This document shows positions 1-64,000 of a DNA stretch of 64,000 nucleotides, in pieces. Every line of letters starts with the position of its first letter. Within the stretch, counting starts at the first letter, position 1. The notes below the pieces were generated by a model that saw only the letters and a program-made list of their open reading frames with translations, made no database searches and was not told the DNA's origin. The DNA is from Fictibacillus solisalsi (lineage in GTDB: Bacteria; Bacillota; Bacilli; Bacillales; Fictibacillaceae). Both the position numbers and the translations under genes were made by a program. The stretch lies in contig NZ_FNHW01000001.1 of assembly GCF_900103485.1 (NCBI RefSeq), positions 469,418 to 533,417 on the forward strand, read 5' to 3'.

Positions 1-8
1 TTTCATAT

Positions 9-656
9 TTAAAATTGGTTGGGAAACTGCTTGACGATTCCTTCGGTAATGGTGTCAGCCATTTTAATAATATGATCTTCGCCCAAGTCGTACGCTTTAA
101 TATCGCCTTCCCAGTTCTGTTGGTGTCTGGTGATCACCTGATCGGTTACAAATTTAAGGTGGGTGTATAACAGCTCCTTCAACCCGCTTTCTGTCCAGTT
201 TGGATTGGCTGAACTTAAGAAGCGTGCAATGTCATCCGCATTTTTATACCATTCTGTGTTGTACTTTTTTGCATTGGCTTGATTCCCTGATTTGACGGCA
301 TCCACCAGCTTTCCAGCAATCAGAATATGATCTGTCAGAAGGCTGGCCAGCTTGTTGCCTGCCCTTTCACCATAATAGGGCTTAATCGCATTTCCAAGAT
401 CTTTCTGGTTTTGCAGGAGACGTTTCAGCACCAGGTCCTGATCTTTCAGTCCGGCAAGGGCGCTGACGATATAGCTTCTTGTCCAGGTGATATGGTCAAT
501 CCATAGCTTCCGCATATCCCCCTGCAGTTTGACGTGTTTCGGACTAAGACATTCCTGCTGGATGCGCTCAGGTGCTTTGGCCTGGGCTTGGATGGGTGAG
601 AAGAATAACAGAGCAGCAAGCAAAGGAACTAACGGTTGAATAAAGGGTTTTTTCAT
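9..656 (-). CDS. Secreted helical protein of unknown function
   Basis: A 215-residue protein with a clear Sec signal peptide: two lysines, a hydrophobic run through about residue 22, then an AQA-type cleavage region near residue 26. The mature part is charged and predicted mostly helical, with recognisable conserved-looking blocks around DHITWTRSYIVSAL and NQKDLGNAIKPYYG, which suggests a four-helix-bundle type fold. The start is supported by AAGGAGGA about seven bases upstream on the minus strand (plus-strand 661-668). Related Bacillus proteins are, from memory, sometimes labelled acetylglutamate kinase or glycosyltransferase; nothing in this sequence supports either. It is transcribed away from the MFS gene and ends at the window edge, so its downstream context is not visible. 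Exported location is likely; function unknown. Confidence 0.8.
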   Translation of the reverse strand: MKKPFIQPLVPLLAALLFFSPIQAQAKAPERIQQECLSPKHVKLQGDMRKLWIDHITWTRSYIVSALAGLKDQDLVLKRLLQNQKDLGNAIKPYYGERAGNKLASLLTDHILIAGKLVDAVKSGNQANAKKYNTEWYKNADDIARFLSSANPNWTESGLKELLYTHLKFVTDQVITRHQQNWEGDIKAYDLGEDHIIKMADTITEGIVKQFPNQF

Positions 657-973
657 GATTATTCCTCCTTTAATGTGTTTGTAAATTTATTTTGGGGAAT
701 TTCTCCTATTTTTATGAATGATTATTGAGTTTTTTACTATAATTGGATATTATGGAAGTAATTCAATTCGGAAGGGTGTAAAGGGCGATGAACAACTAAT
801 CTTATTCTTTAAAAAATTCGTATCAGTCATTACGTTAATTTTTTTTCTGGATAGGATTCAGTTTGGCCTTTTATTGTCTGCCCAAAAAGAAACATACGAT
901 GAACCCGTGTGTTCTCTGCCTTTTTGCGGCAAAAGAGCCTCCTGTCCAGAAAAACGGATCAGGAGGTTTTTTT
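657..973 (+). promoter_or_regulatory. Leader region of the MFS gene with hairpin over the ribosome site
   Basis: This 317-base gap holds no convincing separate gene. A TATAAT stands at 738-743, but without a good -35. A frame starting ATG at 899 (MNPCVLCLFAAKEPP...) has no stop and runs in frame into the MFS gene, so it could act as a leader peptide or as an N-terminal extension; it has no good ribosome site. Just before the preferred MFS start, CCTCCTG (938-944) pairs with CAGGAGG (960-966), followed by seven T. The hairpin is therefore both terminator-like and covers the SD. Attenuation control is an inference. Confidence 0.5.
938..973 (+). terminator. Terminator-like hairpin overlapping the SD of the MFS gene
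   Basis: The stem CCTCCTG/CAGGAGG, extended by TCC/GGA around a bulged T, has a short A-rich loop and a seven-T tail ending directly at the ATG at 974. The 3' arm contains the only good SD (AGGAGG, 961-966). This arrangement is typical of leader attenuators of resistance genes, but here it is known only from the sequence. Confidence 0.55.
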
Positions 974-2224
974 ATGAACGAAAATTCAGTCCAAGAAAAA
1001 GCGGGCATGGGTGCCCTGTTTCAAAATAGGGTTGTGCGCACCATTCTTCTGTCGGTGTTCTTTCTTCAGATTGGAATTTGGGTAAGGAACTATTCCATAT
1101 TGCTATATGTCATTGAAAAGACCAATGAAAACCCAGTAGCCGTTTCTTTGATATCCGTGGCCGAGTTTGCCCCGATCTTTCTCTTTTCTTTTATCGGGGG
1201 AACATTTGCTGACCGATGGAAGCCGAAACGGACAATGGTATGGTGTGACCTGTTAAGTGCCATCTCTGTTTTCGTGGTTTTATTGACGCTGTTGTTCGGC
1301 AGCTGGAAGGTCATTTTCTTTGCGACACTTGTTTCTTCCATCCTCTCGCAGTTTTCCCAGCCATCCGGCATGAAGCTGTTTAAGATTCACGTGCCTACTG
1401 AGATGGTCCAAATGGGTATGTCGATGTATCAGACCATTTTTGCGTTGTTTATGATTCTTGGTCCCATTGTGGGAACGTTCGTCTACCAGCATTTTGGCAT
1501 CATGACAGCCATAGGGGTGATGGGCGTGGCATTCTTGTTATCTGCTGCCATTCTTCTGATGCTTCCCGCCGACCGCACGGAAAAACAAAGCACCGTAAAA
1601 ACAACATTGGTGCAGGAGATGAAAGACGGGTTTCGATATGTGCTGAAAAGCCGGCCGTTGACACTGCTTGGCGGATGTTTCGCGGCAGCCGGCTTAGCGA
1701 TCGGCCTTACACAGCCGCTCGGTGTCTTTATCATCACTGAACGTCTTGGTCTTCCAAAGGAAGAGCTTCAATGGCTGATGGCCGCTTTTGGCATCGGTAT
1801 GATTCTCGGTGGGGGAATCACCATGGCGCTTTCCAAAAAAATGCTGCCACAGGTATTGCTGGCAATCGGATTGGCTGCAAGCGCGATTGGTTTTATCGGG
1901 ATGGGGTTGTCCACGTTCTTTTGGCTTACGCTGTTCGCCCAGTTCTTTTCCGGGTTGTTCATGCCGTGCATCCACATTGGAATCAACACCATGATTCTGC
2001 AGAATACGGAAGAAGCTTTTATCGGGCGTGTGAACGGAATACTAAACCCGCTGTTTATGGGGGCGATGGTCATTACCATGTCAGCCGCCGGCTGGATGAA
2101 AACGCATTTGTCCATTGTCCTGATCTACCAGCTGAGTGCGCTTCTTCTGTTTGTGGGAGTGGTAACTTTGCTTCCGATTATGAAAAAACGCATCATCCAG
2201 CAGGAAATCAAGGGAGAACTATAG
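974..2224 (+). CDS. MFS transporter, drug-efflux type
   Basis: A 416-residue, 12-helix major facilitator protein of the multidrug/macrolide-efflux-like group. The loop between helices 2 and 3 carries GGTFADRWKPKR, the classical MFS signature, and a long cytoplasmic loop (PADRTEKQSTVK) separates the two six-helix halves. The start at 974 is chosen because AGGAGG lies eight bases upstream and the protein then begins just before the first membrane segment; a longer frame from 863 is open but has no ribosome site. It probably exports an amphipathic drug or metabolite by proton antiport; the substrate cannot be read from sequence. The leader hairpin and the nearby aminoglycoside transferase gene are consistent with a resistance role, which remains an inference. 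A strong terminator follows directly. Confidence 0.85.
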   Translation: MNENSVQEKAGMGALFQNRVVRTILLSVFFLQIGIWVRNYSILLYVIEKTNENPVAVSLISVAEFAPIFLFSFIGGTFADRWKPKRTMVWCDLLSAISVFVVLLTLLFGSWKVIFFATLVSSILSQFSQPSGMKLFKIHVPTEMVQMGMSMYQTIFALFMILGPIVGTFVYQHFGIMTAIGVMGVAFLLSAAILLMLPADRTEKQSTVKTTLVQEMKDGFRYVLKSRPLTLLGGCFAAAGLAIGLTQPLGVFIITERLGLPKEELQWLMAAFGIGMILGGGITMALSKKMLPQVLLAIGLAASAIGFIGMGLSTFFWLTLFAQFFSGLFMPCIHIGINTMILQNTEEAFIGRVNGILNPLFMGAMVITMSAAGWMKTHLSIVLIYQLSALLLFVGVVTLLPIMKKRIIQQEIKGEL

Positions 2225-2232
2225 AAAAATGG

Positions 2233-2262
2233 AACGCCTGGACCTTTGTCCGGGCGTTTTTT
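2233..2262 (+). terminator. Rho-independent terminator after the MFS gene
   Basis: AACGCCTGGAC pairs with GTCCGGGCGTT across a CTTT loop and is followed by a run of T. Confidence 0.9.
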
Positions 2263-2296
2263 ACCAATGCAGACGGTGAGATAAGGGGGGTTCGCG

Positions 2297-2512
2297 ATGA
2301 AGCACGATCAGTTATATAAAGTATGGATTTGGCTGTTCGTTTCCACTATTATCATTGGATTGCTTACGGTATGGATTGATACACCTTGGATTAAAAAAGG
2401 GTTATGGGGAGTTCTCGTCCTTTTCAGTCTGGCAGCGAGCATCACGATATTTCGTAAATCAGAAAAGCGGTCTAAGGTAATTGATATAAAAGAAATTAAA
2501 AAAGAAAAGTAA
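2297..2512 (+). CDS. Small two-helix membrane protein
   Basis: A 71-residue protein with two hydrophobic segments (about residues 8-26 and 34-50) and a lysine-rich cytoplasmic tail ending IKEIKKEK. A GGGGGG-type ribosome site lies about eight bases upstream of the ATG. It sits between the MFS terminator and aadK, with 16 bases to the next start, so it is probably co-transcribed with aadK. I do not recognise the family; a membrane-anchored accessory protein is as far as the sequence goes. Confidence 0.65.
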   Translation: MKHDQLYKVWIWLFVSTIIIGLLTVWIDTPWIKKGLWGVLVLFSLAASITIFRKSEKRSKVIDIKEIKKEK

Positions 2513-2528
2513 ATAAGGAGCTTGAATA

Positions 2529-3386
2529 ATGCTGGAGAAACTACAATCCTTTGCAAAAAAAGATGAAGAGATCAGGGCGATGATCCTGAACGGCTCCCGG
2601 GTGGATGAAAAGGTGGAACCGGATATTTTCCAGGATTATGACGTGGTCTGTTTAACGACGGACGTAGCATTATATCGAGAAAACCGGCAATGGATCAATC
2701 AATTTGGCGAAATTATGATCATGCAAATACCCGATGAAATAAGCGGCTCAGAGGAAAAAACAGAAAAGTTCACTTTTCTGCTCCAGTTTGCGAATGGCCA
2801 GCGGCTGGACATCACTTTTTTTTCGGTGGGCAACCTGTCTAGCATGCAGCATGAAAGTTTAAGCAAGGTTTTGCTCGATAAGGACGGTCTGCTTGATGAA
2901 TTGCCGCCTCCAAGCAACAAAGATTATGTTACCCTTCCTCCACTGGAAAAGGAATTTAGCGATTGCTGCAACGAATTCTGGTGGGTAAACACTTATATCG
3001 CGAAAGGGCTGTGGCGAAACGAGCTGCCGTACGCTAAAGCGATGTTTGAAGGTCCGGTGCGTGCTATGCTGATTCTTATGCTTCGCTGGCACATTGGCCA
3101 AAAGCACAATTTCTTGGTGGATTCAGGAAAGTCAGGCAAGTACTTTAAAAACTATCTCGAAAAAAAGATATGGAATCAATTTGTGAAGACCTATCCGGAT
3201 GGCGACTATGAACACATGTGGGATGCTCTCTTTAATATGGGGAGCTTGTTTCGAAAGCTTGCCCGCGGGCTGGCAGACGATCTTGGCTTTACCTATAACG
3301 AGGAAGAGGATGCCAGGGTGACCGCTCATTTAGAGCATGTACGGAGACTCCCTTCAGATGCTAAATCCATTTATCCAAACAAATAA
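2529..3386 (+). CDS. aadK: Aminoglycoside 6-adenylyltransferase
   Basis: A 285-residue protein that matches the AadK/ANT(6) family along its whole length. These enzymes transfer AMP from ATP to the 6-hydroxyl of streptomycin, inactivating it. The nucleotidyltransferase signature is present: LNGSR near residue 20, then FQDYDVV with the metal-binding aspartates near 36-38, and DITFF further on as the third acidic position. The family block DCCNEFWWVNTYIAKGL is intact, as is the C-terminal helical domain. AAGGAG stands nine bases upstream of the ATG. Chromosomal aadK genes are common in Bacillus and usually give low-level streptomycin resistance; nothing here suggests recent transfer. Confidence 0.92.
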   Translation: MLEKLQSFAKKDEEIRAMILNGSRVDEKVEPDIFQDYDVVCLTTDVALYRENRQWINQFGEIMIMQIPDEISGSEEKTEKFTFLLQFANGQRLDITFFSVGNLSSMQHESLSKVLLDKDGLLDELPPPSNKDYVTLPPLEKEFSDCCNEFWWVNTYIAKGLWRNELPYAKAMFEGPVRAMLILMLRWHIGQKHNFLVDSGKSGKYFKNYLEKKIWNQFVKTYPDGDYEHMWDALFNMGSLFRKLARGLADDLGFTYNEEEDARVTAHLEHVRRLPSDAKSIYPNK

Positions 3387-3435
3387 TTTAAACATTCTGA
3401 ACAAATATGATAGAACAGGAGTAAGAGGTGATAGC

Positions 3436-4398
3436 ATGCAATATAAAAAACTGGGTAAAACAGGACTTGATGTGTCGTCCATTTGTTTGGGTACAATGGC
3501 TTTTGGACGCTGGATTGACGAGGAAGCGTCTCGTAACATCCTCTATCAGGCGATAGAAGAAGGGATTAATTTTATTGATACCGCCAACTATTACGGCAAG
3601 GGGCAGGACACGGAAGTACCCTATGGGACGGGCGAATCAGAAGAGATCATTGGCCGAGCACTGAAGGGAAGAAGAGAAGAGGTCGTATTGGCAACAAAGG
3701 TTGGCATACGCATGGGTCATGGCAAAAATGAATCAGGTCTCTCAAGGTCTCATATCCTGAAGGAAATTGACAGGTCCCTGATACGATTGCAGACCGATTA
3801 TATCGATGTATATCAGGTTCATTTGTTCGATCCGAATACGCAGCTTGAAGAAACATTGCGAGCGCTGGATGATGTTGTCCGGAGCGGAAAAGTACGCTAC
3901 ATCGGCTGCTCCAACTATGCGGCATGGCAGATCATGAAAGCCCACGGAATCAGTGAAAAAATGAATCTTGAAAAATATGTTTCCGTGCAGCCGCAGTATA
4001 ACTTGCTGTCAAGGGAGATTGAGCAGGAGCTGCTCCCGTTTTGCGAGTCTGAAGGAGTCGGGGTCATGGTATACAGTCCCTTGGCCAGAGGAATGCTTTC
4101 AGGCAAATACAAAAGCAAAGATGATGCTCCGTTGGACAGCCGTGCAGCCAAGGGAGAACGTCTCATCCAAAACTATTTCAACGAACGGAATTTCGAGCTT
4201 GTGAGCAAATACCGTGAACTGGCGGAAAAGAATGAGGTTAGCTTGTCTCAATTTGCTCTGTCCTGGGTGCTGAATCAGCCGGCAGTTACTTCCGCCATTG
4301 TCGGTGCTAGCAAACCGTACCATGTCACAGATGCAGTGAAAATCAGTGGCTGGAAGTGGTCAGCTGAATTATTAAATGAAGTAGAGAACATCAACTAG
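3436..4398 (+). CDS. Aldo/keto reductase
   Basis: A 320-residue NADPH-dependent aldo/keto reductase of the YrpG/YhdN-like group, a (beta/alpha)8 barrel that reduces aldehydes or ketones. The catalytic tetrad is visible: Asp and Tyr in DTANYYGKG, Lys in LATKVG, His in VYQVHLFDP. The C-terminal cofactor region SAIVGASKP is typical. The start at 3436 gives MQYKKLGKTGLDVS, the standard family beginning, with AGAGGTG just upstream; a longer open frame from 3337 overlaps the end of aadK and has no ribosome site. It lies 50 bases after aadK and 18 bases before a GNAT gene, so the three may share a transcript. The substrate is not predictable. Confidence 0.93.
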   Translation: MQYKKLGKTGLDVSSICLGTMAFGRWIDEEASRNILYQAIEEGINFIDTANYYGKGQDTEVPYGTGESEEIIGRALKGRREEVVLATKVGIRMGHGKNESGLSRSHILKEIDRSLIRLQTDYIDVYQVHLFDPNTQLEETLRALDDVVRSGKVRYIGCSNYAAWQIMKAHGISEKMNLEKYVSVQPQYNLLSREIEQELLPFCESEGVGVMVYSPLARGMLSGKYKSKDDAPLDSRAAKGERLIQNYFNERNFELVSKYRELAEKNEVSLSQFALSWVLNQPAVTSAIVGASKPYHVTDAVKISGWKWSAELLNEVENIN

Positions 4399-4416
4399 TT
4401 AAAGAGGAACATAGGC

Positions 4417-4977
4417 ATGAAATTTAAAAAATTTCCCGAAATAGAAACCAGGCGGCTATACATGCGAAAGATGACAGTGGAAGATGCGCCGGCAGTTCTA
4501 AGTATTTATTCCGATCCATTGGTGGTAAAAGATATGGGGGAAGAGCCTCTCAAAAATATCGATGAGGCAGAAGAAATGATTACCTTCATGAATGATTTGT
4601 TTGATGTCAACAAAGGCTTCCGTTGGGGAATCATTTGCAAAGAAGATGATATTCTCATCGGTTCATGCGGCTACAACAGCTGGGAAACGGTCCGGGGTTC
4701 AAGGGGAGAGATCGCCTATGATCTGGGCAGGAAGTACTGGCGGCAGGGGTATATGACCGAGACACTGAAAAAAATGATAGAGTTTGGTTTTTATACAATG
4801 GATCTATATCGATTAGAAGCTTTTACGAATGTTGATGCGATACCATCCATGAATCTCCTTGAAAAGGCAGGGTTCAGGCAGGACGGTATTCTTCGCGGCT
4901 ATGCATCGTTTCATGGCCAATTTTGTGATCAGCGGGTCTATTCCCTGATTAAACCCGATTGGGAAAAAACGAAATAG
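4417..4977 (+). CDS. GNAT acetyltransferase, RimJ/RimL type
   Basis: A 186-residue protein with the RimJ/RimL layout: an N-terminal IETRRLYMRKMTVEDA strand-helix, a beta-strand platform with IGSCGYNSW, the acetyl-CoA loop (RKYWRQGYMTE) and the late strand RLEAFTNVDAIPSMNLLEKAGF. Such enzymes acetylate N-terminal amino groups of ribosomal proteins or small amine substrates; the target is unknown. AGAGGAAC precedes the start by about nine bases. It is the last gene of the run that begins at aadK and is followed by a hairpin shared with the convergent small gene. Confidence 0.88.
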   Translation: MKFKKFPEIETRRLYMRKMTVEDAPAVLSIYSDPLVVKDMGEEPLKNIDEAEEMITFMNDLFDVNKGFRWGIICKEDDILIGSCGYNSWETVRGSRGEIAYDLGRKYWRQGYMTETLKKMIEFGFYTMDLYRLEAFTNVDAIPSMNLLEKAGFRQDGILRGYASFHGQFCDQRVYSLIKPDWEKTK

Positions 4978-4988
4978 AAAGGTAAACA

Positions 4989-5013
4989 GCCCACTAGTTA
5001 AACTATAGTGGGC
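4989..5013. terminator. Inverted repeat between convergent genes
   Basis: GCCCACTA pairs with TAGTGGGC around a nine-base loop. The T tail is poor on the plus strand, so it is a weak bidirectional terminator at best. Confidence 0.55.
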
Positions 5014-5016
5014 CGT

Positions 5017-5205
5017 TTAGATGCCTAAATTGTTATTATTGTTGTTTTTGGCTTGATGCAGAGCCCCTTCACGGATCGCATTTCCTTCGTCAGTGAGGTG
5101 ATGATGGTTAGGAGTCATATTAAAGTTCTTTTTTCCTTTTCGTTCTAAGATCACGGCGAACAATAGGAGAATGACTGCTGGAGACAACACAATGATCCAA
5201 ATCAT
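5017..5205 (-). CDS. Small single-helix membrane protein
   Basis: A 62-residue protein with one N-terminal membrane helix (IIVLSPAVILLLFAVIL), a basic stop-transfer stretch (ERKGKKN) and a hydrophilic tail that contains three consecutive His and a run of six Asn near the end. GGAAGG lies just upstream of the start on the minus strand. It stands alone between the GNAT terminator hairpin and the Fnr-type promoter region. I do not recognise it; a short membrane-anchored protein facing the cytoplasm is what the charge pattern suggests. Confidence 0.6.
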   Translation of the reverse strand: MIWIIVLSPAVILLLFAVILERKGKKNFNMTPNHHHLTDEGNAIREGALHQAKNNNNNNLGI

Positions 5206-5294
5206 CCAACTTTTCCTTCCTCTACATTTACTTATTCATCTTCTCACCATATTCGGAAACCGACAGGATTATTCCTTCTTTTTTTATCCTTTTA

Positions 5295-5338
5295 TGTGAA
5301 AAACATCACATACAATGGTGTTAGCAATGTTTTAAGAT
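5295..5338 (+). promoter_or_regulatory. Fnr-type binding site and promoter for hpf-uspA
   Basis: A perfect TGTGA-N6-TCACA palindrome lies at 5295-5310, which is the Bacillus Fnr consensus. A TAAGAT -10 element is at 5333-5338, which would put the transcription start near 5345 and the palindrome centre (5302.5) at about -42, the classical spacing for Fnr activation. There is no good -35 box, as expected for an activated promoter. A Crp-family regulator other than Fnr could also use this motif. Confidence 0.65.
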
Positions 5339-5378
5339 CAAGATGTAACACAAGACAGAAGCGGAGGAGGAGTAACCA

Positions 5379-5892
5379 ATGAAGCTGCAAATCCATGGTT
5401 CAAATCTTGAAGTTACAGACAGTATTCGAGCATATGCAGAGCAGAAGATCGGGGGAGCCGTTGAACATTTCTTTCCGGACCGTACTGGCATTAAATGTAT
5501 CAAAGCAAAAACGAAATCACAGCATCCGAATTAAAGTCCATAAGGGACCATTATTTATTTCTGCCGAAGCGGTCACCGAAGATTATACTCTTCCATTGAG
5601 CTGACAGAAGAAAAATTGAAGAGGCAGTTTCGGAAATATAAAACAAAAATAAACAGAAAAACACGACGAGAAGTGCCGGAGAAAACTAACAAGGAATCAA
5701 CCACAAAGCGCTAAAAAGATGAAGGTTAAGGAATTGCTTCTCATACCGATGAACGGTGATAAGGCAATTGACCAAATGAATCAGCAGGGCCACTCCTTTT
5801 TTGTTTTTTGTGATGAGAAGACTGATCAGGTTTGCGTCGCCTGCAAAATAAAAAATGAAGCTTACGGTATATTGGCTGCCAATACGGAATGA
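5379..5892 (+). pseudogene. hpf: Frameshifted ribosome hibernation promoting factor (long form)
   Basis: All parts of a long-type HPF are present but in alternating frames. From the ATG at 5379 (GGAGGAGG upstream) the frame reads KLQIHGSNLEVTDSIRAYA, the HPF N-terminus. From about 5482 homology continues one frame over (IRIKVHKGPLFISAEAV). From about 5589 it returns to the first frame (IELTEEKLKRQFRKYKTK, then NRK). After a TAA at 5712-5714 the C-terminal dimerisation domain (IPMNGDKAIDQMNQQGHSFF) runs in the second frame from about 5719 to the TGA at 5890. A working HPF dimerises 70S ribosomes into 100S particles in stationary phase. With three frame changes no full-length product is expected; an intact copy elsewhere is likely. 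About 170 codons in all, slightly shorter than B. subtilis HPF. Sequencing error is possible but would need three separate events. Confidence 0.8.
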
Positions 5893-5904
5893 GGGGGATG
5901 TCTT

Positions 5905-6345
5905 ATGAAGACCGTGTATAAACATATTCTCGTTGGATTGGATGGATCAAAGGCGTCAGAAAAAGCCTTTAAACATGCGGTAGAAGTGACGCTTGAACAT
6001 AAAGGTGCAGAATTAATTTTGGCGCATGTGGTAGATACTAGAAACTTTTCTGCTAACGACTGGTATGTTTCCATGGCTGAACAGGCGCAGGAACATGGTG
6101 AAGAAATGCTGAGTGTTTTTGAAAAACAAGCGAAGGAGCTGGGGGTTTCATACGTGAAAAAGGTGCTGCAGCTCGGTTCACCTAAAGTAACACTTGCCAA
6201 GTCCATTGCACCTGAGGTTCATGCGGATTTAATTGTTTGCGGGGCAACGGGCATGAATGTCATTGACCGGGCATTTATAGGAAGCGTCTCTGAGCATACG
6301 ACCCGATATGCCAAATGCGATGTGCACATCGTGAGGAATGATTGA
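5905..6345 (+). CDS. Universal stress protein, UspA family
   Basis: A 146-residue single-domain UspA protein. It starts with the family strand YKHILVGLDGSKASEKAF and ends with the ATP-binding loop G-x2-G-x9-G-S (GATG ... GSVS) followed by HTTRYAKCDVHIVRN. Such proteins are cytoplasmic dimers that bind ATP and help survival under starvation or anaerobic stress. It starts 12 bases after the end of the hpf remnant with GAGGGGG as ribosome site and no promoter of its own, so it should be read from the Fnr-type promoter at 5295-5338. It may be the reason that promoter is kept although hpf is broken. Confidence 0.93.
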   Translation: MKTVYKHILVGLDGSKASEKAFKHAVEVTLEHKGAELILAHVVDTRNFSANDWYVSMAEQAQEHGEEMLSVFEKQAKELGVSYVKKVLQLGSPKVTLAKSIAPEVHADLIVCGATGMNVIDRAFIGSVSEHTTRYAKCDVHIVRND

Positions 6346-6351
6346 AAAAAC

Positions 6352-6385
6352 AGACGGCAAACCTGAGTGGAGTCTGCCGTCTTTC
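6352..6385. terminator. Terminator between uspA and the HAAS gene
   Basis: AGACGGCA pairs with TGCCGTCT; there is an A run on the left and T-rich sequence on the right, so it can serve both convergent genes. Confidence 0.8.
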
Positions 6386-6393
6386 TATATTGC

Positions 6394-7155
6394 TTATCCA
6401 TTCTTAGTATTCCGTGTTTGTCGTCTAAACTGAAAAATAAGGAAAATGAAAATAAGGAAATAGCTGCATAGGGTGGGCGCTAAAATTTTTGTAATGCTTT
6501 CGCCTGGCATCCATTTAGCAGCCAACTCAGGCAAATAGAGCATAGCGGGAATAATGATCGATAACCAGGTTTTGCTCCACACAGATATACCAATAAATAT
6601 CAGGCAGGCGATAGCTGCACCAATCCCTTTTCCAATCATACCTTCGACCTCTACCACGGGGCTGCCTGCAAAGCGATCCAACCATAGAATTCCGATAAAT
6701 AGGAGGGTAGACAGAAGACTTATTGCACCAAAAAGGCTCAACTCCACTTTTTTGCCAGGATTCTTTTTGGCGAGGAATTGAAAAAAGACCGTGATTAAAA
6801 TGAACAACAGCAGATATGTGGCAGGATAGCCAATAAGTGCGTATAGCGAGTAGTTCAATGTTCCGTGAATGACATCACCAAGTAAGACATAGGCAAAAGC
6901 ACCGGACATAACAAGAGGAAGCATTTTTGCCCAGCCTGCATAATCCGATGGCATTTCTTTCGCAATGGTTTCCATATAGGCTTGCGGAGATTGGCCAGTT
7001 ATATTTTCGATCGACTTACCGTTCTTTTCTGCTTCTGTCAAATGGTCCTTCAGCTCTTGAACAATCTCCTCGATTTCAGCAGACTTTTTGCCGCATGAAA
7101 ATAAATACAGCCGGAGGTTCTCTATAAACTCCTGGCTCTTTTGGGATAATGGCAT
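6394..7155 (-). CDS. HAAS-domain membrane protein
   Basis: A 253-residue protein. Residues 1 to about 75 form the cytoplasmic HAAS-like domain (FIENLRLYLFSCGKKSAEI, then VQELKDHLTEAEKNGKSIE), normally paired with PadR regulators. About six to seven membrane helices follow. The start at 7155 is supported by AAGGAGGA nine to ten bases upstream and by the TAATG overlap with the PadR gene. An open extension to 7224 lies inside padR and is not the start. HAAS proteins are thought to work as membrane partners of the PadR regulator; the signal is unknown. Confidence 0.82.
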   Translation of the reverse strand: MPLSQKSQEFIENLRLYLFSCGKKSAEIEEIVQELKDHLTEAEKNGKSIENITGQSPQAYMETIAKEMPSDYAGWAKMLPLVMSGAFAYVLLGDVIHGTLNYSLYALIGYPATYLLLFILITVFFQFLAKKNPGKKVELSLFGAISLLSTLLFIGILWLDRFAGSPVVEVEGMIGKGIGAAIACLIFIGISVWSKTWLSIIIPAMLYLPELAAKWMPGESITKILAPTLCSYFLIFIFLIFQFRRQTRNTKNG

Positions 7156-7496
7156 TACGTTATTTCCTCCTTTACTTTGGTATGGTTTAACAGGTTGGAA
7201 ACGCTGTTTGACAGCTGGAACCAACGTTCACGAAAATCTTTTAACTCCTTTACTCCTTTGGGTGTTAAGGAATAATATTTTCTTTTGGGTCCCGTCGGGG
7301 AAGGTTTCAAGGTAGTGGTAACAAGCTCCTCTTTTTTCATGCGAAGTAGAATCGGATAAATACTTCCTTCACTCACCATTGTAAATCCATAGGCTTCCAA
7401 TTTTTCTATCATTTCGTAACCATAGATTTCTCCTTTTGAAATAACAGCCAAAAGGCACCCTTCCAAAACCCCTTTTAACATCTGGCTAGTAGACAA
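7155..7496 (-). CDS. PadR-family transcriptional regulator
   Basis: A 113-residue winged-helix protein, full length for the small PadR class. The diagnostic PadR block is clear: KGEIYGYEMIEKLEAYGF followed by EGSIYPILLRM, a basic wing (PTGPKRKYYSLTPKG) and a C-terminal dimerisation helix. TTG at 7496 is chosen as start because it gives MSTSQMLKGVLEG and has GGAGG seven bases upstream; the ATG further upstream at 7535 has no ribosome site. It overlaps the HAAS gene by one base (TAATG), so the two are translationally coupled. It probably represses its own operon through the repeats at 7532-7584. Confidence 0.9.
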   Translation of the reverse strand: MSTSQMLKGVLEGCLLAVISKGEIYGYEMIEKLEAYGFTMVSEGSIYPILLRMKKEELVTTTLKPSPTGPKRKYYSLTPKGVKELKDFRERWFQLSNSVSNLLNHTKVKEEIT

Positions 7497-7531
7497 CAGA
7501 GGGCCTCCTTTAAGACAAGGTATATTGCAAT

Positions 7532-7584
7532 GCAAGATAGCAGAGGTAAAAAAAGAACGGTGCTATTATGTATGGCAAGATAGC
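7532..7584 (-). promoter_or_regulatory. Direct repeats in the padR promoter
   Basis: GCAAGATAGC occurs twice, at 7532-7541 and 7575-7584. Read on the minus strand, TTTACC and CAATAT spaced 17 bases form a plausible promoter, and one repeat falls in the spacer while the other lies upstream. This suits an autoregulatory PadR operator, by inference. Confidence 0.4.
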
Positions 7585-7633
7585 TTCACTATATCATTCG
7601 TCCACTTCCAGTTCAACCTGTTTTTGGAAAAAT

Positions 7634-7666
7634 AAAAAGATGAGGCACATTTTTCCTCATCTTTTT
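7634..7666. terminator. Bidirectional terminator hairpin at the comJ remnant
   Basis: AAAAAGATGAGG pairs with CCTCATCTTTTT. The stop codon of the comJ-like frame lies inside the stem. Confidence 0.7.
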
Positions 7667-7848
7667 AGCTCTTGCTTTGTGATAAACTTCAAATCATATT
7701 TTACCGTAAATAAACCATCTGCTTTTAGAATTTTCAATGGAGTGTAGCCGCGTTGAATATCGGCATCTGTCCAGTCTAAGAAGGGTTTTTCAATTCCTTT
7801 GTTGTATACAATTAATTGGGAATACGAAACGGCTAGTTCATTTACCAT
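7657..7848 (-). pseudogene. Truncated ComJ/Nin-like protein fragment
   Basis: The 63-residue frame begins NELAVSYSQLIVYNK and continues PFLDWTDADIQRGY, which resembles residues about 8-50 of ComJ (Nin), the inhibitor of the competence nuclease NucA in B. subtilis. ComJ is about 132 residues, so more than half is missing. There is no Shine-Dalgarno on the minus strand before the ATG, and the frame ends inside a terminator stem. The partner nuclease gene is absent from this window. I read it as a remnant; a shortened working protein cannot be excluded. Confidence 0.55.
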
Positions 7849-7894
7849 TATAGAGAGGTGGAATTTATTAAGGCTGGATAAAGGAGAAGATACG

Positions 7895-8398
7895 ATGGAA
7901 GTCCGAATACTTACTGCCGCAGATGCAGAAGAATATTGGAAATTAAGGCTAGAGGCACTGATGGTTTCGCCTGAGGCCTTTGCTTCAAGCTATGAAGATG
8001 CTGTGAAAAGGAAGAATGCGATTGAAAAGGTTAAGGAAAATTTTAAGGCAGAAGGCAGTTATACCTTTGGAGCATTCTCCGATGATGTCATGATTGGCAT
8101 GGTGACACTCGTTAAGGAGAGTTACAAAAAGATGAGCCACAAAGCAAATATTTATGCCATGTATGTTACATCGCGCAGCCGGGGGCAGGGGACCGGAAAA
8201 GCCTTGATGCAAGCTGCAATCTCTAAAGCCATTGAAATGGAAGGCATTGAGAAGCTGAATCTTACCGTTGTATCAAGCAATGACCATGCAAAAAAATTGT
8301 ATCAGCGTTTAGGATTTACCGTTTATGGAACGGAAACGAGAGCCCTGCAGGTAGATGGCGTATTCTATGATGAAGATCATATGGAATTGTTCGTTTAA
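7895..8398 (+). CDS. GNAT acetyltransferase
   Basis: A 167-residue single GNAT domain: VRILTAADAEEYWKLRLEAL at the start, a beta platform (MIGMVTLVKE), the acetyl-CoA loop SRSRGQGTGKALMQAAI (the R/Q-x-x-G-x-G/A motif) and the late strand LNLTVVSSNDHAKKLYQRLGF. The start at 7895 has AAGGAG nine bases upstream; a frame open from 7799 overlaps the divergent comJ remnant and lacks a ribosome site. The C-terminus YDEDHMELFV fits the family. The substrate is unknown. A terminator follows at once. Confidence 0.92.
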   Translation: MEVRILTAADAEEYWKLRLEALMVSPEAFASSYEDAVKRKNAIEKVKENFKAEGSYTFGAFSDDVMIGMVTLVKESYKKMSHKANIYAMYVTSRSRGQGTGKALMQAAISKAIEMEGIEKLNLTVVSSNDHAKKLYQRLGFTVYGTETRALQVDGVFYDEDHMELFV

Positions 8399-8404
8399 AT
8401 GAAT

Positions 8405-8438
8405 AAGAGGCATCCGTGGTTAGCGGGATGCCTCTTTT
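8405..8438. terminator. Terminator between the GNAT and DMT genes
   Basis: AAGAGGCATCC pairs with GGATGCCTCTT and is followed by T-rich sequence. It overlaps the end of the convergent transporter gene. Confidence 0.85.
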
Positions 8439-9331
8439 CTTTGTATGGTGGTGATCGTTTCTTTATTTCTCTTTTTTTTGGAAGACAGGTATACTCCTGC
8501 AAAAATGATGAGCAATCCTACGATCAGGTTTGGCGTCACAGGCTCATTAAGAAGAACATATCCCCAGATCATAGCACTGGCCGGAATCAAATAGGTGACT
8601 GTAGCAGCGAACTCGGGACTGCCGTTTTTATTCAAATAAAAATAAATTAGCTGGCCGAGTCCGGAACCGAGACAACCGAGCCCCAGAACCGCGAGCATAG
8701 GTTTAGACTCAAGCAGTTGTTCAACATGGATGGGTTCTGTCAGCAAGACACCGACAAGGCCGGTAGCCGCTCCTGTAAGCAGCGTAAAAAACGTAATCGT
8801 AGCAACGCCGACACCGGATAAATATCGCTTTGTAAGTTGACCTGCTAAACCGTAGCAAATGGCAGCAAGGACCATGGTGCCAATTCCGACAAATTGAGTG
8901 CCGAACAGATGGCCGATTTGAAAATCCATAAGGACCAATATACCAAAGAAGCCAATTAGGATGCCGGTCCACTGCTGTTTATTCAATCGGTAGGAAAACA
9001 GAAAAAAACCAATCAATCCGGTCCAAATGGGAGTAGTGGCATTTAAGATGGATGCGGTATTGGACTGAATAACGGTCTCACTAAGGGAAATAAGCCCCCA
9101 AGCCAGCCCGCAGTTGAAAAATCCAGTAATCAAAAGCCATTTAATCGGAAGTTTTTTAGTAAAATCGGTTGTTTTTCTTAATACTACGGGTAAAAGGATA
9201 ATGGCACCAGCCAGGGTGCGGATAAATACGACTCCCCATATTCCAGCTGGTTCCAGCAGCCATTTCATAAAGACAAAGGAGAGTCCCCAGATCAGGCTTA
9301 ATCCAACCAGAGCTCCATACAAACGAATCAT
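8420..9331 (-). CDS. EamA/DMT-family transporter
   Basis: A 303-residue, ten-helix protein made of two EamA repeats, the drug/metabolite exporter layout. The first repeat opens LYGALVGLSLIWGLSFVFMK and has the SETVIQSNTASILNATTPIW block typical of the family; the second ends PVTPNLIVGLLIIFAGVYLS and a basic tail. AGAGAAGG lies upstream of the start on the minus strand. Proteins of this group export amino acids or other small metabolites in the cytoplasmic membrane; the substrate cannot be assigned. Its last codons lie in the terminator shared with the GNAT gene. Confidence 0.9.
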   Translation of the reverse strand: MIRLYGALVGLSLIWGLSFVFMKWLLEPAGIWGVVFIRTLAGAIILLPVVLRKTTDFTKKLPIKWLLITGFFNCGLAWGLISLSETVIQSNTASILNATTPIWTGLIGFFLFSYRLNKQQWTGILIGFFGILVLMDFQIGHLFGTQFVGIGTMVLAAICYGLAGQLTKRYLSGVGVATITFFTLLTGAATGLVGVLLTEPIHVEQLLESKPMLAVLGLGCLGSGLGQLIYFYLNKNGSPEFAATVTYLIPASAMIWGYVLLNEPVTPNLIVGLLIIFAGVYLSSKKKRNKETITTIQRKEASR

Positions 9332-9671
9332 GTTTTACCTTCTCTCTTTTAGGTATTAATTTATATATCCTAATGGAAAATATTAAAAAAGGAAAGGACC
9401 CTGGTCTTTTTTACAAGAAACCTCATGGTGGTGTAAAATGGGAGGGCTTTTACCTGATTTACGACAAAAATGATATATAGGGGGCGGCTGAAGCATTGCC
9501 TTTCCTGTTTAGGTAATAAAATCCATAAAACAAACGAGTAGGCAAACGGTATCTTTTTTTGTTAAGATAAACAAAGTGAAATTTTAAAGTACTACTTTTT
9601 TTTCATGGAAATGAAGTAGTGGGGAACCATACTTTCATATGAAAGGGGTTTCTAAGAAAGGTGGAAAGAAG
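9332..9671. other. Intergenic region between divergent DMT and gntP-type genes
   Basis: This 340-base gap has no supported gene. TTGTTA (9559-9564) and TTTTAA (9582-9587), 17 bases apart, are a weak promoter candidate for the permease. Between them and the gene lies an imperfect inverted repeat, ACTAC...GTAGT (9591-9620), with TTTCAT/ATGAA inside, which may be an operator or a transcript hairpin. Confidence 0.35.
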
Positions 9672-10997
9672 TTGGACGCTTATTTGCTTATTATTACTTT
9701 AGCAGCCATTGCCCTTGTTATTGTCGGGGTTTCTGTATTTAAGTGGCATGCGTTTATCAGTTTAACGGTTGCCAGTTTATTTTTGGCTTTAACAGCTGGT
9801 CTGTCACTTGACAAGATTGTAAGCGCGTACGAAACAGGGGTAGGAGGAGTCCTTGGACACCTTGTTGGAATTCTGGCGCTCGGAACCATTCTTGGAAAGA
9901 TGATGGCTGAGTCTGGCGCGGGCATGCAAGTCGCCGATTTTTTTGTCCGCAAGTTCGGTGTGAAAAAATTGCCTTGGGCCATGTTATTCTCCGGCTTTAT
10001 TATCGGAATCCCCGTTTTCTTTGAAGTAGGGATTCTGATTGTATTGCCGCTCGTAATTTCAATTCAAAAGACCACAAAACAAAACATTCTTCTGATTTCA
10101 TTGCCTGTGATTGCAGGGTTGTCCATTGTTCACGGACTGGTTCCTCCGCATCCGGGTGCCCTTACTGCGATCAGCATTTATAAAGCAAACCTTGGTCATG
10201 TTTTAATTTACTCTCTTATTATCGCTATTCCCGCAGCCATCATCGCAGGGCCGCTTTTTGCGAAATGGGTGCACAAACGTGTGGTTCCGCAAGGGGAGCC
10301 TGAATTGATCCGTTTCAACACAAATTATAAAAAACTTCCGAGCACGGGCATTTCGTTTTTTATCATTTTGTTGCCTGTTCTCCTTATGGTCCTTGCGGCA
10401 GTGGCTCCTTACATGTCCATGCCAAAGGGATTTGAAAAGTTTTTAGCCTTTATCGGAAGTCCGGTGATTGCTCTCTTGATCTCAGTATTTGCGGCATTCT
10501 ACTTCCTGGGCATTCGTCAGGGAATGGATAAAAATATGCTGAGAAAGTTTTCGGAAGAAAGCTTGATTCCTGTAGGTTCCATTATTTTGATCATTGGGGC
10601 TGGCGGCGGATTTAAACAAATTCTTATTGACAGCGGTGTCGGAGATACAATTGGCCAGATGTCTGAGAATTTATCACTTTCTCCGCTTGTTTTGGCTTTC
10701 TTGATTGCGGGACTGATCAGGATTGCAACCGGATCAGCGACCGTTGCACTGACCACTGCCGCCGGAATTGTATCACCAATTATTGAGCATATGTCCGGGG
10801 TTAATCTTGAGTTGCTTGTAATTGCAACGGGTGCAGGTTCCTTGATGTTCTCCCACGTCAACGATGCCGGTTTCTGGATGGTTAAGGAGTATCTTGGATT
10901 GACCGTTAATGAAACGTTCAAAACGTGGACAGTCCTTGAGACCCTGCTTTCTTTTGTCGCCTTTGCGGGTGCACTGATTCTCAATGCGTTTATCTAA
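9672..10997 (+). CDS. GntP-family gluconate-type permease
   Basis: A 441-residue protein with about 12 membrane helices of the GntP proton-symporter family, which takes up gluconate or related sugar acids. Diagnostic blocks are LGTILGKMMAESGAG, GIPVFFEVG and HGLVPPHPGA, and later ATGSATVALTTAAG and SHVNDAGFW. TTG at 9672 is preferred as start: AAAGGTGG lies seven bases upstream, and the protein then begins right before helix 1. ATG at 9639 is in frame but has only weak SD sequence. No kinase or dehydrogenase for gluconate is adjacent, so the substrate is open. A terminator follows. Confidence 0.9.
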   Translation: MDAYLLIITLAAIALVIVGVSVFKWHAFISLTVASLFLALTAGLSLDKIVSAYETGVGGVLGHLVGILALGTILGKMMAESGAGMQVADFFVRKFGVKKLPWAMLFSGFIIGIPVFFEVGILIVLPLVISIQKTTKQNILLISLPVIAGLSIVHGLVPPHPGALTAISIYKANLGHVLIYSLIIAIPAAIIAGPLFAKWVHKRVVPQGEPELIRFNTNYKKLPSTGISFFIILLPVLLMVLAAVAPYMSMPKGFEKFLAFIGSPVIALLISVFAAFYFLGIRQGMDKNMLRKFSEESLIPVGSIILIIGAGGGFKQILIDSGVGDTIGQMSENLSLSPLVLAFLIAGLIRIATGSATVALTTAAGIVSPIIEHMSGVNLELLVIATGAGSLMFSHVNDAGFWMVKEYLGLTVNETFKTWTVLETLLSFVAFAGALILNAFI

Positions 10998-11007
10998 ATA
11001 ACAGCAA

Positions 11008-11040
11008 CAAGCCGTCAAAGATTTAGGCGGCTTGTTTTGT
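11008..11040 (+). terminator. Terminator after the GntP-type gene
   Basis: CAAGCCG pairs with CGGCTTG and is followed by TTTTGTTTTTT. Confidence 0.85.
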
Positions 11041-11140
11041 TTTTTACAGGTGTACGGGAAAGGATGAAAAAAACTGATGGCGCTGACCTCAGGATTTGTT
11101 ATAATGTTCATCATATTATACTGCAAAGCGAGTGATAGAA

Positions 11141-11635
11141 ATGGATGCAAAGGAACGGGAATTGCTGCAGCTTATTGAAAAAAACGGACGCCTTGAAAAT
11201 TCCACCATTGCAAGATTAATGGGAATCTCTGAGGATGAAACGAAACAAATGATAGAAAAGCTTGAAAAAGAAAAAGTGATTCTTGGATATTCAGCCATCA
11301 TCAATTGGACAAAGGGCACGGATGAGGGTGCGGTAACGGCAATGATCGATGTTAAAGTGACGCCCAAGCGGGGAGTAGGATTCGATAAAGTAGCCGAGAG
11401 AATCTATCGTTTTCCAGAAGTAAAAGCGGTCTATCTCATGTCCGGCGTTTATGATCTGTCCGTATCCATTGAAGGTAAGACAATGGCAGAGGTTGGAAGG
11501 TTTGTCTCTGAGAAATTGTCCACACTGGATTCTGTACTTTCGACGACCACCCATTTCATTTTGAAAAAGTACAAGCATGATGGTCTTGTGTTCAGCGAAA
11601 ATGAAGAAGACAAACGAATTGTGGTGTCACCATGA
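11141..11635 (+). CDS. alaR: Lrp/AsnC-family regulator, AlaR-like
   Basis: A 164-residue Lrp/AsnC protein: an N-terminal helix-turn-helix (residues about 3-55, NSTIARLMGISEDETKQM) joined to a RAM effector-binding domain (VTAMIDVKVTPKRG, FPEVKAVYLMSGVYDL). It lies directly before, and overlaps by four bases, an alanine-type aminotransferase gene, the same arrangement as B. subtilis alaR-alaT (yugG-yugH), where AlaR controls alaT. ATG at 11141 is preferred; a GTG three codons upstream is also possible because the ribosome site (GAGTGA) is weak. The symbol rests on neighbourhood and length. Confidence 0.85.
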   Translation: MDAKERELLQLIEKNGRLENSTIARLMGISEDETKQMIEKLEKEKVILGYSAIINWTKGTDEGAVTAMIDVKVTPKRGVGFDKVAERIYRFPEVKAVYLMSGVYDLSVSIEGKTMAEVGRFVSEKLSTLDSVLSTTTHFILKKYKHDGLVFSENEEDKRIVVSP

Positions 11636-12807
11636 TTACCGAACAGCGATCCAAGTACTTGTCTGACTCTGTACAATCCATACAGCCTTCGGGAATTCGC
11701 CGTTTTTTCGATCTGGCTTCTTCTATGGAAAATGTCATTTCACTTGGTGTGGGTGAACCGGATTTTGTGACCCCCTGGAACGTAATCGAAGCAAGTTACC
11801 ATTCATTGGAGCAGGGGTATACCGCATATACAGCCAATGCCGGGTTGTTTGAACTGCGAAAAGAAATCTCCCGCTACATGAGGCGGCGCTTTGGTGTGAC
11901 ATACAATGCGGAAAATGAGATGGTCGTCACGGTAGGGGCTTCACAGGCGATTGATATTGCACTGCGTGCAGTGGTCAATCCTGGTGAAGAGGTGATAGTT
12001 GTTGAACCGAGCTTTGTTTCCTATGCACCGACCGTAACGCTGGCTGGCGGTGTACCTGTGCCGGTGCACACATACAGCCAAAACGAGTTCAAGCTTCAGC
12101 CGGAACATATCGAGGAAGCTGTGACTGAAAAGACAAAGGCCATCCTGTTGTGCAGTCCGAACAACCCAACCGGCACCGTGCTATCCAAAGCTGATTTGCT
12201 AAAGATTGCGGAAGTGGTGGAAAAGCATGACCTGCTCGTAATTTCTGATGAAATTTATGCGGAGCTGACATATGACGAACCGTATACGAGTTTTCCTTCT
12301 GTAGGAAACATGCGGGAGAGAACCATTTTGATCTCCGGATTTTCAAAAGCATTTGCCATGACCGGCTGGCGTTTGGGCTTTGCCTGCGGACCTAAGGATA
12401 TTCAGCAGGCCATGCTTAAAATCCATCAGTATACGATGATGTGCGCACCAACTATGGCCCAGCATGCCGCACTGGAAGCATTGGTCAATGGACAAAAGGA
12501 TGTCATCAGGATGAAGGAGAGCTACCGCCAGAGAAGAAGCCTCGTAACCCATGCCCTAGAAGAGATGGGGCTCTCATGCCATACACCGGGCGGTGCCTTT
12601 TATGTATTTCCTTCTATTAAAAGCACAGGGCTTTCCTCAGAAGAATTTGCGGAACAGCTGTTAATGAAAGAACAGGTCGCCGTCGTTCCAGGGAGTGTGT
12701 TTGGGGAAAGTGGAGAAGGGCATATTCGATGTTCCTACGCCACATCCATCTCCAAGCTCGAAGAAGCCATGAAACGGATTAAGAGGTTTATTGAAAACAT
12801 GGAATGA
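11632..12807 (+). CDS. alaT: PLP-dependent aminotransferase, alanine type
   Basis: A 391-residue class I/II aminotransferase. Key elements are VGASQAIDIALRA (phosphate-binding loop region), LCSPNNPTGTVLS, the aspartate/tyrosine block VISDEIYAELTYD and the Schiff-base lysine K239 in SGFSKAFAMTGWRLG; the C-terminal arginine that holds the substrate carboxylate is in HIRCSYA. The gene overlaps alaR by ATGA, so translation is coupled. In B. subtilis the equivalent enzyme (AlaT/YugH) makes alanine from pyruvate and glutamate. Substrate assignment rests on the pairing with alaR. Confidence 0.9.
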   Translation: MITEQRSKYLSDSVQSIQPSGIRRFFDLASSMENVISLGVGEPDFVTPWNVIEASYHSLEQGYTAYTANAGLFELRKEISRYMRRRFGVTYNAENEMVVTVGASQAIDIALRAVVNPGEEVIVVEPSFVSYAPTVTLAGGVPVPVHTYSQNEFKLQPEHIEEAVTEKTKAILLCSPNNPTGTVLSKADLLKIAEVVEKHDLLVISDEIYAELTYDEPYTSFPSVGNMRERTILISGFSKAFAMTGWRLGFACGPKDIQQAMLKIHQYTMMCAPTMAQHAALEALVNGQKDVIRMKESYRQRRSLVTHALEEMGLSCHTPGGAFYVFPSIKSTGLSSEEFAEQLLMKEQVAVVPGSVFGESGEGHIRCSYATSISKLEEAMKRIKRFIENME

Positions 12808-12814
12808 ACGTAAG

Positions 12815-12850
12815 GAAAAGCACCGATCCAAGGAGGATCTGGTGCTTTTC
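12815..12850. terminator. Terminator between alaT and the convergent dehydrogenase
   Basis: GAAAAGCACC pairs with GGTGCTTTTC, with GATCC/GGATC extending the stem. It is nearly symmetric and can serve both strands. Confidence 0.85.
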
Positions 12851-12853
12851 GTT

Positions 12854-13720
12854 TTATTTATGCGGTGTTCGCAAAAATTCATAGATGGCGGAGAAATCCT
12901 CTTTCCCCAGTCCGTATTGATTAGCCAAACTATACATCTCTTTCGTGACATTTGCAATGGGCAGGGAGCTTCCGTTCTGATAAGCTTCGCCTGCAATGAG
13001 ATTTAAGTCTTTTTGAATATGCTCCAGAGGAAATTCGGTATCATATTGATTGGTTAGGAGCTTGTTCTTTTTACCTCCGATAAAGGCACCTGTGGTCGGC
13101 CCTCCAATCAGTGTGTTGAGAATGGTTTCTTTTTCAAGTCCGAGAGACTCTCCGAAATTGAGAGCTTCTGCAAAAACAGCCATGGACTGGGCGAGTGTCA
13201 GATTCACCACAAGTTTCATCGCTGTTCCGCTTCCATGCTCTCCCTGATGATGAATCGCCTTGCCCAGTACATTCAGGTACGGACGAACTTCTTCCAAAAC
13301 CCCGGCTTCTCCGCCAACATGGAATACCAATTCCCCATCTTCTGCAGGTTTCAAAGATCCGGCGACCGGAGCATCCAAAAATCGGATATCAAATTGGCGT
13401 GCTTCATCCGCCATCTGTCTTGAAAAACCAGGATTAACTGTGCTGCAGTCCACCCAGATGGAATTCTTGGGAAGGTGCTGCAAAAATCCTTCATCTCCCA
13501 AAGCTACACGTTCTACCGCCTTCGGATTGGTCAGCATAGTAAACAGTACGGTGGATTGCCTTGCCGTTTCAGCAGGGCTTTCTCCCCAAACTGCGCCTTT
13601 GTCGAGCAGGTCCAGGGCTTTTTCTTTGGTACGGTTATAAACGACCAGTTCGTTTCCAGCAGAAAGCAGGTTGGCTGCCATCCGGCTTCCCATAATGCCT
13701 AATCCAATAAATCCAATCAT
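12854..13720 (-). CDS. NAD(P)-dependent beta-hydroxyacid dehydrogenase
   Basis: A 288-residue protein of the 3-hydroxyisobutyrate dehydrogenase family, closest in length and style to B. subtilis YkwC. The N-terminal Rossmann motif GFIGLGIMGSRMAANL is at residues 3-18, the substrate-binding loop is DAPVAGSLKPAEDGEL, and the catalytic lysine lies in GSGTAMKLVVNLTLA. The all-helical C-terminal domain is complete (HIQKDLNLIAGEA). Such enzymes oxidise 3-hydroxyacids or reduce succinic semialdehyde. It is a single-gene unit with its own promoter region toward 13740. Confidence 0.92.
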   Translation of the reverse strand: MIGFIGLGIMGSRMAANLLSAGNELVVYNRTKEKALDLLDKGAVWGESPAETARQSTVLFTMLTNPKAVERVALGDEGFLQHLPKNSIWVDCSTVNPGFSRQMADEARQFDIRFLDAPVAGSLKPAEDGELVFHVGGEAGVLEEVRPYLNVLGKAIHHQGEHGSGTAMKLVVNLTLAQSMAVFAEALNFGESLGLEKETILNTLIGGPTTGAFIGGKKNKLLTNQYDTEFPLEHIQKDLNLIAGEAYQNGSSLPIANVTKEMYSLANQYGLGKEDFSAIYEFLRTPHK

Positions 13721-13786
13721 GAAATCCCTCCTTGTATGCCCCTATTTTAACGTTAGCGTTCATGGACTGCTAATAATCAGGCTCAA

Positions 13787-13815
13787 AAAAAAACACCGAT
13801 TCAAGGGAATCGATG
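13787..13815 (-). terminator. Terminator after ywrJ-like gene
   Basis: On the minus strand CGATTCC pairs with GAATCGG and is followed by TGTTTTTTTTT. Confidence 0.8.
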
Positions 13816-13824
13816 AACACAAAT

Positions 13825-14508
13825 TCATATAGCATATATGATTTTAATGTGATGAAGGTTCCAATAAACAGTTTCTCCTTCGGCATTTACAAGGGCGAGT
13901 TTCTGTTCGAAAACATTTTTCAGTAATCCTGTTTTTTGCAAATGATCCCCTAAATCAAGAACGACCATTTGATCTTCAAGCTTTTTGCATTGTTCTTCAA
14001 AGCTTCTCGACAAAGGTAAGGAGTGATGGCTGACCGGCAGTCTTGCTTTGCTTAAGGTATAGGGGGTAACAGAGTCATTGTAGGGAATCAGCCATTTCAG
14101 GTGGCTGAGGGTGATAAACATAGTTTTATAAACAGGCGAGTAAAAAACAAAATAATCATTCATCACGCTGGTAATATAGCCATGAAGTGTTTTATCCCCC
14201 GTCACATATATTTTAACAAAACGTCCTTTTGCATTCATGAGTATTTTCCGGAAGGACACTCTGTCGGTATGATGATCGATGGGAGCCTGGATATCCACAG
14301 CATTTTCTTCTTGTATAAATGCATCTGTTTTTCGAAGATGGTGCACGTGAATGGAAGGAATATAAAGATAGTCCAGTCCGTTGAAGAGTACATAGATATC
14401 CGTGCCAATATCCACTAAAATTCCCAGATGAACCTTGCCACCTGACACTTCGATCAAAACAGGGGTATTTAAAAGCATCATATATTCAGTTGATAATTCA
14501 TTTTTCAT
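13825..14508 (-). CDS. ywrJ: YwrJ/CotB-like protein with three repeat domains
   Basis: A 227-residue protein with three similar beta-rich units: residues about 15-60 (VLIEVSGGKVHLGILVDIG ... SIHVHHLR), about 95-140 (VKIYVTGDKTLHGYITSV ... LSHLKWL) and about 182-225 (VVLDLGDHLQKTGLL ... WNLHHIKII). Each unit ends with a strand before an H-x-x-HIK/HLK type motif. The same threefold pattern forms the N-terminal part of the spore coat protein CotB. The gene follows the arsenite-pump-like gene with a 16-base gap, as ywrJ follows ywrK in B. subtilis, next to cotB. A coat or sporulation role is an inference. Confidence 0.72.
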   Translation of the reverse strand: MKNELSTEYMMLLNTPVLIEVSGGKVHLGILVDIGTDIYVLFNGLDYLYIPSIHVHHLRKTDAFIQEENAVDIQAPIDHHTDRVSFRKILMNAKGRFVKIYVTGDKTLHGYITSVMNDYFVFYSPVYKTMFITLSHLKWLIPYNDSVTPYTLSKARLPVSHHSLPLSRSFEEQCKKLEDQMVVLDLGDHLQKTGLLKNVFEQKLALVNAEGETVYWNLHHIKIIYAI

Positions 14509-14524
14509 TCATTTTCCTCCATAA

Positions 14525-15865
14525 CTAAAATAACCAATGAACCCAATAGTACAGGCAGATTAAGGTGAATACGAGGGTTGGCGGTATGACCACAATCGTT
14601 ACTTTAAAATAGTGTTTCCAGCTTAGCTTCACATTTCCTTTTTTAAGCAGATGCATCCACATCAACGTGGCAAGCGTACCGATTGGAAGGAGCAGGGAGC
14701 CGATATCACTGCCAATCACGTTTGCCAGGTATGCAACTTTCAAGGTAAGCGGATCCAAATTCATGTTGGTAAGGGTTAGTGTGCCTACCATCAGTGCAGG
14801 ATGATTATTGAACAGATTGGATAATACACTAAGGGTACCGCCCATCAAAAGGCTCGCATACAGGTGATGTTCGGAAACAAATGGCTTCAGAACGCCAACA
14901 AGTGCCTCCGTCAACCCTATATTATGGAGTCCATAAATGATCACATACATGCTAAAGGCAAAGATGAGAATGTGCCAGGGGGTTTTCTTGAGCATGTCCA
15001 GCGGATTGATTTTTAAATAGATCCACCGCCAGGCTAAGAGAACGAGGGAACCAAGCACAGCCATGACTTCAACCGGAATGCCGACAAAAGAAGCAGCAAA
15101 CAGGCTGAGCCTGACACATAGCACAAACAGCAATATTTTGTACATGAACGCATTCTTATTTTGAATCGGTGATTCCTGAACAGGCTTCAGCGGGTGTGAG
15201 ATGGGTTGCGAAAGATCGAACGTAACCTGCGGGAGGCGGCGGGGCAATGTTTTTCTGAAGTAGAGAAACAACAGCAGCACCAGAAAAGCCAGTCCAAGAG
15301 TTGCCGGAACAAACATCATTGCCGTATGCATATATAGGTCCATGTGTACAATCTTTAACGCAATCAGATTTACAATATTGCTTACGCCGATGGGGGCACT
15401 TGAGGCTGTGGCAATTAAAGCGCCTGAAAGTAAGTATGGAATTTTCTCGTGGTTTTTTAAGCGGAAATGATTCAAGAGCAGAATTAATATCGGGGTGGTA
15501 ATGAGTATACTTCCATCGTTATTAAAGAAAAGGGTCATAAAAAAACAAAGCAAATTGACATTCCAGAAAAGCCGGACACCAGAGCCTTTTGACTTTTCCG
15601 CAAGCAGCTGTGCCATCCAGGTGAAAAAACCAAAACTTTCAAGAACGATCGCCATTACAATAGTAGCCATTATGGTGATGGCAGCCCCACTGATTGTTTC
15701 AGCGATTTTTCCGAGGTCGTGAAGGGAAACGGAACCACATGCCAACACGATGATGGCACCTATGGTCGCAGGTACAGCCTCGTTCATATTTAAAGGCCGC
15801 CAAAAAATAAATAGTAAGGTTAGGAGAAAGGAAAGAACAGTGACAGACACCATTATTTCAGTCAA
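14525..15865 (-). CDS. ywrK: ArsB-like ion transporter (YwrK)
   Basis: A 446-residue membrane protein with about 11-12 helices of the ArsB/ion-transporter superfamily, equal in length to B. subtilis YwrK. Family blocks are FFNNDGSILITTPILILL, SAPIGVSNIVNL, FNNHPALMVGTL and NVIGSDIGSLLLPIGTLAT, the paired signature loops of the two halves. ArsB proteins extrude arsenite; YwrK proteins lack proof of that activity, and no arsR or arsC gene is near, so the ion is uncertain. It forms a two-gene unit with the CotB-like gene, whose start lies 16 bases downstream. Confidence 0.85.
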   Translation of the reverse strand: MTEIMVSVTVLSFLLTLLFIFWRPLNMNEAVPATIGAIIVLACGSVSLHDLGKIAETISGAAITIMATIVMAIVLESFGFFTWMAQLLAEKSKGSGVRLFWNVNLLCFFMTLFFNNDGSILITTPILILLLNHFRLKNHEKIPYLLSGALIATASSAPIGVSNIVNLIALKIVHMDLYMHTAMMFVPATLGLAFLVLLLFLYFRKTLPRRLPQVTFDLSQPISHPLKPVQESPIQNKNAFMYKILLFVLCVRLSLFAASFVGIPVEVMAVLGSLVLLAWRWIYLKINPLDMLKKTPWHILIFAFSMYVIIYGLHNIGLTEALVGVLKPFVSEHHLYASLLMGGTLSVLSNLFNNHPALMVGTLTLTNMNLDPLTLKVAYLANVIGSDIGSLLLPIGTLATLMWMHLLKKGNVKLSWKHYFKVTIVVIPPTLVFTLICLYYWVHWLF

Positions 15866-16026
15866 AACTTCACTTCCTTTTAAGCAATCTTAGATGGAAA
15901 AACTAGTGAAGTTATATGCGGCAGCATGCATCACTAAGGTACATCTATACTTAAAGTATATGTGTCTAGCAAAAAACTTGTCCTAAGCCATTCACACATT
16001 TTGCTAGAAATGTGTAAATGCCCCTC

Positions 16027-16053
16027 AAAAAAAGAAGCTTGCAGGGAAGCTTC
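16027..16053 (-). terminator. Terminator after the nitronate monooxygenase gene
   Basis: GAAGCTT and AAGCTTC form the stem around GCAGGG. The T run is on the minus strand (plus-strand 16027-16033). Confidence 0.85.
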
Positions 16054-16057
16054 TTCA

Positions 16058-17026
16058 TTACAGGGTATTGGTTTTTTCATTCTTTTTTAATAGACGTTCT
16101 AGGCTTCTGTCATGATCTCTTTTTAGCTCTGAGACTATTTCTTTAACAGTAGCCACTTCTTTAATGGAATTTACGCCTTGTCCGGCAGACCATATATCTT
16201 TCCACGCTTTGGCCTCTGAGGCATCAAGGTGCGAAACGTCCACGTGTTCCTTTCGTTTCAAGTGATCAGGATCAAGACCGGCATTTCGGATACTGGGGGT
16301 AAGATAATTGGCATTCACTCCGCTAAAAGCATCCGTGTAGACCAGGTCTTCAAAGGAAGAATTGATGAGCATGGTTTTGTAATCCATACTGGCAAAGCTT
16401 TCTTCTGACGCGATAAAACGGGTACCCATATAAACCATATCTGCTCCCAATGCTTCAGCAGCCAAAATATCCTGCCCATTGTTGATGCAGCCTGCCAAAA
16501 TGGTGATGCCGTGCCAGAATTCTTTGACTGCCCCCATAAAGGCGATGGGATTGATGGTGCCAGCATGGCCGCCGGCACCATTGCAGACCAGGATTAATCC
16601 ATCAACCCCTGTCTGTGCGGCTTTCCTGGCATGAACAAGGTGAATGACATCCGAGAATACAAGGCCCCCGTATTGGTGAACGGTTTCAACTACTTCTCCC
16701 GGATGGCCAAGCGAAGTAATAACAACGGGAGGCTGATATTTGCCAATCAGCTCCAAGTCCTGTTTATAGCGTTTGTTGCTTTTATGTACAATGATGTTTA
16801 CAGCCCAGGGAGCAGCCTTTTTCGCCAATTCGAGTTCTCCGGTGATTCGTACCATCCATTCCTCTAGTATTTCACTTGTACGGGCATTCAGGAGCGGAAA
16901 GGAACCAATGATTCCTGATTTACAAGCCTCAATGACAAGCTCAGGACTTGATACAAGGAACATGGGTGCAGCGATAACAGGCAAACTCAATTTGTTAATA
17001 AACTCTTTTGTCATTTTATCCGGCAT
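16058..17026 (-). CDS. Nitronate monooxygenase-family flavoenzyme
   Basis: A 322-residue FMN-dependent TIM-barrel enzyme of the nitronate monooxygenase/2-nitropropane dioxygenase family. Typical parts are PVIAAPMFLVSSPELVIEAC at the N-terminus, the catalytic-histidine loop NGAGGHAGT (residues about 148-156), ILAGCINNGQDILAAEALGAD and the phosphate-binding MGTRFIASEE. These enzymes oxidise alkyl nitronates such as the toxin propionate 3-nitronate; a related branch acts as enoyl reductases. GGGAGG precedes the start. A FadR-like palindrome lies 27-44 bases upstream of the start codon, which hints at regulation with fatty-acid degradation. It stands alone. Confidence 0.9.
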   Translation of the reverse strand: MPDKMTKEFINKLSLPVIAAPMFLVSSPELVIEACKSGIIGSFPLLNARTSEILEEWMVRITGELELAKKAAPWAVNIIVHKSNKRYKQDLELIGKYQPPVVITSLGHPGEVVETVHQYGGLVFSDVIHLVHARKAAQTGVDGLILVCNGAGGHAGTINPIAFMGAVKEFWHGITILAGCINNGQDILAAEALGADMVYMGTRFIASEESFASMDYKTMLINSSFEDLVYTDAFSGVNANYLTPSIRNAGLDPDHLKRKEHVDVSHLDASEAKAWKDIWSAGQGVNSIKEVATVKEIVSELKRDHDRSLERLLKKNEKTNTL

Positions 17027-17052
17027 AACGATTCCTCCCTTGGCAATTTAAA

Positions 17053-17070
17053 TGAATGAATTCTCATTCA
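17053..17070 (-). promoter_or_regulatory. FadR (YsiA)-like operator
   Basis: TGAATGA-ATTC-TCATTCA differs by one base from the B. subtilis FadR consensus TGAATGA-MTAN-TCATTCA. It lies between 27 and 44 bases before the start of the nitronate monooxygenase gene, where a bound TetR-family repressor would block transcription. Confidence 0.6.
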
Positions 17071-17217
17071 TTTTTTGGATGTTAAATTGCACTTCTTTCT
17101 TTAAAGGTACTTTACGGATTTTCGGCGGTCAAGAGAAAGCGCTATATTTCTATGATAGAATGGGAATATCTACTAATTTTGCGCTCCGTGTTTATTCCAG
17201 CCTCTTTAGAAATAACA

Positions 17218-17229
17218 TGACATTTGTCA
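17218..17229 (+). promoter_or_regulatory. Palindrome upstream of the ABC/two-component operon
   Basis: TGACA-TT-TGTCA is an inverted repeat with exact arms. A TACAAT -10 at 17277-17282 without a good -35 puts the palindrome at about -66, a usual position for a NarL-family activator such as the YvfU-like regulator encoded downstream. Binding is an inference. Confidence 0.35.
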
Positions 17230-17309
17230 CACCATTTTAATGACACATACGACTGAGCAACGAACTTTTTTCTTCGTACAATAAAACTATCAAGTGGAGG
17301 TGTACGAAG

Positions 17310-18215
17310 ATGAATGAGGTCGTTTCATTAAAACATGTCTCAAAGTCTTTTAAAAATGAAAAAGCGGTTGCTGATGTATCCTTCAGTATTCAAGCGGGTG
17401 AGATTGTTGCCATTCTTGGTCCCAATGGTGCAGGTAAAACGACAACGATCCTGATGATGCTTGGTCTCATGGAACCGGAAACGGGTTTTTCCACTTTATT
17501 TGGAAACGATCCAAAAAGCAAAAAGGTTCGTGAAAAAATCGGGGCCATGCTTCAGGAAGTAAGCGTAATGGACGGTTTGACCTGCAGGGAAATCCTTACG
17601 CTTGTTCGTTCGTATTATCCAAACCCGCTTCCGGTAAACGAACTGATCAATTTGACCGGGCTGGAGGAAAAGGATTTAAAGAAGCGGGCGGAAAAACTGT
17701 CAGGCGGACAGAAACGAAGGTTGAATTTTGCTCTTGCTCTGGCGGGCGACCCGGATCTTTTGTTCTTTGATGAACCAACAGTGGGAATGGATATTTCTGC
17801 ACGCAAATCGTTTTGGGATACAGTCCGACTGTTGAGGGAGCGGGGAAAAACCATCATTTTTACAACCCACTATCTGCAGGAAGCAGATGATGTAGCCGAA
17901 CGGATCATCATGTTTCATAAAGGCAGAATCGTGGCCGATGGCAGGCCTGATGTGCTAAAAAGCAAGCTCGCCAGGCAAACCGTCTCATTTGTTGCAGAAA
18001 ACAGGATGCCGCTTGACGAGTTTTGGAAGCTGCCAAACGTTCGGGATGTTTACCGCCTTGGAGACCGGATTTACGTTCTTTCGGACGACTCAGATCGCGT
18101 GCTCGAAGCTCTGTTTCAGAACAAATGGAACATCAGGAACATCCAGACGGAGCAAGGGAAGCTCGAAGAGGCGTTTGATCATCTGACACAAACCGGTAAA
18201 AGGGAGGTAGTGTGA
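17310..18215 (+). CDS. ABC transporter ATP-binding protein (YvfR-like)
   Basis: A 301-residue drug-exporter-type ATPase, the same length as B. subtilis YvfR. Walker A GPNGAGKTT is near residue 38, the signature LSGGQKRRL near 133, Walker B LLFFDEPTVGMD near 152 and the switch histidine in IIFTTHYLQEADD; a C-terminal extension after residue 220 is usual in this group. GGAGG stands upstream of the ATG. Its stop overlaps the start of the permease gene (TGATG), and the two-component genes follow in the same operon. It should power export or protection against a signal sensed by that kinase; the substrate is unknown. Confidence 0.93.
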   Translation: MNEVVSLKHVSKSFKNEKAVADVSFSIQAGEIVAILGPNGAGKTTTILMMLGLMEPETGFSTLFGNDPKSKKVREKIGAMLQEVSVMDGLTCREILTLVRSYYPNPLPVNELINLTGLEEKDLKKRAEKLSGGQKRRLNFALALAGDPDLLFFDEPTVGMDISARKSFWDTVRLLRERGKTIIFTTHYLQEADDVAERIIMFHKGRIVADGRPDVLKSKLARQTVSFVAENRMPLDEFWKLPNVRDVYRLGDRIYVLSDDSDRVLEALFQNKWNIRNIQTEQGKLEEAFDHLTQTGKREVV

Positions 18216-18952
18216 TGAACATGTGGATTGCCCAGTGTAAAGCAGAGATCACACGAATGCTCAGGAACAAGTATTTTGTTTTTTGGTCGCTCTTTATGCC
18301 CATCCTGTTTTACTATATCTTTACAAGGGTGGTCAATACAGGTGTTGCCGACCAGGAAGCCTGGCAGGCTCATTACCTGATGTCAATGACCACGTTCAGT
18401 GTCATGGGTTCCTCCATCATGTCGCTGGGCATCCGGCTTGTGCAGGAGCGGACGCAGGGGTGGACACTGTACATGAGAATCACGCCGCTTTCCCACACTG
18501 CCTACTTTTTTGCAAAAATGGCCAGCCAGACGCTGATCCATCTGTTCTCCATTCTTGTTATTTTTGTCGCTGGAATCTTACTTAATGGGGTCAGTTTGAC
18601 TGTTGGCGTTTGGATCATGAGCGCTTCCTGGATACTGGTGGCCTCCACTCCATTTTTGGCATTGGGGACACTTGTGGGCACGATGAAGCGTGTGGATACA
18701 GCTTCCGGTGTCAGTAATGTGATCTACATGGTACTTGCGGTATGCGGCGGTATGTGGATGCCGGTTGAAGTTTTTCCTGATCTGATGCAACGCATTGTCA
18801 AATGGCTGCCATCCTATAATTTCGGAAACGGTGCCTGGGAAATCGCGGCCGGACACGTTCCGGCCGGAAACAGCATTTTCATTTTAATCGGTTATTCTAT
18901 CATCTTTATGCTGGTATCCAACTACATTCGAAGGAAACAGGAAGTGGTGTGA
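18215..18952 (+). CDS. ABC-2 type permease (YvfS-like)
   Basis: A 245-residue membrane protein with six helices, the ABC-2 exporter fold, and the exact length of B. subtilis YvfS. ATG at 18215 is chosen because GGGAGG lies seven bases upstream and it overlaps the ATPase stop as TGATG. The first cytoplasmic stretch (MNMWIAQCKAEITRMLRNK) and the conserved VYMVLAVCGGMWMP-like loop before the last helices (here NVIYMVLAVCGGMWMPVEVF) fit the family. It pairs with the upstream ATPase as a transporter and is followed within seven bases by the sensor kinase. Confidence 0.92.
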   Translation: MNMWIAQCKAEITRMLRNKYFVFWSLFMPILFYYIFTRVVNTGVADQEAWQAHYLMSMTTFSVMGSSIMSLGIRLVQERTQGWTLYMRITPLSHTAYFFAKMASQTLIHLFSILVIFVAGILLNGVSLTVGVWIMSASWILVASTPFLALGTLVGTMKRVDTASGVSNVIYMVLAVCGGMWMPVEVFPDLMQRIVKWLPSYNFGNGAWEIAAGHVPAGNSIFILIGYSIIFMLVSNYIRRKQEVV

Positions 18953-18958
18953 TATGAA

Positions 18959-20098
18959 ATGAAGTGGAAAGGAAAAAAGGTGAGGATTTTTCCGGAAAGA
19001 TACGGCTTTTTTCCATACATGTTTCTTGTATATGTCAGTCTGCCTGCGTTTTCCATTGCGGTCGAATCAGGTCTGAAACTTGTCATCGGATATTGCCTTT
19101 TGCTGCTGTTCCTGCTGACCTACCGCCAGCTTTATTGTTCGGAAGGGAAGAAGGCTTTTACGTACTGGCTTGCGGTACAAATGCTGATTATCTTAGTGAT
19201 GAGTTTGTTTTACAGCCCGAACAATCTGTTTATGGGCTTTTTCCCTGCAAACTTTATTGGCTGGTACAAAAAGAGCCGTTCATTTTACCTGGCGCTTGCT
19301 GCCTTCGCTGTGATGCAGACAGTACCTCTTGTTCTGGGCATCTTGAATCAGGGCTTCACTGATCTTGTGTACTTTCTTCCCTTCTTCGTTATAATGCTGA
19401 TGTCCCCGTTTGGAATCCGTTCCATGAATAAGCGGCAGGAGCTGGAGAAACAGCTGAGCCAGGCGAATGAACAAATCAAGAATTTAGTAAAGAGGGAAGA
19501 ACGGATGAGAATTGCCAGAGACCTCCATGACACACTCGGCCACACACTTACACTAATTACCTTGAAAAGCCAGCTGGTAGAAAAGCTGGTGGCCAAACAG
19601 CCGGACAGAGCCCGGGCAGAAGCAAAAGAAATTGAAAAAACCTCAAGGACGGCATTAAAGCAGGTACGTGAGCTGGTTTCTGACATGCGCGCTGTGACGG
19701 TGGCTGAAGAACTTGTTAAAGTACAATCCATACTTGAAGCAGCGGGAATAGAGTATCAATTCAATGGAGACAGCGGTCTTGATGAAGTGCCCTATCTTTC
19801 CCAGAACATATTAAGCTTATGTATAAAAGAAGGAGTTACCAATGTGGTCAAACATTCGAAAGGGAAAAATTGTACCATTCACATCAGCCGGGATCCGGGA
19901 GAGGTGGTATTACTGATCAAGGATGACGGAGTCGGGCTGGATGAAAGAAAAAAGGATGGCAACGGCTTAAAAGGAATGGCTGAGAGGCTGGCATTGATTG
20001 AAGGAAAACTGGACGCTTATTCCAACAAAGGAACGGAACTCATCATTACCATCCCGGTTGTTGTAAAACAGAAGAAAGAAGAGGCTGCGCTGCTATGA
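18959..20098 (+). CDS. Sensor histidine kinase, DesK/YvfT type
   Basis: A 379-residue HisKA_3 kinase. Four to six membrane helices (residues about 14-155) form the sensing part with no large outside domain, so it likely detects a membrane signal or the adjacent transporter. A coiled linker (KQLSQANEQIKNLVKREER) leads to the phosphoacceptor box RIARDLHDTLGHTLTL and a C-terminal HATPase domain (VTNVVKHSKG N-box, DDGVGLDERKKDGNGLKGM G-boxes). The start at 18959 follows the permease by six bases with GGAAGTGG as ribosome site. The partner is the regulator that overlaps its end. Operon layout equals yvfRSTU; desKR is related but lacks the transporter. Confidence 0.93.
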   Translation: MKWKGKKVRIFPERYGFFPYMFLVYVSLPAFSIAVESGLKLVIGYCLLLLFLLTYRQLYCSEGKKAFTYWLAVQMLIILVMSLFYSPNNLFMGFFPANFIGWYKKSRSFYLALAAFAVMQTVPLVLGILNQGFTDLVYFLPFFVIMLMSPFGIRSMNKRQELEKQLSQANEQIKNLVKREERMRIARDLHDTLGHTLTLITLKSQLVEKLVAKQPDRARAEAKEIEKTSRTALKQVRELVSDMRAVTVAEELVKVQSILEAAGIEYQFNGDSGLDEVPYLSQNILSLCIKEGVTNVVKHSKGKNCTIHISRDPGEVVLLIKDDGVGLDERKKDGNGLKGMAERLALIEGKLDAYSNKGTELIITIPVVVKQKKEEAALL

Positions 20099-20700
20099 TA
20101 CGAGTAATGATTGCCGAAGACCAGGGCATGCTGAGAGGAGCACTCGGTGCCCTTTTGGATCTTGAAGAAGATATTGAGGTAGTCGGTCAGGCGGAGAACG
20201 GAGAGAGAGCCTTGTCCCTGATTACTTCACTGAAACCGGATGTTTGTCTTTTGGACATTGAGATGCCCTTGATGAGCGGCTTGGAAGTCGCTGAAGAACT
20301 GAAGAAGAAGAAGCTGGATTGCCGAGTTATTATTGTCACGACATTTGCCCGTTCCGGATATTTTGAACGTGCGGTGAAGGCTGATGTGCATGGGTACTTA
20401 TTAAAGGATGGATCAAGTGAAGATCTTGCGGCATCCATAAGGAATATCATGAAAGGCAAGCGGGAATATGCCTCTGAACTGGTGTTCGGAAGTATAGGAG
20501 GAGAAAGCAATCCACTGACCGAACGGGAACGGGAGGTATTAAGGCTTGTTGCCAAAGGAAAAACAACCAAGGAAATTTCGAATGAGCTGTTTTTATCTGC
20601 CGGAACGGTACGAAATTATATTTCTGAAATTCTTGCCAAGCTTCAGGTGAAAAGCAGAATTGAAGCCATAACATTGGCAGAGGAAAAAGGATGGATGTAA
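20095..20700 (+). CDS. NarL/DesR-type response regulator (YvfU-like)
   Basis: A 201-residue regulator. The receiver domain has acidic E8-D9, phosphoacceptor D54 in CLLDIEMP, a Thr in VTTFA and the conserved Lys in YLLKDG. The C-terminal LuxR-type HTH is complete (PLTEREREVLRLVAKGKTTK through VRNYISEILAKLQVKSR). It overlaps the kinase gene by ATGA. It probably controls its own operon; the palindrome at 17218-17229 is a candidate site. A terminator follows at once. Confidence 0.95.
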   Translation: MIRVMIAEDQGMLRGALGALLDLEEDIEVVGQAENGERALSLITSLKPDVCLLDIEMPLMSGLEVAEELKKKKLDCRVIIVTTFARSGYFERAVKADVHGYLLKDGSSEDLAASIRNIMKGKREYASELVFGSIGGESNPLTEREREVLRLVAKGKTTKEISNELFLSAGTVRNYISEILAKLQVKSRIEAITLAEEKGWM

Positions 20701-20736
20701 AAAGCAACCCGATGCTTGTTTTGGGTTGCTTTTTTC
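20699..20736. terminator. Terminator between the regulator and the PH-like gene
   Basis: AAAAGCAACCC pairs with GGGTTGCTTTTTT; A run on the left, T run on the right. Confidence 0.88.
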
Positions 20737-20737
20737 G

Positions 20738-21094
20738 TTACACCCGGGTCAGCAGGCTCTCAATTTTATTTTTGGCATTTTCCGGTGAGTCAAGCTCCAG
20801 AACGATCTTCTTGTATTCAAAATTATGCAGGTCGAGGATCAGCACGTTTTTGTGATTGGAAAAGGAAAGGAAGACCCACTCATTTTGATATAGGAAACGC
20901 CCGTGTTTCATGTTTCTCGTAATGCCTGAAGTACCTATACGGAAGGCGGCAGGGTTAATTTTAAAGTTTCCGACATGGACGGAGGAAATAGCGGTGGAGG
21001 GAACGGTAATTTCTTTTTTCAGTGCCGCAGCTGCTGTTAGACCTGTGAAGGTAATGATTAAGCGGTCGCTTGCGAATTCAATATGTCTGCTCAT
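20738..21094 (-). CDS. PH-like domain small protein
   Basis: A 118-residue soluble protein, mostly beta strands with one C-terminal helix (NAKNKIESLL), as in bacterial PH-like domains. Recognisable pieces are EFASDRLIITFTGLTAAAAL, ISSVHVGNFKINPAAFRIGT and FLYQNEWVFLSFSNHKNVLIL. Nothing indicates a signal peptide or a membrane helix. A GGAG-type ribosome site precedes the start. It is a single-gene unit between two terminators. I place it in the PH-like group by pattern only; the function is unknown. Confidence 0.7.
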   Translation of the reverse strand: MSRHIEFASDRLIITFTGLTAAAALKKEITVPSTAISSVHVGNFKINPAAFRIGTSGITRNMKHGRFLYQNEWVFLSFSNHKNVLILDLHNFEYKKIVLELDSPENAKNKIESLLTRV

Positions 21095-21154
21095 ATGAAA
21101 AACTCCTTTTTGTAACTAAGACGAATGAGGCAGCAAAAAGGTTCAGTGAATCAT

Positions 21155-21188
21155 AAAAAAAAGAGGTGCCCAAAAGGCACCCTTTTTT
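21155..21188 (-). terminator. Terminator after the secreted nuclease gene
   Basis: GAGGTGCC and GGCACCCT form a hairpin with A run and T run on opposite sides. The stop codon of the nuclease gene (21187-21189) overlaps its edge. Confidence 0.85.
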
Positions 21189-23637
21189 AATTGGCTTTTT
21201 TCAATTTCACCTGAACCACAACAGGGTCATGGTCACTCGCTCGTCCGTGCTGCTCCATGAACTGAGAGTTGATGTGCACGATGTCTACCTTTGTATTGTT
21301 CTTAAGGTTATTGGAAACAAGAATGTGATCCAGTACTTGAGCATTTCCCTGGTAGGAGTAGGAATAGCGCTCAAAGGAAGGAACTTCTTCAACCATGTTG
21401 GATAATTCTTTTCCTTTTACCTTTTCAAGAGTAGAGCTGAATTCGAAGTCATTAAAGTCACCAGTCAGAACCACATTCGCATTTGGATCGTCAGCTTTAA
21501 TGCTTTTTACAAAATTGTTCACGATTTCTGCAATTTTATGCCGCTGAATTTCACTGCTTAATACAGGCGGCTGGTTCTTGCCAAACAATGGCTCATCTCC
21601 GCCTTTTGAGTTGAAGTGGTTGGCAATGACTACAATCTTTTCCCCGTTGAACTCAAATTGTGCTGCAAGTGGTTTTCGGCTGTTGGCAAATGCCGGATTT
21701 GCCGGATCGATGCGTCCCGGGTTTAGGGACAATTTGCCGTCTTTATATTCAACTGACTGGGTAGCTGTTCCTTTTTCTCCTGGGACAAGGGATACACGTT
21801 CCGGATTATAAATGAACGCCACGCGGATGTTCCCTCCTGGAATTCCGCCGTCTTTTCCGTTGACAGGGGCAATATCAGTGAATTTGTACGCTGGGCCGCC
21901 ATTAGCATGGATGGCTTTAATTAGGCGCTCGGCGCTTTCCTTTGAATCGGTTTCTCCGTTGTTAACGGGGCCATTGCTGTCCTGGATCTCGGTAAGACCA
22001 ATAATGTCAGGAGATTTTAAGTTATGGACAATGGAATCTGCAATTCGCTCTGCCTTTTCGTCGCTTGTCCCATCTGCCCCTTCTTTGTTAGCCGAGAAGT
22101 TTTCAACGTTAAAGCTAGCAATGGTAAGCTTTTTCTTTTTGCCCTTAAGCTTGGTGACTTCACGTTCTGTTTTTCCTTCAAAGAACGCCGGGAGTTCATT
22201 TTTGTTGGCAAGGACCTTATAGTTGCTGAAGCTGTAGCTTACAACACCGGTAATATTGCCTTTGAAGTAATCCCCGGACTTCGCCACAAAGCTGCTGTCG
22301 TCAATATCAACAAAAATCCGTTCTGGATTAAAATCCTTTTTTGTAATATTGATGGCTCCTGATGAATTGAGTGGAGAGTTGCCCTGATTCTTAACTACTA
22401 CTGAAAGTTCACCATAACTCTGGGGAGCGATCACTCGTGGGTCTTTTAACTCGACCCTCATACCTTCGAGGCTTTCGTAAAAATCGATTCCGTCTTCTTC
22501 TGGATCAAACTTGCCAAAGTTATCATTATCAATTACCAGTGTCGGGATGTGTCTTCCGCCGAAACCAAGTAGAACAGGAGAAGGGAGTGCATGCCCGGTT
22601 TCTGTCACGGTTACCGATCCGCCGGTATCAGCATTAATTTCTGTTACAGGAAGGTCGGTTTTCAACTTTTCAGCATAACCGTCCAGCACCCATTCTTTTA
22701 CTTGTCCTGTGGTTTTGACCACATCACCAGCTGATAATCCATGTCCCTTTTTATATACAAGAATTCCTTCTGATGTTTTTTCGTCTGTGTCAGGCTTTAG
22801 ATCCTGCATGTAGAAGTTATTGCTGTCCACGACATGTGTAACGATTCCTTCTACGTTTGCTACTGACTTATTAGCGAATGGTGACTGCTGGGCGGCTCCC
22901 TGAATATCATGGATTCGCAACCCGGTGAGAGCGACTGTGTATGTAAAAGTAGATGTCTCACTGTTTTTTATGCCGTCCTTTACGGCTATTGCTTTGATGG
23001 TCGTGTCTTCATTGATCGTAATCGGCTCATTGTACTTTGTGCTATTGGAAGATGGATCGCTTCCATCGGCCGTATAATAAATGTCTGCATCTGGTGTGGC
23101 TGTAGAGAGTGTAACCTTTGAGCCGCCTGTCACAATTCCTTTATCTGGTGTTGCCGTGACAGGCTCTGCCTGAGGCTCCTGTGGAGTGTCGCCCACAAAT
23201 GTATAGCTTTTGGCATTCTTATGTCCTGGTACCGCAAAATAGGCGGCCAAGTCACCCGTAATTTGAATTTTCTTTCCAAGGTTTTCAGGGTGATCTTTTA
23301 AATTCAGATCATCTCTTACAGCATTTGCTGGAAGTTGTACCGGCAAAATTTTGGTTTTCTCGGTTTCTGTTGGCGAATCAGCGATGGCCAGATTGGTATT
23401 TGCGGAAAAAGGAGCGTTAAATTGATAAGAGATTGATGTTCCGCTTCCTCCTTTGACTGTTCCTACAATATAGCCTTCCACGGTCTTATTACTGCCGCTG
23501 TTGTTGGCAATGGCATCCTTAACTGAAATAACATCGGCAGCAGTTGCTGTCTTTACAGCGACAGGGGATAACAAGCTGACAATAAAAAGGAGAACCATTG
23601 CCAGGCTGAAGCCCTTTTGGTACGCTTTCGTACGCAT
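21187..23637 (-). CDS. Large secreted endonuclease/exonuclease/phosphatase-family nuclease
   Basis: An 816-residue exported nuclease. Signal peptide at residues 1-34 (KGFSLAMVLLFIVSLLSPVA, cleavage at TATAA/D). Next an OB-like DUF6359-type domain (about 35-150), a chitobiase/Fn3-like C-terminal domain (VTATPDKGIVTGGSKVTLST, about 155-235), a second OB-fold nucleic-acid-binding domain (LRIHDIQGAAQQSPFANKSV, about 240-345), a linker, then the EEP catalytic domain (about 500-816): FNVENF, GLTEIQD with the metal-binding Glu, NHFNSK, LTGDFNDFE and the terminal SDHDPVV. The arrangement resembles the B. subtilis sugar-nonspecific nuclease YhcR, but the 5'-nucleotidase part and LPxTG anchor are missing, so the enzyme is probably released. 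It may recycle DNA or RNA for phosphate. Confidence 0.9.
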   Translation of the reverse strand: MRTKAYQKGFSLAMVLLFIVSLLSPVAVKTATAADVISVKDAIANNSGSNKTVEGYIVGTVKGGSGTSISYQFNAPFSANTNLAIADSPTETEKTKILPVQLPANAVRDDLNLKDHPENLGKKIQITGDLAAYFAVPGHKNAKSYTFVGDTPQEPQAEPVTATPDKGIVTGGSKVTLSTATPDADIYYTADGSDPSSNSTKYNEPITINEDTTIKAIAVKDGIKNSETSTFTYTVALTGLRIHDIQGAAQQSPFANKSVANVEGIVTHVVDSNNFYMQDLKPDTDEKTSEGILVYKKGHGLSAGDVVKTTGQVKEWVLDGYAEKLKTDLPVTEINADTGGSVTVTETGHALPSPVLLGFGGRHIPTLVIDNDNFGKFDPEEDGIDFYESLEGMRVELKDPRVIAPQSYGELSVVVKNQGNSPLNSSGAINITKKDFNPERIFVDIDDSSFVAKSGDYFKGNITGVVSYSFSNYKVLANKNELPAFFEGKTEREVTKLKGKKKKLTIASFNVENFSANKEGADGTSDEKAERIADSIVHNLKSPDIIGLTEIQDSNGPVNNGETDSKESAERLIKAIHANGGPAYKFTDIAPVNGKDGGIPGGNIRVAFIYNPERVSLVPGEKGTATQSVEYKDGKLSLNPGRIDPANPAFANSRKPLAAQFEFNGEKIVVIANHFNSKGGDEPLFGKNQPPVLSSEIQRHKIAEIVNNFVKSIKADDPNANVVLTGDFNDFEFSSTLEKVKGKELSNMVEEVPSFERYSYSYQGNAQVLDHILVSNNLKNNTKVDIVHINSQFMEQHGRASDHDPVVVQVKLKKAN

Positions 23638-23720
23638 GTCCTTTCACCCTTTACATTAAAATTTTTCAAACTGAACCATTCCATCGTATCACCCATTTAT
23701 TAAAGAAATGAGACGAATAA

Positions 23721-23739
23721 TGTAAATATATCATGTAAA
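23721..23739 (-). promoter_or_regulatory. Possible Pho-box direct repeat before the nuclease gene
   Basis: On the minus strand TTTACA occurs twice (23739-23734 and 23726-23721), seven bases apart. PhoP sites are repeats of TT(A/T/C)A(C/T)A usually about five bases apart, so the spacing is loose; the second copy could simply be a -35 box. Confidence 0.25.
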
Positions 23740-23957
23740 AACGGTTACAAAAGACTTATGTGGAAAAATGAGGAATTTTACCCTGAAATTCGTTTTTTCA
23801 TAGTATAAACGTCCTGAAAATTTTAATCGCGCTAAATAATTTCTAGATATATCCATTTTTACGGAAAATTCAGAATTCTGCCATAAAATTACCTTGTAAC
23901 TCACTCTATAGTCCTATATGCTAAGAGGAACTTGCAGTAAAGAAAGGGGACCTTTAT
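23740..23957. other. Intergenic region upstream of the desaturase
   Basis: Together with 23638-23720 this is a 320-base gap between the divergent nuclease and desaturase genes. It is AT-rich. The palindrome CAGAATTCTG lies at 23871-23880, and TATATG at 23915-23920 is a weak -10. I see no gene here. Confidence 0.3.
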
Positions 23958-25013
23958 ATTAAAGACCTTCATTCGTTTGGGTGGTACGCTGCCCGCATTA
24001 CACCTCATCTTTCAAAAAAAATGTTTAAGCCTGTTCCATCCCGGCTGTGGGGAGGTTTCGCCTATCTTCTCGTTGTCGTTGCCGGCTTTTTAGGGATTGG
24101 TTTCTTTGATCTTCATATTGTGTTCAATATATTGATTGCCGGCGTTTTGGGCGCTTGTTTTGCCGCCATGGGATTTCTAGGTCATGAAATCTTGCATGGA
24201 ACGGTTGTGAAAACAGCCTGGCTGCGCAACTTTCTTGGTGCTGTTGCTTTTTGGCCGTTAAGTACAGGCCCCCGGCTATGGAGAAAATGGCATAACATGA
24301 ATCATCACGTGCATACCCAGCACGAAGAAAAAGATCCTGATGCCTGGCCCGCTCTAGAGCGCCTTGTCCAAAATTCGTTTCTTCGGGTCATCTACCGGCT
24401 GCCTTTTGGGTTGCGTGCATGCTTCAGTTTTATATCCCTGAGCATTCAATTTACCATGCATGGGCTGAAAATGTTTTTTGAATATATAAAGGATTTCAAT
24501 CCGCGAAATCGTCCGGCTGTTCTGCTGCAGACGGTTCTGCCATGGGCAACCTGGATTGGTTTGTTATTCTGGATTGGCCCGGTCAAATGGCTTTTCGCGT
24601 TTTTTATACCATTGCTGATCGCTAATTTTATTGTGATGAGCTATATTTCAACTAATCACAGATTGAACCCGTTGACACCGGTTAATGATCCGCTGGCTAA
24701 CAGTCTGACAGTAACCGTTCCCAAATGGGTGGATGTCCTTCATTTCAATTTCTCTTATCATACTGAGCATCATTTGTTCCCAAGTATGAGCCCGAAATAT
24801 TATCCAGTTGTGAAGCAGCATATTAAAAAAATGTGGCCGGAACGGTACCATGAGATGAAAATGAGCAAAGCGATGAAAGCCTTATGGAATACACCGAGAG
24901 TCTATTTTAAAGGCAATGAGCTGATTGATCCGTATAAGGAAACGCGTTTTGGAACGCTGGGGAATGGTTTACACCAAAAAGCGAGTGCAAACAGGTACAA
25001 AAAAACAATATAA
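23958..25013 (+). CDS. Fatty acid desaturase, apparently ATT-started
   Basis: A membrane di-iron desaturase with three histidine boxes: HEILH, HNMNHHVH and HTEHH, plus about four membrane helices. These enzymes insert double bonds into acyl chains of lipids. The first ATG (24021) has no ribosome site. In frame upstream the sequence reads KDLHSFGWYAARITPHL, and AAAGGGGA ends seven bases before the codon ATT at 23958; an in-frame TAA lies at 23922-23924, and no ATG, GTG or TTG occurs between. So either ATT is used as start (351 residues) or the original start codon was lost. The family differs from B. subtilis Des. A double hairpin follows the gene. Confidence 0.82.
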   Translation: MKDLHSFGWYAARITPHLSKKMFKPVPSRLWGGFAYLLVVVAGFLGIGFFDLHIVFNILIAGVLGACFAAMGFLGHEILHGTVVKTAWLRNFLGAVAFWPLSTGPRLWRKWHNMNHHVHTQHEEKDPDAWPALERLVQNSFLRVIYRLPFGLRACFSFISLSIQFTMHGLKMFFEYIKDFNPRNRPAVLLQTVLPWATWIGLLFWIGPVKWLFAFFIPLLIANFIVMSYISTNHRLNPLTPVNDPLANSLTVTVPKWVDVLHFNFSYHTEHHLFPSMSPKYYPVVKQHIKKMWPERYHEMKMSKAMKALWNTPRVYFKGNELIDPYKETRFGTLGNGLHQKASANRYKKTI

Positions 25014-25083
25014 GCTGATGGGATATCCTATTATTTCCTGGTGAATAATCGCTTGTTATGCCCTTTTTTGTCAATAGCTCAAA

Positions 25084-25142
25084 AAAATCCGCTTCCTTTA
25101 CCGGCGGACAGAGAATCCGCCTCCTTACCGGCGGATTTTTTG
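25084..25142 (+). terminator. Duplicated hairpin terminator after the desaturase
   Basis: AATCCGCTTCCTTTACCGGCGG (split as AATCCGC and CGGCGG arms) is followed by a near copy whose stem AATCCGCC/GGCGGATT ends in TTTTTTT. The second unit (25115-25142) is the terminator; the first looks like a duplication of it. Confidence 0.75.
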
Positions 25143-25202
25143 ATTGTCTTATTTTACAATCAATGCAACGAATGAATGTAAGATTTAAAAAAGCATACTG
25201 GG

Positions 25203-25748
25203 TTAAAGGACTTCTGGATGCAAAGGGGACTCCTCTTTTTGCAGCTCTTTTCCTTTTTTTAAAATATAAGCATTAAAACCGATATAATAGGTGCCCAGAA
25301 CGAAGAATACAAAAGCGGTTAATGGATCTCTGGTAAAATGCTGTCCATATTGAAAACTCTCCAGTGATTGCCAATTGGTACTAGTTATTAAAAACAGATA
25401 CCTGTACAAAAAACGGCCCAAAAATAGAATAAGGACGGTCGCTTCAATCCATTTATGAGTTCGATAATGGAGTTCATTGTTCTTCCACTGAAAGGTACTG
25501 TGTCTGGCTGCATTATGAACAAGCACAATACCTAGACATAACCCTGGTACTGCATAAAAAAGGGTACGCGGGTGCAGCGCAGCATTGGCGAGAAATCCGA
25601 TGATAATTAGTGAAAAAACAATCATTCGAAAAATAAGCCTTCTGGGCTTAAAAAACTGAAAGCCGATGGTCTGACGGACTCTTCGGTAAACCACAAAAAC
25701 CATAATTAGCAGGGGAATAGCCATTTGTTGGATGTGCATCGTGTTCAC
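25203..25748 (-). CDS. CcdC-like membrane protein
   Basis: A 181-residue protein with five predicted membrane helices and basic loops (YRRVRQTIG, KPRRLIFRM). The arrangement, with an R-R-x-R motif after helix 1 and RTHKWIEATVLILFLGRFLYR further on, resembles the CcdC/DUF1453 family. CcdC genes are often near cytochrome c assembly genes, but none is here. AAAGAGGTG precedes the start on the minus strand. It is a stand-alone gene; a role in redox or cytochrome assembly would be only a guess. Confidence 0.65.
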   Translation of the reverse strand: MNTMHIQQMAIPLLIMVFVVYRRVRQTIGFQFFKPRRLIFRMIVFSLIIIGFLANAALHPRTLFYAVPGLCLGIVLVHNAARHSTFQWKNNELHYRTHKWIEATVLILFLGRFLYRYLFLITSTNWQSLESFQYGQHFTRDPLTAFVFFVLGTYYIGFNAYILKKGKELQKEESPLHPEVL

Positions 25749-25872
25749 CTCTTTATTCTCCTTTCGTTAGTATAACACCTGCGGTAAAAAGGGGAACGGC
25801 GGGTGCCTATCCATTGATTTAGTTATGTTTGTAAGATAATAAAGACGGGTATATATAATAGTTTAGGAAAAT

Positions 25873-25889
25873 TGTTATTTCATTGTAAT
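25873..25889 (+). promoter_or_regulatory. WalR-type box before the NlpC/P60 gene
   Basis: TGTTAT-TTCAT-TGTAAT matches the WalR (YycF) consensus TGT(A/T)A(A/T/C)-N5-TGT(A/T)A(A/T/C) at every position. An extended -10 (TGT before CATATT, 25906-25914) lies downstream, placing the box near -40. Confidence 0.55.
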
Positions 25890-25962
25890 GTTTTTATTAT
25901 CCTCATGTCATATTGCCTTGTTAGAATGAGCAGGGAATTCAAATAGACAGGAGGATGTTATT

Positions 25963-26610
25963 TTGAAAAAATTAGTTTCAGGAATGATCGCAGCTGGCGT
26001 TCTTGCACTAAATCCCGTAGCAGGCCATGCAGCTCTCGGAGATGAGACACTTAAACCGGAAACCACAGATTCAGATGTTCAGGACCTTCAAGATTTATTG
26101 AAAGATAAAGGGTATTTTACATATCATAAAACCACAACTTATTATGGTTCATACACCACTTCAGCAGTAAAAAAACTTCAGAAGGAGGAAGGGCTTAAGG
26201 TTGATGGCATCGCTGGAAACTCAGTGTACAAAGCGTTGGGAGTGTTTAGCAAGCAGGCAATTGTGGATGAGGCAAAGAAATATACCGGCACACCTTATGA
26301 ATGGGGTGGAGAAACACCGGACGGCTTTGATTGCAGCGGTTATTTAAACTATATTTTTGACAGGGCAGCGAACATTGACCTTCCGCGTGTCGTAAAAGAT
26401 ATCCATAAAGAAGGAACATCTGTGGATTCTCCTCAAGCCGGTGACATCGTTTTCTTTGATATTAACGGAAACGGAGAACTTTCCCACGCGGGAGTATATG
26501 TGGGTGACGGTAAATTCATGCATGCTTCTTCATCTAAAGGAGTCACTACATCCGAGTTGGACAGCTCGTATTGGTCTTCACGCTATGAAGGTGCAAAACG
26601 ATATCGTTAA
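25963..26610 (+). CDS. Secreted NlpC/P60 peptidoglycan endopeptidase
   Basis: A 215-residue wall hydrolase. A signal peptide covers residues 1-23 (cleavage at GHA/A). A peptidoglycan-binding domain follows (about 36-93: VQDLQDLLKDKGYFTYHKTT, then LKVDGIAGNSVYKALG). The NlpC/P60 catalytic domain (about 97-215) has Cys124 in GFDCSGY, His175 in LSHAGVYVG and His187 in FMHASS. It should cut D-glutamyl-diaminopimelate bonds. TTG at 25963 is the start, with AGGAGG eight bases upstream. A WalR-type box stands before it, fitting control with other growth-linked autolysins. A strong terminator follows. Confidence 0.93.
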   Translation: MKKLVSGMIAAGVLALNPVAGHAALGDETLKPETTDSDVQDLQDLLKDKGYFTYHKTTTYYGSYTTSAVKKLQKEEGLKVDGIAGNSVYKALGVFSKQAIVDEAKKYTGTPYEWGGETPDGFDCSGYLNYIFDRAANIDLPRVVKDIHKEGTSVDSPQAGDIVFFDINGNGELSHAGVYVGDGKFMHASSSKGVTTSELDSSYWSSRYEGAKRYR

Positions 26611-26619
26611 TCTTTCATG

Positions 26620-26663
26620 AACCGACAGTTTATCTCATTTCGAGATAAGCTGTTGGTTTTTTT
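26620..26663 (+). terminator. Terminator after the NlpC/P60 gene
   Basis: AACCGACAGTTTATCTC pairs with GAGATAAGCTGTTGGTT and is followed by TTTTT. Confidence 0.9.
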
Positions 26664-26742
26664 GTTTGTTTTTTTTTGAAGTCTGAACAGGAAATCAACC
26701 ACTTTCAAGACCAACAAGCTTACGAAAAGCCTTTGTTTTTGC

Positions 26743-26775
26743 TTTAAGAAAAAGTTAAGGAACAGCCTGTATAGT
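26743..26775 (+). promoter_or_regulatory. CiaR-like direct repeat and promoter of the two-component operon
   Basis: TTTAAG-AAAAA-GTTAAG (26743-26759) matches the streptococcal CiaR consensus NTTAAG-N5-NTTAAG. TATAGT (26770-26775) begins ten bases after the repeat, the spacing seen at CiaR-activated promoters. The regulator encoded next is CiaR-like, so autoregulation is likely. Confidence 0.5.
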
Positions 26776-26872
26776 AAAGAAGAAACCAGAAGTGGAAGAA
26801 GAGATTGGAAAACGGGGGTTCTATCCATTACACTGGTTATAAGTACAGTTACGGGAAAAGGGGTCGGCTGTT

Positions 26873-27547
26873 TTGCTCCGTATTTTAGTTGTAGAAGATA
26901 ATTTGACATTACTGGATACGATTATTGAAATTTTGTCAGATGAATTTAAAGTGGATTCGGCTTCGAACGGTGATGACGGTTTATATGAAGCGATGCAAAA
27001 TATCTATGATGCGATTGTCCTCGACGTTATGCTGCCGGGAATGAATGGCTTTGAGATTATTCAGCAAATGCGCAGGGAGAATGTAAATACACCTGTTCTG
27101 TTTTTGACCGCAAGGGATGCGCTCGAAGACCGGGTCAAAGGGCTCGACTTTGGCGGAGATGATTACCTGGTCAAGCCTTTCGAAGCCTCCGAATTAAAAG
27201 CGAGGCTTCGTGCGCTATTACGGCGAAGCGGCAGTCTTACCCTCAAGCAGACCCTCCAATACCGGGGCATTGAGTTGTTTGGTCCGGAACAGGATATTTT
27301 TGTCGAAGGTGAACCGGTAAAATTGACAATCAAGCAGTACGAGCTGCTGGAGTATATGATTCAAAACCGTGGTGCCATTTTAACGAAAGAGCAAATCTAT
27401 GACCGGGTATGGGGATTTGACTCTGAAACAACGATTGCCATTGTAGAAGTATTCATGCACCATCTCCGTAAAAAGCTTGAACCGTATCATTATCATAAAG
27501 ATATCAAGACGATCCGTGGCGTGGGCTACATGCTTAAGGAGCAATAA
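26873..27547 (+). CDS. OmpR-family response regulator, CiaR-like
   Basis: A 224-residue regulator, equal in length to streptococcal CiaR and similar to it in several places (GLYEA, MLPGMNGF, KPFEASELKARLRALLRRSG, DRVWGFDSETTIAIVEV, IRGVGYMLK). The receiver domain has acidic E8-D9, phosphoacceptor D51 and Lys in LVKPF; the winged-helix DNA-binding domain fills residues about 125-224. The start is TTG at 26873 with AAAAGGGG upstream; no ATG fits. It precedes its kinase by 12 bases. ArlR and related OmpR regulators are the main alternative family. Confidence 0.92.
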   Translation: MLRILVVEDNLTLLDTIIEILSDEFKVDSASNGDDGLYEAMQNIYDAIVLDVMLPGMNGFEIIQQMRRENVNTPVLFLTARDALEDRVKGLDFGGDDYLVKPFEASELKARLRALLRRSGSLTLKQTLQYRGIELFGPEQDIFVEGEPVKLTIKQYELLEYMIQNRGAILTKEQIYDRVWGFDSETTIAIVEVFMHHLRKKLEPYHYHKDIKTIRGVGYMLKEQ

Positions 27548-27559
27548 GGGGAAATTTTT

Positions 27560-28798
27560 ATGTTTCAACGAACTCATCACAGGCTGACGCTCTTGAATTC
27601 GATTGTGTTTATTATTTTATTAAGCCTGCTTGGTGCACTTGTCTACTCCTATACCCGAGTCAGCTTATATAATGCGGCTGACCATTCGATCAATGAAGAG
27701 CTTCAGCGTCTCCCGGGCACAGGAGAGGACAGGGATCATCACGAAAAAGCACGGGATAAGGATTTTATGGCAAGAGACTCACGGGTCACTATCCTGGTCT
27801 GGGACGAAAATCACAATCTACTGGACCTGCCGCGCCCTCCTTTTTTTGTGATGGATAATGTGGATCAGTATAAACAGGTAAAGATGAACAAACTGGAGTT
27901 TATTCATACGGATGACGCAACTTTCCGATCCAAATCGATAAAGGAAGACATTCCTCTTGTCGGGACGGTAACCGTGCAGGCCATACGTAATGTGAAGACT
28001 GAAGAAGAATTACTGGAAAGACTGCTTATCGTCATTATTGCCGGCTGTTTGTTTGTTGCTGCCTGTGCCATAGGAGGAGGATACTTCCTTGCCGGAAGGG
28101 CCCTTGTTCCCATAAAAAAAGCGTGGGACAAGCAGCAGAAGTTTGTGTCTGACGCATCGCATGAACTGAGAACGCCGCTGTCAGTGATCCAGGCTAAAAC
28201 GGATCTTTTGTTTCGTTCACCCTCGGCAACCATCGAGGAGAAAAGCAGGGATATCTCCGCGATTTCCATAGAAAGCCGGCGGCTTACAAAGCTGGTCAGC
28301 CAGCTTTTACTGCTCGCACGTTCAGATTCTAACCAGGTGGAATTGAAAAAGGAGACTTTTCAGCTGGATCAGCTGCTTCGGGAGATTGTCGAGCATTACG
28401 GAGAAATTGGTTCCTATCAGGGAAAAAATATCAGCCTTCAAGCGAATGGTCCAATTGCTATAAATGCGGATAGGGAGCGAATCCATCAGCTGGTGATTAT
28501 TTTATTGGATAATGCTATGAAGCATACGGGAGATGGAGATCAGATCCTGTTATCGGTAAAGGAGTCGGCTTCTTCTGTAGAGCTGAAAGTAAAAGATAAC
28601 GGTCCAGGGATAGCGGAATATGAGAAAGAACGGATCTTTGACCGTTTTTACCAAAGTGACCAGGCAAGAAGTGATGAGGGGGGACTGGGCCTTGGTTTAT
28701 CCATAGCGAAATGGATCATGGAGAAGCATGAAGGCAAGATTAAAGTGGAAAGTGAAGGTGGCAAAGGAACTGCCTTTATCATGAATTTTCCAAAATAA
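27560..28798 (+). CDS. Sensor histidine kinase partner
   Basis: A 412-residue membrane kinase with the EnvZ layout: helix 1 (about 10-30), an extracytoplasmic domain of about 120 residues rich in charged residues (GEDRDHHEKARDKDF), helix 2 (about 152-175), a short linker, phosphoacceptor box FVSDASHELRTPLSVIQ, and HATPase domain with N-box LLDNAMKHTGDG, G1 DNGPGIAEYE, F-box RIFDRFYQSDQ and G2 GGLGLGLSIAKW. It is the cognate partner of the CiaR-like regulator just upstream. The short outer domain gives no clue to the ligand. A strong terminator follows. Confidence 0.95.
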   Translation: MFQRTHHRLTLLNSIVFIILLSLLGALVYSYTRVSLYNAADHSINEELQRLPGTGEDRDHHEKARDKDFMARDSRVTILVWDENHNLLDLPRPPFFVMDNVDQYKQVKMNKLEFIHTDDATFRSKSIKEDIPLVGTVTVQAIRNVKTEEELLERLLIVIIAGCLFVAACAIGGGYFLAGRALVPIKKAWDKQQKFVSDASHELRTPLSVIQAKTDLLFRSPSATIEEKSRDISAISIESRRLTKLVSQLLLLARSDSNQVELKKETFQLDQLLREIVEHYGEIGSYQGKNISLQANGPIAINADRERIHQLVIILLDNAMKHTGDGDQILLSVKESASSVELKVKDNGPGIAEYEKERIFDRFYQSDQARSDEGGLGLGLSIAKWIMEKHEGKIKVESEGGKGTAFIMNFPK

Positions 28799-28826
28799 AG
28801 ACGAAGGGCTCTGCCCTTCGTCTTTT
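28797..28826. terminator. Terminator between the kinase and aminopeptidase genes
   Basis: AAGACGAAGGGC pairs with GCCCTTCGTCTT across TCT and is followed by TTT. It serves both convergent genes. Confidence 0.92.
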
Positions 28827-30061
28827 TATATTGCCCAATTTCCGTTGGTGAACAATGGAATTCGTTTGCCGTCATGATACTCGGCTTCAATTTCAAGATC
28901 GGCTGAGCCAATCATAAAGTCGGTGTGCCCGTGGCTTTGGTTGACGCCTTTGGCTTCCAGCTCTTCCTTGCTTAACTTGTCCGCTCCAGGAATATTCATG
29001 CTTATCGTCATGCCCAATGCCAGGTGACAGGAGGCATTTTCATCAAACAGTGTGTTGTTGAACACAATCCCAGAGTTGGAAATAGGGGAATCATACGGTA
29101 CAAGTGCAACTTCCCCAAGGTATTTCATTCCTTCGTCGATGTTAAGAAGCTGTTTCAGCGTATCTTCACCTTTTTCCGCTTTAAGATCCACGACTTTTCC
29201 ATCTTTAAAGGAAAGGGTAAAGTTTTCGATGATATTCCCCATGGCGGATAACGGTTTTTTGCTGGTTACGGTGCCGTTTACACCTTCTTTAAGGGGGGCG
29301 GTAAAAACTTCTTCTGTCGGCATATTGGGTATGTAAAAGGTGTTAAAGGCAGAGTGATGGCCTCCGCCAATCCAAACATGCTCTGGATGAAGGTCAATGC
29401 TTAAATCAGTGCCTTCGGATTTGTAATGAAGGGTTTTAAACTTCTGTTCGTTCAGATAGTTTACTTTTTCCACCAATGTCTGGCCGTGTTCTTGCCATGC
29501 TGCAACGGGATCAGGCTGATCGATGCGAACGGTTTTAAAGATAGCCTCCCAAAGTGCCTCTATGGCATCGGTTTCATTTTTTTCCGGAAAGACACTTTTG
29601 GCCCAGCCTGCTGTAGGTGCACCTGCAATCAACCAGGGAACTTCTCCTGCAAGCCTTGCTTTGGATACTTTCTCAAGGCGCTCGCCGGCGTTTTTTTGCA
29701 CAAACATCAGACGTTCAGCTGGCACGCCTTTAAATCCATTCGGATCACTGCCTGTGACCATGAGCATGCAGTCATTGTTTTCAACTAAACTTTCATGCAT
29801 GTCAATTTGCCACTGTGGAAGATTATCTTTCAATACTTCTTCTGAAGCGTTGTTTAAGTGGATCCGGTTCGTTTCTGTATCTGTCCACTCCACAAAAACA
29901 CGCTTACAGCCATTTTTATAGGCATGCTCGGTTACCTTGCGGGTGAAAGGTGCCGCTTCAATTGGAGAATTGATCAATAATCGCTGGCCTTCCTGAAGGT
30001 TAAGTCCTACTTTGACTACGATTTCTGCGTATTGGTCGAGCTTTTCTTCAAACGTTTTCAT
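28826..30061 (-). CDS. M29-family aminopeptidase (AmpS type)
   Basis: A 411-residue cytoplasmic metallo-aminopeptidase of family M29 (thermophilic aminopeptidase T/AmpS). It removes N-terminal residues from peptides with two metal ions. Family blocks at the metal site are visible: MPTEEVFTAP, GEVALVPYDSPIS, the glutamate/histidine region FNNTLFDENASCHLALG and SHGHTDFMIGS. The full family length (about 410) is present. It has its own ribosome site (AGGAGGG) and stands alone. It likely helps recycle peptides in the cell. Confidence 0.93.
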   Translation of the reverse strand: MKTFEEKLDQYAEIVVKVGLNLQEGQRLLINSPIEAAPFTRKVTEHAYKNGCKRVFVEWTDTETNRIHLNNASEEVLKDNLPQWQIDMHESLVENNDCMLMVTGSDPNGFKGVPAERLMFVQKNAGERLEKVSKARLAGEVPWLIAGAPTAGWAKSVFPEKNETDAIEALWEAIFKTVRIDQPDPVAAWQEHGQTLVEKVNYLNEQKFKTLHYKSEGTDLSIDLHPEHVWIGGGHHSAFNTFYIPNMPTEEVFTAPLKEGVNGTVTSKKPLSAMGNIIENFTLSFKDGKVVDLKAEKGEDTLKQLLNIDEGMKYLGEVALVPYDSPISNSGIVFNNTLFDENASCHLALGMTISMNIPGADKLSKEELEAKGVNQSHGHTDFMIGSADLEIEAEYHDGKRIPLFTNGNWAI

Positions 30062-30167
30062 GAAATATCCCTCCTATATTGTTCATTCTACTACAGTCAT
30101 GACGGGAGGTGGTATTTTAAAGTATTCGGCTGAAACGTTATACTAGGCATAGAAAGGAGTGGACACG

Positions 30168-30575
30168 ATGAAAATCGATCATACAGGTATTGCGGTCCGC
30201 CGTATTGATGAAGCCATCGAGTTTTACACTGAGATGCTTGGAGGAAAACTGCTTCACCGGTACACAAGCGAAAAGCCTGGTGTAGAGACTCATATTGCGG
30301 TGATAGAAATGGAAAATCAAATCATTGAACTCCTGGAGCCGACGAGCAAAACATCTCCTATTGAACGCTTTATCCGGCAAAAAGGGAAAGGTGTCCACCA
30401 TATTGCCTACCAAGTGGACAACCTTGAAGAAGTGATCAAAGATTACGAGAATAAGGGGATCACTTTTTTAAAAGAAACTTACCGGATCAATCCTTATGGA
30501 AGAAGGCTTATTTATATCAACCCGGTACACACACAGGGAACGATCATTGAGCTGTGTGATTATAACAGCCAATAG
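30168..30575 (+). CDS. VOC-family protein, methylmalonyl-CoA epimerase-like
   Basis: A 135-residue vicinal-oxygen-chelate protein made of two beta-alpha-beta-beta-beta units. Metal-ligand positions are His5 in KIDHTGIAV, His near residue 76 in KGVHHIAYQV and a C-terminal Glu in GTIIELCDY, the pattern of methylmalonyl-CoA epimerases, with similar length. No mutase or carboxylase genes lie nearby, so the role is unproven. ATG at 30168 is chosen for AAAGGAG eight bases upstream; an in-frame GTG at 30159 overlaps that site. Its end overlaps the convergent flavoenzyme gene by 16 bases. Confidence 0.85.
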   Translation: MKIDHTGIAVRRIDEAIEFYTEMLGGKLLHRYTSEKPGVETHIAVIEMENQIIELLEPTSKTSPIERFIRQKGKGVHHIAYQVDNLEEVIKDYENKGITFLKETYRINPYGRRLIYINPVHTQGTIIELCDYNSQ

Positions 30576-31939
30576 TGCCCGTTTGGTGGATAGGGACGGA
30601 TACTTTGGGAAAAGCAGAAAACATTATAAGGATCATATTCGGTTTTTACCTTGCGAAGCCTCTTATAGTTTGAACCATAGTAGGCACATGGCCATTTTTT
30701 TATGGCACGGTCCGGCCAATTCACATAGTCACCCTTGGTGTATGGCTTCAGTGCGTATCTTATGCCTTCTACCCAACAGATATTTTCCTGCTTCTGGTAC
30801 TTGCACGTCCAGGAAGTGTTATACTCTTGTGCAATAATGGCCTTTCGGTGAAAAAAAGCGGTCTCTTCAGGGTTAAATTCCATAACGGCTCCGCCTAAGG
30901 CTTGCTGCCAAATGGTCGTTTGCTGATTGGGTGCATTTTCAAGAAATTGTTTCATGGTTTCAATGGCCTTATCAGGAAGTGCCTCATAAATAAATGAACC
31001 CGAACGCTTGAAGGGAGCCGCAAGATTTCCAGCCGGGGAATTAAAGAAGTTTACGGCTTCTATATATGGGATGGACTTAATCATCACAGTTAATGGAGTA
31101 CCGGTCTTCAATAGAGGTGTAATCAGCTTTTCCAATTCCTTTGGGGAACCGGTGAATTCGCCTGAGGCAGTAATGGTTCCTGAAGCAAAAAGTTCGATTT
31201 GGGAAGTCAGGCGACTGTCGGTAAACGGAGCCCAGTTTTGCCAGGAGTTATAGGAGGCATGGAAGTCTTCCCAATTCCAGGTGATTGAGAAAATGGATAC
31301 GTTGCCCACAGGATATACCCTGAACTTAAAGGCTGTAACAATGCCGAAGTTGCCGCCTCCTCCGCCGCGGCATGCCCAAAATAACTCACGGTGCTTCGTA
31401 TGACTGGCACAAATGACTTTTGCACCATGTTTTTCGCAAGGAACGACGATCTCTATTTCTTCAATGCTGTCACATGTTAAGCCATAGGCGCGGGTTAGCA
31501 TACCAATTCCCCCGCCGAGTGCCAGTCCACTGAGACCTACGTTATGGGATGTACCTGCAGGAATCGTTACCCGGTTGTCCCACAGCTGCTGATAAACCGT
31601 TCCCAGTTCAGCGCCTGCTTGAATATAAGCCATTTGCTGCTCAGGATCATACACAATATCTTTCATTTCACTGACATCAATAATGAGACCGCGGTTTACC
31701 AGAGAAAAATTTTCATAGCTGTGCCGACCGCTTCGGACGCGGAAAGGGGTTCTGTGTTCCCTCGCCCACTTTAGAGCATTTTTTACGTCGCACCGGTTTT
31801 GGCAAAAAACTATGATGCAAGGATATTTTTGAATGCTAAGATTCAAGTTTTGCCTGTCTTTACGATAGGAGGGACTTCCTGGTACAACAATTTTACCTGT
31901 TAGTCTTGTCCGGCTCAATTTTTCATTCCCCTTGTTCAC
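30560..31939 (-). CDS. FAD-linked oxidase, berberine-bridge-like
   Basis: A 459-residue flavin oxidoreductase with an N-terminal PCMH FAD-binding domain and a C-terminal BBE segment (YGSNYKRLRKVKTEYDPYNV, then FCFSQSI). His73 in RSGRHSYE is the covalent 8-alpha attachment site. The second, cysteinyl attachment seen in bicovalent members appears absent, because the corresponding loop reads GTSHNVGLSGLALGGG without Cys. Such enzymes oxidise sugars, alcohols or alkaloid-like compounds with O2. The closest B. subtilis protein in style is YgaK. It has no signal peptide. It overlaps the VOC gene at the 3' ends. Confidence 0.9.
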   Translation of the reverse strand: MNKGNEKLSRTRLTGKIVVPGSPSYRKDRQNLNLSIQKYPCIIVFCQNRCDVKNALKWAREHRTPFRVRSGRHSYENFSLVNRGLIIDVSEMKDIVYDPEQQMAYIQAGAELGTVYQQLWDNRVTIPAGTSHNVGLSGLALGGGIGMLTRAYGLTCDSIEEIEIVVPCEKHGAKVICASHTKHRELFWACRGGGGGNFGIVTAFKFRVYPVGNVSIFSITWNWEDFHASYNSWQNWAPFTDSRLTSQIELFASGTITASGEFTGSPKELEKLITPLLKTGTPLTVMIKSIPYIEAVNFFNSPAGNLAAPFKRSGSFIYEALPDKAIETMKQFLENAPNQQTTIWQQALGGAVMEFNPEETAFFHRKAIIAQEYNTSWTCKYQKQENICWVEGIRYALKPYTKGDYVNWPDRAIKKWPCAYYGSNYKRLRKVKTEYDPYNVFCFSQSIRPYPPNGHYWLL

Positions 31940-32015
31940 ATGGATTAAATAAACCTAGACCTATAGTATGTGAGCAAGTGAAATTCGGTTTGGACAGCTT
32001 GCATGGCAGATTTAC

Positions 32016-32044
32016 GAAAACAGCCCGCCGTTTATTGGGCGGGC
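32016..32044 (-). terminator. Terminator after the AI-2E-family gene
   Basis: GCCCGCC pairs with GGGCGGGC; the T-rich tail is on the minus strand. Confidence 0.8.
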
Positions 32045-32057
32045 GCGTTCGTTTATA

Positions 32058-33167
32058 TTAATCTACAATTTTTATGCCATTGTGTTCCTTTTCTCTGTTT
32101 AATTGGTACAGCCGGTACGTATGACTCACAATGACTTTTAGCAGGGCATAGAACGGAACGCCGAGAATCATTCCGAGAAATCCTGCCATATTTCCTGCAA
32201 CCAGAAGGATAAGGATTACTGTTAGCGGATGGACATCGAGTTTTCTTCCCATTATCAAAGGTGACGTAACATTACCGTCGATTTGCTGTACCACAATGAC
32301 CACGATGGCTACTTTCAATGCCATGAACGGAGACATGATCAATCCGATAATGATGGCCGGAATAAACGCGATAAAGGCACCGAGAAACGGAATGATATTC
32401 GTAATCATGGCCGTAATGGCAAGTATCAATGAATAATCAAGACCGATGATGCTGTAGCCGATATACATCATAACTCCGACGAGAAATGCAGCAATCGCCT
32501 GGCCCTGAATATAGGAGCTGAGCGCCTCGTCCATATCTTTTAGAATTCGTTTCGCTTCGGAAGCTTGTAAATAGGGAAGAACATTCTCAACCCGGCTTCC
32601 GAGACCTTCACTGTCTTTAAGCATATAGAAAACGATGAATGGTACAGTAACGATTACCGTTGCAATGCTGGTAATGATCCCAATTAAGCTGGTTATTTTG
32701 TCACCGAGGTTATTGGCGAAATCCTTAGCGTAATCACTCGCTTTCTTTGTGATGCTGTCCAGGGTAAGATACTCGTTTTGCTGAAAGCGCGAAAACCATT
32801 CATTTTGCTTCAGTCCATTGATTTTATCGTTAAGAGCGTCCACGATCTGCGGCGTATTTTTAATAAGTCCCTGAAACTGATTTTGCAGCTGTGGCCCCAA
32901 AAGAAAGACAAGAAGAGTTCCAAGCCCGATAAATAAAAGATAGATTAACAGTATGGATAAGGCTTTGGGCACACGATGCTTTCCAAGGTAATAGACAATG
33001 GGTCGAAGCAAATAAAAAATAACTCCGCCAATCAAAAACGGAAAAAACAAGGTTGTGAAGATGATTTCAAGCGGCCGGAAGATAAAGCTTACTTTGGTCG
33101 AGAGAAAAATAATGATTAGAATAATAATAATACCGTATCCAATCCGAAAATATTTTGAGTTTGGCAT
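32058..33167 (-). CDS. AI-2E-family transporter
   Basis: A 369-residue membrane protein with about eight helices of the AI-2E/PerM family, which includes autoinducer exporters, Na+/H+ antiporters and many uncharacterised members. Typical features are the N-terminal helix pair, a soluble insertion after helix 3 (residues about 95-150, LQNQFQGLIKNTPQIVDALN), the block ITNIIPFLGAFIAFIPAIII and the last section DGNVTSPLIMGRKLDVHPL. The substrate cannot be predicted. It has no co-transcribed partner with a clear function; the DUF4385 gene upstream on the same strand starts 42 bases before its own start. Confidence 0.9.
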   Translation of the reverse strand: MPNSKYFRIGYGIIIILIIIFLSTKVSFIFRPLEIIFTTLFFPFLIGGVIFYLLRPIVYYLGKHRVPKALSILLIYLLFIGLGTLLVFLLGPQLQNQFQGLIKNTPQIVDALNDKINGLKQNEWFSRFQQNEYLTLDSITKKASDYAKDFANNLGDKITSLIGIITSIATVIVTVPFIVFYMLKDSEGLGSRVENVLPYLQASEAKRILKDMDEALSSYIQGQAIAAFLVGVMMYIGYSIIGLDYSLILAITAMITNIIPFLGAFIAFIPAIIIGLIMSPFMALKVAIVVIVVQQIDGNVTSPLIMGRKLDVHPLTVILILLVAGNMAGFLGMILGVPFYALLKVIVSHTYRLYQLNREKEHNGIKIVD

Positions 33168-33208
33168 TTAATCACCTCTGATTTAAATGGTATGTCGTTG
33201 AGCGGGCT

Positions 33209-33655
33209 TTATCCATAGCGGCGTTGGTGTTCTTTTTTACATTTAAGATATTCTTCATCTTCTCTGGCCATTTTCCATTTTTTCATGAAGATGGCTGCCG
33301 ATTCTGCTTTGGTTTCATCGATTTGTCTATCGTTTATCTTGCCTTCTTTATCGTATTTTCTCCCACCTTTATAATTCGTGTATCTTCTGGCCCTGGTATA
33401 GCCCATCTGCAAAAATTTTCTTGCCATATCCATTCCCACAAGATCATTCTCCTTTTTGTATTCCAAAAAAAGCTGATAGATTTTCTCGGAGGACACTTTT
33501 GCAATTTCGGGAGTTTTGAAACGCCAATGAGGGAGAATTTCACTTTTGTAAGGTTCAACGAGCAGGACTCCTTGCTCTCCTCTGCCAACTTTGTATTTTT
33601 CCGGGTGCTTGCGGAAATCAATGTGCTTAAAATCAAGATCATAATCAAATCCCAT
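33209..33655 (-). CDS. DUF4385-family protein
   Basis: A 148-residue soluble protein that matches DUF4385 over its whole length. Family blocks are FDYDLDFKHIDFRKHPEKY, GRGEQGVLLVEPYKSEILPH, MARKFLQMGYTRARRY and KAESAAIFMKKW, and it ends in basic HQRRYG. The strong conservation and many charged residues suggest an enzyme or nucleic-acid-linked role, but none is known to me. AGGAGGAG precedes the start. It lies upstream of the AI-2E gene on the same strand with a 41-base gap, so they may be co-transcribed. Confidence 0.85.
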   Translation of the reverse strand: MGFDYDLDFKHIDFRKHPEKYKVGRGEQGVLLVEPYKSEILPHWRFKTPEIAKVSSEKIYQLFLEYKKENDLVGMDMARKFLQMGYTRARRYTNYKGGRKYDKEGKINDRQIDETKAESAAIFMKKWKMAREDEEYLKCKKEHQRRYG

Positions 33656-33806
33656 CTATAGCGCCTCCTCCTAATATCACCATACTTCCCGTTTCTCTCT
33701 ATTCTTAAAACGTTTAAGGGAAAGAGCGGTTTAGCTGCATGGTGAAAATTACATGGCCTGAAACTATCAGTATATTGAAAGTTTATTGAATATTATTCCC
33801 CCCCTA

Positions 33807-33835
33807 TTGGCATTTTGGGTTCCCTGATTTACTAT
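33807..33835 (+). promoter_or_regulatory. SigA-type promoter candidate
   Basis: TTGGCA, a 17-base spacer and TACTAT lie upstream of the small membrane gene and nucleoside hydrolase unit; TATAAG shifted by three bases is an alternative -10. Confidence 0.5.
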
Positions 33836-33868
33836 AAGGGATAGTTAAGCGAGGAAAGAGGGATAAGG

Positions 33869-34057
33869 ATGGGGTATATCATAATAGCTCTCATCGCAGG
33901 TGTGCTGATAGCAGCTTTAACCATATTTATTGGTCTGCAAAAGGATGCAAAATATGGTTCTTCCACGAAAAGCAATTTAACGAGACTTACGGCCATCTAT
34001 GTTGCGTTGATTATTTTTTGTCTTATCGGTCTTGGGTTGTACATAGGAAATCTCTGA
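33869..34057 (+). CDS. Small two-helix membrane protein
   Basis: A 62-residue protein with hydrophobic segments at residues about 3-24 and 41-60 and a basic, polar loop between (QKDAKYGSSTKSNLTR), so both ends probably face the same side. AGAGGG is nine bases upstream of the ATG. It precedes the nucleoside hydrolase gene by 27 bases on the same strand and probably shares its transcript. I do not recognise the family. Confidence 0.65.
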   Translation: MGYIIIALIAGVLIAALTIFIGLQKDAKYGSSTKSNLTRLTAIYVALIIFCLIGLGLYIGNL

Positions 34058-34084
34058 TCAATGATTACGAAAGGAAGAGCATAA

Positions 34085-35023
34085 ATGAAATTAACCATAC
34101 TTGATGTCGATACGGGAATAGATGATGCACTGGCCATTGCTTATGCCGTAAATTCCCCAGAGCTGAACATCCTTGGCATTACAACTGGATTTGGGAACGT
34201 TTCCGCCGAAGAAGCGACAAGGAATACGTTCCAGGTTCTTCAGCTTCTGGGCAGAAATGATATCCCGGTGATAAAGGGAGCGGACCAGCCGTTCCGAAGA
34301 GAAACGACACGGCACAGAGCGTATGATGTGCATGGAAAAGACGGACTCGGAAATATAGGACTTCCAGATCCCGCGGCAATTGTCCCGGATACCCATGCCA
34401 GTGATTACATCATATCCATGGTGAAAAAGTACCCAAATGAAGTCACTCTGGTGACTGTAGGGACTCAAACGAATATGGCATTGGCGATAGAAAAGGATCC
34501 TTCGATCATTACTATGGTAAAAGAGGTTATCATCATGGGCGGCGCGGTCACTGTCCCGGGAAATGTTACGTCTTATGCTGAAGCTAATTTTTATGCTGAT
34601 GCGGAAGCTGCTGATTATGTTCTTCGTTCCGGACTGCCTATTACTCTTGTGGGCCTCGACATTACCATGCAAACTCTTTTGAAAAGAGAGTCCCTTGAAG
34701 ATTGGAGAGGCAGAGGGATTGAGATTGGAACGGCTTTTGCAAACATGTGCAGTTTTTATATGGATTTCTACGAACAAAACAATCCCCATCTTGGCGGATG
34801 TGCACTGCATGACCCGCTCGCTGTTGCGGTGGCTGTTGAGCCCTCCTTTATTAAAACAAAAACGATGCAGGTAGATGTTTCAACAAACAAACAAAACTTG
34901 GGCCAAAGCATTGGAAAGGATTCACAACAGGGAATTAAGGTAGGGCTGGAAGTGGATAAAGAGGCTTTTACCTCGCATTTTCTTGAACGTATTTTGCCTT
35001 GTGAAAAGGAGCAGCGAAAATAA
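34085..35023 (+). CDS. Nucleoside hydrolase, IunH family
   Basis: A 312-residue calcium-dependent nucleoside hydrolase, which splits ribonucleosides into base and ribose. The N-terminal metal cluster is DVDTGIDDA (residues 7-15; the usual form is DTDPGxDDA), the central block is VTVGTQTNMALAI, the ribose-binding NFYADAEAA is present, and HDPLAV near residue 241 carries the general histidine and last metal ligand. AAGGAAG precedes the start. Its stop overlaps the next start (TAATG). The enzyme should serve purine or pyrimidine salvage; base preference is open. Confidence 0.93.
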   Translation: MKLTILDVDTGIDDALAIAYAVNSPELNILGITTGFGNVSAEEATRNTFQVLQLLGRNDIPVIKGADQPFRRETTRHRAYDVHGKDGLGNIGLPDPAAIVPDTHASDYIISMVKKYPNEVTLVTVGTQTNMALAIEKDPSIITMVKEVIIMGGAVTVPGNVTSYAEANFYADAEAADYVLRSGLPITLVGLDITMQTLLKRESLEDWRGRGIEIGTAFANMCSFYMDFYEQNNPHLGGCALHDPLAVAVAVEPSFIKTKTMQVDVSTNKQNLGQSIGKDSQQGIKVGLEVDKEAFTSHFLERILPCEKEQRK

Positions 35024-35460
35024 TGAACATTAAATCAATTACACCCGAACAAGCCTATCCGGTAAGGCACAAAATCCTTCGGCCCAACCAGACCATTGAG
35101 GATTGCCACTTTCCGGGTGACCATGAACCAGACACCTTTCATTTAGGCGCATTTATCGGAGATGAACTGATTTCCATTGCTTCTTTCTATAAAGAAAAAC
35201 ATCCTGATTTGGACGGTCATGTCCACTACCGTTTACGAGGGATGGCAACATTGGAAAACTTCCGTAAAGAAAAAGCGGGTAGCAGCTTGCTCGCAAGTGG
35301 CGAAGAAATCCTTAAACAAAGGAAGAGTGACCTCTGGTGGTGCAATGCAAGAACAGGCGTGGCAGGGTATTATAAAAAAATCGGTTTGCAGGAACACGGA
35401 GATGTTTTTGAATTGCCTGGAATCGGACCGCATATCGTCATGTGCAAAAAACTTTCATAA
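35023..35460 (+). CDS. GNAT acetyltransferase
   Basis: A 145-residue single-domain GNAT protein: a beta strand and helix (ITPEQAYPVRHKIL), the platform strands FHLGAFIGDELISIASFY, a YRLRGMATLENFRKEKAGSSLL segment matching the acetyl-CoA loop, and the late WWCNARTGVAGYYKKIGLQE. It overlaps the nucleoside hydrolase gene by one base, so translation is coupled. The substrate is unknown; an amine produced or used in nucleoside salvage would be only a guess. Confidence 0.88.
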   Translation: MNIKSITPEQAYPVRHKILRPNQTIEDCHFPGDHEPDTFHLGAFIGDELISIASFYKEKHPDLDGHVHYRLRGMATLENFRKEKAGSSLLASGEEILKQRKSDLWWCNARTGVAGYYKKIGLQEHGDVFELPGIGPHIVMCKKLS

Positions 35461-35652
35461 CCCGGTGCACATAGAGGAAAACATCCTGGCATATGATGTA
35501 ACAAATCCATACCGCACCTGAATTTGCTGATCAGACATGCTGAAGGCTCGCTTTTTTAATGAAGTGGGTCTTTTTTTGTATCAAAGAGGGGAGGGAAGGT
35601 AAGTAAAGTTCTGCGGTAGGGATACTGGCATTTAACAAGGAGGAAAAGTACA

Positions 35653-37032
35653 ATGACCGTTTTCTTAATTGTTGTTAACATTGCCGTTTTGCTGCTGATC
35701 GCAGGAAGCCTTTATTACTTGCAGAAAAAGCAGGTTTCTTTTTCCAAAAGAGTGTTTACGGCCTTGGCTGCCGGTATCATCTGGGGACTTATTCTACAGT
35801 TTATTTATGAGCCATCTTCTTCGGTCCTGACCCATTCAACCGACTGGTATTCAATTATCGGGGGAGGCTATGTTAAACTTCTGCAAATGGTCGTAATGCC
35901 GCTTGTCTTTGTGTCTATTCTTTCAGCATTCACCAAGCTGAAATTAACGAATAATGTGGGGAAAATCAGCGGTTCAGTGATTGGAATCCTGATTGGAACT
36001 ACTGCCATTGCCGCTGCCATCGGGATTGCAGCAGCTCTTTCCTTTAACTTGGAGGCAGTACACCTTTCAAATGGCAGTGCAGAAGCCGCCAGGGCGGCAG
36101 AACTGCAGACCACATTTGAAACGGTGAAGGATAAAACCTTGCCCCAGCAGGTTCTTGATCTCCTGCCTGCAAATCCATTTCTTGATTTTACTGGCGCCAG
36201 GCCAACATCCACCATCGCAGTTGTTATCTTTGCAGCCATAATTGGGGCGGCTTATCTTGGCGTAAAACGGAAGCAGGAGGAGCACGCGGCTCTTTTTGCA
36301 AGCTTTGTTGATGCCATTCACTCCATCGTTATGAGGGTTGTAACGCTCATTCTCCGGCTTACGCCCTATGGTGTGCTTGCTTTGATGACAAAGACCGTGG
36401 CTTTAAGCAATCTTGACGCGATTGCCAAATTGGGTAAGTTTGTGGTTGCCTCATATGTTGCTCTGGCTTTAATGTTCGTGATTCATTTACTTTTCATCGC
36501 TTTTTCGGGGCTGAACCCCCTCACCTATATTCGAAAGGCTATCCCCGTGCTGTCGTTTGCTTTTACATCCAGAACGAGTGCCGGGGCGCTTCCACTGAAC
36601 ATCAGTACCCAAAAAAGCCTCGGAGTGCCTGAGGGCATTGCCAACTTTGCTGGTTCCTTTGGACTTACCATCGGGCAAAACGGTTGTGCAGGAATCTATC
36701 CGGCGATGCTGGCGGTGATGATTGCTCCGTCTGTGGGAGTGAATCCGATGACCCCATCCTTTATTCTTAGCCTGATCGTGATCGTTGCCATCAGTTCTTT
36801 TGGTATTGCCGGTGTGGGAGGAGGAGCGACATTCGCTGCACTTCTTGTCCTTTCCTCTATGAACCTTCCGGTCGCTTTGGCAGGGCTGCTCATTTCGGTT
36901 GAGCCGCTGATTGATATGGGCAGGACCGCGCTAAACGTAAGCGGAGCTATGACAGCGGGGATTTTAACCAGCAAAGCCCGAAAAGAACTCGATACCTCCG
37001 TTTACCATTCTCCGGTTCAAGAACTGGAGTGA
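35653..37032 (+). CDS. tcyP: L-cystine symporter TcyP
   Basis: A 459-residue dicarboxylate/amino acid:cation symporter (DAACS) with the TcyP pattern and nearly the length of the B. subtilis protein. Blocks: KLLQMVVMPLVFVSILSAFT, a long outside loop (SNGSAEAARAAELQTTFETV), the re-entrant hairpin FTSRTSAGALPLN (usual serine-rich loop) and the substrate-site GLTIGQNGCAGIYPAM with a second hairpin VGGGATFAALLVLSS. It takes up cystine with sodium or protons. AAGGAGG lies upstream. It is a single-gene unit ended by a strong terminator. I saw no CymR-type site. Confidence 0.9.
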   Translation: MTVFLIVVNIAVLLLIAGSLYYLQKKQVSFSKRVFTALAAGIIWGLILQFIYEPSSSVLTHSTDWYSIIGGGYVKLLQMVVMPLVFVSILSAFTKLKLTNNVGKISGSVIGILIGTTAIAAAIGIAAALSFNLEAVHLSNGSAEAARAAELQTTFETVKDKTLPQQVLDLLPANPFLDFTGARPTSTIAVVIFAAIIGAAYLGVKRKQEEHAALFASFVDAIHSIVMRVVTLILRLTPYGVLALMTKTVALSNLDAIAKLGKFVVASYVALALMFVIHLLFIAFSGLNPLTYIRKAIPVLSFAFTSRTSAGALPLNISTQKSLGVPEGIANFAGSFGLTIGQNGCAGIYPAMLAVMIAPSVGVNPMTPSFILSLIVIVAISSFGIAGVGGGATFAALLVLSSMNLPVALAGLLISVEPLIDMGRTALNVSGAMTAGILTSKARKELDTSVYHSPVQELE

Positions 37033-37038
37033 TGAGGA

Positions 37039-37076
37039 GCAAAAAACCTGGAGATACGGTTCTCCAGGTTTTTTGC
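37039..37076 (+). terminator. Terminator after tcyP
   Basis: AAAAAACCTGGAGA pairs with TCTCCAGGTTTTTT. A second inverted repeat (GCCGGAA/TTCCGGC, about 37083-37110) lies between it and the convergent gene. Confidence 0.9.
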
Positions 37077-37124
37077 AATTTAGCCGGAACCCTTTGTAGA
37101 GGATTCCGGCTCCTTTCATGTAAT

Positions 37125-37499
37125 TTAGTTAAAAATGATTTGCGGTGTATAAATCATCTCAGAGACTTCTTCCACAGCAATGACTTCTTGACGGCTTTCT
37201 TCTCCAGATGGAGTCCACGTTTCGGTGAGTTGAAGTCTTCCATCGGGCAGAATATGTGGAACAGCGGTGCATTTCCCTCCTCTAATTTCATGGTCCTGGT
37301 TGATGTGGCTGTAGGTCATTTGAATGCTCCCGTTTTCATCAACCATCCCAACCATATTTCCCTTCAGGATATCACCGCCGGAGTAGGTTGCAGTAAGGAT
37401 TGGCCCCTCTTGTTTATATGAAAAATAGGTTTTGGACGAAACTTCACCTTTTTTTGCTTGTCGAATCGTTACAAACTGGCGGTTATTGTAATCAATCAT
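37125..37499 (-). CDS. Small beta-rich protein of unknown function
   Basis: A 124-residue soluble protein, mostly beta strands, with repeated motifs such as GPILTATYSGGDILKGNMVG and DGRLQLTETWTPSGEE that suggest a small barrel of the lipocalin/fatty-acid-binding kind. Related Bacillus proteins are, to my memory, often labelled N-acetylglutamate synthase; the sequence has no GNAT or ArgJ features to support it. GGGAGGACGCG is the upstream ribosome region on the minus strand. It stands alone between tcyP and the kinase gene. Confidence 0.7.
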   Translation of the reverse strand: MIDYNNRQFVTIRQAKKGEVSSKTYFSYKQEGPILTATYSGGDILKGNMVGMVDENGSIQMTYSHINQDHEIRGGKCTAVPHILPDGRLQLTETWTPSGEESRQEVIAVEEVSEMIYTPQIIFN

Positions 37500-37695
37500 T
37501 TAACGCGTCCTCCCTTTAAAGTTTTAAAGATAATGATATCAGAAGAGAAAGAAAATTAAAACAGAAAATTCTGTTTTTTTATTATTTTCGGGAGGATTTC
37601 TTGTTGGCTTGATGAATAAGTTCTTGCTGTCTTTATTGGTAATACTTGTTTATAATAGATTACGTGAATATGACTTTAAAAAGGCGGATGATAGA

Positions 37696-40455
37696 ATGAC
37701 AGGGAGAAAGAGATTCGGTATCCGGGGTAAGATATTTACCGGATATCTCGTCATTATTCTGTGTCTGGTCGTTTCAATAATCGCAGTAAACAATCAAATT
37801 TCCTCCATGCAGACGGAGCGGAATTATATTATTAACCACGACATTGAGGTGCACGGGCTTACGAATGAAATTGAAAAGCAAGTTCTGGATATGGAAAACG
37901 GGCAGCGCGGTTTCATCATTACAGGAGATGAAAGCTATCTTGAGCCCTATAGCATGGCGGCAAGTGATTGGAAAAGTAATTACAACAAATTGTATGATTT
38001 AATTTCCGATAATCCATCACAGCAAAAAAGGCTGCAGGATATCCGCGATAATATCAATGAATGGATTCAATATACGGCTGAACCTTCCATACAGATGAAG
38101 AGAGAGGGCCAGGATGGAGATATCCTTTCTTTTTTCAAGAAAGATACCGCCCGGAGCAAGGGAGTAGAAGACATCCGCAACCAGTTTGATACGTTCCGGA
38201 CAACGGAAAAAGGATTCACCAAAGAGAGGGCGGACAAGCTTGATAACCAAAATGCTGTATTGAAGACAAGCTTATATGTACTGTTGTTCTTTGTTGTCCT
38301 TGTATCTGCGGCGATTGCTGTGTTTGTTTCCGGTTCCATTGTAAAGACCGTAAAGGCGGTTGTACGATCCATATCCGCCATGTCATCGAACGGTGATGTC
38401 ACCCAGAGGATCAATGTGAAAAGCAGGGATGAAATCAGAGATTTAGCCGATGCGACAAACAGCCTGCTTTCCGTTGTTGAAAGCAGAGAATGGCTCCAGT
38501 CAAGTACAAATGAAGTAGTAGAGCGTTATCAGGGAACGTCTACGATTAAAGTGCTTGGTGAAAAGTTTATTACAGGGGTTGCCCACTTTACGAAGGCATC
38601 CGCGGGGGCTATTTATATCCGTGAAGGAGAAGGCGGTAAGGCTTCTTTTATGAAAAAAGGGGCTTATGCTGCTCCGATGAATTCGGCCGGACGGGATTCC
38701 TTTAAACTTGGAGAGGGGCTTATCGGCCAATGCGCCGCTGAAAAGCGCCTGATGGTAATTGATCATCTTCCGGACGACTATCAGCTGATTGGGACTGGAC
38801 TTGGTGATGTTCACCCAAGAAGTTTGCTGATTGCACCGGTAATGTTTGAGAATGAAGTTATTGCGGTATTGGAGCTTGCTTCTCTTGAAGCATTTACCCA
38901 AGAACATATTGATCTTGTGGAAAATACTACGAAAACATTCGGACTAACCATTGACAGTGTTATTCGCCGAATGGAAGTTGTGCGCCTGTTGAAGGAATCC
39001 CAGGCTATCACTGAAGAACTCCAGGCTCAATCGGAAGAACTTCAGACGCAATCCGAAGAGCTGCAAATGCAGTCTGAGGAATTACGCATGATCAATGAGC
39101 AACTCGAACAGCGCTCCATTGAAGCTGAAGGGAAATCAGCGGAACTTCAGCAGGCAAAAGTGGAACTCGAAGAAAAGGCGAAGCAGCTTGCATTAAGTTC
39201 CCGTTACAAGTCTGAATTTCTGGCCAACATGTCCCATGAGCTGCGTACACCACTCAATAGCATCCTGATCCTGTCTGAAATGCTTGCCGAGAATTCTGCA
39301 AACGGACTTTCCTCAGAGGATGAGGAGTTTGCACGGGTTATTCATTCATCCGGACAAGATTTATTGAACCTGATTAATGATATTCTGGATTTATCCAAGG
39401 TGGAGGCAGGCAAGCTGGAAATGCATTTCAGCGAAGTAAACATGAGCGAATTGCCTTCTCAGATTGAACGGAATTTTGGCCATATGGCCGATAAGAAAGG
39501 GTTAACCTTTGATGTGAAAAAAGATTCGGATGTTCCAGATATCTTTTATACGGATGAAAAGAGGTTCCAGCAGATTATCAAAAACCTGCTTTCCAATGCA
39601 TTCAAGTTTACAGAGGAAGGCAGTGTCTCGCTGCATATAGTAAAAGACAAGGCATTCCATCCGCAGGTGGGCGCCGATCACTGGCTGAAGCTCTCGGTAA
39701 AAGATACAGGGATCGGAATTCCGAAGGACAAGCATGATCTGATATTTGAAGCCTTCCAGCAAGGGGATGGGGCGACTGTTCGGAAATACGGAGGAACCGG
39801 TCTGGGTCTCTCGATTTGCCTGGAATTTGTTAAACTGCTTGGTGGGCAGCTGGAGCTTGAAAGTGAAGAGGGAGAAGGAAGCACCTTTACGCTTTACATC
39901 CCGAGCCTGCCGAACGGGCTTATGCATAACGCTCCGATTCTGGCGATGGAGGAATCAGAAAGCGAGGTTGCCGCTGCCATTTCGGACGATGCAGCACCCG
40001 CAAAAGAAGTGAAGGCAACCGATGACTACACCATCCAAGAACAAGAAGATATCTCTGTTAAAGAGGATGAAAGCTTCTTTAAAGGCAAAACGGTATTGAT
40101 TGTCGATGATGACCACCGTAACATTTTTGCGTTAAAAACGGCTCTGGAAAATGAAAAAATGAATGTAATAACAGCGGAAAATGGTACTCAATGCCTGGAA
40201 ATGCTTGGAAATGAAAATGACGTTGACCTGATTTTGATGGACATTATGATGCCTGTGATGGATGGGTATGAAACGATGAGAAGAATCCGCGCAAACGAGC
40301 GCGTGGCCAATATCCCAATCATCGCCCTGACCGCTAAAGCCATGAAGAGTGACCGGGAAAAATGCTTGGAAGCAGGGGCTTCGGACTATATCAGCAAACC
40401 GCTTAAAATTGAACAGCTGTTTTCTGTCATGAGAGTCTGGATAATAAACAAGTAA
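37696..40455 (+). CDS. rsbK: Hybrid sensor kinase, RsbK-like
   Basis: A 919-residue membrane hybrid kinase. Order: helix 1, outside CHASE3-type domain (EVHGLTNEIEKQVLDMENGQ), helix 2, HAMP, GAF (about 300-455), a coiled coil with QSEELQ/QTQSEELQ repeats, phosphoacceptor box FLANMSHELRTPLNSI, HATPase (NLLSNAFKFTEEG, GTGLGLSI) and a C-terminal receiver with Asp in LILMDIMMP. ATG at 37696 is preferred (AAGGCGG eight bases upstream, TATAAT at 37651-37656); the frame is open from 37609. The next genes encode a CheR-type methyltransferase and a REC-PP2C phosphatase, the RsbK-RsbM-RsbY set that activates SigmaB in the B. cereus group. Confidence 0.88.
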   Translation: MTGRKRFGIRGKIFTGYLVIILCLVVSIIAVNNQISSMQTERNYIINHDIEVHGLTNEIEKQVLDMENGQRGFIITGDESYLEPYSMAASDWKSNYNKLYDLISDNPSQQKRLQDIRDNINEWIQYTAEPSIQMKREGQDGDILSFFKKDTARSKGVEDIRNQFDTFRTTEKGFTKERADKLDNQNAVLKTSLYVLLFFVVLVSAAIAVFVSGSIVKTVKAVVRSISAMSSNGDVTQRINVKSRDEIRDLADATNSLLSVVESREWLQSSTNEVVERYQGTSTIKVLGEKFITGVAHFTKASAGAIYIREGEGGKASFMKKGAYAAPMNSAGRDSFKLGEGLIGQCAAEKRLMVIDHLPDDYQLIGTGLGDVHPRSLLIAPVMFENEVIAVLELASLEAFTQEHIDLVENTTKTFGLTIDSVIRRMEVVRLLKESQAITEELQAQSEELQTQSEELQMQSEELRMINEQLEQRSIEAEGKSAELQQAKVELEEKAKQLALSSRYKSEFLANMSHELRTPLNSILILSEMLAENSANGLSSEDEEFARVIHSSGQDLLNLINDILDLSKVEAGKLEMHFSEVNMSELPSQIERNFGHMADKKGLTFDVKKDSDVPDIFYTDEKRFQQIIKNLLSNAFKFTEEGSVSLHIVKDKAFHPQVGADHWLKLSVKDTGIGIPKDKHDLIFEAFQQGDGATVRKYGGTGLGLSICLEFVKLLGGQLELESEEGEGSTFTLYIPSLPNGLMHNAPILAMEESESEVAAAISDDAAPAKEVKATDDYTIQEQEDISVKEDESFFKGKTVLIVDDDHRNIFALKTALENEKMNVITAENGTQCLEMLGNENDVDLILMDIMMPVMDGYETMRRIRANERVANIPIIALTAKAMKSDREKCLEAGASDYISKPLKIEQLFSVMRVWIINK

Positions 40456-40467
40456 GGAAGAACACGG

Positions 40468-41322
40468 ATGAACAATCAAGTAATGTTAAGTGAAGAAGAA
40501 CTGGACATCGGATTAGTGGAATGTATTGAAGTCGATTTGCTGCTTGAAGCGATTTACCGTTTGTCCGGCTTTGATTTCAGAAAGTACATGAAGTCCTCCA
40601 TCATCCGGCGGATTCAAAACCGGATGAGACTGGAGCGGATTGGCACCATTACGGCACTTCAGGAAAAAATTATTCATGAAAAGGGATTTTTAGAAAAGAT
40701 CCTCAACGATTTTTCCATTAATGTAACCGAAATGTTCCGTGATCCTTCATTCTTTCGTTCGTTTCGCCAAAAAGTGGTTCCTGAGCTGAGGAAGCTGGAG
40801 AGCATACGCATTTGGCATGCAGGATGTGCAACCGGTGAGGAAGTCTATTCCATGGCAATCCTGCTTGAAGAGGAAGGGCTTGCGGATAAAACCACAATCT
40901 ATGCTACTGATATGAATGAAAATGTACTTCAAAAGGCAAAACAAGGAACCTTTTCTTTGGTGAAAATGCAGACGTACACGAAAAATTACATGCAGGCTGG
41001 CGGAACAGAGGAGTTTTCCGAATATTACACAGCGGATGACCATTTTGCTTATTTCCGTCCCTCTCTTCTGAAGAACATCAGCTTTGCCCAGCACAATCTG
41101 GTAACGGATTCCTCGTTCAATGAGTTCCATGTGATCATTTGCCGGAACGTGTTGATTTATTTTACAAGCGAACTGCAAAACCAGGTTCAAAATTTATTTT
41201 ATGAAAGTTTATGCCCGGGTGGTTTTCTTGGTCTTGGTGACAAGGAATCGCTAAGGTTTTCAGAAAAGACGCCGCATTACATGGAGTTCGACTGCACCGA
41301 AAAAATATATCAAAAACGATAA
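40468..41322 (+). CDS. rsbM: CheR-type methyltransferase, RsbM-like
   Basis: A 284-residue protein with the CheR fold: a helical N-terminal domain (YRLSGFDFRKYMKSSIIRRI, then NRM) and an S-adenosylmethionine domain with motif I IWHAGCATGEEVYSMAILL, TEMFRDPSFF and VIICRNVLIYF. CheR enzymes methylate glutamates of chemoreceptors; here no chemotaxis genes are near, and the gene starts 12 bases after the kinase gene. In the B. cereus group RsbM methylates RsbK and lowers its activity, which fits this pairing. AAGGAAG is the ribosome site. Confidence 0.9.
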   Translation: MNNQVMLSEEELDIGLVECIEVDLLLEAIYRLSGFDFRKYMKSSIIRRIQNRMRLERIGTITALQEKIIHEKGFLEKILNDFSINVTEMFRDPSFFRSFRQKVVPELRKLESIRIWHAGCATGEEVYSMAILLEEEGLADKTTIYATDMNENVLQKAKQGTFSLVKMQTYTKNYMQAGGTEEFSEYYTADDHFAYFRPSLLKNISFAQHNLVTDSSFNEFHVIICRNVLIYFTSELQNQVQNLFYESLCPGGFLGLGDKESLRFSEKTPHYMEFDCTEKIYQKR

Positions 41323-41348
41323 AAGACGGGCTAATGGCCCGTCTTTTT
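41321..41348. terminator. Terminator between rsbM and rsbY
   Basis: AAAGACGGGC pairs with GGCCCGTCTTT around a short loop; A run on one side and T run on the other suit both convergent genes. Confidence 0.9.
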
Positions 41349-41362
41349 CTGTTACTATTTTT

Positions 41363-42523
41363 TTATAAGATGGACGTTACTTTGCTTGCCTGTGCCTGAA
41401 TCATCAGAATACACATATCATCCTGCTGGTTGCCAAGTTCTTCTTCCGGGATCACCAGGTGGATTGGAGACGTAATCGTTTGATTCCACTTTTGTGAAGC
41501 GATGTATTGCAGCTTTTCGAGCAGCACATTTTCATCTTTATTGGCCTCAACCACTCCGTCTGTAAAAAGAAGGAGCTGGATGTCATTCTCAAAGTGGATG
41601 GTGGATTTTGTCACCTTCATCTGGTCAAAAAAGCCAACAGCACAGCTGCCTCTCTCCAGCATGCAAAGTTCGGAATCATCGACTAAAACATAGCCTGGAG
41701 GGTGGCCGGCATTGACATATTCCACAGTCTTGCTTTCTGTATCGATTACAAGATAAATGCAAGTGAAATAATAATTGTAAAAGTTTTTTTGATTATAAAG
41801 CAGTGCCATATACCGGTTCAGCTCTTTGATCACGAGTTCAGGATCTTCAAGCATCTTGATCGCATCCCTCATAACGGAGGAGATGTACATACAGACGAGA
41901 GAAGAGGACAAGCCATGACCCATCATATCCAACAGAATGACGCCGTATCGGTGGTCATTGAAACGGTGCCAGTAATACATATCACCAGCCAGCTTAAAAG
42001 AAGGCAGATGGGATACATTGATTTGAATATTGTCCTGAAGAAGAGGGGGATTCAAGAGACTCCGCTGAACCTGCATCGCCAAGTCCAATTCATCCCTGAT
42101 TTTTTTCTCCTGCTCCATGTGCCAGTCTTTTTCATACTTTAAGCGGAGGGCGACACGAATACGGGCAAGGAGCTCAATTTTATTAATTGGTTTTGTTATG
42201 TAATCCATACCCCCGACATCCAACGCCTCAGCCAGTTTATTGGCGTCCTCGAGTGCGGTAATAAAGATAATGGGGATATCCTTTAACCGCTCGGTTTCCT
42301 GAATGCGCCGGCAAGCCTCGATTCCGTCAGTTTCCGGCATCATGATATCAAGAAGAATCAAATCAACGTCTGGCTTGGCAGCCTGGGGTTTGTCGATTTG
42401 AAGATAATCAAACAGCTGGCCGGCCGATGAGAGAGACACCGTATTTTCATAGCCGGCACCTTTTAATATTTTATCAATAACAAATAGATTCACAGAATTA
42501 TCATCTACCATAAGAATGGTCAT
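41363..42523 (-). CDS. rsbY: Receiver-PP2C phosphatase, RsbY-like
   Basis: A 386-residue protein. Residues 1-125 are a receiver domain (D8-D9 acidic pair in VDDNS, phosphoacceptor D59 in LLDIMMPETDG, Lys in ITKPI). A coiled linker (MEQEKKIRDELDLAMQVQR) leads to a SpoIIE/RsbU-type PP2C domain (about 160-386) with metal-site blocks FKLAGDMYYW, LLDMMGHGLSSSL, YVNAGHPPGYVL, LLFTDGVVE and DDMCILMI. In the B. cereus group RsbY is phosphorylated by RsbK and dephosphorylates the anti-anti-sigma factor RsbV, freeing SigmaB. It is convergent with rsbKM rather than in the same operon. AAGGAG lies upstream. Confidence 0.9.
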   Translation of the reverse strand: MTILMVDDNSVNLFVIDKILKGAGYENTVSLSSAGQLFDYLQIDKPQAAKPDVDLILLDIMMPETDGIEACRRIQETERLKDIPIIFITALEDANKLAEALDVGGMDYITKPINKIELLARIRVALRLKYEKDWHMEQEKKIRDELDLAMQVQRSLLNPPLLQDNIQINVSHLPSFKLAGDMYYWHRFNDHRYGVILLDMMGHGLSSSLVCMYISSVMRDAIKMLEDPELVIKELNRYMALLYNQKNFYNYYFTCIYLVIDTESKTVEYVNAGHPPGYVLVDDSELCMLERGSCAVGFFDQMKVTKSTIHFENDIQLLLFTDGVVEANKDENVLLEKLQYIASQKWNQTITSPIHLVIPEEELGNQQDDMCILMIQAQASKVTSIL

Positions 42524-42714
42524 GGACGGTTTTCTCCTTCAATTAATCTTATCTATTCAACCAAATGAAATAAACATCACGTCATATTCTATTATTATAC
42601 TAGAAATGCGGAAGAAAGGTATTATTTACCCTTTAGCATGCAAAAACCATGAGAGAACGATGAACAACTGATAAAATCATAGTAATGGCATTCATGTAAC
42701 GAGGAGGAACTGAA

Positions 42715-43170
42715 ATGGCACAACATTCATTTCACTTAAAAGCAAACTGGCCTGGTCTTCGCAATGATGTAGGAGAAATAGAGAGCGGAAATTTAACAAC
42801 AAAGATTTCCATCCCGACGGAAATGGATGGTCCAGGTGTAGGAACCAATCCGGATGAAATGCTCCTTGGAGCTGCGGCAACTTGTTATATTATTACGCTC
42901 GCTGCGATGATGGAGCGCAGCAAGCTTGAAAAAGAGAGTTTAACGATGGAATCAGAAGGAATTGTTGATGTGACCAAAGGGGTTATTACCTATAGAAAAA
43001 TTATTCACCGCCCTCTTATTGTATTAAAGGCAGATGCCTCACAAAAGGACAAGGAGCTGGCGCAACGTCTTGCCGAAAAAGCAGAAACATCCTGCATGAT
43101 CACAAGGGCTATCCAGGGTAACGTGCAAGTCAGCCTGCAAGCAAAGGTGATCACCGGGCAAAATCAATAA
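42715..43170 (+). CDS. OsmC-family peroxiredoxin-like protein
   Basis: A 151-residue OsmC/Ohr-type protein: strand HSFHLKANWPG, the GPGVGTNPDEMLLGAAATCY block with the first cysteine, and the second conserved cysteine in AEKAETSCMITRAI. The two cysteines form the thiol site that reduces organic hydroperoxides in OsmC/Ohr enzymes. GAGGAGG lies upstream. It lies between the general-stress-type module and a GNAT gene, ending in a symmetric terminator. OsmC-type genes often belong to the SigmaB regulon, but I could not find a clear SigmaB promoter. Confidence 0.9.
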   Translation: MAQHSFHLKANWPGLRNDVGEIESGNLTTKISIPTEMDGPGVGTNPDEMLLGAAATCYIITLAAMMERSKLEKESLTMESEGIVDVTKGVITYRKIIHRPLIVLKADASQKDKELAQRLAEKAETSCMITRAIQGNVQVSLQAKVITGQNQ

Positions 43171-43196
43171 ACCAGCACAATTGTGCTGGTTTTAAT
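43171..43196. terminator. Symmetric terminator between convergent genes
   Basis: The perfect palindrome ACCAGCACAA/TTGTGCTGGT (43171-43190) is followed by TTTTAATTT. Confidence 0.85.
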
Positions 43197-43200
43197 TTGT

Positions 43201-43737
43201 TTACATACCAGCCCATTCGTGTTCCAGGATACTGTAAAGAAGTGAATCCCGCCAGCCGTTCTTCATTTTTAAATCTTCTCGCATCGTCCCCTCTTTTGTC
43301 ATTCCGAGCTTTTCCAAAACGCGGATGGAGCCGGTGTTTTCGGGGTGGCATGTTGCGTAGATCCGGTGAAGGTGAAGAACCGTATACCCTAAATGAAGAA
43401 GAAGGGCCCCAGCTTCTGTAGCGTACCCGCTGCCCCAGAAATCAGGGTGGATGATATATCCGATTTCCCCGATCTTATTTCCGAAATCCCGTATGTTCAG
43501 CTCTGCTACACCGATTAATTCTTCCTTTTCCTCTTCAATGACCGCAAATGCGAACCGTGACCTTGGGCTTTGTTTGGTATCCCTGATCGCCTGATTTACA
43601 AACTTCAGTGTATCTTCTTCTGAATTAGGTCCCCATGGCTGATAGCGGCAGGAAATATCGAGACCTGCATAGGAATGGATGGATTTCCAGTCTGTCTGCC
43701 TTAATTCACGCAAGCGGATTCTTTGTTGAACTGCCAT
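43201..43737 (-). CDS. GNAT acetyltransferase, RimJ/RimL type
   Basis: A 178-residue acetyltransferase of the RimJ/RimL group: RIRLRELRQTDWKSIHSYAG at the start, platform ELIGVAELNIRD, GEIGYIIHPDFWGSGYATEA (acetyl-CoA loop) and LHRIYATCHPENTGSIRVLE, with LGMTKEG late. AATTGGAGG-type sequence lies before the start on the minus strand. It is distinct from the RimJ-like gene at 4417-4977. The target may be a protein N-terminus or a small molecule; context gives no clue. Confidence 0.9.
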   Translation of the reverse strand: MAVQQRIRLRELRQTDWKSIHSYAGLDISCRYQPWGPNSEEDTLKFVNQAIRDTKQSPRSRFAFAVIEEEKEELIGVAELNIRDFGNKIGEIGYIIHPDFWGSGYATEAGALLLHLGYTVLHLHRIYATCHPENTGSIRVLEKLGMTKEGTMREDLKMKNGWRDSLLYSILEHEWAGM

Positions 43738-43902
43738 GAATGGTGGTCCTCCAATATAAAAATTGTTTACTTAATAGAATAGTTCTTCACAGAAAGATGT
43801 TTTCCTGTTTCATTGAATGATATGTCCCAACAGAGCAGGAAGATCTTTACTCTTATCGAATCCATTAGGGGTATCTATTAATCGAAAAAGGGTGATGGGA
43901 GA

Positions 43903-44430
43903 ATGGAGAATTATTCTTTGAAAATCATGGATTATCATCATTGGGCCAACCAAAAATGGTTTGAACACTTAAAAAAGCTTCCTGATAGCATGCTGACTCA
44001 AAAAATCACCAGTGTATTTCCAAGCCTGATGGATACACTTGTTCATATGCTAAAAACAGATTTTATCTGGCTATTGGCCATTTCAGGCAAGGAATATGAA
44101 GAAACCATCGGCATGTTAAATGAATTCAATGAAAAATTGCAGGGCATGTCACTGGCCGGACTGGAAAAACAATTTAATGAGATCACCGGACAATATGTAT
44201 CCTTTCTGAACGGAATTGATGATCCGATACAGACCATTACGATTGCTCATCCGAAATTTGGTGAGGCTAAGGCACCCCTGCAGGACCTCATTGGCCATGT
44301 GGTTAATCATGGCACCTATCACCGCGGCAATCTGACGGCCATGCTCCGGCAAATGGGTGAGGCAGGGGCTCCAACCGATTATATTTTTTATTTGTATGAA
44401 GAACAGGCGTTATTCGCTCACAAACATTAA
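43903..44430 (+). CDS. DinB-family four-helix protein
   Basis: A 175-residue four-helix bundle protein of the DinB/YfiT superfamily: MDYHHWANQKWFEHLKKLP at the start, a helix with LVHMLKTDFIWLLAI (first metal-binding His) and the paired His motif NHGTYHRGNLTAMLRQMG near the end. These three His ligate a metal. Members include thiol transferases (bacillithiol S-transferases) and proteins of unknown role; the class cannot be fixed here. GGGAGA is the ribosome site. It stands 90 bases before topB, on the same strand. Confidence 0.9.
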   Translation: MENYSLKIMDYHHWANQKWFEHLKKLPDSMLTQKITSVFPSLMDTLVHMLKTDFIWLLAISGKEYEETIGMLNEFNEKLQGMSLAGLEKQFNEITGQYVSFLNGIDDPIQTITIAHPKFGEAKAPLQDLIGHVVNHGTYHRGNLTAMLRQMGEAGAPTDYIFYLYEEQALFAHKH

Positions 44431-44519
44431 AGCAGTAGAACATTTCTATTCTTAAGGTGAGAGTGCTATAATAAAAAGGAGTACAAATGTTCGAAGTTTT
44501 CGTTTTCTAGGAGTGAAAC

Positions 44520-46682
44520 ATGAAGTTAATTATTGCGGAAAAACCATCACAGGCCCAGGCACTTGCAGGGCCTTTTTCTAAAGTGAAAAAACAAAAAGGC
44601 TTTTATGAGATTCCTCCTCAAGATCCCTTTCCTGACGGAGCTTATTTAACCTGGTGTGTGGGACATCTTTTGGAGCTGGTGCCGCCCAAGGAGTATAAAC
44701 CGGAATGGGAAAAGTGGAAGCTTGATACATTGCCGATGATGCCGGAGCGGTTCCGTTACAAAGTATCTCCATCCAAATGGGATCAGTTTCAAATCATTAA
44801 AAAGCTGGCATTTGATTCAAAGGTTACCGGGATTATTGGAGCGACGGATGCAGGGCGGGAAGGGGAGCTCATTTATAAGTCGCTTCTGATGAACATGAAC
44901 TGCAAAAAACCGGTGATGCGTCTATGGATTTCCTCCTTGACCAAGAAAGCGGTCCTCGAGGGATTCCGTCATTTAAAAAGCGGGCAGGAAACGCTGCCTG
45001 TCTTTTTTGAGGCGTATTCCAGGGCATGTGCGGACTGGCTCGTGGGATTAAACACTACAAGAGCGTATACACTGCTTATGCAAAAAAAAGGAATAAGGGA
45101 AACTTTCCCAACCGGAAGAGTTATGACACCCACTGTTGCTTTGGTGGTGAAACGAGAAGCTGAAATTGAAAATTTTAAACCAGAGTCATTCTTTGAAGTC
45201 ATTGGGGAATTTGATGTGAACGGGAATCAGTATAGCGGAAAATGGCAGGAAAAAGAAAACAGCCGTCTCAAAACAAAAGAGGAGGCAGAGGCGATCGCCG
45301 AACGAACCAAGGATCAGCGCTGTGCGGTTGCCGATGTTAGAAAGGAACGAAAAGAATATCCTCCGCCTATGCTGTATAACCTTTCTGCTCTGCAGGCAAA
45401 AGCTAATCAAATCTACAAATACTCGCCTGAAAAAACGCTGAATATTACAAGTGAGCTGTACTTAAAAAAGATGGTCAGCTATCCGCGGTCAGACAGCTCC
45501 TATATTACGGAGGAAGAGGCAAAAACACTGCCAGCGATATTGCAAAAGCTTGGCCAGCATGAAAATTATAAACATTTATTGCCCGCCCCCAAACGTTCGC
45601 TGATGGGAAATCCGCGTTTTGTGAATGCAGCAAAGGTTTCTGACCACTATGCCATCATTCCCACGGAAAATGTGGCAAACCCTGAAAAACTAAGCAGGGA
45701 TGAGCGGAATATCTATGACCTGATTGTAAGAAGCATAATCGCTGCCCATTATGATAAAGCCGTTATGGATACTACTACGATTGTAACGAAAGTCAATAAC
45801 CGCGATGAGTTTATATCCAAGGGAAAAGTAATTATACAAGAGGGCTGGCGCAAGGTCCTGTTTGAAAAAAACACTAAAAAAGAAGACAATGAAGAAAATG
45901 CTGTATTACCTGATGTCCAATCAGGGGAAACTGGTACAGTGGAACAGGTAGGCATCCGGGAAGGAAAGACGCAGGCCCCCAAGCGATATACTTTGGGAAG
46001 CCTGGTGACCCTAATGAAAACAGCAGGAAAGATGATCGAAGATGAAGAGCTAAGCAAGGTACTAAACCAGGTCCAGGGGCTTGGAACGGAAGCCACGAGA
46101 AGCAGTATCATCAAAAAAATTGAAGAACTTGACTATATTCGTGTTCAGAAAAATCAAGTGTTTGCGACTGAAAAAGCAAAAGCATTAATTATTGCCATCG
46201 GTGAGGATTCCATTTTAACCTCGGCGGAAACAACAGCACTCTGGGAGCAGCGCCTGCATGAAATTGGAAAAGGCAGAGCGGATGCTAAGCAATTTATGGA
46301 TATGACCAAAAGGATGACAGAGAAAGTGATCAAGGATGCTATTGCGGCGTCCGGGAGCTGGAAAGTGGAACATTTGCCCGTGTCCAAGACGGCGAAAGCG
46401 GCAAATGAGCCTCTCGGAATGTGTCCGTTTTGCGGGAAAGATATTGTCCATATTGCCATTAAACGCAGTGATTTTTACGGCTGCAGCGGCTATAAGGAAG
46501 GATGCAAATTCACGATTTCGGGCAGAATCGCCAAAAAGAAACTGTCACCTGCACAGGTGAAAAGGCTTTTGGAAAAGGGTGAAACCACCAAGCTCAAAGG
46601 GTTTAAAAGCAAGCAGGGTAAACCATTTGCAGCTGCTCTTGCCCTGAATAAAGAGACAGGAAAAATTGAGTTTAAAATGTAA
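44520..46682 (+). CDS. topB: Type IA DNA topoisomerase, TopB-like (divergent)
   Basis: A 720-residue topoisomerase III-like enzyme that relaxes and decatenates DNA by cutting one strand. The TOPRIM domain has IIAEKPSQAQALAG with the catalytic Glu and GATDAGREGELI with the acidic metal site; the strand-cutting tyrosine is Y321 in SYPRSDSSYI. The block usually read as CGRVQTPT is TGRVMTPT here. The C-terminus has one CPFCG-type zinc finger (with CSGYKEGC) and a basic tail with KGFKSKQGKPF. In length it is near B. subtilis TopB, but it is clearly diverged, so it may be a second TopB paralogue. GGAGTG is the ribosome site. Confidence 0.9.
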   Translation: MKLIIAEKPSQAQALAGPFSKVKKQKGFYEIPPQDPFPDGAYLTWCVGHLLELVPPKEYKPEWEKWKLDTLPMMPERFRYKVSPSKWDQFQIIKKLAFDSKVTGIIGATDAGREGELIYKSLLMNMNCKKPVMRLWISSLTKKAVLEGFRHLKSGQETLPVFFEAYSRACADWLVGLNTTRAYTLLMQKKGIRETFPTGRVMTPTVALVVKREAEIENFKPESFFEVIGEFDVNGNQYSGKWQEKENSRLKTKEEAEAIAERTKDQRCAVADVRKERKEYPPPMLYNLSALQAKANQIYKYSPEKTLNITSELYLKKMVSYPRSDSSYITEEEAKTLPAILQKLGQHENYKHLLPAPKRSLMGNPRFVNAAKVSDHYAIIPTENVANPEKLSRDERNIYDLIVRSIIAAHYDKAVMDTTTIVTKVNNRDEFISKGKVIIQEGWRKVLFEKNTKKEDNEENAVLPDVQSGETGTVEQVGIREGKTQAPKRYTLGSLVTLMKTAGKMIEDEELSKVLNQVQGLGTEATRSSIIKKIEELDYIRVQKNQVFATEKAKALIIAIGEDSILTSAETTALWEQRLHEIGKGRADAKQFMDMTKRMTEKVIKDAIAASGSWKVEHLPVSKTAKAANEPLGMCPFCGKDIVHIAIKRSDFYGCSGYKEGCKFTISGRIAKKKLSPAQVKRLLEKGETTKLKGFKSKQGKPFAAALALNKETGKIEFKM

Positions 46683-46778
46683 GTCGAAGCGTGTTCACTT
46701 TTAGGTCTGGCTTTTACCGGTTATGATATCCTAAAGTCAGAAGGGCAGACGAAACCAAACCCAAAAGGAGACAGGGCC

Positions 46779-47447
46779 ATGAATCAAAAACAACTTGCAG
46801 GCGAAAAAGCAGCCGATTACATCGAAGACGGGATGACGGTCGGACTTGGCACAGGCTCCACCGTGTTTTATACAATACAAAAGGTAGGAGAGGCTGTGAA
46901 AAACGGTCTTCGGATAAAGGGTGTATCAACGTCAGCTTCTACAACCAAGCTGGCTCAATCTCTTGGTATACCGCTTGTCTCGATTGATGACGTGGATAAG
47001 ATCGACTTAACCATTGATGGTGCGGATGAAGTAGATCCCGAGCTGAATGGCATTAAAGGAGGAGGAGGGGCGCTTTTGTTTGAAAAAGTGGTTGCTAATG
47101 CCTCCGCCAAAGTAATTTGGGTGGTGGACCCCGCCAAGAAGGTGCAAACATTGGGGAAATTTCCTCTTCCTGTGGAAGTGATACCGTTTGGTGCACAGCG
47201 TTTATTTCGATATTTTGAAAAACAGAGTCTTTCGCCGGTGATCCGGAACAAAGAAAACGCCCCTTATGTGACTGACAGCGGCCATTATATTATTGATCTT
47301 CATTTGGAGGAGATTCGCGAACCCGGGCAGCTGGCAACATGGCTTGACAGTCTGACGGGTGTAGTAGAGCACGGCCTGTTTTTGAATGGTGCCGATCTTA
47401 TCGTGGTCGGTGGGACTAACGGTCCGGAAATCATTGAAAAAAAATAA
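46779..47447 (+). CDS. rpiA: Ribose-5-phosphate isomerase A
   Basis: A 222-residue RpiA, which interconverts ribose 5-phosphate and ribulose 5-phosphate in the pentose phosphate pathway. The diagnostic motifs are all present: VGLGTGSTV, TIDGADEVDPEL with the catalytic acidic residues, KGGGGALLFEK with the catalytic lysine, and GVVEHGLFLNGADLIVVG at the end. AAGGAG stands about ten bases upstream. The gene has its own upstream region after topB. The threonine T-box promoter begins right after it, so the following unit is separate. Confidence 0.95.
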   Translation: MNQKQLAGEKAADYIEDGMTVGLGTGSTVFYTIQKVGEAVKNGLRIKGVSTSASTTKLAQSLGIPLVSIDDVDKIDLTIDGADEVDPELNGIKGGGGALLFEKVVANASAKVIWVVDPAKKVQTLGKFPLPVEVIPFGAQRLFRYFEKQSLSPVIRNKENAPYVTDSGHYIIDLHLEEIREPGQLATWLDSLTGVVEHGLFLNGADLIVVGGTNGPEIIEKK

Positions 47448-47465
47448 GGACACTTAAAAAAATTC

Positions 47466-47494
47466 TTGTATCATTTTGGAATATGCTGTATATT
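47466..47494 (+). promoter_or_regulatory. SigA-type promoter of the thrZ unit
   Basis: TTGTAT, a 17-base spacer and TATATT lie about 40 bases before the first T-box leader, placing the transcript start near 47501. Confidence 0.55.
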
Positions 47495-47529
47495 CTATTT
47501 TAATAAAACCGAACGGTTAAAAAAGCATT

Positions 47530-47766
47530 GAAAGGAACATGAGCCATTCTGTACGGTTGCACAGAGAGGAAGGGTGCTGAGAACTTCCCAACGCAGCGGA
47601 ACGGCTTACCATCCTAGAGCTGTATGGGTGAACACAGTAGCCTATACCGCAGACGCTGCGTTAAAGCTAAGGAGCCATCAAATAGCCATGATGTTTGATG
47701 GGAATCTGGGTGGAACCACGGGTAAAACGCACTCGTCCCTTTGTTTGGGATGAGTGCGTTTTTTAT
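47530..47766 (+). promoter_or_regulatory. T-box leader 1, threonine type
   Basis: A tRNA-sensing T-box riboswitch. Stem I has the usual AGAGAGG and GCTGAGAAC features; the specifier triplet is ACC at 47608-47610 (threonine), read before GAGCTG. The T-box itself, GGGTGGAACCACGG, is at 47708-47721, and a terminator AACGCACTCGTCCC/GGGATGAGTGCGTT with six T is at 47726-47766. Uncharged tRNA-Thr would stabilise the antiterminator and allow read-through. Boundaries of stem I are approximate. Confidence 0.9.
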
Positions 47767-47817
47767 ATTTCTCATCTCCTAAATCGAAATAGTGTAGAAC
47801 AGGACAATATCTACTGC

Positions 47818-48040
47818 CAACCGGTCATACAGAGAAGGAAGGAGAGCTGAGAACTTCCTGACAAAGGGGCATCGATTACCGCCTGGGAGCTGAATGGGTG
47901 AACTGGATTGACTAGCTTATTCCGCAAATGCTGCGTTAAAGCAAATGGAGCCGCCATTGACCGGTAATGGCGGGAACCAGGGTGGAACCACGGGTAAAAG
48001 CACGCTCGTCCCTAGATTTGGGATGGGTGTGCTTTTTGTT
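47818..48040 (+). promoter_or_regulatory. T-box leader 2, threonine type
   Basis: A second complete T-box in series with the first. AGAGAAGG and GCTGAGAAC stem I features, specifier ACC at 47878-47880 (threonine), T-box AGGGTGGAACCACG at 47979-47992 and terminator AAGCACGCTCGTCCC/GGGATGGGTGTGCTTTTT at 47998-48038. Both must be passed before thrZ is read, so the response to tRNA-Thr charging should be steeper than with one. Confidence 0.9.
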
Positions 48041-48068
48041 ATTTAAAAACAGAATGGAGAGATGAAAA

Positions 48069-49988
48069 ATGAAAGAAAATGAAATCAGCCTTCAGTTCCC
48101 CGATGGTTCCCGGCACAGCTATCCACAAGGAATATCGGTTCAAGAAATTGCGGCTTCCATCAGCCGGGTATTAAGCAAAAAAGCAGTTGCCGGCAAGGTA
48201 AATGGACGGCTTGCAGATCTCAGCACATCTCTTGAAGAAGATGCGGACATTGAAATTATTAGTCTGCAATCTCCTGAAGGCGAAGAGGTTTTAAGGCATA
48301 GCGCAGCCCACGTTCTTGCACAGGCGGTTCAACGGATTTACGGTGAGGTGAAGTTTGGGGTCGGCCCTGCCATTGAAAATGGATTTTATTATGATTTTGA
48401 TCTACCAGTTTCCATCTCTAAAGAAGACCTTTCCGCCATAGAATCTGAAATGAAGAAAATCATTGCCGAAAATTTACGGATTGAGCGATTATCGGCAACA
48501 AGAGACGAAGCCGCCCGCTACTGGCAGGATAAGCAGGATGAACTCAAGCTTGAATTGCTTCGTGATATTCCTGAAGGAGAGGTGATCACTTTTTATAAAC
48601 AAGGTGAATTTCAGGACCTTTGCCGGGGGCCTCACCTTCCTTCAACAGGCTGGATTAAGGCATTCAAATTAACTTCGGTTTCTGGTGCCTACTGGAGGGG
48701 AGATTCCGATAACCGGATGCTGCAGCGGATTTATGGCGTTGCGTTTTCTTCTAAAAAGGAACTGGAAGAGCATCTGCAGTTCTTGAAGGAATCTGCCAAA
48801 CGAAATCACCGGAAGCTTGGTAAAGAACTGGAGTTGTTTATGTTTTCCGACGAAGCTCCAGGAATGCCGTTTTTCTTGCCGAAAGGACAGGTGATCCGAA
48901 AGGAACTCACTGGATTTTTACAGAAATTCCAGGACATTGGCGGGTTTGAAGAGGTCAGGACTCCGCTGATGATGAACCAGAGGATGTGGGAGAAATCGGG
49001 CCACTGGGGGCATTACAAGGATAATATGTATTTTACGAACGTGGATAAATTAAGTTATGCACTAAAACCCATGAACTGCCCTGGCCATATGCTGATTTAC
49101 AAAAGTAAGCGGCGCTCCTACCGGGAACTTCCGTTGAGGTTGGCAGAGTTTGGACAGGTGCATCGCCATGAATACAGCGGTGCGTTGAACGGACTCTTGA
49201 GAGTCAGAACGTTTTGCCAGGATGACGCTCATATTTTTGTAACACCTGAGCAAATTGAAGAGGAACTGGCATCTGTTATGCGAGTTGTCAATGAGGTCTA
49301 CAGCACATTTGGCTTTTCTTTCGAAATCGAGCTTTCCACACGGCCTGAGGATTTTATGGGAAATGAAAGGCTCTGGGATCAAGCTGAAAGCGCTCTGGCA
49401 ACTGTATTGCAAAAGGCAGGTTTCTCTTACCGGATCAATGAAGGAGACGGCGCGTTTTACGGTCCGAAAATTGATTTTCATATCCGAGATGCCATAAACA
49501 GAAGCCATCAATGTGCAACGGTCCAGCTGGATTTTCAAATGCCGGAAAAGTTCGACCTTCATTATGTGGATGAGCATAATGAAAAGCGACGTCCGGTAGT
49601 CATTCACCGTGCGGTTCTTGGTTCCATTGACCGCTTTTTGGGTATTCTGATTGAACATTATGCTGGAGCCTTTCCGGTTTGGCTTTCTCCGGTGCAGGTG
49701 AAAATTATTCCCATATCGCTTGATGCGCATTCGGATCATGCAAAGGAGCTCCTGCAACAATTAAAAGATGCAGGAATCAGAGCAGAAGCGGATCTCAGAG
49801 AGGAGAAACTGGGCTATAAAATTCGTGAGGCGCAAATGCTGAAAACTCCGTATACTCTCGTAATCGGTGATGAAGAAGTCAAAAACCAAGTAGTCAGCGT
49901 AAGAAGGTACAGCGAAAAGGCGTCTCGGTTTATGAAACCGGATGATTTTCTAAATAAACTCAAGGTGGAAATTGAGAATAAAAAATAA
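48069..49988 (+). CDS. thrZ: Threonyl-tRNA synthetase, ThrZ type
   Basis: A 639-residue threonyl-tRNA synthetase. The N-terminal TGS domain (LQFPDGSRHSYPQG) and editing domain (LRHSAAHVLAQAVQRIYGEV, TFYKQGEFQDLCRGPHLP) are followed by the class II core with zinc ligands in MNCPGHM, VHRHEYSG and VIHRAVLGS, and the anticodon domain (VWLSPVQVKIIPIS). Wording such as EFGQVHRHEYSGALNGLLRV, TFCQDDAHIFV and SHQCATVQLDFQMPEKFDL is like B. subtilis ThrZ, the inducible second enzyme. ThrZ of B. subtilis has three T-boxes; here there are two. GGAGAG is the ribosome site. The main ThrS is expected elsewhere. Confidence 0.93.
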   Translation: MKENEISLQFPDGSRHSYPQGISVQEIAASISRVLSKKAVAGKVNGRLADLSTSLEEDADIEIISLQSPEGEEVLRHSAAHVLAQAVQRIYGEVKFGVGPAIENGFYYDFDLPVSISKEDLSAIESEMKKIIAENLRIERLSATRDEAARYWQDKQDELKLELLRDIPEGEVITFYKQGEFQDLCRGPHLPSTGWIKAFKLTSVSGAYWRGDSDNRMLQRIYGVAFSSKKELEEHLQFLKESAKRNHRKLGKELELFMFSDEAPGMPFFLPKGQVIRKELTGFLQKFQDIGGFEEVRTPLMMNQRMWEKSGHWGHYKDNMYFTNVDKLSYALKPMNCPGHMLIYKSKRRSYRELPLRLAEFGQVHRHEYSGALNGLLRVRTFCQDDAHIFVTPEQIEEELASVMRVVNEVYSTFGFSFEIELSTRPEDFMGNERLWDQAESALATVLQKAGFSYRINEGDGAFYGPKIDFHIRDAINRSHQCATVQLDFQMPEKFDLHYVDEHNEKRRPVVIHRAVLGSIDRFLGILIEHYAGAFPVWLSPVQVKIIPISLDAHSDHAKELLQQLKDAGIRAEADLREEKLGYKIREAQMLKTPYTLVIGDEEVKNQVVSVRRYSEKASRFMKPDDFLNKLKVEIENKK

Positions 49989-49994
49989 CGTGTA

Positions 49995-50034
49995 AGAGAG
50001 AATTTCTCATGCAAATGAGAAATCTCTCTTTTTC
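49995..50034 (+). terminator. Terminator after thrZ
   Basis: AGAGAG-A-ATTTCTCAT pairs with ATGAGAAAT-CTCTCT, ending in TTTTT. Confidence 0.88.
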
Positions 50035-50040
50035 TATTTT

Positions 50041-50214
50041 TTAGTACAAAAGTGCTATTACTTCTCCTTCGATAAGTGGAGAAAGGTGTTTCAGAACTAT
50101 TGCCCTCAACAAGGGCTAAAATCCATGGCATGTAATGAATTTAGGCATACTTGGCAACCAGATAACCGTATGGTTTGCAAGTGGAACTTAAGTGATAATG
50201 GTTCTCAAGTATGA
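50041..50214 (+). other. Open reading stretch of unclear status before the siderophore operon
   Basis: A frame open through 50041-50214 reads in part YYFSFDKWRKVFQNYC and later FRHTWQPDNRMVCKWNL before a TGA at 50212-50214. The only ATG (50125) leaves 29 residues and has no ribosome site. It may be a gene remnant or chance; I do not assign a protein. Together with the Fur region it makes up the 309-base gap before dat. Confidence 0.25.
50193..50207 (+). promoter_or_regulatory. Fur-like box 1
   Basis: TGATAATGGTTCTCA differs at two positions from the 7-1-7 Fur consensus TGATAATNATTATCA. It lies just upstream of the predicted promoter. Confidence 0.65.
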
Positions 50215-50244
50215 TTGACGATGAGAATGGTTTTCATTTAGAGT
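50215..50244 (+). promoter_or_regulatory. Predicted siderophore operon promoter with Fur-like box 2 inside
   Basis: TTGACG (50215-50220), an 18-base spacer and TAGAGT (50239-50244) form a SigA-type promoter. The second box TGAGAATGGTTTTCA (50222-50236, three mismatches to the 7-1-7 consensus) fills the spacer, where Fur would block RNA polymerase directly. Confidence 0.55.
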
Positions 50245-50262
50245 AGAGGATGTAAATGTTAA

Positions 50263-50277
50263 TGAAAATCATTATCA
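50263..50277 (+). promoter_or_regulatory. Fur-like box 3
   Basis: TGAAAATCATTATCA matches the 7-1-7 Fur consensus with one mismatch. It lies between the predicted transcript start and the ribosome site of the first siderophore gene. Confidence 0.78.
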
Positions 50278-50297
50278 ATTAAAGGAGTTTGAGATAG

Positions 50298-51650
50298 ATG
50301 GCTACACAACAATTAACAAAGAATGAGTTTCTTCTAAAACAGCAGGCGCACAGAGAATCCAATGCCCGTTCATATCCGCGCAGAATTCCTATTGCGATCG
50401 AAGAAGCAGAGGGTATTTTTGTAAAAGACGTGAACGGAAAAATCTATTATGACTGTTTGGCAGGCGCGGGAACTCTGGCGCTAGGACATAACCACCCTGT
50501 GATAATCGAGGCTATACAACAAGTGATCAAGGACAAGCGCCCTCTTCATACGCTTGACCTTACCACCCCGGTCAAGGAAGAGTTTGTGACCGAGCTGTTT
50601 GACAGCCTTCCGAAGGAATTTGCCCCAAAAGCTAAGATCCAATTTTGCGGGCCGACAGGTGGAGATGCCATTGAGGCAGCCATTAAATTAACAAAAACTG
50701 CAACAGGACGGCAAAGCATTCTATCCTTCCAAGGGGGGTATCACGGATCCACGCATGGCACAATGGCACTCAGTGGCAACCTTGGGCCAAAGGAGAAAGT
50801 AAGAGGCCTTATGCCGAATGTTCACTTTTTGCCATATCCATACACTTACCGGGATCCGTTCGGTATTGGCGGAGAAGAGTCACATCGCATCAGCTCGCAA
50901 TACATCGAAAATCTGCTCGATGATCCGGAAAGCGGAATCCTTGCACCAGCAGCCATGATCCTTGAAGTCGTTCAGGGGGAGGGCGGCAGCATTCCGGCAC
51001 CTATTGAATGGCTGCAGGAGATGAGAAGAATCACCAAAGAACGGGGTATACCTCTCATTATTGATGAAGTGCAGACAGGAATCGGAAGAACAGGGGAATT
51101 CTTTGCTTTTGAACATGCCGGAATTGTACCGGATGTACTCGTTCTGTCAAAAGCCATCGGAGGGAGTTTGCCACTATCCGTTGTGGTTTATGATAAAGCA
51201 CTCGACCAATGGTCACCGGGAGCTCACATTGGGACGTTTAGAGGGAACCAAATGGCGATGGCAGCAGGCACAGCCACCCTTAACTTCATTAAAGAGCAAG
51301 ACTTGTCCGGGCATGCGAAAAGGATGGGAGAGCTTCTTAGTGAAAAGCTTGAGCAAATTCAGTTATCTTATCCGCAAATCGGCGATGTGAGAGGGAGAGG
51401 ATTGATGATTGGTGCGGAAATCGTCAATCCGGAAGGCAAGAAAGGGAAAAACGGAAGCCATCCTGCTGCTCCATCGCTCGCCAGTGCGATCCAGCGTGAA
51501 TGCTTCAATCGCGGGCTGATCCTTGAAGTCGGCGGACGCCATGGCAGTGTGGTTCGTTTTCTGCCGCCGCTTATCATTACAGAAGAGCAAGTCCTGGATG
51601 TAGCCTGGATATTTGAACAGGCCATACAGGAAGCTGTCAATGGAGAGTAA
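50298..51650 (+). CDS. Diaminobutyrate-2-oxoglutarate transaminase (RhbA-like)
   Basis: A 450-residue class III PLP aminotransferase that makes L-2,4-diaminobutyrate from aspartate semialdehyde and glutamate. Visible are GPTGGDAIEAAIKLTKTATG (phosphate binding), IIDEVQTGIGRTG (cofactor Asp) and the Schiff-base lysine in LVLSKAIGGSLPLS. AAAGGAG lies upstream of the ATG. It is the first gene of a six-gene operon in the order rhbABCDEF of the rhizobactin 1021 cluster; the next gene follows after seven bases. Three Fur-like boxes stand upstream, so iron should repress it. Ornithine or GABA transaminase activity is less likely given the neighbours. Confidence 0.93.
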   Translation: MATQQLTKNEFLLKQQAHRESNARSYPRRIPIAIEEAEGIFVKDVNGKIYYDCLAGAGTLALGHNHPVIIEAIQQVIKDKRPLHTLDLTTPVKEEFVTELFDSLPKEFAPKAKIQFCGPTGGDAIEAAIKLTKTATGRQSILSFQGGYHGSTHGTMALSGNLGPKEKVRGLMPNVHFLPYPYTYRDPFGIGGEESHRISSQYIENLLDDPESGILAPAAMILEVVQGEGGSIPAPIEWLQEMRRITKERGIPLIIDEVQTGIGRTGEFFAFEHAGIVPDVLVLSKAIGGSLPLSVVVYDKALDQWSPGAHIGTFRGNQMAMAAGTATLNFIKEQDLSGHAKRMGELLSEKLEQIQLSYPQIGDVRGRGLMIGAEIVNPEGKKGKNGSHPAAPSLASAIQRECFNRGLILEVGGRHGSVVRFLPPLIITEEQVLDVAWIFEQAIQEAVNGE

Positions 51651-51657
51651 TTAACAT

Positions 51658-53169
51658 ATGACTACAGTGGTTAATATAAAAACGAAATTTGATGACTTGT
51701 TTATCAAGGAAGGATTGAGCGGCCAGGATGCCTACCTTCAAGCAATCGATCAGACAAAGAAGGTAGTTGCGGATGTTTCGGCTCAAGCGAGAGGGCCGTT
51801 TTCCGGAGAAACGCCACAGATGATTCAACGTGCGGTACAAGAGATGAAACTGGCTACAGAAAAAGGCCAGCCGCTTGAAACGGTATTGGAGGATGTAGGG
51901 ACATTGCTTCTTCACAGCATCCAGGTGAATCATAAAGCATGCATCGGGCATCTTCACTGTCCCCCGCTCGTTCCTGCCCTTGCGGCTGAAGTGGTGATCA
52001 GTGCGGGCAACCAATCTCTGGATTCATGGGATCAAAGCTCAAGTGCCACCTATCTTGAACAAGAGTTGATTGACTGGCTTTGCAACCGCCTTGAATTGGG
52101 GGAAAACGCGGATGGAACGTTTACCAGCGGAGGAACACAATCGAACTATATGGGCCTTCTGCTCGCAAGGGATGCATATTGCGAAAAGCGATGGAACTGG
52201 AATGTACAGAAGAAGGGATTACCCCCTGAAGCTCGCCGGTTACGAATCCTATGCTCGGAAGCCGCTCATTTTACGGTGAAAAAATCCGCTTCACAGCTGG
52301 GTCTTGGTGAAGACGCAGTGATACTGGTGAGCACAGACCCCCATCAACGAATGTCTTTAACAGATCTGAAAGAGAAACTTCTAATCTTGAAAGCTGAAAG
52401 TCTGCTGCCTTTTGCACTGGTCGGGACGTGCGGGACCACCGATTTTGGAAGTATTGATCCTCTCTCTCGGATGGCAGAAGCAGCAAAGGAAAACGGTTTA
52501 TGGTTTCATGTGGATGCAGCCTACGGAGGAGCTCTCATGCTAAGCCATAATGACCATCACCGGCTTCGGGGAATACAACAAGCCGATTCGATAACCGCCG
52601 ATTTTCATAAACTCTTTTTTCAGCCGATCAGCTGCGGTGCTTTCTTGGTAAAGGAACGGAAGCATTTTAAATACATCAGCTACCATGCCGATTATTTGAA
52701 TCCTGAACAGGATGAGGAGGAAGGATTGCTCCACCTTGTCAATAAGTCGGTACAGACGACCAGAAGATTTGATGCCTTAAAACTGTTTATGTCCCTCCGG
52801 GTGGTGGGATTGGATCGTTTTGGCGAGATGATCGACCATACCATTGAAATCGCAAGGAAAACAGCACAGCTTATGAAGGAAAGCAGATTCTTTTCGGTTT
52901 TAAATGCCGAACCAGAAATTAATGCAGTTGTTTTTCGCTATGAACCTTCGTTTCTTAAAAACAACTTTGATGTAATAAACAAACAGATTCATAATGAGCT
53001 TCTTCATGGCGGAAGAGCCTTGTTGGCGAAAACCATGCATGAGGGAGAGCTCTATCTTAAATTTACATTGCTTAATCCACGAGTAACTATGGAAGACATG
53101 AAGAAATTGATCACCGATATTGCTGAATTGGGCGAAACCATCTATAGAAGGGAAGGAAAAACATCGTGA
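51658..53169 (+). CDS. L-2,4-diaminobutyrate decarboxylase (RhbB-like)
   Basis: A 503-residue group II PLP decarboxylase that converts diaminobutyrate to 1,3-diaminopropane, the diamine backbone of the siderophore. The fold-type I elements are present: FTSGGTQSNYMGLLLARDAY (phosphate), WFHVDAAYGGALML (Asp on the pyridine ring) and the Schiff-base lysine in ADFHKLFFQPISCGAF. Length is normal for the family. Its stop overlaps the next start (GTGA). Substrate assignment follows from the adjacent transaminase; DOPA-type decarboxylases share the fold. Confidence 0.93.
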   Translation: MTTVVNIKTKFDDLFIKEGLSGQDAYLQAIDQTKKVVADVSAQARGPFSGETPQMIQRAVQEMKLATEKGQPLETVLEDVGTLLLHSIQVNHKACIGHLHCPPLVPALAAEVVISAGNQSLDSWDQSSSATYLEQELIDWLCNRLELGENADGTFTSGGTQSNYMGLLLARDAYCEKRWNWNVQKKGLPPEARRLRILCSEAAHFTVKKSASQLGLGEDAVILVSTDPHQRMSLTDLKEKLLILKAESLLPFALVGTCGTTDFGSIDPLSRMAEAAKENGLWFHVDAAYGGALMLSHNDHHRLRGIQQADSITADFHKLFFQPISCGAFLVKERKHFKYISYHADYLNPEQDEEEGLLHLVNKSVQTTRRFDALKLFMSLRVVGLDRFGEMIDHTIEIARKTAQLMKESRFFSVLNAEPEINAVVFRYEPSFLKNNFDVINKQIHNELLHGGRALLAKTMHEGELYLKFTLLNPRVTMEDMKKLITDIAELGETIYRREGKTS

Positions 53170-54926
53170 ACAGCAAGCAGCTTGCAGAGCAGGCAACCAT
53201 TCAAAGCTTTCTGAACTGTTACTTGCGTGAGACAGGGGATTCGAATGAAAAGAAAGCGGGCATGATCTGGATCAGCACCCTGGAGAGCCAAGACATTGAG
53301 GTCTTGATTCCAGTAAAGTATTGGTCTCCTACAGGAAGGCACCTGTTTTCCTTTCCCATCATGTATCAAAGCAGAGGAGGAGGGAAACCAGTACCGGCTG
53401 ATTACCTCAGTCTGGTTTCACTGCTTTCAAAGGAGCTCTTGCTGAAGCAAGGCAGAGAAGATGCGGAAGACGAGCTTGTTCTTCGCATCATACTGAGCTG
53501 CAAGAACATGAAGGAGACGATCCAACAGAGATTTGAAGATGCAGCAAAGTTAACGAAAGAGGAGTTTACATTTATTGAAGCGGAGCAATCCCTTCTTCTG
53601 GGCCATCTGCTTCATCCGACTCCCAAAAGCAAACAAGGGATGCTTCCCGGGGAGGAAAAGATCTACTCACCAGAATTTAAGGGGGAATTTCCGCTGCATT
53701 ACTTTAAGATCCATCGTTCTCTCGTTCTTCAAGATTCCACGTTGAGCCATTCTGCGGTGGAAATTATAAGGCGCATGCTTCTGGATGATCCTGCCGTGCC
53801 CCACGAATTTGTAGTGGAGCATTGCATGGATGAGGACTTCCATCTCGTGCCAGCTCATCCGCTTCAGGCGAGAGAGTTGGTTGTACAGCCAGCCGTCCGC
53901 AACCTGATTGAGCAAGGCAAGATTGTTGATGTCGGCTGTACGGGAAGTCCGTTTACACCCACATCCTCACTGAGGACGGTGTACCGCAGTAATTCCAAAT
54001 ACATGTTTAAGTTCTCAGTGCCTGTAAAGATTACCAATTCGCTAAGAGCCAATAAACCGAAAGAGCTTGAACGGGGCGTCGAAATTTCCCGCCTGCTGCA
54101 TACGGAACTGGGTACTAAGCTTGAAAATCGTTATCCCGGTTTTCTGATCGTTGAAGATCCAGCCTATCTTTCTGTTCGGACAGGAGAAGAGGAAACAGGG
54201 TTTGAAGTTGTCATCCGGGAAAATCCTTTTTATGAAAATGAACGAAATGCCAGCCTCATCGCGGGATTATGCCAGGATCATCCGTACGGCGGGAAAAACC
54301 GGTTGTTCTCGATCATTCAATCGATTGCACAAAAAGAAAACCGAACGACAGAGGATGTCAGCGCCGATTGGTTTGAATCCTACTTAGATCTTTCTCTGGA
54401 ACCGATGCTGTGGCTGTATAAGCAATACGGATTAGCGTTAGAGGCCCATCAGCAAAATTCCATCGTCCAGCTTTCAGACGACGGATATCCAGCTGCGTTT
54501 TACTACAGAGACAATCAGGGTTACTATTATGCGGAATCCAAGGCCCACAGACTGAAGCAGCTTCTGCCGGATTTAAACCGCAAAAGTGAAACCATCTGCT
54601 CTGATGCCACGGCAGAGGAGAGATTTCAATACTATCTCATTTTTAATCATCTCTTGGGATTGATCAACGGATTCGGAACAGCAGGACTTGCAGATGAAAC
54701 AGCCTTGCTTAATGTTCTGCGAAAATCTCTCGCTCGCCACAAAGGAAACGGAGCCGGCCGGCTGGTGAAAAGCCTGCTGAATGAACCGGTCCTGCCGTGC
54801 AAAGCCAACCTGTTGACAAGACTTCATGACAAAGATGAGCTCGTCGGATCACTGGAGGAGCAATCGGTATATGTAAATGTAATCAATCCAATTGCGCAAA
54901 AGGCAGGGGTCACACATGGTGTATGA
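53166..54926 (+). CDS. NIS siderophore synthetase, IucA/IucC family (RhbC-like)
   Basis: A 586-residue ATP-dependent synthetase that forms an amide between citrate and an amine. Family blocks are LLHPTPKSKQGM, VPAHPLQAREL, TGSPFTPTSSLRTVYR, FEVVIRENPFY, LEAHQQNSIVQL with the phosphate and ATP site, and YYRDNQGYYYAES. The start is GTG at 53166, overlapping the decarboxylase stop. With the second synthetase at the operon end, two condensations on citrate are accounted for. Which one acts first cannot be read from sequence; RhbC is thought to act with a hydroxamate substrate. Confidence 0.92.
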   Translation: MNSKQLAEQATIQSFLNCYLRETGDSNEKKAGMIWISTLESQDIEVLIPVKYWSPTGRHLFSFPIMYQSRGGGKPVPADYLSLVSLLSKELLLKQGREDAEDELVLRIILSCKNMKETIQQRFEDAAKLTKEEFTFIEAEQSLLLGHLLHPTPKSKQGMLPGEEKIYSPEFKGEFPLHYFKIHRSLVLQDSTLSHSAVEIIRRMLLDDPAVPHEFVVEHCMDEDFHLVPAHPLQARELVVQPAVRNLIEQGKIVDVGCTGSPFTPTSSLRTVYRSNSKYMFKFSVPVKITNSLRANKPKELERGVEISRLLHTELGTKLENRYPGFLIVEDPAYLSVRTGEEETGFEVVIRENPFYENERNASLIAGLCQDHPYGGKNRLFSIIQSIAQKENRTTEDVSADWFESYLDLSLEPMLWLYKQYGLALEAHQQNSIVQLSDDGYPAAFYYRDNQGYYYAESKAHRLKQLLPDLNRKSETICSDATAEERFQYYLIFNHLLGLINGFGTAGLADETALLNVLRKSLARHKGNGAGRLVKSLLNEPVLPCKANLLTRLHDKDELVGSLEEQSVYVNVINPIAQKAGVTHGV

Positions 54927-55509
54927 ATTTGAAACGTTTGACGATGCGCTCAAAAACCGGATTTCCTTTCGGCGCGTGAATTTTGAAAAAGACGCCGAGC
55001 TTCTGCATAAGTGGATGAACGAAGAGCATGTGATTCCTTTTTGGAAGCTCGACGGACCAAGAGAAACTTATTATAAGCATTTGGAAAAAGCCCTTTCAGA
55101 TTCGCACCAAACTCTGTATATCGGATGCATAAACGACAAGCCGATGAGCTATTGGGAAGCGTACTGGATAAAAGGGGATGTGGTGGAAAACGCGTATCCA
55201 TCCGCCCCTTTTGATCAGGGCATTCATCTATTAATAGGAGAGAAGGAGGATTTGGGCAAGGGGTATTCATTGCCTCTGCTGAAGGCGATGGTAAGGCATC
55301 AGTTCCAGGAGCAGGACACCGAAAAAGTCATTGCGGAACCGGATATTCGGAATAAGAAAATGATACATGTTTTTGAAAAATGCGGTTTTCGCGCAATCCA
55401 ACCGATCGAGCTGCCGGATAAAACCGCGCTGTTAATGTTTTGCACAAGAGACGAATTTCACAGGAGGTGGAGTTACCTTGACAAGGAAAGAGCAAAGGCA
55501 CATCTATGA
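54916..55509 (+). CDS. Hydroxamate-forming acetyltransferase (RhbD-like)
   Basis: A 197-residue GNAT of the siderophore acyltransferase group (IucB/RhbD). The family pattern LHKWMNEEHVIPFWKLDG is near residues 28-45, followed by YIGCINDKPMSYWEAYW, GIHLLIGEKEDLGKGYSLPL and VIAEPDIRNKKMIHVFEKCG with FR. It acetylates the N-hydroxylated diaminopropane to give the hydroxamate that binds iron. ATG at 54916 is used (GGCAGGGG upstream); it overlaps the previous gene by 11 bases. The frame is open further upstream, but that would lie inside the synthetase gene. Confidence 0.9.
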   Translation: MVYEFETFDDALKNRISFRRVNFEKDAELLHKWMNEEHVIPFWKLDGPRETYYKHLEKALSDSHQTLYIGCINDKPMSYWEAYWIKGDVVENAYPSAPFDQGIHLLIGEKEDLGKGYSLPLLKAMVRHQFQEQDTEKVIAEPDIRNKKMIHVFEKCGFRAIQPIELPDKTALLMFCTRDEFHRRWSYLDKERAKAHL

Positions 55510-56854
55510 TGCGGTTGGAATTGGAATCGGCCCGTTTAATTTAGGAATGGCAGCATTGGCTGAAGGAACAGGGCTTGATTGCCTGTTTTTTGAACAAAAA
55601 AGTGAATTCAACTGGCATGAAGGAATGCTGATCGAAGGGACCACCCTTCAGGTGCCGTTTCTGGCAGATCTGGTCAGTATGGCCGACCCGGCGAATCCAT
55701 TCAGCTTTCTTTCATATCTGCACGAGCAGGGTCGCTTATATCACTTTTATTTTTTGGAAAAGTTTCATATTCCGAGAAATGAGTACAATCATTACTGCCA
55801 GTGGGCAGCCAGTAAGCTATCTTCCTGCCGATTCGGCATGAAGGTCGAGGAAGTACTGCCATTTAGATCGGAGGACGGTTTTCTCTATAAGGTCTATGTA
55901 CGGGACGAAAAAACGGATCAAGTGACATCCGTACTCGCACGCAACCTGGTCATGGGAATCGGGACGAAACCCTATCTGCCGCCACATGCGGAATTGATTT
56001 CAGGCAGATCAGTCTTTCATTCATCACACTATTTGAAAAGAAAACATGAAATTCTTAGCGCCCGTTCCATCACAGTGGTGGGATCCGGACAGAGTGCGGC
56101 CGAAATTTTTCTTGATATTGCCCGCAGCATGGATGATGAGGCGTGTCAGCTTAACTGGCTGACCCGTTCAAAGGGATTCTTTCCCATGGAATACTCGAAG
56201 CTGGGGCTTGAATATTTTTCACCAGATTACATTGATTTTTTTCATGCTCTTCCTCAGGAGAAACGGGATGCGCTCCTAACTCAGCAGGATTTGCTGTATA
56301 AAGGCATCAGCGCAGAAACCATAGGTGAAATCTATGATTTGCTTTACGAAAAATCAGCAGCCGGAAAGGAAACCTCTTTTCATCTCCAATCCATGGTGGA
56401 GGTCAAGGGAATCGATCTGTCGGATTCCACTCATGTGCTTCACTGCCAGCAATGGGTGACGGAAGAAGCCTTCCAAAAGGAATCGGACGTGGTCATTATG
56501 GCTACGGGCTATAAACCGGCAGTCCCATCCTTTCTTAGTGGTCTGGAAGATTATATTGAATTTGACGATCAGGGAAGATTCCAGATTGAACGGGATTACC
56601 GTCTGAAAAGCCACTTGCATACAAAGAACGAGATTTTTATTCAAAACGGAGAAATGCACACACACGGAGTGGGGGCACCTGATCTCGGACTGGGTGCTTA
56701 CCGCAATGCAGTGATATTGAATGCCATTGCAGAAAAGCCGTTGTACCCGATTGATAAGAAAAATATATTTCAACAGTTTATGGGTGAAACCATGCAAAAA
56801 GCCGAAGCAAAAGATCAAAACAGCAGAGGGGGACGCACGCATGTTTTTTCTTGA
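55478..56854 (+). CDS. Siderophore amine N-hydroxylase (RhbE-like)
   Basis: A 458-residue FAD- and NADPH-dependent N-monooxygenase of the lysine/ornithine hydroxylase family. FAD-binding GIGIGPFNLGMAAL is at about residues 14-27, NADPH-binding VVGSGQSAAEIFLDI near 205, and the late ATGYKP motif near 345. Here it should hydroxylate 1,3-diaminopropane (or a derivative). The start is TTG at 55478 with AGGAGGTGG upstream; it overlaps the acetyltransferase gene by 32 bases, and the first residues are basic with no signal peptide. The neighbouring diaminobutyrate genes argue against lysine or ornithine as substrate. Confidence 0.92.
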   Translation: MTRKEQRHIYDAVGIGIGPFNLGMAALAEGTGLDCLFFEQKSEFNWHEGMLIEGTTLQVPFLADLVSMADPANPFSFLSYLHEQGRLYHFYFLEKFHIPRNEYNHYCQWAASKLSSCRFGMKVEEVLPFRSEDGFLYKVYVRDEKTDQVTSVLARNLVMGIGTKPYLPPHAELISGRSVFHSSHYLKRKHEILSARSITVVGSGQSAAEIFLDIARSMDDEACQLNWLTRSKGFFPMEYSKLGLEYFSPDYIDFFHALPQEKRDALLTQQDLLYKGISAETIGEIYDLLYEKSAAGKETSFHLQSMVEVKGIDLSDSTHVLHCQQWVTEEAFQKESDVVIMATGYKPAVPSFLSGLEDYIEFDDQGRFQIERDYRLKSHLHTKNEIFIQNGEMHTHGVGAPDLGLGAYRNAVILNAIAEKPLYPIDKKNIFQQFMGETMQKAEAKDQNSRGGRTHVFS

Positions 56855-58643
56855 AGAGTTAAAGCAAAATCTGAATCGCGAGAACTGGGTTGACGCCAAC
56901 CAAAGGCTGCTCGCCAAGATGATCGCCGAATATATGTATGAGGATATGATTTATCCTGAACAGGTCGAAGGAAACACCTATTTATTAAAGATCGGCGAGT
57001 GGATTCAATACCGGTTTCAAGCAGAGGCCCGTTTGTTTAACAGCTATTCCGTAGACTGGGAAACAATCGAGAAATACAGCAATGACACCTGGGAGCGGGC
57101 AGACAGTGCCGTGCAGTTTATCCTGGATATTCAGCAATCCATCGGGATGTCGGCAGAAACAGCAGGACACTTGATCAAAGAATTGAACGCCACACTGCTT
57201 GCTGATGTGAACCTTATGGTTAACCATACAAAAAGTGCCGATGAGCTAGCTGAACTGGGGTATGAAGAGCTTGAAGGAGAAATGAAAGGGCACCCATGGA
57301 TTACATACAATAAGGGCAGAATCGGCTTCGGATATGATGATTATTTGAAGTATGCGCCGGAAAACCAGGAGGATGTACAGCTATCCTGGATCGCTGTTAA
57401 AAAGGAGAGAGCTTCCTTCCAATCGGTTTCAGACACAGTTTATGAATCTCTATTGAAGTCTGAGCTTGATCAAGAGACACTCCATTCCTTTCATGGGCGT
57501 ATGGAGGAAGAGGGCTGTGACCACAGGCAGTACTTCTATATGCCTGTACATGAATGGCAATGGAAAAACGTGATCATCCAGAATTTTGCACAGGAACTGG
57601 CTGCAAAGATTATCGTTCCTTTAGGAAATGGACCAGATCGATACCTCCCGCAGCAATCCATCCGTACGTTTGTTAACACCTCACAAAAAACAAAACATCA
57701 TGTGAAGCTTCCGATGAGCATTCTGAACACGCTCGTGTATCGTGGATTACCCGCTGAACGAACGGTGATTGCCCCCAGGATTACTGAGTTTATCAAAGGC
57801 ATAGCGGATAAAGACCGATTTTTAAAGGAAGAGTGCCGGGTAATTCTTCCCGGGGAGAATGCCAGCATCAATGTGGATCAAATTCATTTTTCAGAGTTAA
57901 AGGGAGCCCCATATCAATATCTTGAAATGCTTGGTGTGATATGGAGGGAAAGCATTCATAAGTATACAGAGGAGGGGGAGCGTCCGATTACGCTTGCGGC
58001 ACTGGCGCACGCTGATGCTTCAGGTAAGCCATATGTGCAAAGCCTTATGGAGAAATCAGGATTGTCTCCGGAGGAATGGATCAGGCAAATGTTTCATGTG
58101 GTTATGCCGCCGTTGCTTCATTACCTGTATCAGTATGGCACCGTTTTTTCTCCGCATGGCCAGAACACGATCCTTGTGCTGAAGAATTACAAGCCGCACC
58201 GCCTTGCGATTAAAGATTTTGTCGACGATGTCAACATCAGCGACCAACCATTTGCAGAGTTGGAGTCTCTTGGGCCGGAGCTGAAAGCGGTATTGCGCAG
58301 CGAGCCCCCTGAAGGGCTGACTCAATTTATATTCACAGGGTTGTTTATCTGCCATCTTCGTTATTTGGCGGATCTGCTTGTAAAGAACGACCTTCTGAAG
58401 GAAACCTCATTCTGGCGGCTTCTTGCCGAGGAAATTTACGTTTATCAGAATAGATTTCCACATCTGCAAGAACGGTTTGCACTGTTTGATTTTTTCCAGC
58501 CTAAACTTACAAAACTCTGCCTCAACCGGAACAGAATGGTGGAGTACGGGTATGGAGATGGAGAGGACAGGCCACATGCCTCGGAATTCGGAAAAGTCAG
58601 CAATGCATTGCACCTGTTTGCAAGGGAAAAAATTCCCTCATAA
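56841..58643 (+). CDS. NIS siderophore synthetase, IucA/IucC family (RhbF-like)
   Basis: A 600-residue ATP-dependent synthetase, the second of the operon. Visible blocks are GHPWITYNKGRIGFGYDDYL, VHEWQWKNVII, SIRTFVNTSQKTKHHVKLP, FSPHGQNTILVL and RLAIKDFVDDVNIS, all on the ATP and citrate site of this family. ATG at 56841 is used because AGGGGG lies about ten bases upstream; the frame is open from 56721 but that lies inside the hydroxylase gene. It overlaps that gene by 14 bases. No acyltransferase like RhbG follows, so plain schizokinen is the predicted product rather than rhizobactin 1021. Confidence 0.92.
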   Translation: MFFLEELKQNLNRENWVDANQRLLAKMIAEYMYEDMIYPEQVEGNTYLLKIGEWIQYRFQAEARLFNSYSVDWETIEKYSNDTWERADSAVQFILDIQQSIGMSAETAGHLIKELNATLLADVNLMVNHTKSADELAELGYEELEGEMKGHPWITYNKGRIGFGYDDYLKYAPENQEDVQLSWIAVKKERASFQSVSDTVYESLLKSELDQETLHSFHGRMEEEGCDHRQYFYMPVHEWQWKNVIIQNFAQELAAKIIVPLGNGPDRYLPQQSIRTFVNTSQKTKHHVKLPMSILNTLVYRGLPAERTVIAPRITEFIKGIADKDRFLKEECRVILPGENASINVDQIHFSELKGAPYQYLEMLGVIWRESIHKYTEEGERPITLAALAHADASGKPYVQSLMEKSGLSPEEWIRQMFHVVMPPLLHYLYQYGTVFSPHGQNTILVLKNYKPHRLAIKDFVDDVNISDQPFAELESLGPELKAVLRSEPPEGLTQFIFTGLFICHLRYLADLLVKNDLLKETSFWRLLAEEIYVYQNRFPHLQERFALFDFFQPKLTKLCLNRNRMVEYGYGDGEDRPHASEFGKVSNALHLFAREKIPS

Positions 58644-58649
58644 CTCATA

Positions 58650-58690
58650 AAAGCCGGTGATCATCGAATGGATCACCGGCTATTTTATTA
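58650..58690. terminator. Terminator at the end of the siderophore operon
   Basis: AGCCGGTGATC pairs with GATCACCGGCT, followed by ATTTTATT. It also fits the convergent epimerase gene. Confidence 0.88.
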
Positions 58691-59884
58691 TAGTGTTTTA
58701 AGGATTTCATAGAAGGCGGCGGCAGGGTGGTAATCTGTTTTGGGAGCTCTAGATTTCGTATTACTGTATTTCTGGTTCTCCCGGTTCAGAAGCTTGTACC
58801 ATCCGCCATGTTCATGATCGATAAAATTCTTGGAGGCATAGTCCAGCACGCTTCCATACCATTCTTTAAATTCCGCTTGTCCGGTGCGGCGGGCAAACAG
58901 AGCAGAGGAAGCCAAGGCCTCAGCAACGACCCAATAATTTTTGTCATGGTCAATTGGCTGTTTGTTTGGATCAAGAGAGTAAAAGAATCCTCCAAACTGT
59001 TTATCCCATCCTCTGTTCATCCCCTCCCGGTAAAGCTCAAGCGCTCTTGGAAGCATCCAATCTTGGGGTAGATGCCGTTCCAAGAGCAGAAGGAGTTTGC
59101 TCCACTCAATGGAATGGCCAGGGATAAAACCATACGGTCTCATTTCATCTTTCGTATTTCCTTTGTTATAGCTCCAATCAATTCGCCAGTCCTTATCAAA
59201 ATGTTCCCAGATCATGCCCCCGGATTGTGCTGCGAGTCCTAGTGTGACATTGCGTGCAAGAAGAACGGCTCTGTCGAGGAACTTTTGCTGTCTGGTTGTT
59301 TCATAGGCAGCGATTAATGCTTCGCACATGTGCATATTGGCATTTTGTCCCCGGTAAGGGGATAATGCTCCCCAATTTTCCGAGTAATGATCTTTATACA
59401 GTCCGTAATCCCGGTCCCAGAAATGCCTTTCAATCTCGTTGAATATGCTGCTGGCCAAATGCTTGGCATCGTCAATGCCGGCTTTTTGGGCCATGATGGC
59501 AGCGAGAAAAGCAAAGGCATGGCCATACATATACTTTTCCTTGTTTGTCGGAATCTGTCCTATTAATTCCAAATAAAAGCCACCATGTTTTTTGTCTAGA
59601 TGATGGCCACAGAGAAAGTCCAGGCCTTTTGCTGCTGCTTCTTTGCACCAGGCCGGCCCTCCAAGTAAAGCTCCCGTGCTGAAAAGATAAATAAACCGGG
59701 AAGTGCCTACCAGATGCTTATTTTCTTCTTTCAAAACGCTTCCATCTTCTTTAAATGTATGTAAATAACCGCCGTTTTTGCGATCCATGCAGTTTGGGTA
59801 ATAAAAGTTCAGAATGCTCATCACCTGTCCGGTCAGCCATTCTTTATCCCAGCCTTTTTCCGTGTATATGTCCGTCAAGCACAT
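58688..59884 (-). CDS. N-acylglucosamine 2-epimerase/mannose isomerase-family enzyme
   Basis: A 398-residue alpha/alpha-barrel protein of the AGE family, which includes N-acylglucosamine 2-epimerase, cellobiose 2-epimerase and aldose-ketose (mannose) isomerases. Active-site blocks are CMDRKNGGYLHTFKEDG, GTSRFIYLFS, YGHAFAFLA, NANMHMCEALIAAYE, IPGHSIEWSKLLLLLE and DHEHGGWYKLL, containing the conserved Arg, His and Glu residues. GGGAGGGA lies before the start on the minus strand. No sugar kinase or transporter is next to it, so the sugar is open. It is convergent with the siderophore operon and probably unrelated to it. Confidence 0.9.
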   Translation of the reverse strand: MCLTDIYTEKGWDKEWLTGQVMSILNFYYPNCMDRKNGGYLHTFKEDGSVLKEENKHLVGTSRFIYLFSTGALLGGPAWCKEAAAKGLDFLCGHHLDKKHGGFYLELIGQIPTNKEKYMYGHAFAFLAAIMAQKAGIDDAKHLASSIFNEIERHFWDRDYGLYKDHYSENWGALSPYRGQNANMHMCEALIAAYETTRQQKFLDRAVLLARNVTLGLAAQSGGMIWEHFDKDWRIDWSYNKGNTKDEMRPYGFIPGHSIEWSKLLLLLERHLPQDWMLPRALELYREGMNRGWDKQFGGFFYSLDPNKQPIDHDKNYWVVAEALASSALFARRTGQAEFKEWYGSVLDYASKNFIDHEHGGWYKLLNRENQKYSNTKSRAPKTDYHPAAAFYEILKTL

Positions 59885-59951
59885 TCCCTCCCGTTCTTTC
59901 GTTTCAAGAGTCGTTTTTCCCTGAAATGAAAAAAAACAAACAATATTGGGT

Positions 59952-59994
59952 TTGACATTTTCCGTTGTACCGGTGTATTATATCACTAGTACAC
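59952..59994 (+). promoter_or_regulatory. Promoter and YtrA-type operator of the ABC operon
   Basis: TTGACA (59952-59957), an 18-base spacer and TATTAT (59976-59981) form the promoter. GTGTA-N12-TACAC (59973-59977 and 59990-59994) is close to the B. subtilis YtrA site AGTGTA-N13-AATACT and covers the -10. Two ACTAGT copies lie in and after it. Repression by the GntR protein of this operon is an inference. Confidence 0.5.
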
Positions 59995-60031
59995 TAGTTC
60001 ATTGGAACAATTTTGAATGGAGGTCTGCTGA

Positions 60032-60790
60032 ATGAATCCTTGGTGGGGTCAATTGGCGAAGGAGTATCGTTTGGGAAGAGGAGGAGCTATTGGGGCTCTG
60101 ATTGCTCTTTTCTTGTATCTTGGAATCGGGGTGTATGCATCCTGGAGAATGGGCAATCCAGAGACCTTTCTTGCGTTTTGTGCGTTTGCCCTGATGATGC
60201 ATGTCCTTTATATGGCAGGTTATATGTGTGTAAGTTTAATTCGCGAACAACGGACGCTTCATCTTTGGCTGCAGACTCCGCTGCCGGCTTATAAGCTTTT
60301 GCTTGCGAAACTTTTGAACGGATGGGGAGCGCTGGCTTTTTCGCTTTTCATTATAAGTGCAATCACACTGCTTTCGGGGACCATGGTTGTTAACCTATTT
60401 GAACTGGACCCGGAACTCACTTGGCGAGATGTGATTTCCACAGGCATTTTAATCGATATTCACATCTTGCTGATTGCGCTCTATATCGGCATCGGTTTAA
60501 CGTTTCTATGGGCCATCTACCTTGTTGTATCCAAATCCCTTGGAAAGGTGAGTGGCAATGTCATCGGTATCTGCCTTTTCTTCTTCCTTCCATGGCTGAT
60601 GTCCAAATGGGAGGGTACAGGATTGTTTCATGCTTTGTTCATCTGGGGAAAGGTTGATCTCAATTTCAGTGATGTCGCTTATGTAGCCTTCAGGCATGTA
60701 TATATCGGTTATTATTTCTATCATTTTCTCCTGGCACTCTTACTCCTATTCATAGCGAGCTGGTTGATTGAACGTAAAGTTGAGGTGTAG
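60032..60790 (+). CDS. ABC-type membrane protein, YhcE-like
   Basis: A 252-residue integral membrane protein with six helices, lacking any ATPase part. GGAGG stands upstream of the start. It is the first gene of a five-gene operon with lengths 252, 128, 235, 308 and 313, almost the same as B. subtilis YhcE to YhcI (253, 121, 232, 305, 313), in the same order. It should be a permease subunit that works with the second gene cluster's ATPases. Basic and acidic residues alternate in the loops; no substrate can be named. Confidence 0.85.
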   Translation: MNPWWGQLAKEYRLGRGGAIGALIALFLYLGIGVYASWRMGNPETFLAFCAFALMMHVLYMAGYMCVSLIREQRTLHLWLQTPLPAYKLLLAKLLNGWGALAFSLFIISAITLLSGTMVVNLFELDPELTWRDVISTGILIDIHILLIALYIGIGLTFLWAIYLVVSKSLGKVSGNVIGICLFFFLPWLMSKWEGTGLFHALFIWGKVDLNFSDVAYVAFRHVYIGYYFYHFLLALLLLFIASWLIERKVEV

Positions 60791-60793
60791 CAA

Positions 60794-61180
60794 ATGGCTG
60801 AGGATTTTAATGCGTCAAAACCTATATATTTACAGTTAGCAGACCGGATCAATCGGCAGATCCTCAGAAAGGAACTGGAAAACGGGCAAAAATTACCTTC
60901 AGTACGGGAGATGGCGATTCAGTCGGGGGTAAACCCCAATACTGTTCAGAGGACGTACAGTGAATTGGAAAGGATGGGCAGTGTGGAATCCAAAAGAGGG
61001 CAGGGGACGTTTGTGACAGAAGATCAATCCGTGCTTAGTCAGCTTCGGCAGCGTTTAAAGAAAGAGCAAATCTCTTCATTTTTCGAGGATATGAAGGAAA
61101 TGGGTTTTACATCAGATGAGATGATTTCAGGTTTGAAGGAATACATTTCCGATGAAGAGCGGGGTGAAACGAATGATTGA
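60794..61180 (+). CDS. GntR-family regulator, YtrA/YhcF type
   Basis: A 128-residue short GntR regulator. The winged HTH (residues about 10-77) contains PIYLQLADRINRQIL, LPSVREMAIQSGVNPNTVQR and RGQGTFVTE, and a short helical tail takes the place of an effector domain, as in the YtrA subfamily. Such proteins repress their own ABC operon and are relieved by cell-wall-acting antibiotics in the known cases. It starts three bases after the permease stop and overlaps the next gene by eight bases. The operator at 59973-59994 is the likely target. Confidence 0.92.
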   Translation: MAEDFNASKPIYLQLADRINRQILRKELENGQKLPSVREMAIQSGVNPNTVQRTYSELERMGSVESKRGQGTFVTEDQSVLSQLRQRLKKEQISSFFEDMKEMGFTSDEMISGLKEYISDEERGETND

Positions 61181-61880
61181 ATTTAACCATGTGACGAAAA
61201 AGTACAGAAGTCAGGCAGCGTTGAATGATTTTTCACTTTCTTTGCCTGCCGGAAAAATCATTGGTCTTGTGGGAGAAAACGGAAGCGGGAAATCCACCGC
61301 TCTTAAACTCATTTCAGGGATAATCTCCCCAACCAAAGGAAGTGTAACGGTAGACGGGGAAGTGGCAACACGGAGGATCAGCAGCAAAGTTTCATATTTA
61401 TCGGAACTGGATGCCTATTATACCTTCTACACCGTTGGGGAAACCGTCAGCTATTATGCGTCTCTTTACAGTGATTTTAACCAAAGAAAAGCAGAAGAAA
61501 TTCTTGACTACATGAAGCTCGACCGCAGGAAAAAAGTGAAAGATTTATCAAAAGGCAACCGTGGCCGTTTGAAAATAGCAGTGACGCTGGCACGCGAGGT
61601 TCCGGTTATTTTAATGGATGAACCCCTGTCCGGCCTGGATCCCATCGTACGGGATGCGATTGTAAAAGGCCTGCTTTCCTTTATTGATTTTGAAAAGCAG
61701 ACCCTAATTATTACGACACATGAAATCAAAGAAATCGAACCCATTCTCGACACGGTTGTCCTCATTAAAGATGGAGTTCTATTAAAAATGGAAGATGTGG
61801 AAGAACTGAGAATGGAACAAAATGTTTCGATCGTTGAATGGATGAAGCAGGTATATCAGGATGGAGGGATAGACAAATGA
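61173..61880 (+). CDS. ABC transporter ATP-binding protein, YhcG-like
   Basis: A 235-residue ATPase. Walker A GENGSGKST is near residue 35, the signature is LSKGNRGRLK (a modified LSGGQ, as usual for this group), Walker B VILMDEPLSGLD, and the switch histidine is in IITTHEIKE. The start at 61173 has GGGGTGA upstream and overlaps the gntR gene by eight bases; the frame is open further upstream inside gntR. It is one of two ATPases in the operon, which may form a heterodimer or serve two permeases. Confidence 0.92.
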   Translation: MIEFNHVTKKYRSQAALNDFSLSLPAGKIIGLVGENGSGKSTALKLISGIISPTKGSVTVDGEVATRRISSKVSYLSELDAYYTFYTVGETVSYYASLYSDFNQRKAEEILDYMKLDRRKKVKDLSKGNRGRLKIAVTLAREVPVILMDEPLSGLDPIVRDAIVKGLLSFIDFEKQTLIITTHEIKEIEPILDTVVLIKDGVLLKMEDVEELRMEQNVSIVEWMKQVYQDGGIDK

Positions 61881-62803
61881 GCCAAAAACCATTGGTAGAG
61901 CTTAAGGATGTAAAAAAGAGAATTGGCAAAAAAGACATTATCCATGGTTTGACGTTTGATATATATGGTGGGGAGGTGTTTGGGCTCCTAGGGCCAAACG
62001 GTGCAGGAAAAACAACGACAATACGGATGATGGTAGGATTGATGTCGTTAAGCAGCGGACAGATCCTGATCAAAGGAAAAAATATTGAAAGTCAGTACAA
62101 ACAAGCCGTTTCAGAAGTTGGTGCAATTGTTGAAAACCCGGAAATGTACAAATTTCTGACAGGCTATCAGAACCTCATTCATTACAGTCGCATGGTTAAA
62201 GGAGTAAGTAAGGGGAGAATCGCAGAAGTGATTGAACTCGTTGGCTTAACCAATAGAATACATGAAAAAGTAAAAACCTACTCCCTTGGAATGAGGCAGA
62301 GACTCGGACTTGCTCAGGCTCTGCTGCATTCTCCATCGGTCCTTATTCTGGATGAACCGACAAACGGCCTGGATCCGGCCGGTATCCGGGAAATACGATA
62401 TTATCTTCGGCAGCTGGCTGAAAAAGAGGGTATCGCAGTAATCGTTTCGAGCCATCTGCTCTCTGAAATGGAACTGATGTGTGACCGGATTGCCATTATT
62501 CAGAACGGAAAGCTGATTGGTGTACAAAGCACAAAAGAGTTTGTCGAGAGCGGGACAGAAAGAAAGGTTCGTTTTCTCGTGGATGAGGTGGCGGCTGCAC
62601 GGCATGCCGTCAGTCATCATATCAAGGCTGAACGGATGACACTCGGCAATGGGTTCATCGAAGCTGAGATGGAACGGGAGCTGATTCCTGAAGTAACCGC
62701 AACTCTCGTTGTGGAAGGGGTAAAAGTTTACGGAATCTCAACTGAAACAAAAACACTTGAAGATAAATTCCTGGAAGTAACGGGAGGAAAAGAAATTGTC
62801 TAA
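61877..62803 (+). CDS. ABC transporter ATP-binding protein, YhcH-like
   Basis: A 308-residue ATPase of the antibiotic-export type (BcrA-like). Walker A LGPNGAGKTTTIRMM, a complete but slightly altered signature YSLGMRQRLGLAQALL, Walker B VLILDEPTNGLDPAG and switch VIVSSHLLSEME are visible; the C-terminal extension after residue 220 is typical for exporters of bacitracin-type peptides or lantibiotics. It overlaps the previous gene by ATGA, with GGAGGGA as ribosome site. A long frame upstream is inside the previous gene. Confidence 0.93.
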   Translation: MSQKPLVELKDVKKRIGKKDIIHGLTFDIYGGEVFGLLGPNGAGKTTTIRMMVGLMSLSSGQILIKGKNIESQYKQAVSEVGAIVENPEMYKFLTGYQNLIHYSRMVKGVSKGRIAEVIELVGLTNRIHEKVKTYSLGMRQRLGLAQALLHSPSVLILDEPTNGLDPAGIREIRYYLRQLAEKEGIAVIVSSHLLSEMELMCDRIAIIQNGKLIGVQSTKEFVESGTERKVRFLVDEVAAARHAVSHHIKAERMTLGNGFIEAEMERELIPEVTATLVVEGVKVYGISTETKTLEDKFLEVTGGKEIV

Positions 62804-63737
62804 TTTTATTGGCTTGATCCGAAATGAAAATATGAAAATATACAGACGGATGGGAAATCTCATCATGATCGTTCTTCTGATTGGTTTCATTGGACTCACC
62901 GGGATCCTCACCAAAACAGACAAAACAAAACCTGTGAGTGATAATTGGAAGCAGGAGCTGAAGGCAGAGAATGCTTCCATGCAAAAAGAGATTAAAAAAG
63001 AGCCGATGATGAAAAGCCATTATGAGAGGAATATCGCAATCAACGAATATAGGGTGACCCATGATATAAAGCCTATGGATGCCAAAAGCCAGTGGTCGTT
63101 TATCGGGGAGAGTCCTGATGCCATCCAGTTTATTTTGATTTTTACGATCATTGTGGCGGGTGGTATGGTTGCCAGTGAATTTTCATGGGGAACCATTAAG
63201 CTTCTCTTAATCCGGCCGGTCAGCAGAAGCACGATCCTAGCATCCAAATATGTTTCAACCTTGCTTTATGCTCTTCTTCTCATTGTAATTACGTTTGTAT
63301 TTTCCTGGTTATGGGGAGGCATCCTTTTTGGGTTTGAACTAGGCCCTGAGACTCATTTGAGTTATGCGGACGGAAAAGTGATTGAGGAAAACATGATAGG
63401 GCATATGTGGAAAGAATATGGATTTGCGAGCATTCTGTTGTTAATGATGGCAACCTTTGCTTTCATGATGTCCACCATCTTCCGCAACAGCTCGCTGGCT
63501 ATTGGTTTTTCCATCTTTTTATCAATGTCAGGCACCGTAGCGGTCCAGCTGTTGTCCAAGTATGATTGGGTGAAATATGTCCTGTTTGCCAACGTGGATT
63601 TAAAGCAATATTTTGATGGAACACCTTTTATAAAAGGAATGACCCTGAATTTTTCCTTGGCAGTGCTTGCGGTCTATTTTGTCCTGTTTGTAGCGCTTTC
63701 CTGGTTGGTATTCAAAAAAAGAGATGTTGCTGCATAA
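62796..63737 (+). CDS. ABC-2 type permease, YhcI-like
   Basis: A 313-residue membrane protein with six helices and a large outside loop (residues about 45-105) after helix 1, the BcrB/ABC-2 permease layout. It carries ASEFSWGTIKLLLIRPVSRS, the classical loop that contacts the ATPase, and SWLWGGILFGFELG. The start is TTG at 62796, with GGGAGG eight to nine bases upstream, overlapping the previous gene by eight bases. It should pair with the BcrA-like ATPase. A strong terminator follows. The substrate is unknown; protection from a peptide antibiotic is a reasonable hypothesis. Confidence 0.92.
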   Translation: MSNFIGLIRNENMKIYRRMGNLIMIVLLIGFIGLTGILTKTDKTKPVSDNWKQELKAENASMQKEIKKEPMMKSHYERNIAINEYRVTHDIKPMDAKSQWSFIGESPDAIQFILIFTIIVAGGMVASEFSWGTIKLLLIRPVSRSTILASKYVSTLLYALLLIVITFVFSWLWGGILFGFELGPETHLSYADGKVIEENMIGHMWKEYGFASILLLMMATFAFMMSTIFRNSSLAIGFSIFLSMSGTVAVQLLSKYDWVKYVLFANVDLKQYFDGTPFIKGMTLNFSLAVLAVYFVLFVALSWLVFKKRDVAA

Positions 63738-63743
63738 AGAAAA

Positions 63744-63777
63744 GGGAAGCTGGCAGATTGCCAGCTTCCTTTTTTTC
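63744..63777 (+). terminator. Terminator after the ABC operon
   Basis: GGAAGCTGGCA pairs with TGCCAGCTTCC and is followed by seven T. It meets the convergent small gene at its stop codon. Confidence 0.92.
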
Positions 63778-63931
63778 ATTCTTCATCTTCCTCGTCTTTT
63801 ACGGCATCTTCTATTTTACGGGCATTACCCTTGGCATTTATCATTTCAAGAACCTCATTAAGTCCTGATTCCTCACTGACATTCTCTGTTTCCGGATGTT
63901 TAAGAATGTTTTCTTCCTTTTTATCTCCCAT
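63776..63931 (-). CDS. Small acidic protein, 51 residues
   Basis: The frame reads MGDKKEENILKHPETENVSE and ends NARKIEDAVKDEEDEE: short, soluble and strongly acidic at the end. AAAGGAGG lies about eight bases upstream on the minus strand (plus-strand 63939-63946), which is a better ribosome site than most small frames have, and supports a real gene. Its length is below usual cut-offs. I do not recognise it; there are no cysteine or membrane features. The promoter would lie beyond 63950 near the window edge. Confidence 0.55.
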   Translation of the reverse strand: MGDKKEENILKHPETENVSEESGLNEVLEMINAKGNARKIEDAVKDEEDEE

Positions 63932-64000
63932 GAAATAACCTCCTTTTCTTCGTGATACCCTCTACCTTCAAAGCCTACACCGGTTAAGAGAGCTTTCTGC

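Follow-up and report, generated by a model that had tools for sequence, protein, structure and literature searches.

Introduction

CiaR is a much-studied stress regulator of streptococci. In 2010 the CiaR two-component system was stated to occur apparently in no other bacteria than streptococci, and CiaH homologues were reported from this group only (PMC3091779). The same study predicted streptococcal csRNAs by a recipe consisting of the repeat, ten bases, a −10 box and a terminator. Six years later, BAS0540-BAS0541 was described as the closest CiaRH homologue in Bacillus anthracis (PMC4938410). According to this report BAS0540 binds NTTAAG-N5-TTTAAG, and its regulon was predicted from the CiaR consensus by a motif search of intergenic regions with no fixed spacing to a −10 box. 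Gel shifts were observed at five promoters including its own and were stronger with the phosphorylated regulator. Small RNAs are not mentioned in the parts of the report consulted here (PMC4938410).

Two further systems resemble the locus described below in their targets or architecture. YclJK of B. subtilis activates ykcBC and yngABC; it has been speculated that YkcC, YngA and YkcB, supplied with UDP-glucose by YngB, make up a pathway of cell-envelope glycosylation (PMC7961091). Control of ykcBC was also reported for YrkP (PMC5836110), which was not found in the genome stretches examined here. In Listeria, LisRK and LhrC represent two-component control of multicopy RNAs of 111–114 nt with UCCC motifs under cell-envelope stress (PMC4132741).

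The Locus and Its Promoter

The analysed stretch of 64 kb, called the window, belongs to a genome of 4.80 Mb (G000). The host, a soil-dwelling relative of Bacillus, had been taken for a Bacillus in the first-pass annotation; it is a Fictibacillus and not a Bacillus sensu stricto, its nearest named relative being F. fluitans with 94% regulator identity. All features of the locus lie on the forward strand. At its own promoter the regulator is predicted to bind a CiaR-type direct repeat, TTTAAG-N5-GTTAAG (26743..26759), composed of TTTAAG (26743-26748), the spacer AAAAA and GTTAAG (26754-26759). The −10 box TATAGT (26770..26775) is located ten bases downstream, which confirmed the arrangement noted before. 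The gene of RR-A, an OmpR-family response regulator of 224 aa with a TTG start (26873..27547), was assigned from its open reading frame and sequence comparisons, and that of a sensor histidine kinase of 412 aa with HisKA and HATPase_c domains (27560..28798) from its open reading frame and Pfam. A hairpin with a T-run 3' of the kinase gene (28800..28828) resembles an intrinsic terminator by eye.

The repeat NTTAAG-N5-NTTAAG occurs a single time on both strands of the window. When the intergenic stretch of 262 bp was shuffled 20,000 times with its dinucleotides preserved, any NTTAAG-N5-NTTAAG repeat appeared with a frequency of 0.002, and the repeat followed by N10 and TANNNT with a frequency of 0.0001. 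The locus shares the regulator-kinase operon with BAS0540-BAS0541, where the regulator's own gene is listed with TTTAAG-N5-TTTAAG (PMC4938410). Thus, a CiaR recognition site outside streptococci, which the first-pass annotation considered notable, was already in print for B. anthracis. BAS0540 is a presumed orthologue of RR-A.

Relationship of RR-A to CiaR

RR-A was the best of 14 matches in G000 to a CiaR query (E 4.3e-62, 45% identity). The second-best match reached E 2.1e-42, and altogether 13 matches besides RR-A were obtained at E ≤ 1e-10. The query sequence is backed by its 99% identity to the protein of L083, which comes from a genome of 2.1 Mb. RR-A is about 44% identical to this CiaR (99/223 residues), so that the resemblance noted earlier holds. 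The block WGFDSETTI of RR-A reads WGFDSDTTI in the L083 protein.

A quick maximum-likelihood tree of 93 rows, calculated without bootstrap, placed 51 RR-A and 25 CiaR-like rows in one branch (SH-aLRT 90). Twelve G000 paralogues, E. coli BasR, a 48%-identical regulator of G004 and the proteins of L039/L040 were found outside this branch. Selection of the rows for their similarity may have excluded intermediates, and the tree program warned of places where long branches meet, the RR-A/CiaR join among them. Instead of a phylogeny far from CiaR and a genome lacking other sites, which had been named beforehand as grounds against a CiaR-like system, we found the CiaR clade adjacent to RR-A and further phased sites in the genome.

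A comparison of the DNA-contact residues, as proposed in the first-pass annotation, gave a divided answer. The recognition helix core TT[IV]x[IV]VEV[FY] is common to RR-A and CiaR and differs in the paralogues; a G000 paralogue encoded near the ApbE operon described below carries a GDTNVVDVYI-type helix unlike both. Two helix positions distinguish RR-A from CiaR. Position 196 is H in 51/51 RR-A rows versus S in 24/25 CiaR-like rows, and position 197 is H or Q in 50/51 RR-A rows versus K (21 rows) or H (4 rows) among the 25 CiaR-like rows.

Other assignments of RR-A were also considered. It shares 80/218 residues with E. coli BasR, a protein not included in the RR-A and CiaR branch, and the NCBIfam PmrA profile scored 179, below its cut-off of 330; RR-A consequently does not group with PmrA. 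Identity with YclJ was ruled out, as RR-A and the YclJ-like regulator of L262 share no more than 31% of their residues. We take the latter to be YclJ-like from the gene order; its genome looks like one of the B. subtilis group. A plasmid search returned at least 5000 records, all below 60% identity, and was uninformative.

The Kinase

The first-pass annotation spoke of a CiaRH-like two-component system, which is too strong for the kinase. The transmembrane and sensor part shares only 25 of 182 aligned positions with CiaH of L083, and 20 to 34 of about 182 with eight CiaH-like kinases, whereas the kinase core is 36% identical (82/225) to CiaH of L083. A BLASTP search with the sensor part alone matched 4 of the eight CiaH-like kinases (best E 1.4e-4), that of L083 not among them. 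Full-length alignments to the CiaH-like kinases began at residues 2-16 in 6/8 cases, which indicates that the window kinase and the CiaH-like kinases are colinear. Because its sensor part is little like CiaH, a difference from streptococcal CiaRH, the pair is filed here as CiaR-like and not as CiaRH.

Arrangement of RR-A Loci

A perfect repeat at the own promoter was found in 7/58 orthologue loci from six distinct genomes, namely L010/L016 (one contig), L011, L019, L031, L219 and the window. In 42/58 loci the regulator gene follows, with a gap of 67-312 bp, a same-strand gene for a MacB-like ABC permease, the permease family being judged by eye from the tail of the gene. None of these 42 loci contains a perfect repeat within 450 bp upstream. 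The seven loci with the repeat all belong to the remaining 16, among which L017 has only 48 bases of upstream sequence. The free-standing, self-promoted RR-A pair of the window is a minority arrangement.

Phased Sites and the Candidate Regulon

The genome was searched for further repeats ten bases ahead of −10 boxes, as the first-pass annotation had suggested. The bare repeat NTTAAG-N5-NTTAAG showed no enrichment in G000, with 17 matches versus 24 for a reversed control. When a TANNNT box was required 8–12 bases downstream, 8 matches were obtained versus 1, and five of the eight, the own site included, had a spacing of exactly ten bases. The fixed spacing to the −10 box, not the bare repeat, separates the sites from the background. 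The same phase was evident in a set of 22 genomes, which represent 22 of 29 orthologue loci with L017 and the remoter L039-L044 set aside. Matches were found in 17 of these genomes and none in 5. Of the 80 matches, 65 had a distance of ten bases to the −10 box, 11 of eleven and 4 of nine, and the reversed control gave 40 matches compared with the 80. A same-strand open reading frame starts within 350 bp of 50/72 distinct phased sites; for this count L260-L280 were set aside, near-copies in related genomes were counted apart, and the reading frames are mechanical. The repeat and its ten-base distance to the −10 box are those of streptococcal CiaRH (PMC3091779, PMC8317062). Unlike there, the first base of the second hexamer is free: it is T in 12/61 distinct phased sites and G in the window, while just two of 24 streptococcal csRNA promoters carried another base than T there (PMC3091779, PMC8317062).

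Besides the window operon, the sites of exact phase in G000 precede four loci. Site (a) at C4:216766 heads a GT2-GtrA-GalU-YkcB operon for YkcB-type glycosylation, site (b) at C8:175119 a gene for an acyltransferase 3, site (c) at C4:2669481 an operon for a small secreted protein, ApbE and a ferric-reductase-like protein, and site (d) at C4:3387878 a DUF4405 cytochrome-type gene. The family names were taken from Pfam, which gave no family for the small secreted protein of operon (c); the GalU assignment in operon (a) is presumptive. The genes of operon (a) are of the glycosylation kinds activated by B. subtilis YclJK (PMC7961091), and DUF4405 proteins are a class of cytochromes of which a minority is encoded beside apbE (PMC11334425). 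A sixth repeat at C4:2394709 consists of the same 16-mer as the own promoter, followed after ten bases by CATACT and then by an HtrA-type protease gene (Trypsin_2 and PDZ). This extra HtrA is specific to G000 among the seven genomes of the genus. Its best match in each of the six others has 51-52% identity, like the second G000 HtrA, whose type is common to all seven. Cell-wall polymer modification, autoregulation and possibly HtrA are target themes shared with streptococcal CiaRH, where HtrA is a classical target (PMC3091779, PMC8317062). By comparison, classical virulence factors were said to be missing from the predicted BAS0540 regulon, which sets it apart from CiaRH and its HtrA (PMC4938410). 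No csRNA-like gene was seen behind the six promoter sites with perfect repeats examined in G000; at site (b) a hairpin lies only about 24 bases past the −10 box.

Relatives of the targets stand behind sites in other genera as well. Sites were found ahead of relatives of operon (a) in Ectobacillus (L251) and G537 (L254), and ahead of relatives of (b) and (d) in Neobacillus drentensis (L240 and L239). The identities of the target proteins amounted to 37% for DUF4405, 44% for the acyltransferase, 59% for YkcB and 72% for GT2.

Several additional observations were made by eye at sites in other genomes. A similar small secreted protein follows a site at L241, a teichoic-acid synthase-like protein at L249, a TagA-like enzyme at L250 and C39-like proteins at L236, L247 and L253. 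Secreted proteins of similar make-up are encoded behind phased sites in four genomes (L238, L252, L284, L287), some of them with a LEI.GV.LDQAFS-type stretch. In Neobacillus (L235, L248) the promoter of another two-component system, distinct from the first, contains a phased site of the CiaR type, which suggests a cascade.

Association of Phased Sites with RR-A

In an order sample of 397 genomes, RR-A was scored as present at E ≤ 1e-70 (52 genomes). Sites were searched with the pattern TTAAG-N6-TTAAG-N10-TANNNT, and both searches were joined by matching genome handles. A phased site was detected in 48/52 genomes with RR-A versus 83/345 without. The corresponding ratios of sites to reversed-control matches were 157:64 and 108:192.

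Since related genomes are not independent, genomes were also compared within genera. In the ten genera with both states, 28 genomes with RR-A contained 66 sites versus 8 sites in 25 genomes without it (stratified permutation, p 6e-5). Six genera showed a clear excess with RR-A and g207 a slight one; g16 and g39 were tied at zero, and g43 showed the opposite. The genomes of g178 counted as having RR-A contain only 51%-identical orthologues, near the threshold. The genus of the window was represented in this test by G000 and G001 alone. When all seven genomes of the genus were searched with a pattern allowing 9-11 bases, those with RR-A contained 7 (G000), 6 (G003) and 3 (G006) sites, and those without 4 (G004), 3 (G002), 1 (G001) and 0 (G005).

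Joint Loss of Regulator and Targets

RR-A is present in 3/7 genomes of the genus (G000, G003, G006) and absent from G001, G002, G004 and G005. In three of the latter four, conserved flanks reveal a deletion of the system with different endpoints. G004 lacks the equivalent of 26719-28637 and has kept kinase residues 361-412, G002 retains residues 349-412, and G005 contains pieces of residues 286-412 in different frames. No remnant of the system was seen in the more distant G001. Judged by the identity of flanking genes, G004 is near G000 and G003, whereas G002 and G005 are as far away as G006; the losses therefore span at least two branches.

The state of the targets (a), (c) and (d) goes with that of the regulator. 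None of the 7 loci located in genomes without RR-A is intact. Only scraps of operon (a) are left in G004 and G002, operon (c) has disappeared from G004 and is disrupted in G002, and gene (d) carries a frameshift in G004, is broken in G002 and was not found between its flanking genes in G005. With RR-A, all 8 located loci are present and 6 of them complete, three of the eight being those of the reference G000 itself: operon (a) in G000 and G003, operon (c) and gene (d) in G000, G003 and G006. Despite an intact regulator, GalU of operon (a) is truncated in G003 and the third gene of operon (c) in G006. Acyltransferase (b) is present in G003 and is intact in G004 though the regulator was lost. 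The comparison covers the loci that could be located, to which (a) and (b) of G006, (a), (b) and (c) of G005, (b) of G002 and all loci of G001 do not belong.

Two sites of G004 (L136:4155 and L137:5548) are intact phased sites whose target operons are deleted, and the site of gene (d) in G002 now has a spacing of eleven bases. The sites of G002 and G004 were rejected as a sign of another regulator, given the broken or missing targets behind the surviving sites and the remnants of the RR-A kinase. Apart from this, G004 encodes the 48%-identical regulator mentioned above with its own kinase beside an ApbE relative of 25% identity (L135, C2:172000-186000), where genes like those of FMN-binding and NqrB/RnfD-type proteins were seen by eye.

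Small RNA Candidates in Relatives

Tandem units resembling csRNA genes were detected in two genomes of one genus, three in G688 (L281:2002-2480) and two in G627 (L282:1980-2285), 157-172 bp apart. RR-A was found at E ≤ 1e-70 in G627 and not in G688. Each unit is composed of a CiaR-type repeat, N10, a −10 box (TATCTT, TATGCT or TATCCT) and 73-88 nt up to the T-run of a terminator with a folding energy of −8 to −17 kcal/mol. A C-rich stretch ahead of the terminator, for example AACCCCCUUUUUU, was unpaired in 3/5 folds; the single-sequence folds were unexceptional (z +0.5 to −2.2). Mechanical open reading frames of 39 to 95 aa overlap the units, the longest, an ATG-started frame of 95 aa, spanning both G627 units. 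We read the units as probably non-coding, since the frames run through the terminators and are dissimilar between the copies.

In the genus g26 a phased site heads a terminator-ended unit of about 100 nt in 11/11 genomes of the order sample (L294-L300, L304-L306, L310). Eight share one repeat sequence and three another; synteny of the two groups is not assumed. In 10/11 units the 5' part forms a conserved hairpin of ten pairs, the loop of which is rich in C (AAGUCCCCAA or GCCCCCC). Nine of the 11 units contain no same-strand open reading frame of 30 aa or more, and two contain one of 48-49 aa. Two-sided changes affected 8/28 predicted pairs; they were confined to the stem of the terminator, and the 5' hairpin showed no such change. 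Because a convergent gene, ynbB-like in L244, lies just past the unit, the terminator may serve both. A second, longer g26 unit, S2 (L301-L303, L312, L313), likewise lies behind a phased site and has about 210 nt with a conserved AAAGCCCCUGA core and a terminator; it is without a clear open reading frame in 4/5 cases, L303 containing one of 40 aa. A third conserved g26 site, S3 (L307-L309, L311), was not counted as a promoter, as it overlaps a terminator-like inverted repeat.

Rfam gave no match at the gathering score for the candidates of G627/G688 and g26, and sub-threshold matches to Hrs13, rliE and Atu_C9 were not trusted. No report of csRNA-like genes outside streptococci was met in literature searches aimed at other questions. 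Tentatively, we consider that the whole architecture of the CiaR network, small non-coding RNAs included, may reach beyond streptococci into Bacillaceae; our confidence is lowered by the mechanical reading frames across the G627/G688 units and in 2/11 g26 units. For Listeria LhrC, the bases required for LisR-dependent induction are those at −55 to −75 (PMC4132741), a position upstream of that of a repeat spaced by ten bases from the −10 box.

Proposed Mechanism and Alternative Explanations

The locus very probably encodes a CiaR-like two-component system whose regulator would activate its own operon and about five further loci, mostly of the envelope type. In the proposed mechanism, the kinase would phosphorylate RR-A, which would then dimerise. 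The dimer would bind both NTTAAG half-sites, which lie 11 bp apart in head-to-tail orientation on the same helix face. Because the second half-site ends ten bases ahead of the −10 box, RR-A would replace the −35 element and activate transcription of its operon and of the loci for YkcB-type glycosylation, the acyltransferase, ApbE/ferric reductase, DUF4405 and the extra HtrA. The signal may be envelope stress. We observed the sites and their phase, found them associated with the gene of RR-A, and saw the regulator decay jointly with its targets; binding, activation and signal are predictions from sequence.

In all likelihood, the site at 26743 is functional. That it is a chance match with no regulatory role could be argued from the 17 bare matches versus 24 in the reversed control, yet we regard this as hardly credible in view of the rarity of the phased form in the shuffles, the presence of a perfect repeat ahead of the RR-A gene in five other genomes and the ten-base phase of most matches. 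A different OmpR-family regulator with a similar half-site, as in the PmrA box CTTAAT-N5-CCTAAG, might instead bind the repeats, RR-A merely adjoining one of them. Half-sites of the TTAA kind are indeed not unique to CiaR (PMC3973317), phased sites persist in genomes without RR-A, including four in G004 and three in G002, and G000 encodes the 13 other CiaR matches, one of them about 4 kb from the ApbE-operon site (L130). However, the sites are associated with RR-A genome-wide as well as within genera, three target loci are damaged where RR-A was deleted, and the paralogue near the ApbE operon has an unlike recognition helix. Another regulator therefore appears improbable.

For the joint loss, a separate question is whether loss of the regulator silenced the targets or whether the whole physiological function was lost by selection on the targets. 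The latter is a serious possibility, though we hesitate to call it probable: targets and regulator are both damaged and may have been lost in either order, but the intact sites at L136:4155 and L137:5548, where the genes are gone, fit a decay from the coding side. Regulator and targets are linked under either reading.

Conclusions

The interpretation given in the first-pass annotation was mostly right but not new, as a CiaR-like regulator with this repeat had been reported once in Bacillus, for B. anthracis (PMC4938410). The wider gene set, the loss together with the target genes and the possible small-RNA targets in relatives look new. The present analysis adds that phased sites are statistically associated with RR-A throughout the Bacillaceae sampled; further additions are the candidate envelope regulon, the loss of regulator and targets together and the lead to small RNAs. 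If the small RNA reading is true, csRNAs would be an old feature of the CiaR-type regulator family or a repeated invention. The Fictibacillus species with the system deleted and the target loci decayed represent a natural experiment. If the regulator, the phased site, the envelope targets and possibly small RNAs are common to many Bacillaceae, an ancestral role of the system in remodelling the surface and controlling protein quality when the envelope is under stress would become readable by comparative genomics.
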